25,799 nucleotides of DNA from a virus. Positions 1-25,799 of this stretch are shown here, piece after piece. The stretch spans positions 1 through 25,799 of the IMG/VR virus record IMGVR_UViG_3300040809_000708; one strand, written 5' to 3'. Below the pieces are notes generated by a model that had not been told where the DNA came from, did not search any database, and saw nothing but the letters and a program-made list of their open reading frames with translations. Numbering within the stretch: the stretch's first letter is position 1; the number at the start of each line of letters is the position of its first letter. A program made the translations under genes and the position numbers.

Positions 1-125
1 TCCAGCAACTCGTTGAAAGCGTTCAGCTTTTCCTGAGTGTATTCTTTTGACGCTTCCACGCCAGCGTTGATAGCACCATCCAAGTCTTTTTTGATGGACT
101 CCAACTGAGTTTTGATTTCTTCCAT
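1..125 (-). CDS. Major capsid protein, 5' fragment (second copy)
   Basis: This is the first 41 codons of the major capsid gene (start codon at 125-123), cut by the arbitrary start of the window. The complete copy lies at 24589-25797. The fragment shows that in the real genome the capsid gene follows the prohead protease gene, which ends at 145, after only 19 bases. It is not a separate gene and should be merged with the other copy once the sequence is circularised. Confidence 0.93.
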   Translation of the reverse strand, partial: MEEIKTQLESIKKDLDGAINAGVEASKEYTQEKLNAFNELL

Positions 126-127
126 TT
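1..127. repeat. Terminal direct repeat, left copy
   Basis: These 127 bases are identical to the last 127 bases of the window (25673-25799), so the sequence closes into a circle of about 25672 bp. The length equals the largest k-mer commonly used by short-read assemblers. An assembly overlap of a circular or circularly permuted genome is therefore more likely than a biological terminal repeat. It lies wholly inside the 5' end of the capsid gene and its upstream base pairs, which is also unlike a normal packaging end. Confidence 0.95.
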
Positions 128-144
128 TTCTCGTTTTAGGAAGG

Positions 145-1131
145 TTAAACATTAATTGACTTCCACAATTCTAAGACGTTCAACGGCTCATCCTTCGGAG
201 TGTCTTTCAACGGCTCCTTAGTCACGAGTGTATTTATTAACGCTTTGAGTTGCGATAATTCATTTTCAATGGTAACAAATGTAGTATCAGTAACATTAGC
301 CCCTTTAATGAAGCTTTCCAATACTTCCATTCTGCCCTCTATCTCTTCAAGGCTCTTCATTCCTACAAAGGGAGTGTTTTCGTTAGCCCCAAAGACCACG
401 CTAGAACCTTCCCTTAGTTTGGTTTCAGTTATCTCGTAGCCCTTTAGTTTGCCTTCTTCCCTTCTCTCGGTGAACACGAGCGGAACGAAACCTACTGAAT
501 GCTCCTTAATTATACCTTCTTGGTACATCGTAAGCACATCTTGAGCAAAAGGCCGCTTAGACATCTTAGACTCAAAGTATAGCCCGAAGTCATCTTCTTT
601 CAGTTCCGTGATCTTCCCAATTGGATTTAAAGGGTCGTGCATATACAAGTGCCCAATTCTACCCTTCCCCATTGGCCCGTTTTCCTGAATGGACTTAGCG
701 TAAGAGCCTCTTCGCATTATGTCCCCTTGGCTATCTACATTGTCAAAGGCTGAGAAGTAGCCAGCTACCGTCCCCTTTTCGGTGTCCACGTCCTTGAGTT
801 CTAGGCTCGTGTTCTTCGTGGTGTATACTTTATCCATACTCTTGTTTTCTTGCACAATCTTTTTAGACCAGTAATAGGCTGGCTTCCCTCCCCAAGCGTC
901 ATACATTAAATTTCCACACTTCTCATAGCTCCCCCCGTCATAATACTCCGAAGCCCTAGCTAGGTAGCTATAAACCCTCTTCACGACATCTAAGGACAAT
1001 TCACGGCCTTTGGCTAGGTCGTTTGCTCTTTGCTTCCCTACGTCCGTCCCACAAGTCCCCCAACCATTTTCAGCGACATAATCCAAAACCCCTTGGGCCT
1101 TGTCAATGATTTCCTGAGTTGGTTTAAACAT
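145..1131 (-). CDS. HK97-type prohead protease with an extra N-terminal domain
   Basis: The 328-residue product should cleave the capsid protein's N-terminal region during head maturation. Residues about 115-225 match the serine protease fold of HK97 prohead proteases (peptidase S78). They contain an opening VAGYFSAFDNVDSQGD, a candidate catalytic His165 in LYMHDPLNPIGK and a candidate nucleophile Ser212 in KEHSVGF. Residues 1-95 form a separate conserved-looking module (GWGTCGTDVGKQRANDLA, YDAWGGKPAYYW) of a kind I know fused to phage maturation proteases; its role is unknown. The C-terminal third looks helical and could act as scaffold. It lies between the MuF-like gene and the capsid gene, as expected. 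The start is ATG at 1131, five bases after the previous stop. Confidence 0.87.
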   Translation of the reverse strand: MFKPTQEIIDKAQGVLDYVAENGWGTCGTDVGKQRANDLAKGRELSLDVVKRVYSYLARASEYYDGGSYEKCGNLMYDAWGGKPAYYWSKKIVQENKSMDKVYTTKNTSLELKDVDTEKGTVAGYFSAFDNVDSQGDIMRRGSYAKSIQENGPMGKGRIGHLYMHDPLNPIGKITELKEDDFGLYFESKMSKRPFAQDVLTMYQEGIIKEHSVGFVPLVFTERREEGKLKGYEITETKLREGSSVVFGANENTPFVGMKSLEEIEGRMEVLESFIKGANVTDTTFVTIENELSQLKALINTLVTKEPLKDTPKDEPLNVLELWKSINV

Positions 1132-1136
1132 AGGGT

Positions 1137-1958
1137 CTAAGATAATTCCTCTTCTGTTGACCCTTCTATCCTACGCCACCCTAACGCACAACGGCAATTG
1201 ATCACATTATTAGGGCCTCCCTTTCGGTCACCTGGGAACTGCATCTTAGCCCCACCAACGTCAAAGTCTTCCTTTGCGCCTATTGATTCACTTCGCTTCA
1301 TCTCGTTGTGAGCGTTCCTAGTCCGTGCATCCTTCTTAGCGATCCAATATTTTTCCATTGTAACCCCGTACTCTTGAAACAGATGCTCGGTACTCACAAA
1401 CTCACCATATGAAGCGGCTGAAAGGGTTTCGGTTCTAGCTATTCGTTCAGCTTGGAAGCGTGAAGTTCGTCTTAGGTTGGCTAGGAATTTGTTCGTTTTA
1501 AGTGCCCTTTCCACCTCCTTGACCCCCTTACCCTCTTGGATAGCATCTTGAACTATTGAGTTAATTAACGCTTGTACAGACTCAGCGGATGTTAAGTCTA
1601 TTGTTTTAATCTCGTTGATGTTCAATAACAAATACCTCGCTATTGCATCGGTCATCCATTGCACCTTGGGTATACCCTCGCTTAGATCACTCTTAAACTT
1701 ACCCTTGAAGTAGTCCTTAATAAACTGATTTGCAAAGATATAGCCAGCGTCATAGTAGAGTTCTTCCACTATCTTGGTAACCTTTGTTTCAGGGTAGTTA
1801 ATGGGAAACCTGACGTTATTTAGATCGCTTACGTCTACGGCCTTTGCATACTTCTCGTTTGCCTTGAATATCTCTTCAGTCAGTTCACGAGCGTAACGCC
1901 TAGAAATCTTGTCCCTTCGCCTATTAACCTCTAAATACCTCTTGTCTGCTGGACTCAT
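1137..1958 (-). CDS. MuF / SPP1 gp7-like head morphogenesis protein
   Basis: The 273-residue product is a minor head protein, thought in this family to associate with the portal and be packaged inside the procapsid. The MuF-type domain occupies about residues 165-262. It has RIARTETLSAAS (172-183), KYWIAKKDARTRNAHNEM (203-220) and a final NVINCRCALGW (251-261), the typical closing motif of the family. The N-terminal half is highly charged and helical. Its ATG overlaps the portal stop codon by four bases (ATGA), implying translational coupling, and the protease gene follows. The C-terminal toxin domains sometimes fused to MuF are absent. Function in this phage is inferred from family and position. 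Confidence 0.88.
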   Translation of the reverse strand: MSPADKRYLEVNRRRDKISRRYARELTEEIFKANEKYAKAVDVSDLNNVRFPINYPETKVTKIVEELYYDAGYIFANQFIKDYFKGKFKSDLSEGIPKVQWMTDAIARYLLLNINEIKTIDLTSAESVQALINSIVQDAIQEGKGVKEVERALKTNKFLANLRRTSRFQAERIARTETLSAASYGEFVSTEHLFQEYGVTMEKYWIAKKDARTRNAHNEMKRSESIGAKEDFDVGGAKMQFPGDRKGGPNNVINCRCALGWRRIEGSTEEELS

Positions 1959-3220
1959 TCCGCACCGTCAAAGCCGCTTAAATCAATTGGCGTAAGGCTA
2001 GAAGGAATGTAAACTTGCTCCATATCCTTATCATCAATAGCCGCCAACCCCATCATCTGTCTTTTCTCGTTTGGGGTCATCCAATACGCACCACTAAGGG
2101 CAGAAACTTGCTCCTTCTTGTCGGCTTGTAGTTCGGGAATCTCACTAGTGTCAAACTTGAAATAAACCCCCTCGTCATTCATAAACAAACGATTGAAGCT
2201 ATATTCGAACTTGCTCAGAGTAGGTAAGATAGAGTCCGTGTAAGCTTGCTTTCTGTACTGCTCTTGGTTTGAGAACGTGCTAGAATCGTTGTTGTTGAAC
2301 AGACCAACGGGCAAATTGTAGGCGTTGCAAACGTCACTAAGGGAAAGGTCTAGAACCTCCATAATCCCCATATCGACTGGAGTAATACCGAAGTTGATAT
2401 AACCCAAGTCACCGACACCAACACCAATAGAATTAGAATTTGAGTTCTTTCGGACTTCCTTAATGCTTTGGCGCATCTCGTTAATTTCATCCTGAGTCCA
2501 CGCATCTTTACCCCCAGCGAAGTCAATTCCCTTATTATAGAGAATACCAGCGGCTCCTTGGTTATCCATAGACGCCTTTTGCGAATCATAGCCACTATTT
2601 GAAGTCTGAATTGATTTAAAGGCCGCTTGTAAGGGGCTTTGTCCGTAAAGGTGTTCACCGCTACCGAAAGCCATTTGCACGTTTTTAATGTGGATCACAT
2701 TGTCTGCGTCCATCTTCGTGTTTATATAGCCCTCGGTGAATCTGTATTCTGCTACCCCTCTTCCGCTCTTACCTGAGATGGCCTCTATGTATACGCTAGG
2801 CAAAGCTTCCACGAGCAGAATACGACCCTCGGTAATTGCCGTTTCACCCTTCTGACAATAGATATAACCGTTACCCGTTAGAAGATAGTTAGAATAGAGG
2901 TTAGCTAGGAAGTCGTTGAAACTTTGGTAGCTATTGGGCTGCTCCTTGACCCTCTCAAATGGTTCGTATTCTATCTTGTTCCCCTCGGAGTCATACGCAC
3001 ACAAAGGCACGTTAGACATCTTCTTACTAAGGAAATTTATAACGGAGTAAACGTCAGGGTTCTTTTGGTATGCTTGCTCTAGTAAACTCTCAAAGTTGAA
3101 CGGCTGCCAGATTGCTGAGTTAGCCCCCAAGTGGGTTAGCTGGGCCGTGAGTAGTTTGCTTAACTGCTCTTGTATTTTCGACTCTTTGCGGTCGTACTTG
3201 AGGAAATCTAATAACGCCAT
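1955..3220 (-). CDS. Portal protein, HK97 family
   Basis: The 421-residue product forms the dodecameric ring at one head vertex through which DNA enters and leaves, and it docks the terminase. Length and features fit HK97-family portals: PDVYSVINFLSKKMSNVPL near residues 55-73, NYLLTGNGYIYC near 110, a conserved GQSPLQAA segment, and FNNNDSSTFSNQEQYRKQA around 308-326. It follows the large terminase gene after 22 bases and overlaps the MuF-like gene at ATGA. A -7 type box (3225-3232) ends four bases before the ATG, so this gene probably heads its own leaderless transcript. Confidence 0.93.
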   Translation of the reverse strand: MALLDFLKYDRKESKIQEQLSKLLTAQLTHLGANSAIWQPFNFESLLEQAYQKNPDVYSVINFLSKKMSNVPLCAYDSEGNKIEYEPFERVKEQPNSYQSFNDFLANLYSNYLLTGNGYIYCQKGETAITEGRILLVEALPSVYIEAISGKSGRGVAEYRFTEGYINTKMDADNVIHIKNVQMAFGSGEHLYGQSPLQAAFKSIQTSNSGYDSQKASMDNQGAAGILYNKGIDFAGGKDAWTQDEINEMRQSIKEVRKNSNSNSIGVGVGDLGYINFGITPVDMGIMEVLDLSLSDVCNAYNLPVGLFNNNDSSTFSNQEQYRKQAYTDSILPTLSKFEYSFNRLFMNDEGVYFKFDTSEIPELQADKKEQVSALSGAYWMTPNEKRQMMGLAAIDDKDMEQVYIPSSLTPIDLSGFDGAE

Positions 3221-3224
3221 AGCA

Positions 3225-3232
3225 CAAAAGTA
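3225..3232 (-). promoter_or_regulatory. Bacteroidota-type -7 box for portal gene
   Basis: The minus strand reads TACTTTTG, a full match to TAnnTTTG, then four bases, then the portal ATG. Transcription would start at or within a base or two of the start codon. I see no clear TTG -33 element at the usual distance. Confidence 0.55.
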
Positions 3233-3242
3233 ATTTAGCCCT

Positions 3243-4376
3243 TTAGCCCCGTTTATATAAAAACCCCACGCTATACCTCAGAGCGTCAAGAAGGTGATTA
3301 AATGAATCGACGGGCTTTTCAGTCGGTCGTTCGTTTTTGTCTAAGTGCCAAACATAAGAGCCTAGTTCCCTTTCTAAGTCCTTGCTTCGTCTTGTGTACA
3401 GAACCTCCTTGGACTGGAGTAGCTTAATACCATTCCTAATAGAGTCAGGCCCCTTAATTGCTCCTATTGCGTTTAGTCCCCCTCGTCTTAGTTCGGCTAT
3501 GCTCTTAGGTTCTGCGCTATCACAAATAACCCGTAGCCCCTCACATTCGTGTTTTATCTTCTCAACTAACTCAGTATTAGTAAGATGCGTTTCGTACACC
3601 AGTTCATCGACATAAACACGGTCATTATGCTTACCGACCTTTAGGACTGCCGTGGGGTCTTGGCTAAAACCGAAGTCGATACCAATGCAAACATCTGAAC
3701 ACTCCGAAAAGTCTAGTTCTTCGACCTTGGTGAAGTTCCTATAAATTCTACCCTTCTTACCCCGTCCCCTTTCACCTAAACCAAACACGGCCCAATCTTC
3801 AGGGCTTGACGTTTTAAGGCTCTCTATTTCCGCAATGATAGACTTTGGAAGGTGTGGGTTGTCCTTATAGGTGGTGACAATTAAAGCCGCATCTTCTCTA
3901 GACTCTACTTCGTACCACCAGCCGTCTAAATCGCTAGGGTTGTAACTAAGGATAATAAACCCCGTGGTTCTATATGATAGTTGCCTAAATGACTCAGCGG
4001 TTATCTCGTTACACTCGTCTAAGAAAAGTGCATCCCGTTTCCTACCTCTTAGCTTTTGGGGTTGATCCAAAGAAATAAATTCAACGGTGTTCCCACGAAG
4101 CTTATAGATTCCCTCGGTCTTATTGTGGTCTTCCTCCACATACGCCTCAAAGCTTTGCAGAATCTCAACGAAGTCCCGAAGGGTTGAGGCTTTTAAGGCT
4201 GGTAATGTTTGCCTAGCAATGGTAATAACCATTCCAGCATTGGGGTACTTATAACAAAGTTCAATAAGGAACTGAACGGCACTATATGACTTTCCCGACC
4301 TTGTGCCCCCTCTTAGGCTTATAAGCCTCTTAGACTCGTGGTTTTCTCTTAGAAATTTAAGGTTCGGGTTCGTCAT
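3243..4376 (-). CDS. Terminase large subunit
   Basis: The 377-residue packaging motor and nuclease fills the procapsid with DNA. The ATPase domain has a Walker A motif GGTRSGKS (residues 23-30) and a Walker B motif LFLDE (117-121), with the SYNPSD coupling segment near 144-149. The nuclease domain begins at GIDFG (232-236, Asp234) and includes a second acidic site VICDS near 283-287 and a final Asp in DSFNHLLDALRY. The length is typical. I place the start at ATG 4376; the reading frame stays open to a TTG at 4382. It overlaps the small terminase gene by 20 bases. The headful versus cos mechanism cannot be told from the sequence. Confidence 0.93.
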   Translation of the reverse strand: MTNPNLKFLRENHESKRLISLRGGTRSGKSYSAVQFLIELCYKYPNAGMVITIARQTLPALKASTLRDFVEILQSFEAYVEEDHNKTEGIYKLRGNTVEFISLDQPQKLRGRKRDALFLDECNEITAESFRQLSYRTTGFIILSYNPSDLDGWWYEVESREDAALIVTTYKDNPHLPKSIIAEIESLKTSSPEDWAVFGLGERGRGKKGRIYRNFTKVEELDFSECSDVCIGIDFGFSQDPTAVLKVGKHNDRVYVDELVYETHLTNTELVEKIKHECEGLRVICDSAEPKSIAELRRGGLNAIGAIKGPDSIRNGIKLLQSKEVLYTRRSKDLERELGSYVWHLDKNERPTEKPVDSFNHLLDALRYSVGFLYKRG

Positions 4377-4821
4377 CCTCAATAGCCTCCTTAATCATCC
4401 AAGGGGGTAGGGTTATTTTTGTCCCACTCTCGTCCCTAACAAGGGCCTCCACACTTACCGCCTTGAGTTCAGGAATAACGAATTTACTAATTTTAAGGAA
4501 AATGTCAACCGCACGGGCAGGGTCAGGAGCATTCGACCACACAACGGCCCCACGTTCGTCCCTAATTATGTTCCCTCCCTCATCTCTTTGGGGTACACCT
4601 TCAGCCGTGTCAATTAGGAACTTATGAATTCGTGGTTGAACACCGTCAGCCATCTTAGCGAAGATGCGCCTTATTTCCTCTATCTCACGTTTTGAGGACT
4701 TGTGCCGCTTACTAGCTGACTTCTTTCGATCCTCTTCGGTGAATCTATGCCGAACTTTAGCCAGGTGCTTCCCTTGCTTGGTATTAGCTAGGTTCTCCCT
4801 CGCCTTTTCTTCCTCGTTCAT
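4357..4821 (-). CDS. Terminase small subunit, probable
   Basis: The 154-residue product is assigned mainly by position directly upstream of, and overlapping, the large terminase gene. The first 50 residues are very basic (RKKSASKRHKSSKREIEEI), suiting DNA binding. The middle contains a helical segment (DIFLKISKFVIPELKAV) of the kind that mediates oligomerisation, and the C-terminus is acidic (IEDDEPEP), which in this family can contact the large subunit. I do not see a clear canonical helix-turn-helix. The start is ATG at 4821; a shorter frame (4784-4906) overlaps this start. It probably recognises the packaging site on phage DNA. Confidence 0.72.
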   Translation of the reverse strand: MNEEEKARENLANTKQGKHLAKVRHRFTEEDRKKSASKRHKSSKREIEEIRRIFAKMADGVQPRIHKFLIDTAEGVPQRDEGGNIIRDERGAVVWSNAPDPARAVDIFLKISKFVIPELKAVSVEALVRDESGTKITLPPWMIKEAIEDDEPEP

Positions 4822-4906
4822 AGTCTAAAACTGCTTTGACAACGTCATAAACGCTAACAATGTCCCCAAATTCGGTAATGCAAAAGGTGTTTTTGCTAAT
4901 ACCCAT
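4784..4906 (-). CDS. Small unknown ORF overlapping small-terminase start
   Basis: A 40-codon frame begins with ATG at 4906 (MGISKNTFCITEFG) and ends at a TAA at 4786-4784, overlapping the small terminase start by 38 bases. A TTG at 4924 that overlaps the stop of the upstream gene (4921-5187) would give 46 residues. It fills an otherwise empty 99-base gap in a tightly packed operon, and the peptide (ITEFGDIVSVYDVVKAVLDY) is ordinary in composition. I do not recognise it. It may be a coupling peptide or a small structural protein, or may not be translated. Confidence 0.4.
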   Translation of the reverse strand: MGISKNTFCITEFGDIVSVYDVVKAVLDYERGRKGEGEPS

Positions 4907-4920
4907 CTCCTTCAACTTGT

Positions 4921-5187
4921 TCAAAGTATGTCGTAAATACTCAATTGCTCGTTATCCTTGGGTAAGAATAGTTCAGATATAGCATCATAAGCCCTAATTT
5001 CCATTAAGTCCTCTATCATCTGAAGCTGGTAGCTGGTGGTTTCGTGTGATAAGATGAAATCCTTTAGCCATTCAATGAACTCATCATACAGAAGAACGTG
5101 ACTAGCCGAAAGGTCTAGGTAGTCTTCAGGGGTCAGGTCAATTAATTTGATCAACCGCATAGCCTCCAAGTAGTCTTCTACCTCCAT
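4921..5187 (-). CDS. Unknown acidic helical protein
   Basis: The 88-residue product is unrecognised. It is acidic, leucine-rich and predicted by eye to be almost all helix (MEVEDYLEAMRLIKLIDL, YDEFIEWLKDFIL, YDAISELFLP). There are no cysteines and no membrane segment. It sits between the DnaB helicase and the terminase genes. A -7 box variant four bases before the ATG suggests that it heads a transcript which continues into the packaging genes. A role in packaging or as a regulator is possible, but nothing in the sequence shows it. Confidence 0.7.
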   Translation of the reverse strand: MEVEDYLEAMRLIKLIDLTPEDYLDLSASHVLLYDEFIEWLKDFILSHETTSYQLQMIEDLMEIRAYDAISELFLPKDNEQLSIYDIL

Positions 5188-5191
5188 ACCT

Positions 5192-5199
5192 TAAATATA
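5192..5199 (-). promoter_or_regulatory. -7 box variant before the 5187 gene
   Basis: The minus strand reads TATATTTA, one mismatch from TAnnTTTG, followed by exactly four bases and the ATG. The spacing matches the other leaderless starts in this genome. Confidence 0.4.
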
Positions 5200-5204
5200 G
5201 CTAC

Positions 5205-6437
5205 TTAAAAGGGTGGGTCTTTTCCTTCGTTGAAAGTTTTTCCACTCCAACTTTGGTAGCGTCCATCGAAATAACTCCCCTTAATTCTTCCAGTTTCCCC
5301 GTTACGATTCTTGGTGACTTTGATTAAGTCGAAGTATTCCCCATCTTCTTGTATGCCGTAAACTACTGACCTATAAAGCATTATAATAACCGAAGCGTCT
5401 TGTTCAATGCTCCCTGAATCTCTTAGGTGGTGGCTATCGGGTTCCTTGGTTTCGGTTGATTCTACGGCCCTACTTAGTTGGGACAATAGTAAAACGGGAA
5501 GGTTGTTCTTCTTAGCGATCATCTTAAAGGCCCAAGACATTTCCCCCACCTCTCTTTCTCGGTTGCTGGTCTTTTGCCTTGTCTTGGCTAGTTGTAAGTA
5601 ATCAACCACCACGAGCGAAACATCTCCCCTCCTATTTTCCTTGGCTACCTTACTAGCTATGTCCTCAACGTAAACGTAATCCTCAAGGACTTCAATCTTA
5701 TAGCCTTCGCTTTTGATCATAGCGTTCTGAAGCTTGCTAACGTCAGGGCTAGAACCAAAAACCTCTTTCATTTCAACCTCCCTAGTGTTCGCCCATAGCC
5801 TTTTAATCAGTTGGTCGCTAGGCATCTCTAAAGAAAAGAACAGAACACGGCCCTTTGACTGAGAGGCTACGGCAGTTTCTATAGCAAAAGCAGTCTTACC
5901 CATTGCTGGACGTGCCGCCAAAACACTCAAATCACCACCTTTCAAGCCATTTAACACCCCATCTAGAACGCTATTCCCCGTGGGTGCGCCCATAGATGTA
6001 TCTTTTATCCTTTCTAACGCCCCGTTCATTAGTTCTAAGAGCGTCTTAGTGGTTTGGGGTGTGCTACCTTCAAGGAGTTGGTTAATGTCGTTAGAAGCCT
6101 TAAAAACCCCCTCTATGTCTTGGGTCTGAATTAGGTCTTGTCCTACCCTTTGGGCTTGCCGTTTAATGAAGTCCTCTTGAACTAGGGTAGCGTAAGGGAT
6201 AACATCGACCCGAAACGGTGCATTCTTGGAAAGTTCTACTAAGGTGGCTACCTGGTCGGGGAATCTCTGACCCAATGTAACCAAATCCTCATAGCTTCCC
6301 TTTGCCCTAGTTTCTTTACAAGCCTTGACAATCTTGAAACAAGTAGGGTCTTCAAACCATTCGGGTTCTATCCTAACGCTATCTATTGCCGCTGGGTCGT
6401 TAATCAGTAACCCAACTAAAGAGGCTTCTAGGTTCAT
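5205..6437 (-). CDS. dnaB: Replicative DNA helicase, DnaB family
   Basis: The 410-residue hexameric helicase unwinds DNA at the phage fork. The N-terminal domain (1-130) begins with the DnaB-like MNLEASLVGLLINDP. The RecA-like core has Walker A ARPAMGKTA (175-183), the FSLEM motif near 201-205, Walker B VVVDYLQL (276-283), LLLSQLSR (316-323) and an arginine-finger-like KNRNGETG (376-383). It is slightly shorter than bacterial DnaB (about 450-470). The ATG overlaps the stop of the upstream gene (ATGA). No primase or polymerase gene is visible, so it probably works with the host replisome, perhaps loaded by the upstream product. The gene lies on the structural strand, away from the other DNA genes. 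Confidence 0.93.
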   Translation of the reverse strand: MNLEASLVGLLINDPAAIDSVRIEPEWFEDPTCFKIVKACKETRAKGSYEDLVTLGQRFPDQVATLVELSKNAPFRVDVIPYATLVQEDFIKRQAQRVGQDLIQTQDIEGVFKASNDINQLLEGSTPQTTKTLLELMNGALERIKDTSMGAPTGNSVLDGVLNGLKGGDLSVLAARPAMGKTAFAIETAVASQSKGRVLFFSLEMPSDQLIKRLWANTREVEMKEVFGSSPDVSKLQNAMIKSEGYKIEVLEDYVYVEDIASKVAKENRRGDVSLVVVDYLQLAKTRQKTSNREREVGEMSWAFKMIAKKNNLPVLLLSQLSRAVESTETKEPDSHHLRDSGSIEQDASVIIMLYRSVVYGIQEDGEYFDLIKVTKNRNGETGRIKGSYFDGRYQSWSGKTFNEGKDPPF

Positions 6438-6763
6438 AGATCAAAACCCGTCTTCTTGGTTAGCTTGTGTTCGGGGGTCATCCAAACGCTTTGAGCGGTA
6501 AGCTTCCACGAGTGGACGGGTTTCCCCTTGGAGTTGCACCAATTAAGACCTTCGTAATAGTCCCACATCTCAGCACCACGCCAAGCCGTATAGCCTTGTT
6601 CTACGAAGTAGGTAGTTACCTCTTCCTTGGTGGGTTTCTTAAATCTCGGTGGTCTTCTTTGGTTGCTTAGTGTGTCCCCAAATAGGTCGGTCTGCCCCTC
6701 GTCTAAAAGCCGTTCCATTATTAGGATAGCTTCCCTTAAGGTCTTTTTTTCTTTTTCTGTCAT
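6434..6763 (-). CDS. Possible replication accessory or helicase-loader protein
   Basis: The 109-residue product has a C-terminal domain (about 40-105) with a spaced pattern FKKPTKEEVTTYFVEQGY, a YYEGLNW segment and SWKLTAQSVW. This fits a module I know at the C-terminus of many phage replication initiators (PT-EEV--Y, F--YY---GW, W----W). Only this module and a short charged N-terminus are present. Coupling to dnaB through an ATGA overlap supports a role in loading or assisting the helicase; this is inference. A promoter box (6769-6776) lies five bases upstream of the ATG, so the two genes may be one leaderless operon. Confidence 0.7.
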   Translation of the reverse strand: MTEKEKKTLREAILIMERLLDEGQTDLFGDTLSNQRRPPRFKKPTKEEVTTYFVEQGYTAWRGAEMWDYYEGLNWCNSKGKPVHSWKLTAQSVWMTPEHKLTKKTGFDL

Positions 6764-6768
6764 AGCGT

Positions 6769-6776
6769 CAAAGCTA
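6769..6776 (-). promoter_or_regulatory. -7 box before helicase operon
   Basis: The minus strand reads TAGCTTTG, a full TAnnTTTG match, then five bases and the ATG. A TTTG lies 16 bases further upstream (6793-6796), a fair -33 element. The predicted mRNA would be leaderless or nearly so. Confidence 0.6.
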
Positions 6777-6812
6777 GAACAAAAAGAGCAAACAAATAAA
6801 AAGAAGTTCTAA

Positions 6813-7268
6813 CTAGCTGGCAGTTAGGTTCATACGGAGATTAAAGTCCATTAGGTATCGGACAATATACCTACCATCATCGCTTCGGGTCTGCTCCTTA
6901 GATGCCCCAAGGTCGCTAACGCTCTCAAGTTCTAGGTCTAGCGTTCTAGCCTCGTTGTGTATTTCGCCCGTTAAGGTGGTGTCTTGGAAAGCCTTATACA
7001 CCAGGTCAATCAAAGTATTATGGTTGGTGACTGAGTAAGCTGGGCTTTGTTCGTAGAAGATCACTCCCGTGGTAATCGTATAATCATAACTCAGGTCAGT
7101 TTGCGAACCCGTCCTATCTGCGCCACCTATATCTATATAAACGTACTTGTCAAGGTCGCTCACGTTGGTTCTGCTATACTGAATAGCCACGGAACTCTGA
7201 CCATTGGCGTTTAGAACCGTTCTTATTGAATTGTGAACGAGCCGCATTATATCGGTAGTCTGTCGCAT
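6813..7268 (-). CDS. Tail terminator / tail completion protein, probable
   Basis: The 151-residue product resembles DUF3168 / gp17-like tail completion proteins, which cap the tail tube and join it to the head. Evidence is the length, an alpha-helical start (MRQTTDIMRLVHNSIRTVL), alternating beta strands (KYVYIDIGGAD, YDYTITTGVIFYEQ), a helix HNTLIDLVYKAF and the closing GRYIVRYLMDFNLRMNL strand typical of the family. The gene is missing from its usual slot between gp10-like and chaperone genes (23080-23083), which agrees with its having moved here as the first gene of the minus block. A perfect -7 box lies four bases upstream. Confidence 0.68.
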   Translation of the reverse strand: MRQTTDIMRLVHNSIRTVLNANGQSSVAIQYSRTNVSDLDKYVYIDIGGADRTGSQTDLSYDYTITTGVIFYEQSPAYSVTNHNTLIDLVYKAFQDTTLTGEIHNEARTLDLELESVSDLGASKEQTRSDDGRYIVRYLMDFNLRMNLTAS

Positions 7269-7272
7269 AGGG

Positions 7273-7280
7273 CAAATTTA
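7273..7280 (-). promoter_or_regulatory. -7 box for tail terminator gene
   Basis: The minus strand reads TAAATTTG, a full match to TAnnTTTG, followed by four bases (CCCT) and the ATG at 7268. It is the outermost leftward promoter of the divergent control region. Confidence 0.55.
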
Positions 7281-7311
7281 AGTTCACGAGCGGAAGCCGT
7301 TTAAGGGGTTC

Positions 7312-7342
7312 TTGACTTGTTTTATAGGTTTGCGTACCTTTG
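7312..7342 (+). promoter_or_regulatory. Promoter of structured RNA candidate
   Basis: A -33 TTG (7312-7314) and a -7 TACCTTTG (7335-7342) are separated by 20 bases, the best two-part Bacteroidota promoter in the window. No start codon with a plausible reading frame follows for almost 300 bases, so it appears to drive a noncoding transcript from about 7346-7348. Confidence 0.65.
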
Positions 7343-7346
7343 TGGA

Positions 7347-7610
7347 CATAAGAAGCTAGTAGAAAGCGGCAACGAATCGTTTAACTAGCAGACACCGAAG
7401 AGGTTAGGGGGTTGGTACTCCGTGAAAGCATAAGCCATCCAGTACCGTTATCCCGAAAGGCAACAGCCGTAAGGTGGATGTCCGAAGGGGTGCAAGTGAT
7501 CTCTAAAGCGACAAACTCAAGCCGTACCGAAGCAAGATTATATTTCCTCTCTGTAATGGGGGGAGGGGGGGTAGTACTTGCTTTGGGTGGCTTAGATTTA
7601 GAGCGAAAGA
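7347..7610 (+). ncRNA. Candidate structured noncoding RNA of the control region
   Basis: This gene-free stretch lies between the divergent blocks behind a good promoter. It holds nested perfect or near-perfect helices: GCTAGT 7355-7360 with 7384-7389, enclosing AACG/CGTT (7371-7374 with 7378-7381); GGTACT 7414-7419 with 7441-7446, whose loop segment CATCC (7436-7440) can pair with GGATG (7476-7480) as a pseudoknot; and a long 3' arm. The arm pairs 7501-7507 with 7597-7603 (7 bp), 7519-7523 with 7589-7593 (5 bp), 7527-7536 with 7577-7586 (10 bp, one G-U) and 7546-7552 with 7560-7566 (7 bp). GNRA-like CGAAAG loops also occur. It does not match tmRNA, RNase P, a tRNA, a retron or a group I intron by eye. 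The 3' end is uncertain. Confidence 0.6.
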
Positions 7611-7626
7611 ATTAAAATTTAATTAT

Positions 7627-7634
7627 TATATTTG
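7627..7634 (+). promoter_or_regulatory. -7 box of plus-strand early operon
   Basis: TATATTTG, a full TAnnTTTG match, ends four bases before the ATG at 7639, implying a leaderless mRNA. It is preceded by a near-perfect inverted repeat (7610-7624, AATTAAA then TTTAATT around one base), which could be an operator or the end of the RNA transcript. Confidence 0.6.
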
Positions 7635-7638
7635 TCCT

Positions 7639-7983
7639 ATGGCTCAAACACAACCAAGAGGGTTAATGCCTCAAAGCCTTGCAGAATACTTGTTCTACCA
7701 AGGGTATAGGTATATTGAAACTAATAGGGATAGCGGTGCTATCGTTGCCTATAATGGTTCTGAGTTGATTAGAGCCGTAGCGTTTAAGACGTACCAGGTT
7801 GAACTATTCCTTAGAGATAAGGGGGTTCTAGGTGCAACCTTCCACGCATTGGAACGAGAATGGAAGTTCTACGATCACGATGCTTGCCTAGACTATATTG
7901 AAAATAACGGGACACAAAGCCAGCTGAATTCACTTATTGAGAGTGGACGGGCTGAGTTTAACCCGAATGATATTGAACTCTAA
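7639..7983 (+). CDS. Unknown protein heading the early operon
   Basis: The 114-residue product is unrecognised. It appears soluble, with mixed helix and strand, and several aromatic residues (AEYLFYQGYRYIET, WKFYDHDACLDYI). It is the first gene after the divergent control region, 20 bases before the ERF gene, so it is probably expressed early with the recombination genes. If transcription starts at the promoter box, the mRNA begins at this ATG. An internal ATG at codon 10 is the alternative if a leader is needed. Early position suggests host takeover or regulation, but there is no sequence evidence for either. Confidence 0.7.
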   Translation: MAQTQPRGLMPQSLAEYLFYQGYRYIETNRDSGAIVAYNGSELIRAVAFKTYQVELFLRDKGVLGATFHALEREWKFYDHDACLDYIENNGTQSQLNSLIESGRAEFNPNDIEL

Positions 7984-8002
7984 TCCACAAAAACAAAAAC
8001 AA

Positions 8003-8560
8003 ATGGATTTAATTGCAAAGCTGGCACAGATTCAGCACGACCTAAAAGCCCCAAAGTCTAACTTCAATTCTTTCGGGAAGTATAAATATCGCTCCATTGA
8101 GGACATTCAAGAAGCGGTAAAGCCACACCTTAAAAAACACGGATGCGTGTTAAACTTCTCAGATGAAGTCGTTGAGGTAGCTGGTAGGGTAGTCATTCAG
8201 GCAACCGCTTGTATTCAGGATGGAAAGGATGACTTGAGCGTCACGGCTTATGCTGAAGTGGATCAAATTAAGGGAATGAATATGGCCCAAGCGTTTGGCT
8301 CTGCTAGTTCTTACGCTAGAAAGTATGCCGCTGGTGGTCTTCTGTTATTGGATGACACTAAGGACGCTGACGGAACCAACGACCACGGCAAGAAGAAAGA
8401 GGAAGCATCCGATTTTGAAAAGGCTTTGACTTGGTTGACTGCTAACCCAACCCAAAACAACTACGACAAACTTGCCGTAAAGATGGGTTCGGTGTTTACA
8501 GATGATGAATTCAAGAAGCTTCAGGCTATTGTTGAACTTGCAGAAAAAATGAACAAATGA
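8003..8560 (+). CDS. erf: ERF-family single-strand annealing protein
   Basis: The 185-residue product is an ERF-type recombinase that anneals complementary single strands, as in phage P22. Family features are clear: the SNFNSFGKYKYRSIEDI segment near residues 19-35, a central beta-rich core (VVIQATACIQDG), and MAQAFGSASSYARKYAAGG followed by LLLLDDTKDADG, the classic ERF signature. I place the start at ATG 8003 after an A-rich leader typical of Bacteroidota translation, not at upstream in-frame codons that overlap the preceding gene. The C-terminal tail is helical and charged. It couples by ATGA to the exonuclease gene, making a Red-like pair. Confidence 0.9.
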   Translation: MDLIAKLAQIQHDLKAPKSNFNSFGKYKYRSIEDIQEAVKPHLKKHGCVLNFSDEVVEVAGRVVIQATACIQDGKDDLSVTAYAEVDQIKGMNMAQAFGSASSYARKYAAGGLLLLDDTKDADGTNDHGKKKEEASDFEKALTWLTANPTQNNYDKLAVKMGSVFTDDEFKKLQAIVELAEKMNK

Positions 8561-9249
8561 AAATAAGAGCAAGCGCATTAGGTCAGATAATGACCAACGG
8601 AAGAGGGTCGAATACTATCGGTGCTACCGCACTAACTGCCCTCAAGGAAATGTATCTTTTCCAAAAGTACGGACGTACTAGGGAGATCAACACCGCACAA
8701 ATAGCCAAAGGGTTAGCCGTAGAAGAGAAGTCTATTAGCCTACTGAGTATGGTAGACGTTGAACTTTACGAAAAGAACACGGAGCGGAAGTCCAATGACT
8801 ATATAACTGGTGAGGCTGACATCTACACGGGAGATAAGGTCATTGACGTTAAGTCTAGTTTTGACATCTACACCTTTCACAAGGGTGAGGGGCCAATTAA
8901 CAAGTCGGGAAAGCTTACACCTTATGGCTGGCAGTTAACGGCCTACGCTTGGCTTTGGGAAGTCGAAGACCTTCAGTTAAGCTACTGCCTTTGTAATACC
9001 CCTGAAGACATCGTTGAGGGTCTTATTTATAGGGAGGCTCTTAAATTGGAGGGTGGGGACTCTAATCCACTTTATACCAAGATTCAAGAGGAGGTAACGA
9101 GAAACCATACGTTTGATGACATCGAAATACACGAGCGTGTTAGGTCGTTTAACTTCAAGGTTGATCGAAACAACTTTAGACTTATAAAGGCTAGGGTTCA
9201 AGAATGTCAAGAAATAGTAAAGCGTTGGGACTCGGAAGGTCTTGACTAG
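8557..9249 (+). CDS. PD-(D/E)XK exonuclease, YqaJ/lambda-exo type
   Basis: The 230-residue product is the likely 5'-3' exonuclease partner of the ERF protein, making the single strands that ERF anneals. Visible motifs in order are Glu56 in GLAVEE, the acidic pair Glu86/Asp88 in TGEADIY, Asp97-x-Lys99 in KVIDVKSS and the glutamine motif YGWQLTAYAWL (Gln126). These match the YqaJ-type fold. Length is usual. The ATG overlaps the ERF stop codon. The C-terminal part (after 140) is helical and may make the toroid contacts known in lambda exonuclease. Confidence 0.87.
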   Translation: MKIRASALGQIMTNGRGSNTIGATALTALKEMYLFQKYGRTREINTAQIAKGLAVEEKSISLLSMVDVELYEKNTERKSNDYITGEADIYTGDKVIDVKSSFDIYTFHKGEGPINKSGKLTPYGWQLTAYAWLWEVEDLQLSYCLCNTPEDIVEGLIYREALKLEGGDSNPLYTKIQEEVTRNHTFDDIEIHERVRSFNFKVDRNNFRLIKARVQECQEIVKRWDSEGLD

Positions 9250-9275
9250 TGTTAACTTAGCAAAAAAAGAAAAAG

Positions 9276-9608
9276 ATGCTAAATCTTAATTGTGCTGGTA
9301 ACTCAGCCACCCACAAGTTCACGGAAGCAATTGGCGATAAGCCTTGCCGTTTGTCTTTCTCAGTAGCCGTTAAGACGGGTAAGGACTCAACTGCGTGGGT
9401 TAGTTGTTCGATGTACGGGGTAAGAGCAGAAAAGCTATGGCCCTTCTTCAAGGATGTTAAGTCTATTAAGGTAGCCGTCAGCGGAAAGCCTTGGGTAAGT
9501 GCGAAAGGTGATAAGGGTTATTTAAACCTAGCCGTGGATACGCTGACCTTTATGGGTTCCGAAAGCAAAGGGGATCAATCTGAATCCTCGGACGGACTAC
9601 CGTTCTAA
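9276..9608 (+). CDS. ssb: Single-stranded DNA-binding protein
   Basis: The 110-residue product has an OB-fold pattern of SSB: MLNLNCAGNSATHKF, LSFSVAVKTG, an aromatic strand TAWVSCSMYGVRAEKLWPFF, KVAVSGKP and GYLNLAVDTLTFMG. It ends in a short acidic tail with the tip SSDGLPF, like the DDDIPF tip that recruits partner proteins. It is shorter than bacterial SSB because the linker is brief. The start follows an A-rich leader. It closes the recombination operon; a strong terminator lies 20 bases after the stop. Confidence 0.88.
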   Translation: MLNLNCAGNSATHKFTEAIGDKPCRLSFSVAVKTGKDSTAWVSCSMYGVRAEKLWPFFKDVKSIKVAVSGKPWVSAKGDKGYLNLAVDTLTFMGSESKGDQSESSDGLPF

Positions 9609-9627
9609 ACGCCAAGTACGTTTTATA

Positions 9628-9649
9628 GGGGGGGCATCGGCCCCCTTTT
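9628..9649 (+). terminator. Rho-independent terminator after ssb
   Basis: A GGGGGC stem with ATCG loop pairs with GCCCCC (9630-9645), extended by G-U pairs and followed by TTTTA. Its T tract merges with the next promoter box, so termination and re-initiation are packed into 30 bases. Confidence 0.85.
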
Positions 9650-9656
9650 ATATTTG
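9649..9656 (+). promoter_or_regulatory. Promoter box for tail tube gene
   Basis: TATATTTG (full TAnnTTTG match) lies at the end of the terminator and 21 bases before the tail tube ATG. Unlike the leaderless starts, this gene would have a short A-rich leader. Confidence 0.6.
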
Positions 9657-9677
9657 TGGTAATCAAAAAGACTGCAA

Positions 9678-10094
9678 ATGGCTAAGATGGATGGGCTTTA
9701 CGTCCGTGTTCAAACAGATTCGGCAACACCTGGAACCGATGCGGCAATCGCTGGGGTGGTTAGTTCGGCAATGAACATCACTACTAACGAGATTGATACC
9801 ACTTCTTACGAGGGTTCGGGAGATTATACGGGTATAGCTGGAACTCGTTCCGCTGACTTTTCCGCTGACTTTCACCTTGAGGCTGACGGATCAAACCTTA
9901 CCACGCTGATGGCTGACCAAAAAGCTGGGACTATCTTGGATTTCGTTTATGGTGGTACTACTACGGGGGACTTTCAGATTTCAGGAACTTGCTACATTAC
10001 TGCGATGAACATTACTGCTAGTATTGATTCAGCCGTTAACGTATCTATGTCTTTCCGTGTTACTGGTGCTCTCACTCTTGGGGTTGCTCCTTAA
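9678..10094 (+). CDS. Major tail tube protein
   Basis: The 138-residue product resembles small TP901-1-like major tail proteins, which stack as hexamers to form the siphovirus tube. The evidence is the beta-rich repeating pattern: GLYVRVQTDS, a T/S-rich loop (NEIDTTSYEGSG), GTRSADFSADFHLE, then GTCYITAMNITAS and the closing VNVSMSFRVTGALTLG, where tail proteins have a strand of the form SFRGTG. It has its own promoter and terminator on the plus strand among early genes, opposite to all other tail genes, and is absent from its normal slot. A monocistronic cassette would suit the many copies needed. Confidence 0.82.
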   Translation: MAKMDGLYVRVQTDSATPGTDAAIAGVVSSAMNITTNEIDTTSYEGSGDYTGIAGTRSADFSADFHLEADGSNLTTLMADQKAGTILDFVYGGTTTGDFQISGTCYITAMNITASIDSAVNVSMSFRVTGALTLGVAP

Positions 10095-10114
10095 TTAGTT
10101 TTCTCTATTTGTTT

Positions 10115-10141
10115 AAGGGAGGCTTCGGCCTCCTTTTTTTT
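10115..10141 (+). terminator. Rho-independent terminator after tail tube gene
   Basis: The stem GGAGGC, loop TTCG and GCCTCC (10118-10133) are followed by a run of T. Flanking A residues can extend the stem into the T tract, so a weak bidirectional function is possible. Confidence 0.9.
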
Positions 10142-10158
10142 TATTCAATTATTTACAT

Positions 10159-10166
10159 TAGCTTTG
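10159..10166 (+). promoter_or_regulatory. Promoter box for second early operon
   Basis: TAGCTTTG (full TAnnTTTG match) lies 18 bases before the ATG at 10185, right after the tail tube terminator. It would drive the long run of overlapping genes from 10185 to 14886. Confidence 0.6.
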
Positions 10167-10184
10167 TTGCAAACAATAAAAACA

Positions 10185-10544
10185 ATGAAGCAACGAATCA
10201 CCGTTTACGACATTTACGGGCTAACCGAAATGCAAGAAGTAAACTCCGTAGAAGTAGACTACAAGGTTGAAATAATACCCAACTCAAAAGAAGGGTTCAG
10301 ATTCTCGTTCAGCGGAGAGGCTACCGTTAGCATAACGGAATACAAAACCGAAGAGGCATTTTCTGAAAGGGGTTGGACGAACCACGTTAATAGGATTGAT
10401 AGTGAGTATGATGTTACCCTAGAAATAGAAGACTTCGACTTTAAGGAGAGTCCAGGTACTGAGTTGAAAGATTTTGATCCCGTCCTTTACGTTGAGGACT
10501 TCAATGATAGCCCCGTTGTTTATCTAGAATTCCACTTGAGATGA
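10185..10544 (+). CDS. Unknown beta-rich acidic protein
   Basis: The 119-residue product is unrecognised. It is acidic and rich in strand-forming stretches (FRFSFSGEATVSITEY, DVTLEIEDFDF, VVYLEFHL). I choose ATG 10185 over the TTG codon at 10164 because it follows an A-rich leader. It overlaps the next gene at ATGA. As first gene of the second early operon it may be regulatory or a host-interaction protein; nothing specific supports this. Confidence 0.65.
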   Translation: MKQRITVYDIYGLTEMQEVNSVEVDYKVEIIPNSKEGFRFSFSGEATVSITEYKTEEAFSERGWTNHVNRIDSEYDVTLEIEDFDFKESPGTELKDFDPVLYVEDFNDSPVVYLEFHLR

Positions 10545-10747
10545 AAAACCTATTTGAACGACTAGAACGCCACGGGGTGACGTTTGAAAAGGACGTTATC
10601 CGAACTCTAAAGGTCAACCTTTACCCTTCTATGCTTCCCCTTTATACTGCCGCTGGTGTGTGGTTTGCGATGCGTAACGCTGGGGTTGTTGAAGGCTCTT
10701 TCTCCTTTACTAAATTCATTGAACTTTTCGAAGATGCTGAAGCTTAG
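10541..10747 (+). CDS. Unknown small protein
   Basis: The 68-residue product is unrecognised. It begins MKNLFERLERHG, has a short hydrophobic middle (LPLYTAAGVWFAM) too weak for a sure membrane segment, and ends in an acidic helix (FIELFEDAEA). It overlaps both its neighbours (ATGA upstream, 14 bases downstream), which supports its being translated as part of the operon. Confidence 0.65.
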   Translation: MKNLFERLERHGVTFEKDVIRTLKVNLYPSMLPLYTAAGVWFAMRNAGVVEGSFSFTKFIELFEDAEA

Positions 10748-11309
10748 AGATGTACTCCTTTTCGCGTGTGACTATGTGGGAACTGATGTCAGCCAAGTAA
10801 TGTCAACCACGAGAACACCGCCACTAGTTAAGACCCGTGTAATTTATGCTAGTATTGCTAGGGCACTCACGAACAAAACCCTTGGGGAAATAGCTTCCCT
10901 TATTGGTAGGGATCACGCCACAATTATCTATTACACGGATAGGAAGCCTTCTGAGGTTTACCGCGATTTAATTCTAAACGCTACAAAAGCCTTCACCGAT
11001 AAACACGGGCACGAACTAGAGGCTTTTACAGACCAAGAACTTTCCATCTTTGACCTGAACGATAAGCTGAAACTTCGGGTCTTTAAGGAGCGGAAAAGGT
11101 CACTAGAGAACCTGCGAATAATTAAGGGGAATCTTGACCAGGTTAAAGATAAGTGGGTTAAAGTCAAGTTGTTACCTTTGATAGATGAGGAAATCTCACG
11201 GCTGGACACTTTGTTGGAGTTGCGCGACACCGTTCCTGAAGAACAAAAGCGAGCAAATGGTTTGCTCCGTGGAGTGCGCAATAAATCTCCAAAGTGGAGT
11301 AATGTCTAA
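10734..11309 (+). CDS. DnaA domain IV-like DNA-binding protein
   Basis: The 191-residue product carries, at about residues 5-72, the DNA-binding domain of the bacterial initiator DnaA. The segment VIYASIARALTNKTLGEI leads to the signature-like SLIGRDHATIIYY, comparable with the G-RDHSTV-HA helix-turn-helix that reads DnaA boxes. The AAA+ ATPase part of DnaA is absent. Residues 90-191 are charged and probably coiled coil. I set the start at ATG 10734, where the conserved domain begins; upstream codons in frame overlap the previous gene. It may recruit the helicase to the phage origin or interfere with host DnaA; both are inference. Confidence 0.78.
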   Translation: MLKLRDVLLFACDYVGTDVSQVMSTTRTPPLVKTRVIYASIARALTNKTLGEIASLIGRDHATIIYYTDRKPSEVYRDLILNATKAFTDKHGHELEAFTDQELSIFDLNDKLKLRVFKERKRSLENLRIIKGNLDQVKDKWVKVKLLPLIDEEISRLDTLLELRDTVPEEQKRANGLLRGVRNKSPKWSNV

Positions 11310-11811
11310 GAAGGCTACTTGGACTCACTCACGTTGGTTAGAGGAACTTCAAAAGGACGTGAATAAAGCCGTTCGGTTAATTGACCAAGGTCACCCTTGT
11401 ATAAGTAATGGTTCAGCCTTCAAGGAGGGTATTATGGACGCTGGGCATTATTACGCTAGATCAACTCACCCCGTTCTAAGGTTCCACCTTTTGAATATTT
11501 GGGGACAATCTAAGTACGACAATAGATTTATGGAGGGAAACCGTCAGGGCTTCTCTAAGGGACTTTCTTTGGTGGGTGGTCATACCCTACTAGAAGAGAT
11601 AGAAACGCTCCCACAAGTCTTTAAAACGGGTAAATGGAGTATTCCTGAGTTGTCTACCGCTCGTGACGTGGTTCGGTCGTTCGTTCTTGACTTTCAGAAA
11701 AAAAGCTATTACCTTGAGAATGAGGATAGAATAAAACTGAAGAGGGAGTTAACCGAATTAACTGGGCTATATGAAATAGATTTGATGCGTAAAAACATCA
11801 CTAACCTCTAA
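11302..11811 (+). CDS. NinG/Rap-like recombination protein lacking its cysteines
   Basis: The 169-residue product resembles NinG (Rap), a lambdoid Holliday-junction endonuclease. It shows the family order HPCISNGS, MDAGHYYARSTHPVLRFH, NIWGQSKYDNRF and QGFSKGL. In typical members the first motif is CISCG and the third has two more cysteines, forming a zinc site; here only one cysteine (in PCISNGS) remains. The DAGHY histidine and surrounding residues are kept. The start is ATG 11302, overlapping the previous stop by eight bases. With ERF, exonuclease and SSB it makes a full recombination set, if it is active. Confidence 0.8.
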   Translation: MSKKATWTHSRWLEELQKDVNKAVRLIDQGHPCISNGSAFKEGIMDAGHYYARSTHPVLRFHLLNIWGQSKYDNRFMEGNRQGFSKGLSLVGGHTLLEEIETLPQVFKTGKWSIPELSTARDVVRSFVLDFQKKSYYLENEDRIKLKRELTELTGLYEIDLMRKNITNL

Positions 11812-11822
11812 TAATAACATCA

Positions 11823-12011
11823 ATGATGGATTCAGACACCAAGAAAGAGCCTTTTAGAATTACCGTAGAGCAATACGATAGCAAGTGTGTTGTCGAAGTA
11901 GATTACTCAGAGGTTAGCATATATGTAGTTGCTGAGATGCTGAGAAAAGTATTACTTGCGTCAGGTTGGAGTATAAATCAGATAAAAGAGATACTAATTA
12001 CTGAAGACTAA
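11823..12011 (+). CDS. Unknown small protein
   Basis: The 62-residue product is unrecognised, but its plan (a strand pair FRITVEQYDSKCVVEVDY followed by helices EMLRKVLLASGW and INQIKEIL) is a common one for small phage proteins. Two ATG codons are adjacent (11823 and 11826), so the start may be one codon later. It lies 11 bases after the NinG-like gene and 10 before the next. Confidence 0.6.
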   Translation: MMDSDTKKEPFRITVEQYDSKCVVEVDYSEVSIYVVAEMLRKVLLASGWSINQIKEILITED

Positions 12012-12021
12012 TTCTGAACAG

Positions 12022-12291
12022 ATGACACGAGCCGAACAGATTTCTAGGGTCTATGACCAACTAAAGGAACTCCAGCTTTCCAAAAATGCCGACTATGGGA
12101 ATAGTGCCTTTGATGACGTTGAGGTTTTTGGGGAAGTGATCCCAGCGAAGAACGGAATTCTAGCACGGATAGCAGACAAGCTAAAGAGGTTGGAGAGTGA
12201 GAACTTGGAGGTTAGTGAAAGTAAGTCAGACACAATAAAAGATTTAATTGGTTATCTTGTCATTCTATTAATACTAGATGAAACACGGTAG
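12022..12291 (+). CDS. DUF1599 / nucleotide-modification-associated domain protein
   Basis: The 89-residue product matches the short all-helical pattern of DUF1599/Nmad1-type proteins: a lysine before the key KNADYGNSAF motif (about 20-29), NGILARIADKLKRLE in the middle and SDTIKDLIGYLVIL at the end. Such proteins have a MazG-like look and are often found beside phage DNA-modification genes; their activity is not firmly known to me. Here the gene overlaps the methyltransferase gene by 14 bases, which supports a link with nucleotide or DNA modification. Confidence 0.7.
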   Translation: MTRAEQISRVYDQLKELQLSKNADYGNSAFDDVEVFGEVIPAKNGILARIADKLKRLESENLEVSESKSDTIKDLIGYLVILLILDETR

Positions 12292-13183
12292 CCTATTTAG
12301 TGGAATCGGAGGCTTTGACCTAGCGGCTGAATGGATGGGGTGGGAGAATGTGTTTCATTGTGAATGGAACGAGTTCGGTCAGAGAGTTCTTAAACACCAC
12401 TTTCCTAAAGCTTTATCTTATGCAGACATCACGGAAACAGATTTCAATGTTCACAGAGGAAGAATTTCAGTCTTGTCAGGCGGCTTCCCTTGTCAACCCT
12501 ATTCAAGTGCTGGAAAGCGACTCGGAAAAGAGGATGAACGCCACTTGTGGCCCGAAATGCTTAGAGCAATTCGAGAAATTCAACCACGTTGGGTCGTGGG
12601 CGAAAACGTTCTCGGCCTTGTTAATTGGAATGGGGGGCTGGTATTCGAAGAGGTGCAAGCTGACTTGGAAGCTCAAGGGTACGAAGTCCAACCGTTTATA
12701 CTTCCAGCTGCAAGCGTCAACGCTCCCCACCGAAGAGATAGAGTGTGGTTTGTTGCTTACTCCCACGAGCGTAATGACAGACGAACCGCCCGAAAAGATG
12801 AGAGAGAGAGCGGAGCGGAACGGATACAAGAACGGGACGCAGTACGGCAGTTTGTTGAGTCAAGTGAAGTACAGCGGAATGCTCCCGACTCCGACATGCT
12901 CGGATTCGAACGGCAGCGGGAGTGCAGAGGCATTAAAAAAGAGAGGCAGAGGCGAGAGGAACGATTTAGGCAGCTGGGCAACATTGAACACCGATGGGAA
13001 AAATTCCCAACTAAACCCCCAATTTGTAGCGGAGATGATGGGCTTTCCGACAGATTGGACAATATCACCTTTCCTAAGTGGCGAAACGAATCCATCAAAG
13101 CCTACGGAAACGCAATAGTACCCCAAGTAGCGCACCAAATTTTTAAAGCAATAGAAGCTTATGAAGAGTCCTTATTACACTGA
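12278..13183 (+). CDS. dcm: DNA (cytosine-5) methyltransferase
   Basis: The 301-residue enzyme should transfer methyl from S-adenosylmethionine to C5 of cytosine, probably shielding phage DNA from host restriction. Motif I is LFSGIGGFDLA (6-16), motif IV GGFPCQPYS (68-76) with nucleophile Cys72, motif VI ENV (109-111), motif VIII RRDRVW (152-157) and motif X GNAIVPQV (277-284). The target-recognition region (about 165-255) is unusually rich in Arg and Glu. That region is also read in another frame as a second candidate protein (12420-13118), which could explain the biased composition. No partner restriction enzyme is present, so it is an orphan enzyme. Confidence 0.93.
   Translation: MKHGSLFSGIGGFDLAAEWMGWENVFHCEWNEFGQRVLKHHFPKALSYADITETDFNVHRGRISVLSGGFPCQPYSSAGKRLGKEDERHLWPEMLRAIREIQPRWVVGENVLGLVNWNGGLVFEEVQADLEAQGYEVQPFILPAASVNAPHRRDRVWFVAYSHERNDRRTARKDERESGAERIQERDAVRQFVESSEVQRNAPDSDMLGFERQRECRGIKKERQRREERFRQLGNIEHRWEKFPTKPPICSGDDGLSDRLDNITFPKWRNESIKAYGNAIVPQVAHQIFKAIEAYEESLLH
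12420..13118 (+). CDS. Overprinted ORF inside the methyltransferase gene
   Basis: A 232-codon open frame runs entirely inside the methyltransferase gene in another frame; the open stretch goes back to an ATG at 12348, and a third start candidate is 12447. Its product does not read like random shadow sequence: it has CKLTWKLKGTKSNRLYFQL, the words LLTPTS and MLPTPTCSD, and ends with LNPQFVAEMMGFPTDWT followed by PSKPTETQ. I recall these words as recurrent in phage proteins linked to cytosine methyltransferases, including an LNP-FVEWMMGFP-GWT segment. Function is unknown; it might assist target recognition. Whether it is translated, and from which start, cannot be settled from one sequence. Confidence 0.6.
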   Translation: MQTSRKQISMFTEEEFQSCQAASLVNPIQVLESDSEKRMNATCGPKCLEQFEKFNHVGSWAKTFSALLIGMGGWYSKRCKLTWKLKGTKSNRLYFQLQASTLPTEEIECGLLLTPTSVMTDEPPEKMRERAERNGYKNGTQYGSLLSQVKYSGMLPTPTCSDSNGSGSAEALKKRGRGERNDLGSWATLNTDGKNSQLNPQFVAEMMGFPTDWTISPFLSGETNPSKPTETQ

Positions 13184-13361
13184 CCCGAAGGTTAGGGAGA
13201 TGATTGACGAAGCGTTGCACCAATGTGCTATTCTCTTCGCTAATCTAGGTTGCACCGATTCAAAGGAAGCCTATGACGAGGCCAAGGAGCAAGAACAACG
13301 AATCTTGACCAAGTTGATGAACCACGACCCTGAGGTTATAATGCGCCTACTCAATGACTAA
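13161..13361 (+). CDS. Unknown small helical protein
   Basis: The 66-residue product is unrecognised. It is acidic and almost wholly helical (KVREMIDEALHQCAILFANL, EAYDEAKEQEQRILTKLM). It overlaps the methyltransferase end by 23 bases and the phosphoesterase start by eight, consistent with a translated operon gene. Confidence 0.62.
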   Translation: MKSPYYTDPKVREMIDEALHQCAILFANLGCTDSKEAYDEAKEQEQRILTKLMNHDPEVIMRLLND

Positions 13362-14352
13362 GAAAGAACTAATTAGGCAATACATCGAAGAGAACCAGCT
13401 TCACAACGAGCCTAAACGTACTATTGCTAGAATGGTTGTCAGAGCCTTCCCCGAAGTGTTTGAACAAACCGACAAGCAAATAAATAGCGTTAGGCGGCAA
13501 GTGACTGGTATTCTTCCTTGCAACAAAATCACAAAGGAGAACAGAAAGAGGGTAGAACGAGGAATTGAAGCGTTAATCCCTAGAGCGTTAAAGAAGGGTT
13601 CTAAGACCTTTAAATTACCTGAAGGCACTTGGATAATACTTAACGACATTCACTTTCCCTACCACGATGAAAAAGCCCTTAAAACGGCTTTAATGTACGC
13701 CAAAGAAAGGGACGTGGACGGTATCCTTTTGAACGGGGACTTGTGTGACTTTTATTCAATTTCTAGCCACGCTAAGAAGTGGGACGGTGTCGACCTGGTG
13801 GGTGAAATAGAAATAGCACAAGAGTTCTTTAGCGGACTAGTAGAAGAGTTCCCGAAGGCTAAGATTGTTTGGAAGCTAGGTAACCACGAGAACCGACTAT
13901 TCAGGGACTTAAATAAGAACGCTCCTTATATTGCTGGGCTTCTTTCTATGAACTTCGGTATGAATATGGGGATTGAACAATTCTTCAGAACCAAGGAATA
14001 CGGAATAGAAGTCTTACACGACCAAACCATTATAGACGCTAACGGGCTTCTAGTGTTACACGGTCACGAGTATGGTATTGGTGGGGTTAACCCCTCTAGG
14101 AAGATGGCCCAAGAACTTAAAACATCAGCCATTCAGGGACACCTACACCGCTCAGAGTCTTACAACATTAAGAACGGGCTAGGTCAGGACATTATGTGCG
14201 CTACTATGGGATGTTTGTGTAACTTGAACGCTGACTACTACGGGAAGGCTAAACTTGTTTGGGTTCACGGATTCGGTATGTTAGACATTACACAAGACGG
14301 CTGGGCCTTTGAAAATAAAATAATCATAAAAGGAAACATCTATGGAAACTAA
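13354..14352 (+). CDS. Calcineurin-like metallophosphoesterase
   Basis: The 332-residue product has a complete two-metal phosphoesterase core. Ligands are Asp98 and His100 in LNDIHFPYHD, Asp129 in NGDLCDFY, Asn177-His178 in LGNHENR, His236/His238 in VLHGHEYG and His263/His265 in IQGHLHRS. The first 85 residues are basic and helical (TIARMVVRAFPEVFEQ), resembling a small DNA-binding or helix-turn-helix region. The substrate is unknown; phage members may act on nucleotides, RNA ends or DNA. The start overlaps the preceding gene by eight bases and the end overlaps the next gene by 11. Confidence 0.87.
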   Translation: MTKKELIRQYIEENQLHNEPKRTIARMVVRAFPEVFEQTDKQINSVRRQVTGILPCNKITKENRKRVERGIEALIPRALKKGSKTFKLPEGTWIILNDIHFPYHDEKALKTALMYAKERDVDGILLNGDLCDFYSISSHAKKWDGVDLVGEIEIAQEFFSGLVEEFPKAKIVWKLGNHENRLFRDLNKNAPYIAGLLSMNFGMNMGIEQFFRTKEYGIEVLHDQTIIDANGLLVLHGHEYGIGGVNPSRKMAQELKTSAIQGHLHRSESYNIKNGLGQDIMCATMGCLCNLNADYYGKAKLVWVHGFGMLDITQDGWAFENKIIIKGNIYGN

Positions 14353-14554
14353 GTGCGAACTACTAGCAAGGGGTTGCGATTGCGGCCCTACTGAAATGCG
14401 TAAATGCTTCACAGAGAGCCAACTAGGAAAGAAGGTAATTAGCAGAAGCAAGGCTTTTGTTATGATCGCTTGGCTTGCTACCCTTATGATGGTTCTTAGT
14501 GCTGGCTTTGTTATCCTTGTTGTTACGCTCGTGAAGATGTTTGGTTGTGCCTAG
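14342..14554 (+). CDS. Small membrane protein with cysteine-rich N-terminus
   Basis: The 70-residue product has four cysteines in its first 22 residues (CELLARGCDCG, KCF), followed by one clear membrane helix (about 39-64, AFVMIAWLATLMMVLSAGFV and onward) and a last cysteine. The basic stretch before the helix predicts that the N-terminus stays in the cytoplasm. Function is unknown; superinfection exclusion or membrane remodelling are possibilities only. It contains one of the CACGAGCG words (14526-14533, minus orientation). Confidence 0.65.
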   Translation: METKCELLARGCDCGPTEMRKCFTESQLGKKVISRSKAFVMIAWLATLMMVLSAGFVILVVTLVKMFGCA

Positions 14555-14720
14555 TGGTGTAAGAACTGCTTACTATGCCTTAAAGGACTTCCGACAACGA
14601 GGGAGGGTAATTGAAAAGGGGCAACGAGTCACAAGCATAGATTCGAAGCTTATTAAGTACTACCTTGAGAGAGGTTTCATAGAGAAGAAAGTTGAACGCT
14701 TAAACAAATCAAATGGCTAA
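14547..14720 (+). CDS. Small basic unknown protein, GTG start
   Basis: A 57-residue frame begins with GTG at 14547, overlapping the end of the membrane-protein gene by eight bases, and ends at TAA 14718-14720, overlapping the next start by eight bases. The peptide (TAYYALKDFRQRGRVIEKGQ, SKLIKYYLERGFIEKK) is basic and looks like a winged-helix or small nucleic-acid-binding fold, but I do not recognise it. No ATG is available in frame near the start. Confidence 0.55.
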   Translation: MPSGVRTAYYALKDFRQRGRVIEKGQRVTSIDSKLIKYYLERGFIEKKVERLNKSNG

Positions 14721-14886
14721 ACAAGTAGACCTTACAACGGGCCAAGAAGTACCCTTAGACCCTAAAGTTGTTAAGATAATTAAGGACGAGCCCGTTAGTA
14801 TGGATGACTTCGTTAAGTCGCTTGACGAGGACGAGGAAACAACGTGCAACCTGGACAACGAGGACTGCGAAGCTTGTGGGTCTTAG
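14713..14886 (+). CDS. Small acidic unknown protein
   Basis: A 57-residue frame from ATG 14713 to TAG 14884-14886. The first part is ordinary (MAKQVDLTTGQEVPLDP); the second is very acidic (FVKSLDEDEETT) and ends with three cysteines (CNLDNEDCEACGS), perhaps a metal site. It is the last gene of the plus block. Its stop codon overlaps the stop of the converging minus-strand gene by three bases, so there is no intergenic terminator between the two blocks. Confidence 0.6.
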   Translation: MAKQVDLTTGQEVPLDPKVVKIIKDEPVSMDDFVKSLDEDEETTCNLDNEDCEACGS

Positions 14887-15080
14887 TCTAGGTATTTTAC
14901 CAAGCTAGAATCTACCCTTACGCTATCAGCAGAAATATAAACGGTGTCGTGGGGTAGGTGTTCTACGATGTCCCTCTCTAGGGTAGGTAAGAAGAACTTA
15001 ACCTCGATCCACGCAAACAAGGAGAACGCAAGGAGCGCAATGATAGCAAACTGAAGACCTTCCCAAAGTAGCTTGTTCAT
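14883..15080 (-). CDS. Small membrane-anchored protein of the lysis region
   Basis: The 65-residue product has one N-terminal membrane helix (about 8-27, LQFAIIALLAFSLFAWIEV) and a short soluble tail (ERDIVEHLPHDTVYISADS). It overlaps the holin candidate at ATGA and is last in the lysis cluster. The plan (short N-terminal anchor with outside tail) could fit a small holin, antiholin or inner-membrane spanin, but the tail is too short for a typical i-spanin. Function is inferred from position only. Confidence 0.6.
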   Translation of the reverse strand: MNKLLWEGLQFAIIALLAFSLFAWIEVKFFLPTLERDIVEHLPHDTVYISADSVRVDSSLVKYLD

Positions 15081-15340
15081 TTGCTAAAGAACTTATCGTA
15101 GAACGCTTCTACTACTTTGAGTCCTCCGAACCCTACTATAAAGGCCGTTCCGTATTGTGAGGAACCCTCTAGGCTCATATACTCAATGATAACGGGGCTG
15201 AGGTAATTAGCCGACATCGTACCAGTTACCACGCTAAGAAGTTGTTCCTTAATGGATCGCTTCTTTTTAATTGTAATGAGAGAGCCAAAAAAACCGCCAA
15301 TCATTAGTCCTATGTTAATTCCAATTTCATTGAGGCTCAT
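15077..15340 (-). CDS. Putative holin
   Basis: The 87-residue product has a hydrophobic glycine-rich helix near residues 6-23 (GINIGLMIGGFFGSLITI), a basic loop (KKKRSIKEQ) and further hydrophobic stretches (SVVTGTMSANYLSP, TAFIVGFGGLKVVE). This layout fits small phage holins with two or three membrane segments. I choose ATG 15340, whose first base is the last base of the endolysin stop (TAATG); a TTG upstream is the alternative. Position directly after the endolysin supports the call. Confidence 0.65.
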   Translation of the reverse strand: MSLNEIGINIGLMIGGFFGSLITIKKKRSIKEQLLSVVTGTMSANYLSPVIIEYMSLEGSSQYGTAFIVGFGGLKVVEAFYDKFFSK

Positions 15341-15693
15341 TAGTATAACCAAATTACGTCAGGTGATTTATCTAGGTCAATATCCAAGTGAATGAAGGTC
15401 TTCGCTATTCCTATTCTGTCAAAGCCCAGCCTTAACGCTTCGTCAACTATTGTAAACCTCTTAGCGGACTCAGTACAATGAATGTCAACGGCTAGGCCCT
15501 TTAGGTGACTTGAGTTAGGTGAACCACCAACCGCCTTATTCCTTGCTTCTGTTCTTACGCCTGAATTGATCTTCAGCGGAAACCCACAATTGCCCCTTAA
15601 CTCGTCTAGCATAGTTAAAAGACTTTCATCCATCAACTCACCGCTTCCAGGTTTGTCGGGGCTATCGAACTCTTCTAGTTTAAAGTACCTCAC
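15340..15693 (-). CDS. Endolysin, M15-family peptidase
   Basis: The 117-residue product is a zinc D-Ala-D-Ala-type peptidase (M15_3), which should cut peptide cross-links in the cell wall at lysis. The zinc triad is visible: His63 in SSHLKG, Asp70 in AVDIHC and His102 in FIHLDI, with KINSGVRTEARNKAVGG (41-57) before them. The family-typical beginning YFKLEEFDSPDKPGSG fixes the start at a GTG at 15693, overlapping the previous gene by 14 bases. No signal peptide is present, so export needs the holin. Confidence 0.88.
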   Translation of the reverse strand: MRYFKLEEFDSPDKPGSGELMDESLLTMLDELRGNCGFPLKINSGVRTEARNKAVGGSPNSSHLKGLAVDIHCTESAKRFTIVDEALRLGFDRIGIAKTFIHLDIDLDKSPDVIWLY

Positions 15694-15904
15694 TATTCCA
15701 ATCTTCTGTCAGTTCATTAACTAAAGTTAGGCCGCTCTCTTCATCGGGTTCAATGCTATGTGCAACAATCGCCCACTTGCTCCCGTCAGGGTGTTGGCGT
15801 GGGTTCGCCCAGTTGCTTGTGATAGACCCCTTGTACGCCTTCGCCTCGTTCACCTTCGCATTATATGCGTTGCACTCTTCTAATGTTCCGATGTACCAAC
15901 TCAT
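15680..15904 (-). CDS. Conserved-looking small phage protein, unknown
   Basis: The 74-residue product begins MSWYIGTLEECNAYNAKV and contains a WANPRQHPDGSKWAIVAH segment. I know similar short proteins next to tail fibres and endolysins in Bacteroidota phages, without an assigned function. It overlaps the tail fibre stop at ATGA and the endolysin start by 14 bases. It could be a tail-associated or lysis accessory protein. Confidence 0.65.
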   Translation of the reverse strand: MSWYIGTLEECNAYNAKVNEAKAYKGSITSNWANPRQHPDGSKWAIVAHSIEPDEESGLTLVNELTEDWNSEVL

Positions 15905-17664
15905 ACGATGTCGAAATAGGTGTTAATATTCCCCTCGATGCCAGTACCTCCGCCCGTTGTAATCGTTCCAAGGTTTGCGGATTGGTCGGAATCGAAGACG
16001 ATGAGTTCTTGGAGTTTCATATCACTCGCTAAAGTCGTTCCCAATGCGCTGAAAATCTCCAACTCTTGCGACAAATTCAAGGTACTGGGGATATCTGTGG
16101 TGTCGGAAGTAGATGTTCCATTTTTAACCAACTCATGTTTAGACCCACCAACAAACAGATGGCTAAATAGGTGTTGAGAAGTATCTGCCGTGCCTAAATT
16201 GATAGAACTTACTTGTGTTGCATCGTTCAATTTACCTTCAAAATTTCCACTTAATTGTCGGAGGAAAAAATAGCTATCCGCTGCCCCATAAGCACTTGAC
16301 GTAGAGCCGTACGCCATGTCGTTATTTGCACCCGTGACATTATATTTCAGAACGCTAAATACGCTTAATGCAGATACAGAGCCAATTGCACCCGTAGCAG
16401 TTTGCAACACATTGGAGCCGTCTGCATTGATTGCCGCCTTGCCGTTCTCTTCTACCAATGTCCCCCCACTCACAACAAGTGGCTGCTCGGATGCGGTCGC
16501 GTTGGTCGCATCGTTTGACCCTGCTTGGTCGTAGAAGGTTGTTACCGCTCCGTCTGCGGTTAGCTGCTCTATTTTAAAGTTGTCGATTTGACCCTGCATT
16601 GTGCCCGAAAAACCAAAATTGTTATTTCCCGATGATGCAATGGTAAAAGTTTCTACATACGTGCCATTTGCGCTTCTTGTCGTTCCTTGCGCTCCTGAAT
16701 TATAGTTCTCAAACTTTATATCACCACTTACATAATTCAAAATTGTAAAGGTTACTCGAACTTGTTGAGTTTTAAGAGTATTTGTCAACGATGTAAATAC
16801 AATTGTATTGCTTGTGTCAGGAAAGTCTAAAACTCCACCCGTTACTGACGCACTTCCTAAAACTGCCGTATAGCTATAGGTTCCGTCAAACGTATCATTA
16901 AGAAAAGTTGTTTCCTCATTCACAAAAGCAAGAAGAGCCGTACTATCCAAATCTCCGTTAGCATCGAAGCCTATATCTTGCTCGGTGTCATCGGATGACC
17001 TCCTAACCCGTATGGCGTTGTTGTCTTCTCCCTTGGTGAATCTTCTAAGAGAGTAATAGGCCGTGACACCAGCGAAGTTGTCCCCGAATTCCATCGGTGC
17101 AGTTGGTGGGTTGCTTGGCCCAGCTGGGAATTCTGTCTTTACATAGTCCAAAGCCGTACCCCCTACGTTGAGCATTGCGCCCCAAAAGTATATCCTTCGT
17201 GAAACCGCCGTGCCTCCAGCATTCTGAATGAACATTTGAAACGTGCCGCTATTTGCAGCCGTGAAGGTCATTTCATAACGCCCCGTTGATGCACTCCAGG
17301 TAGCCGAAGCCGTGAACGCTGAACCGCCCCCACTACCCCCAACATTGTCCCAATAACGAAGTCTAAAGTTTTCCGTTCCACTTGCTGCCCTTGCCCATAC
17401 GCTAAAGGTGTATTCTGTGCCAGCGGTAAGGGTTACGGTCTGTGCAATTCGTGCAACAGTAGAAGCTTCAAAATCTAACTGCTCAACCGTTTCGTCTGAA
17501 CTCAGAGGGTTAGCTACACCTGACACGTTAGCGTTTACGGCATTCATATTATACCGCACCCATTCCCCTTGATCGCTTTGGTCTAGTTCCTCAGAGCCTA
17601 ACAAAAGGTTAGAAAGCCCACCGCTCTTAGACTTGTAATAATGGTAGAAGTGGTTCAGATTCAT
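15901..17664 (-). CDS. Tail fibre with lectin-like and carbohydrate-binding modules
   Basis: The 587-residue product is probably a receptor-binding tail protein. Residues about 16-180 form a beta-rich carbohydrate-binding-like module (TEYTFSVWARA, IYFWGAMLNVG). Residues 195-248 and 370-587 form a concanavalin/arabinofuranosidase-like lectin common in marine phages, beginning AYYSLRRFTKGEDNNAIRVR and ending IEGNINTYFDIV. In relatives I recall FV followed closely by a W/FYDQSG motif; here a second beta module (about 249-370, FLNDTFDGTYSYTAV to IDNFKIEQL) interrupts this before TTFYDQAGSNDATN. It heads its own transcript if the box at 17669-17676 is a promoter. Confidence 0.8.
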   Translation of the reverse strand: MNLNHFYHYYKSKSGGLSNLLLGSEELDQSDQGEWVRYNMNAVNANVSGVANPLSSDETVEQLDFEASTVARIAQTVTLTAGTEYTFSVWARAASGTENFRLRYWDNVGGSGGGSAFTASATWSASTGRYEMTFTAANSGTFQMFIQNAGGTAVSRRIYFWGAMLNVGGTALDYVKTEFPAGPSNPPTAPMEFGDNFAGVTAYYSLRRFTKGEDNNAIRVRRSSDDTEQDIGFDANGDLDSTALLAFVNEETTFLNDTFDGTYSYTAVLGSASVTGGVLDFPDTSNTIVFTSLTNTLKTQQVRVTFTILNYVSGDIKFENYNSGAQGTTRSANGTYVETFTIASSGNNNFGFSGTMQGQIDNFKIEQLTADGAVTTFYDQAGSNDATNATASEQPLVVSGGTLVEENGKAAINADGSNVLQTATGAIGSVSALSVFSVLKYNVTGANNDMAYGSTSSAYGAADSYFFLRQLSGNFEGKLNDATQVSSINLGTADTSQHLFSHLFVGGSKHELVKNGTSTSDTTDIPSTLNLSQELEIFSALGTTLASDMKLQELIVFDSDQSANLGTITTGGGTGIEGNINTYFDIV

Positions 17665-17668
17665 ACCG

Positions 17669-17676
17669 CTAAAGTA
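17669..17676 (-). promoter_or_regulatory. -7 box variant before tail fibre gene
   Basis: The minus strand reads TACTTTAG, one mismatch from TAnnTTTG, followed by four bases and the ATG at 17664, the same spacing as the other leaderless starts. Confidence 0.4.
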
Positions 17677-17680
17677 AGAC

Positions 17681-18145
17681 CTACCCTCTGCCCCCTAATA
17701 GTCTGTCAATAGCCATATTCAGCACCTTAATACCGAACAGACCAGCAAGCCCCCACATTAGCCACTTAGACCACCAAGGACGATCTTCGTACTTAATAAC
17801 TGGGGGAAGTTCAATCGTTTCTGTTATCCTTATGGTGTCTGACCTACACTCACCCTCAACCCTCAAAGTGTCGTGAATGCGTCTAATCTTAATTCTAAGG
17901 CGTTCTTTCTCTATTGTAATGGTATCTATCGGGAGAGCCACAAAAGTCGTTTCTACGCGTTCTAAGGGCGTAATAATAACCGTGTCCACCACTTGCACTA
18001 TTTCGGGTTGAATAATGGTAGGGTCTTTCTGTATTGCTCTTCTTAGGTGCCAGTTAGCGGAACAAGAGGTTAGGGCCACTAGGCAAATAAGACTAATGAT
18101 CGCTAGAACCTTAATGATGTCGGGGTTGGGTCGTGTTATGGTCAT
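17681..18145 (-). CDS. Candidate unimolecular spanin
   Basis: The 154-residue product has a lipoprotein signal with lipobox LTSC (residues 25-28, Cys28 lipidated) after a hydrophobic stretch (VLAIISLICLVA). A long periplasmic region with beta-forming threonine- and valine-rich segments follows (VVDTVIITPLERVETTFVAL). Near the C-terminus there is a membrane helix (WLMWGLAGLFGIKVLNMA). A protein anchored in the outer membrane by lipid and in the inner membrane by its C-terminus is the definition of a u-spanin, which fuses the membranes in the last lysis step. Position between tail genes is somewhat far from the endolysin. It overlaps the upstream gene at ATGA. Confidence 0.65.
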   Translation of the reverse strand: MTITRPNPDIIKVLAIISLICLVALTSCSANWHLRRAIQKDPTIIQPEIVQVVDTVIITPLERVETTFVALPIDTITIEKERLRIKIRRIHDTLRVEGECRSDTIRITETIELPPVIKYEDRPWWSKWLMWGLAGLFGIKVLNMAIDRLLGGRG

Positions 18146-20793
18146 TCTACTTCTGGTAATAAACCTGGGTCTTCTGGATCTCTAGCACCTGGAGAGTCTG
18201 ACGCTCCATTATTAAGGTTGTACGGGGAAACATTTGGCCTATTAGGTAACTCGGTTACTGGTACTCCCGTTACTTCGTTAGAATCATACTCAAGCCAAGT
18301 CTGTTCCATTATGTTATCCCTAGCTATAAACCTAGAGTTTAAGACAATGTATTGGACTTCACCAGCCGACCCCAAAGGGAAACCAGCCCCCGTAATGGTT
18401 CGACCATATAGGTTAACGTCACTAATAAACGTCATATCGGGCCTTTTAACGGGCTTTTGGTAAATCTGAGCGTGTTTCCTAAGAAGATAGGTAACCAAGG
18501 GCGTGTCTGCCGTTCCCGTGCCGTCCGTCCAATTAGAAGTTTCGTTGTCCCAATCTGTACCATTCCAAGCCCTTGCTTCCGTGGGAACACCCCCAATAGC
18601 GTCATTAATGTGCAAGCTTCCAATATCCTTAACGAGAACACTAAGGCCATTCTGACCCGTTCCTAGGGAGTGTGTGAAGGTGTCAACTAATGGATCATCT
18701 ATAGCGTAAACGGTGGCCCCTTGGGTCAAGTTCCTAAGTCCAGCGGCTTGAATCTGTGAAGAGGTTAGCGTTATTGTGTCCGTGTCAACGTCAGATGTTA
18801 TTGTGTTGGGGTTTTTATCTAGGGCCACTAGCTGAACCTGAACCGTTATTGAGCCTTGACTACCCGAAGGATGCTTAACACCGAACACGCCTAGCCCGTT
18901 ACCCCCTCTAAGGCCGTTAGTGGTATTAATCAAAATGTGTAGGTCTTCCCTATTTGGACTAAGGGCGTTGACGCTAGCTATGACCAATTCATTAGCCGTA
19001 AGCTGACCGAAAGGCCCAAAGGTTGAAAAGTCGGGATAAACGTGACCAGTTGAACCAGTCTTTAGGGTGTCAAAGAAGTTAGTAGCCGCCACGGTATTCC
19101 AACGCTCAGTAGTGTCCCAAGCATTATTTAGGTTGTCGACCCTACCGAAGTTGTGCCCCGAACTGGTGTCCCTATATGGCCCCCAATAGTACGTTTGAGA
19201 GTTGTAAATCGTTGTTACATAAAGGCGAAGTTCTAGCCAACATTCCTTAGTAGTGCTTAGTTGGTTTTCGGCTGGGAATACTCCAGGTACAACGGACAAG
19301 GTTATGTTTCCGCTATCGCTCGTGGTTAAAGTTCCTGAAGCGGCATTATTAGGCAAGGACAAAGGCTCGTTAAGAATCTCTTGCCCAAAGTCTTCCTTCA
19401 GGGTCACTCGGTCAGCGGCTTGTTCGAAGCCAACGGTTAACCCTTGTAGCTTGTCGTTAGTGAACCCCGTGTTGAATATCCTAGTTGAATAGGAAACCCC
19501 CGTGAAGGTTCTAGGGTTGCTAGTGCTACTATCCGTTTCGTAATAATCTCGGTCAAACTCCCGTACTTGTGTTGATTTCGAAACAAGCATCTTAGTGAAC
19601 GGGACAACCTCATAACTACCATTCATCAACCTTATTTGTGAGTTGAAGGCGAACATAATTCTAGTAACTATATCGTACCAGTTGCGCCCATCGAACTCAA
19701 CGCCCTTTCCGTCCCATACCTTATAGAACAAAGGGTTATAATTGTTAATGGTGGTTTCTGCTAGAGTGTCGAACTGAGTGTTATAAGCCCCGTGACCATC
19801 TGAGCGAAGGTCTACCGCACTAACGAGGAAGTCTGTTCCATTACTTAGGTCTAGTGGGTCTACCTCTCTAAGCATTTTAACGAGAACAGAAGAGAAGTTT
19901 CTAGGGTCATCTCCCGTAGCCCACGGTGCGCCTGAAGATATCTCTTTAAGCTTGCCCAACCCATCGAATGCGGTTACTCTAAAGACATAGGGCTGGTGTT
20001 GTAAGTCCACGTTAACCCCGTCCTGGTATACCATACCGAACCACATTAGGTCTTCATCCTCGTACAAGCGAACCCCGAACCTATCTTCTTGGAGTCCCAT
20101 AATGTCAGAGGCCAAGGTTTCAACTGAGGAGTTTTCTACCATTATGCCCATTGAGAATGAGCCGCCCATTATGTGCTTGAGTTGATCGCCCTCGCCTTGC
20201 TCTAGGGTGAACCCGTCACGGTCTAGGGTTAGTTCTAATGGTAGGTCATCAACGTCATAAATCACAACGTCAGCAATGTAGAACTTATCCCCAGCCGTAG
20301 ACGTGAAGTTTAGGTTGTTTGTGATGTTTGAACCTGAGAAGAAGAACCTTGGGTTGGTTGCACCCGTAAAGTTAATACTTATGTCAACCCATTGGTCTGT
20401 TGTTTCTACAAACCCGAAGGTGTCCGCATCGTTATCTACATGTACTCTTTTAAGGGTTGTGTTGGTGCTAGGGATGTAGACCTTTGCCGTAACTCTATAC
20501 TCAGTACCGTTAACCAACCCCACGTTTTTCCTCACGGAGTGTACACCACTTGAGCTAGTTGTTGAATTGAACTCTAGTACATTACTGACACCCCCAAAGC
20601 TAGCCAAACGAGTCGCTGAGTCATTTGCATTAGGTGTGCCCCAACCATCTGTATTAGTGGAGAAGTCCGAAGCCTCTAACGGTGCTGGCGTTTCGTAGTC
20701 ATCATCTATAATGTGAATCTCGAATTCTGCGTCTGTAACGGTTGAAGTGAACTTCGCTTTTGCCCTAATTCTAGTGTCTGAGATTAACGCCAT
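18142..20793 (-). CDS. Tail tip / baseplate hub protein with inserted carbohydrate-binding module
   Basis: The 883-residue product directly follows the tape measure gene, where distal-tail and tail-tip proteins lie. After a short strand (EFEIHIIDDDYE, 24-34) comes a module of about 145 residues (38-182) with the look of a carbohydrate-binding jelly roll (DFSTNTDGWGT, TEYRVTAKVYIP, KFYIADVVIYDV). Then the hub-like sequence resumes (LELTLDRDGFTLEQGEGD, SFSMGIMVENSS, PYVFRVTAFDGLGKLKEI). The remainder is beta-rich and ends in a proline- and acid-rich tail. The family of the hub region is common in Bacteroidota phages but poorly named. TAATG couples it to the tape measure. Confidence 0.78.
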   Translation of the reverse strand: MALISDTRIRAKAKFTSTVTDAEFEIHIIDDDYETPAPLEASDFSTNTDGWGTPNANDSATRLASFGGVSNVLEFNSTTSSSGVHSVRKNVGLVNGTEYRVTAKVYIPSTNTTLKRVHVDNDADTFGFVETTDQWVDISINFTGATNPRFFFSGSNITNNLNFTSTAGDKFYIADVVIYDVDDLPLELTLDRDGFTLEQGEGDQLKHIMGGSFSMGIMVENSSVETLASDIMGLQEDRFGVRLYEDEDLMWFGMVYQDGVNVDLQHQPYVFRVTAFDGLGKLKEISSGAPWATGDDPRNFSSVLVKMLREVDPLDLSNGTDFLVSAVDLRSDGHGAYNTQFDTLAETTINNYNPLFYKVWDGKGVEFDGRNWYDIVTRIMFAFNSQIRLMNGSYEVVPFTKMLVSKSTQVREFDRDYYETDSSTSNPRTFTGVSYSTRIFNTGFTNDKLQGLTVGFEQAADRVTLKEDFGQEILNEPLSLPNNAASGTLTTSDSGNITLSVVPGVFPAENQLSTTKECWLELRLYVTTIYNSQTYYWGPYRDTSSGHNFGRVDNLNNAWDTTERWNTVAATNFFDTLKTGSTGHVYPDFSTFGPFGQLTANELVIASVNALSPNREDLHILINTTNGLRGGNGLGVFGVKHPSGSQGSITVQVQLVALDKNPNTITSDVDTDTITLTSSQIQAAGLRNLTQGATVYAIDDPLVDTFTHSLGTGQNGLSVLVKDIGSLHINDAIGGVPTEARAWNGTDWDNETSNWTDGTGTADTPLVTYLLRKHAQIYQKPVKRPDMTFISDVNLYGRTITGAGFPLGSAGEVQYIVLNSRFIARDNIMEQTWLEYDSNEVTGVPVTELPNRPNVSPYNLNNGASDSPGARDPEDPGLLPEVE

Positions 20794-22406
20794 TAGTTGT
20801 AACGAGTTACAGAATTTCTAGTTCTTGCTCTAGATGTTTCCAGGTCACGGCCTTTAATGCCTAAAGACAAGAAGCCACCTACTAAGCCACCTAATGGCCC
20901 AGCGAATGAACCCATCTTAGTTGCTAACGCTTGTGTCAGGAGTTCACTAACGATAGACCCAAGAGCATTAGCGAAGATGTCCGAAGCGTTCTCGGTGTCT
21001 TCTGCCGCTGCTACCAAGCTTTGGGAAAGGATACTAGCCGAACTGCCGAAGTCGAACATTGCTTCATTGGTGTCAGCCAAATAAACTTTAGCGTCCTCAA
21101 AGGCTGGGATTCCCTCCTCTTCCTCAAAGCCCACGTTAAGCATACCAGCAAGGTCTAATTGTCCCGTGTCCTCAAACATCTGAAACCTTCTTCTAGCCCC
21201 AGCCCTTTGCACCTCGGTAGGTAATACACCCCCTCCCTCAAGATATGTGGTGACAAGGTTCATAGCATTGGCGAAGTCAATCATTTCCTCCTTGGCCTTC
21301 TCCCGTGCCTTTATCTCTTCTTTGGTTAACTCCTTAGACTTCTCAGCTTGTTCGGTCGAACCTACGGGAATAGGCATCCCCGTTTTAGGGTCTAAGGTCA
21401 TTAAATTGAACCCACCTGAGATTGGAACGAATGGCTTTTCTGCCGTGGGTATCTGACCCATTGGAGTGGCCCCAGCCTTTACTGCCGCTTCGTATGTAGC
21501 CGTATTTTCTGCCGTTATCCTTAACTGCTCGTTGTAATCTTTCTGAGCCTTCTCTAGTTGCTTAATGCTATACTCCGTGTCTGTCCAAAACTTGAGTTCA
21601 TCAACGGGTAACTTATCCCAGGTATTTATAAGAACCTCCGTGGTTTCGACTATGTCCCCTAGTGAACTAAGAACACTTTTCCAAACGGAAGACTCGCCAA
21701 TTGTATTAAGAAGGCTATCAAACTTGTCCCCAAGGTTAGACACGCTACCGCCTAGAGTTTCAGAGATTGCAGCCATTGAGCCACTAACCCCCTCTAGGTC
21801 ACCTAGACCCTTAACATACTCCTCAATGGCCTCAGTCGTGAAGTCTACGGTTGTGGCTTGCTCCTTAAACGTGAATGTGACCTTATCCCCCTCCTTGGAG
21901 GCCTTAATCCCAAACTCTTTGAGTCTTTCGAACTCCCCCGTTGTCGCATCCGCTACCGCTTCAGATAACTGATCAAACCCTTTACCCACGGAACTAGCCA
22001 GGTCACCATATTGGCGCATAGCTTCCATAGATGGCTGGAGGCCGTAGTTAGTGAGTTTAACGAAAGCACCTGACAACTCAGCGACACTAAAGGGCGTTCT
22101 AGCAGCCATATCCTTAATGTCCAACAAGGCTAGTTTAGCCGCACCAGTAGAACCGAGGGTATTAGTAAGGACGGCTTCGAACCTTTCAAACTCAGACCTT
22201 ACCTCAATAACCTTCCTAGAAAATGATATAATGGCCTGAACTGAGAAAGCCGCTGCAATCGCTCCCCCAATCTTCTTCATTCCCCCACTCATAGCCGTTT
22301 CCGACTTCTTAGCACTTCCCTTAACGGCCCCTTCCATTCTCGCTAAGTCCCTCTTCAGGTCGGAGATGTCAGCGGTTACCTTAACATTTAGTTCTTCTAC
22401 GGTCAT
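20793..22406 (-). CDS. Tail tape measure protein
   Basis: The 537-residue product should set tail length and be injected with DNA. It has an N-terminal coiled coil (KVTADISDLKRDLARMEG), a hydrophobic helix (GGAIAAAFSVQAIISF, 47-62), the tape-measure core LNVKVTAD to TPFSVAELSGAFVKLTNYG with GDLASSVGKGFDQLSEAV, helical repeats, and a glycine-rich hydrophobic C-terminal stretch (SFAGPLGGLVGGFLSLGI). At about 0.15 nm per residue a tail near 80 nm is expected, short for a siphovirus. A full -7 box ends four bases before the ATG. Confidence 0.88.
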   Translation of the reverse strand: MTVEELNVKVTADISDLKRDLARMEGAVKGSAKKSETAMSGGMKKIGGAIAAAFSVQAIISFSRKVIEVRSEFERFEAVLTNTLGSTGAAKLALLDIKDMAARTPFSVAELSGAFVKLTNYGLQPSMEAMRQYGDLASSVGKGFDQLSEAVADATTGEFERLKEFGIKASKEGDKVTFTFKEQATTVDFTTEAIEEYVKGLGDLEGVSGSMAAISETLGGSVSNLGDKFDSLLNTIGESSVWKSVLSSLGDIVETTEVLINTWDKLPVDELKFWTDTEYSIKQLEKAQKDYNEQLRITAENTATYEAAVKAGATPMGQIPTAEKPFVPISGGFNLMTLDPKTGMPIPVGSTEQAEKSKELTKEEIKAREKAKEEMIDFANAMNLVTTYLEGGGVLPTEVQRAGARRRFQMFEDTGQLDLAGMLNVGFEEEEGIPAFEDAKVYLADTNEAMFDFGSSASILSQSLVAAAEDTENASDIFANALGSIVSELLTQALATKMGSFAGPLGGLVGGFLSLGIKGRDLETSRARTRNSVTRYN

Positions 22407-22410
22407 GCTA

Positions 22411-22418
22411 CAAAAGTA
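22411..22418 (-). promoter_or_regulatory. -7 box before tape measure gene
   Basis: The minus strand reads TACTTTTG, identical to the portal box, then four bases (TAGC) and the ATG. A leaderless start is implied. Confidence 0.55.
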
Positions 22419-22421
22419 GTT

Positions 22422-22739
22422 TTAGGACTCTTGCCCCTTATTCCACGCCTCTAATACCTTGGCTTGTTCCTCAAAGGAAATAGCTGGTTTGCGTGGGTCA
22501 CCGTCTATAAGTGGTATCTCTAGAATGTCCTTAGCTTTAACGGGCTTCTTGACGTGTGGGTTAATAAGTGCAGCCATCATATTCCTCCAACGGTCATCTT
22601 CACGAGCGTAACGCCTATTGACTCCCTCTAGCCGATAGATGAACTCCTTGAATGTGGTATTGTAAAAGCGTTCCAACGGGAGGCCCAGGTCACCACACCA
22701 AAGAGCCTCAGCCTTGTCGAAGGTTAGTCCGCTTCCTCC
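22422..22739 (-). CDS. Tail assembly chaperone, frameshift-encoded C-terminal part
   Basis: This frame has no good start of its own; the first candidate is a TTG at 22676. It is open back to a slippery site in the upstream gene, and translation after a -1 shift gives 105 residues beginning GGSGLTFDKAEALWCGDL, with GLPLERFYNTTFKEF, the pattern (GL---F----KEF) typical of the T part of lambda-type gpGT. Fused to 115 residues of the upstream product it makes about 220 residues. Such fusions bind the tape measure during tail assembly and are made at a low ratio. The next gene downstream is the tape measure, as expected. Confidence 0.8.
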   Translation of the reverse strand, partial: GGSGLTFDKAEALWCGDLGLPLERFYNTTFKEFIYRLEGVNRRYAREDDRWRNMMAALINPHVKKPVKAKDILEIPLIDGDPRKPAISFEEQAKVLEAWNKGQES

Positions 22740-23083
22740 TTTCCCCCTTCCTTGTTCTCAACCTTGGGTAAAGACTCTAAGAACTCTTTAAGGGCGTTGC
22801 CCATCAGTTCGGGGTTGGTCTTAGCAGTTTCCAAGAAATCATCTTCTGTGACCTCTAAGGGCTTCTTAATGGACTTCTTGTAAGCTAGGTGAGATGAGTA
22901 CATAAAGGAAGCGATACGCTCCCAGTCTTCAAGTTTCAGTTGATCACCGTTCTCCCTATGGCCCGTGAAGAGTGCTACTATCTCAAATAGGTCAGCCATT
23001 GTCTGCTCGAAGGTTTCCAACCCTCTTAGCTTGCCGTACTCTATAAACGCCCTATTCGTCCAAATGAATTCTTCAATCTTCAT
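22724..23083 (-). CDS. Tail assembly chaperone (gpG-like)
   Basis: The 119-residue product is acidic and mostly helical (FEQTMADLFEIVALFTGH, YKKSIKKPLEVTEDDFLE), as are gpG-type chaperones that coat the tape measure before tube assembly. The identity rests on position before the tape measure gene and on the lambda-type slippery site near its 3' end (22739-22745), which leads into a second chaperone domain. Its ATG overlaps the gp10-like stop at ATGA. The tail terminator and tail tube genes usually found just before it are absent here. Confidence 0.8.
   Translation of the reverse strand: MKIEEFIWTNRAFIEYGKLRGLETFEQTMADLFEIVALFTGHRENGDQLKLEDWERIASFMYSSHLAYKKSIKKPLEVTEDDFLETAKTNPELMGNALKEFLESLPKVENKEGGKEEAD
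22739..22745 (-). promoter_or_regulatory. Programmed -1 ribosomal frameshift site
   Basis: The minus strand reads G GGA AAG in the frame of the chaperone gene, a perfect X-XXY-YYZ heptamer and the same sequence used for phage lambda gpG/gpGT. The zero frame stops 13 bases downstream (22726-22724), while the -1 frame stays open for 105 codons. Confidence 0.85.
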
Positions 23084-23436
23084 AGTAGCTTTCTAATTAG
23101 TGCTGTTACCCTCTTCCTTATGTTCTCCTTGTTGTTGTGGAATGCTGGTCTTAGATAAGGTCTTGGCCCTCCATTTGGCCCCGTTCCCGTTGGCTTGCCG
23201 AACTCAATGTAATTGCGATAATCGGAATTAGTACCAACCTTAAAGCCATCTTCTACGGGGTCGGTTACAATTGAGTCCTGAAGGTGACCATCTTTTACGG
23301 GGACAATCTCCCTAGCGTTGGATTGAATCTCCTTGGCCCCGATGAGTAGTTCACCCATAACCTTCCTGTACACTTCTTGCTTGGCCTTCCTGACCTTCGC
23401 TAGTAGTTCCTTATCTTCTACCTCAACCCTAAACAC
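23080..23436 (-). CDS. HK97 gp10-like neck / tail component
   Basis: The 118-residue product matches the HK97 gp10 family: a helical start (LLAKVRKAKQEVYRKVM), the SNAREIVPVKDGHLQDSI segment near 54-71 (family PVDTG-L--SI), VGTNSDYRNYIEFGKPTG near 87-104 and the closing RPYLRPAF. These proteins sit at the head-tail junction. It starts at a GTG (23436), overlapping the head-closure gene by eight bases, and couples to the chaperone gene at ATGA. Confidence 0.87.
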   Translation of the reverse strand: MFRVEVEDKELLAKVRKAKQEVYRKVMGELLIGAKEIQSNAREIVPVKDGHLQDSIVTDPVEDGFKVGTNSDYRNYIEFGKPTGTGPNGGPRPYLRPAFHNNKENIRKRVTALIRKLL

Positions 23437-23752
23437 TAGTAGCGGTAAAGGTGACCATTCCAGTTAAGTCAGGTGTGGGGAAGCTTTCCACTCGGTAGGT
23501 TGTACCCCTCCAAGAAATAGCCTTAATTGACTCGCTACCCGTTGTGGTTACACTAGAACTATAATCAGTAGCGTCACGCATTGTAACGACAATAGAAGCG
23601 TTTCTAGAGGCGTTTGGGTTCTGTTGGGTGTACCCCGTTGACTCCACTTGAACGTCTGCATACTGCTCTCTAAGTTGCGTTAAAGCGGTTGTGAAGCCCC
23701 CTATCTCGTCCGTGGTGTTGGTTTCCGTGTACAGAATTATTAACTCTCTCAT
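23429..23752 (-). CDS. Head closure (head-tail adaptor) protein
   Basis: The 107-residue beta-rich product fits SPP1 gp16-like head-closure proteins: MRELIILYTETNTTDEIGGF at the start (family: strand, then D--GG), YADVQVESTGYTQQN and a closing barrel with ISWRGTTYRVES and GMVTFTATSV. It lies between connector and gp10-like genes, the standard order. The start is ATG 23752. Confidence 0.82.
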   Translation of the reverse strand: MRELIILYTETNTTDEIGGFTTALTQLREQYADVQVESTGYTQQNPNASRNASIVVTMRDATDYSSSVTTTGSESIKAISWRGTTYRVESFPTPDLTGMVTFTATSV

Positions 23753-23768
23753 ACTTACCTATTTAAAG

Positions 23769-24344
23769 TTAAGCATAGAATGATGAAAATCTTCTATACC
23801 CTGACAAGAGGTTTTTAACCGTGAATTCAGTTTCTGAAGTGATGGTTCCCTTAATGGTTACCTTCCTTTCGTCATAGAGTTCTGAGGCAATTAACAAGAT
23901 GGCTTGTTGGATAGCATCGGGGAGGATTGAGGGTGTTGCCGTATAGGTAACTTCTATCTCTTCATAGCCTGTATCGACCGAACTGACCACGAGCGTATCA
24001 TCTCCCCTAGTCCTACTTGTGAGCGTTGTGCTATCCCCATTCTCATCGTAGCCCGTAACAACTACACTAGAGTAAGACCCATCCATTAGGGCAATAGGCA
24101 GTTCAAGGTGAAGCTTGGAGTTGTTTATCTCATCCGTGAAGTCTGTTACCACTACCTTAACCCCTATAACCTGGTCAAAGGCATAACCCGTGTATCTCAT
24201 TACATAATCACGAGCGGCAGACAATAGGGCAGATAGTAAATTGGTTTCCCCAGCGATGTCAGGGATTCTAGCGAATATCTTTAGTTCGGCTGATGTTACC
24301 CCCGTTTGGGCGGTAGTGCTGGTTATCTTGGTGCGTGTTCTCAT
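23769..24344 (-). CDS. Head-tail connector protein (gp6-like)
   Basis: The 191-residue product binds below the portal. It shows the pattern of gp6-like connectors: a helix after the first residues (SAELKIFARIPDIAG), SALLSAARDYVMRYTGYAF, a beta hairpin region (VVVTDFTDEINNSKL) and a final helical part ILPDAIQQAILLIASELYDE, ending in NLLSGYRRF. The reading frame is open to 24371, but a -7 box variant ends four bases before the ATG at 24344, so I take that ATG as the start. It follows the triple terminator region after the capsid gene. Confidence 0.85.
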   Translation of the reverse strand: MRTRTKITSTTAQTGVTSAELKIFARIPDIAGETNLLSALLSAARDYVMRYTGYAFDQVIGVKVVVTDFTDEINNSKLHLELPIALMDGSYSSVVVTGYDENGDSTTLTSRTRGDDTLVVSSVDTGYEEIEVTYTATPSILPDAIQQAILLIASELYDERKVTIKGTITSETEFTVKNLLSGYRRFSSFYA

Positions 24345-24348
24345 ACCT

Positions 24349-24356
24349 CTAAAATA
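24349..24356 (-). promoter_or_regulatory. -7 box variant before connector gene
   Basis: The minus strand reads TATTTTAG, one mismatch from TAnnTTTG, then four bases (AGGT) and the ATG at 24344. Because three terminators stand upstream, some promoter is needed for the connector-tail operon, which favours this site. Confidence 0.5.
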
Positions 24357-24378
24357 CGACCACGAGCGCAAGACCTAT

Positions 24379-24413
24379 AAAAAAGGGGGCTAACCCGCCA
24401 AGATTGTACCCCC
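24379..24413 (-). terminator. Third terminator-like hairpin (large loop)
   Basis: On the minus strand GGGGG (24413-24409) pairs with CCCCC (24389-24385) across a 19-base loop, followed by TTTTTT. The large loop makes it less certain than the two upstream hairpins. The rest of the 217-base gap (24372-24588) holds only these hairpins, short degenerate repeats and one CACGAGCG word. Confidence 0.55.
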
Positions 24414-24471
24414 TACCTACATGACAAAATAAGCGAAGCCAAGATAATACAATTCTACTAGGTATGCAAAT

Positions 24472-24495
24472 AAAAAAGGGGCCGAAGCCCCCTTA
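24472..24495 (-). terminator. Second terminator after capsid gene
   Basis: On the minus strand GGGGC, loop TTCG, GCCCC is followed by TTTTTT. It lies 75 bases downstream of the first terminator with no gene between. Confidence 0.85.
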
Positions 24496-24545
24496 ATCAA
24501 AACCTAAAAACCTATGCGGCTAAGATAAACAAAATTTCTAAACCA

Positions 24546-24570
24546 CAAAAAAGGGGGCCGAAGCCCCCTA
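24546..24570 (-). terminator. First terminator after capsid gene
   Basis: On the minus strand GGGGGC, loop TTCG, GCCCCC is followed by TTTTTT, about 20 bases after the capsid stop codon. This is a textbook strong terminator. Confidence 0.92.
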
Positions 24571-24588
24571 GAAGATAAGTCACACGAA

Positions 24589-25797
24589 TTAAGCCGCAGC
24601 TTCAATTACGGTAGTGACGTTAGCGAACGTGTCAACGAAGCAAGCGTCTGAATGGAACTTAGCAAAGGCTTCACGCATCTCACCACGGACAGTAGTTTCG
24701 TTAGTGGTTACGTTAGTGCCGTCTTGCTCGAAGAACCTTACAGAAACTCCCTCACGCTGGAACAACTGACCGACATTCTGTGAATCCATCACATAGAACG
24801 TGTCGCTAGCTACGGCTGAAGACTCCTGAATTGGGAGGCCATAGATAGTAGGCGTGTTGTCAACGAAGATGACGGGGGCAGTATACTGACCATTAGTGTC
24901 ACGAGCGTAAGCCAACTGAACCAAGTCGCTAGGGTTCATCATAATCGCATCGGGAGCGTAGTCGCTAGACTTCAGAAGACCGATAGCCGCCAAAATACAA
25001 TCGTACTTAGTAGACAGACCGTTAGCGATAGCATCCTCAAAGGAAGTACCAACAAGGTCAGCATCAGTCAAAGCACCGTTAGACAGACCATAGAGGTTAG
25101 GAGCCGTTCCGTTACCAGTCAAAAGCTGAACATCTTCAGCGTTATAGATTTGGCGTGGGAGTTCGTACGCAAGGTAAGAAGTGATCCCTTGGAAGTCAGC
25201 CAACATCTGATTGCTCAAGCGCATATAACCAGCGATAGTCTGAGCGTTGTACGTCTGAAGAGCGAAAGTCTTGTCGACTTGTTGCTTTGCAGAACCTTCA
25301 GCTACTACACCAGCGGAATCAGTAGATGCGCTAATGTCGGGGAACTGAACCGCGTCACCGCTCATAGAACCTTGACGGAGTGCATTTCTTACACGAAACT
25401 TACGCTCAACTTCAGGAAGGATAGGCAGGTAAGTGTTATCAACAACCTGAGTAGTCTGACCAGCAGTAGGCATATCCACGCCCTTAACCTTCAGGTCTTC
25501 GATGTTGAAACGGCTAGACTCACCCTTTACGAAAGAACGGAACCCGTCAGAGTCCATAGCGTTCATAAGGGCCTCCTGAGTAGTCTTAGCGACTGCCTCT
25601 TTTTCCTCCATTCCGTTAGCCTTAAGTTCCGCAACACGGCCCTCTAGGTTAGCAATTGAAGAATTTGACTTCTCCAGCAACTCGTTGAAAGCGTTCAGCT
25701 TTTCCTGAGTGTATTCTTTTGACGCTTCCACGCCAGCGTTGATAGCACCATCCAAGTCTTTTTTGATGGACTCCAACTGAGTTTTGATTTCTTCCAT
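24589..25797 (-). CDS. Major capsid protein, HK97 fold
   Basis: The 402-residue product forms the icosahedral shell. Residues 1-105 are a charged coiled coil (MEEIKTQLESIKKDLDGAI, NELLEKSNSSIANLEGR), the delta-type scaffold removed by the prohead protease. The mature part has the HK97 pattern: LPILPEVERKFRVRNALRQG, AGYMRLSNQMLADFQ, QLLTGNGTAPNLYGLSNG near residues 230-247, PDAIMMNPSDLVQLA and REAFAKFHSDACFVDTF near the C-terminus. The start is ATG at 25797. In the circular genome it directly follows the protease gene. Strong terminators follow, so it can be expressed at high level separately from the connector genes. Confidence 0.95.
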   Translation of the reverse strand: MEEIKTQLESIKKDLDGAINAGVEASKEYTQEKLNAFNELLEKSNSSIANLEGRVAELKANGMEEKEAVAKTTQEALMNAMDSDGFRSFVKGESSRFNIEDLKVKGVDMPTAGQTTQVVDNTYLPILPEVERKFRVRNALRQGSMSGDAVQFPDISASTDSAGVVAEGSAKQQVDKTFALQTYNAQTIAGYMRLSNQMLADFQGITSYLAYELPRQIYNAEDVQLLTGNGTAPNLYGLSNGALTDADLVGTSFEDAIANGLSTKYDCILAAIGLLKSSDYAPDAIMMNPSDLVQLAYARDTNGQYTAPVIFVDNTPTIYGLPIQESSAVASDTFYVMDSQNVGQLFQREGVSVRFFEQDGTNVTTNETTVRGEMREAFAKFHSDACFVDTFANVTTVIEAAA

Positions 25798-25799
25798 TT
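25673..25799. repeat. Terminal direct repeat, right copy
   Basis: This is the exact duplicate of bases 1-127. Removing one copy closes the circle and joins the capsid gene to the protease gene with 19 bases between. Confidence 0.95.

Follow-up and report, generated by a model that had tools for sequence, protein, structure and literature searches.

The question raised by this locus is whether a second open reading frame, contained within a phage cytosine methyltransferase (MTase) gene, encodes a protein, and what that protein has to do with the enzyme. The window analyzed was the entire IMG/VR record IMGVR_UViG_3300040809_000708 (25,799 bases), in which tailed-phage genes were identified (terminase, portal, major head protein, tape measure, ERF, NinG and a DnaB-like helicase). 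A DnaA C-terminal domain protein (10656-11309) and the NinG homologue (11185-11811) overlap by 125 nt on the same strand in different frames, and a tail-tube-like match (PF06199, 1.8e-5) lies at 9678-10094 on the + strand amid early genes, the head and tail genes being on the minus strand. Directly upstream of the MTase, and sharing 14 nt with its start, the gene at 12022-12291 gave a weak match to DUF1599 (nucleotide modification associated domain 1) that fell below the cut-off (E = 0.0018); it is possibly a linked modification gene.

The MTase frame, termed alpha, matched PF00145 (E = 5e-45), TIGR00675 (7.5e-41) and phrog_363 (E = 2.5e-74), and the criteria for a C5 cytosine MTase (PF00145) were met by its motifs I, IV (PC), VI (ENV), VIII and X. 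Motif IX was not found when the alpha sequence was read through, and the equivalent block sits in the +1 frame, termed beta; the criterion for a single-chain C5 MTase, motif IX between the target-recognition region (TRD) and motif X on the same chain, was not met by alpha. The sequence-only reading had credited the main frame with all key catalytic motifs, which held for I-VIII and X, but the motif IX-like segment occurs only in the second frame. Positions of the features are given in Table 1.

Table 1. Features of the alpha and beta frames, with the evidence for each (positions refer to the window)
Feature	Position	Strand	Evidence
Alpha: C5 cytosine MTase frame, 301 aa, motifs I-VIII and X	12278..13183	+	PF00145, TIGR00675, phrog_363
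Possible N-terminal extension of beta from an earlier ATG, probably not used	12348..12419	+	Upstream stops in relatives
Beta: nested +1-frame gene, 232 codons from the conserved ATG	12420..13118	+	Openness, start, dN/dS, phrog_1008
Alpha motif IV GGFPCQPYSSAGKR, catalytic PC	12479..12520	+	Translation
Beta conserved N-block CGPKC...GGWYSKRCKLTWKLKGTKSNRLYFQL...LLLTPT, over alpha motifs V-VIII	12546..12764	+	Alignments A1/A2
Alpha motif VIII region APHRRDRVWFVA; +1 reading is beta LPTEEIECGLLL	12722..12757	+	Translations; both frames constrained
Variable region: putative beta TRD with LPTP module; alpha R/E-rich, unconstrained	12758..12997	+	dN/dS
Beta motif IX-like block LNPQFVAEMMGFPTDWT	13011..13061	+	dN/dS; aligns with fused single-chain MTases
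Alpha motif X YGNAIVPQVA	13103..13132	+	Translation; VIII...X order same in relatives

The +1 frame of the window gene runs for 256 codons from the ATG at 12348 and for 232 from the ATG at 12420, with the stop ending at 13118; a second ORF of 232 to 256 codons, wholly inside the MTase gene and in another frame, had been read from the sequence alone, and its coordinates were exact. The open run of 264 codons compared with a mean of 90 in shuffles in which synonymous codons were permuted within each gene (p <= 0.005). When viral contigs were searched with the main protein alone, 74 distinct MTase genes were obtained (window included), and the +1 open run was present in all 74 (190-325 codons, median ~254; shuffle null ~95), with a median open run of 37 codons in the +2 frame. 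Among relatives retrieved with alpha only, beta was found in the +1 frame in 80/80 of the gamma type (78 nested, 2 partly overlapping) and in 80/80 of the Firmicute type (79 nested, 1 partly overlapping), and the 80 bacterial loci retrieved with the beta alignment, mostly Bacteroidota, all carry the arrangement. No excess of +1 openness was seen in four canonical single-chain MTases (p 0.31-0.66). The proposal of dual coding would have been refuted by frequent stops in the alternate frame of homologous genes; the stop-free frame was kept throughout all four sets of relatives.

Window beta matched phrog_1008 (E = 2.2e-22) and had no match in Pfam (E <= 10), NCBIfam or the PDB. An HNH domain was not detected by Pfam in window beta (E <= 10) or in related betas, and a hidden HNH endonuclease within the methylase gene was rejected on this ground. 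In L463 (alpha 1373-2414) alpha is open and three stops interrupt beta, the reverse of what was seen in the integrated Bacteroides copies described below. In L188 (3586-4681) the beta-frame ORF includes in-frame MTase N-terminal sequence (main HMM 164 bits); the joined frames suggest a frameshift or a sequencing indel.

An in-frame ATG lies +130 to +160 from the main ATG in 54 of 56 non-redundant relatives (the window not counted), in nearly every case at +142 or +145 (12420 in the window) and usually right after an in-frame stop, and 12420 was taken as the beta start because of this conservation. Upstream of this ATG, the frame is closed in most relatives by a stop immediately before +115 or +139. 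In the gamma type the beta ATG is at +4, i.e., 4 nt past the alpha start. There alpha opens with ATGAATGAG in 68/71 genes and its codon 2 is AAT in all 71 (elsewhere in those genes AAT was used 317 times and AAC 435 times); the beta ATG at +4 results from this codon, and a single ribosome site can serve both starts. AGGAGG-like sites precede several Firmicute-type betas (e.g., L391, L392, L401).

As main-frame third positions are alternate-frame second positions, a change that is silent in the MTase will nearly always alter the second protein. Across 57 sequences (<85% identical), alternate-frame residues were far better conserved than in shuffles, with peaks at 12593-12727 and 12998-13087 (at 12638-12682, 0.76 vs. 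a null of 0.36), and beta columns of F, L, P and W were invariant where the alpha residue varies (e.g., F 57/57, L 57/57). A moderate excess of conservation over shuffles was also seen in regions outside the overlap. Since the shuffle null also breaks shared ancestry, conservation z-scores alone overstate the case, and substitutions were therefore counted in 25 independent pairs, in both directions per pair, with beta-frame dN/dS conditional on a change in the main frame and intervals from a bootstrap over pairs. The counts were rerun with gap-free neighborhoods, closer pairs and bootstrap, as gaps in the alignment of the variable region might otherwise have raised the counts there.

Beta-frame dN/dS was 1.12 (0.78-1.60) before the overlap, 0.48 (0.36-0.59) over main residues 50-160, 0.48 (0.34-0.62) in the variable region, 0.37 (0.27-0.49) in the LNPxFV..MMGFPxDWT block and 0.78 (0.45-1.31) after that block. 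The corresponding alpha-frame values were 0.12, 0.18, 1.21 (1.01-1.46), 0.83 (0.53-1.36) and 0.16. Purifying selection on the second frame is confined to the overlap (dN/dS 0.37-0.48), and the alpha frame is unconstrained in the variable region (1.21). Reduced synonymous change, the other outcome on which dual coding had been made to depend, was thus observed inside the overlap only. The sequence-only reading had also placed a target-recognition region in the arginine- and glutamate-rich part of the main product, where it judged the second frame densest; the second frame is indeed constrained there, but the alpha stretch looks like filler.

The alternate-frame words picked out by that reading do exist, and LNPQFVAEMMGFPTDWT is among the best conserved parts of the second frame. 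This block falls in the same alignment column as the block that fused single-chain MTases have in frame, and it resembles canonical motif IX, e.g., LTVREGARLQSFPDW and LSVLESKRIQGFPDDF of canonical MTases. Motif IX was not recognised by Pfam in beta, and hhalign of beta against four canonical MTases gave no signal (too few sequences). The identification of the block as motif IX rests on pattern, on position and on fused and split relatives. In the beta variable region the number of LPTPxxxD modules varies (e.g., L002, L003, L290); these may be recognition modules that differ in number between phages.

Relatives of beta are also encoded without nesting. The mycobacteriophage Connomayer carries adjacent 'DNA methylase' genes, gp79 and gp78, that overlap by 26 nt only; gp79 ends after motif VIII, and gp78 comprises an LPTP-type variable region (TRD), LNAAFSEWMMGWEEGWVTD (IX) and motif X. 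Partial overlap was found in Smooch gp7/gp6, in Arthrobacter phage ArV1 067a/067b and in the Firmicute-type contig L399, in which alpha stops after motif VIII and motif X is in beta. Neighboring genes annotated 'DNA methylase' or 'DNA methyltransferase' in L172, L173 and L174 (mycobacteriophages, ArV1) read as halves of a split C5 MTase. One-frame chains with I-VIII, TRD, IX and X occur in six actinophage-like contigs (L288, L290, L291, L293, L298, L300), and phrog_1008 links window beta with both the split and the fused relatives. An HMM built from actinophage C-terminal halves only scored the window second frame at 12.5 bits, above all 300 synonymous shuffles (maximum 9.1), and the gamma types at 31-41 bits; some other nested relatives were weakly separated, e.g., L161 and L175, whose scores were reached by 5/300 shuffles. 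Pfam matches of the split and fused proteins to PF00145 ended at about profile position 160-167 and never reached motif IX, and ArV1 067b, used as a query against viral contigs, retrieved nothing but itself. The AF2 model of fused L291 (mixed alpha/beta alignment) had a pTM of 0.72, with pLDDT 94-98 for residues 351-420, and matched M.HhaI end to end (Z 24, 2.7 A, 245 residues). The model of window beta alone (104-row alignment A2) was poor (pLDDT 63, pTM 0.29), and VIA-align gave only meaningless matches for it (Z <= 4.2).

We hold with high confidence that a split C5 MTase is encoded here, its two polypeptides being read from overlapping frames; the translation of beta in this phage, the assembly, the DNA target and any role against restriction are inferred. 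Alpha would bind SAM and carry out catalysis through motifs I-VIII and X. Beta, very probably translated from its own internal ATG, would supply the target-recognition region and motif IX, and the two would assemble into one enzyme, for which there are no complex data. Such an enzyme may modify the phage DNA and perhaps host DNA, e.g., against host restriction, although no expression or enzyme data are available.

Judged from homology, the second frame very probably encodes the beta subunit of the enzyme itself, and not an unrelated overprinted protein, because relatives of the second-frame protein elsewhere, where they do not overlap, form the C-terminal half of a C5 MTase. The 'candidate partner' suggested earlier is thereby supported and made specific, since the same protein is a separate gene in mycobacteriophages and part of a fusion in actinophage-like contigs. 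A real overprinted protein that is not a subunit, for instance one that regulates or inhibits the MTase or counters restriction, would be in keeping with the lack of any Pfam, NCBIfam or PDB match for beta and of complex or activity data; it is improbable given the split and fused genomes, and given that alpha lacks the very block that beta carries. A de novo overprinted accessory gene was rejected, as homologues exist without overlap. That beta is made mainly within a frameshifted alpha-beta-alpha chain, one polypeptide with I-VIII, IX and X, has a natural parallel in the in-frame fusions of actinophage-like contigs. Such a chain would, however, require a +1 and then a -1 shift in a gene with few homopolymer runs (G6 at 12632, A6 at 12935), and the beta start codons are conserved, most strongly in the gamma type; it was considered more improbable still.

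Hardly any weight was left for the two readings in which there is no second protein. The usual assumption in annotation would make the second frame a shadow ORF that arose by chance in a conserved gene, and alpha motifs such as PHRRDRVWFVA do dictate part of the alternate-frame wording, but the shuffle tests, the dN/dS values, the absence of excess openness in canonical MTases and the non-overlapping homologues are against it. Constraint on RNA or DNA structure was not addressed by a direct folding test; it was given as little credence, because changes synonymous in beta were tolerated more than those that alter beta, and because beta is homologous to proteins encoded without overlap.

Comparable enzymes exist outside this family. 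The architecture of M.EcoHK31I (YGGCCR) has been known since 1995, and M.EaeI is built likewise; the small polypeptide of M.EcoHK31I is said, after Lee, Kam and Shaw in 1995, to be translated from another frame inside the large-subunit gene. M.AquI and M.EcoHK31I are natural two-polypeptide C5 MTases; M.EcoHK31I carries motifs I-VIII, motif X and the predicted TRD on its large subunit, and motif IX on the small polypeptide only (PMC3404938). The term 'naturally split' has been used of such an MTase (PMC3439449). Window alpha likewise has I-VIII and X, with motif IX only in beta (where Pfam does not detect it), and beta is nested in another frame of the alpha gene, as is said of the small polypeptide of M.EcoHK31I. 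Judged by this architecture alone, the motif split and the nesting, the window locus would work like M.EcoHK31I. It differs in that the window type sits in phages and prophages of several phyla, and in that selection places the constrained region in beta, whereas the TRD of M.EcoHK31I was assigned to the large subunit.

M.AquI is similar as a C5 MTase split in the variable region, and Connomayer gp79/gp78 and L399 look like the M.AquI form, but its motif X is in the small subunit and that of the window is in alpha. The M.AquI genes are not known to be nested. The criterion for that type (large subunit ending after VIII; small subunit with TRD, IX and X) was met by L172 and L399 and not by the window.

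The family phrog_1008 ('DNA methyltransferase') covers window beta, nested Paenibacillus proteins and stand-alone proteins of mycobacteriophages and Arthrobacter phage. Its nested members end near position 283 of 329, short of motif X, and its name is silent on the nesting, within an MTase gene, of most of the members found here. In a Paenibacillus larvae phage the same nested ORF was annotated by the depositors as 'g49/g50 internal gene', and is recorded as a hypothetical protein without function. For ShiLan, an HNH homing endonuclease inserted as a second frame in a phage methylase gene has been described (PMC11855218). The window differs from that case of insertion in that beta has no Pfam match and would be part of the enzyme's own anatomy. 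A literature search for the nested MTase arrangement in phages found nothing. The architecture is counted as of a known kind, because an experimentally known enzyme, M.EcoHK31I, has it; its breadth and the interconversion of split and fused forms were nowhere found described.

The same arrangement was found in phages of Bacteroides, Porphyromonas, Lacticaseibacillus, Paenibacillus, Edwardsiella, Gordonia and Acinetobacter, in a marine phage, and in plasmid records of Enterobacter and Leptospira. In host genomes it was uncommon (3/198 Bacteroidota, 13/369 Gammaproteobacteria, 4/299 Bacillota), and wherever beta was scored in these three groups it was in the +1 frame over alpha. Dual-coded MTases apparently form one clade in phages and prophages of at least four bacterial phyla. 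In integrated Bacteroides copies (L252, L253 and L254, alpha from ~3826-3838; L258, alpha from the left end), alpha is intact save for in-frame TGA codons, all at conserved or plausible Trp positions (LAAE[W]MGW, FSR[W]RQ, FRG[W]RG, DP[W]NA, QY[W]AG), the first being directly followed by ATG. No TGA interrupts the beta frame of these copies, and the loci yielded no tRNA gene; either UGA readthrough or recoding, or decay of TGG to TGA, is possible.

A tree was built from the N-terminal part of alpha (74 rows, 163 columns), with canonical enzymes represented by four long-branched sequences only. All beta-bearing enzymes fell on one side of the branch from the four canonical enzymes (support 99/98); nested, split and fused forms were interleaved in the actinophage clade, and the split L399 lay among nested Firmicute types. 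The topology favours a single putative origin of dual coding, after which the overlap would have been loosened repeatedly, giving split or fused genes, with root and direction unsettled because of those four long-branched sequences. We proposed reciprocal overprinting, in which a single-chain MTase would have moved its own TRD and motif IX to the +1 frame, once, the arrangement persisting across phyla with several reversions; the prospects of this proposal being right or wrong were judged even. The alpha frame would be ancestral in the 5' half, with the beta N-terminal block as newcomer, and the beta frame would be ancestral in the 3' half, where the R/E-rich alpha stretch would be filler. The reversions would be several returns to split or fused genes.

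Same-strand nested genes of 200-300 codons with both frames under selection have rarely been documented in bacteria or phages. Annotation usually retains one of two nested genes, and dual coding appears to extend here to an entire, widespread clade of phage MTases; several families of 'unknown function' (phrog_26627, phrog_27243, phrog_35493) match parts of beta. If dual coding is confirmed, many database entries for seemingly complete cytosine MTases contain one half of the enzyme only, and this could account for clones without activity and for wrongly predicted specificities. Nested, split and fused relatives provide a natural series in which the rise and dissolution of overlapping genes can be followed.
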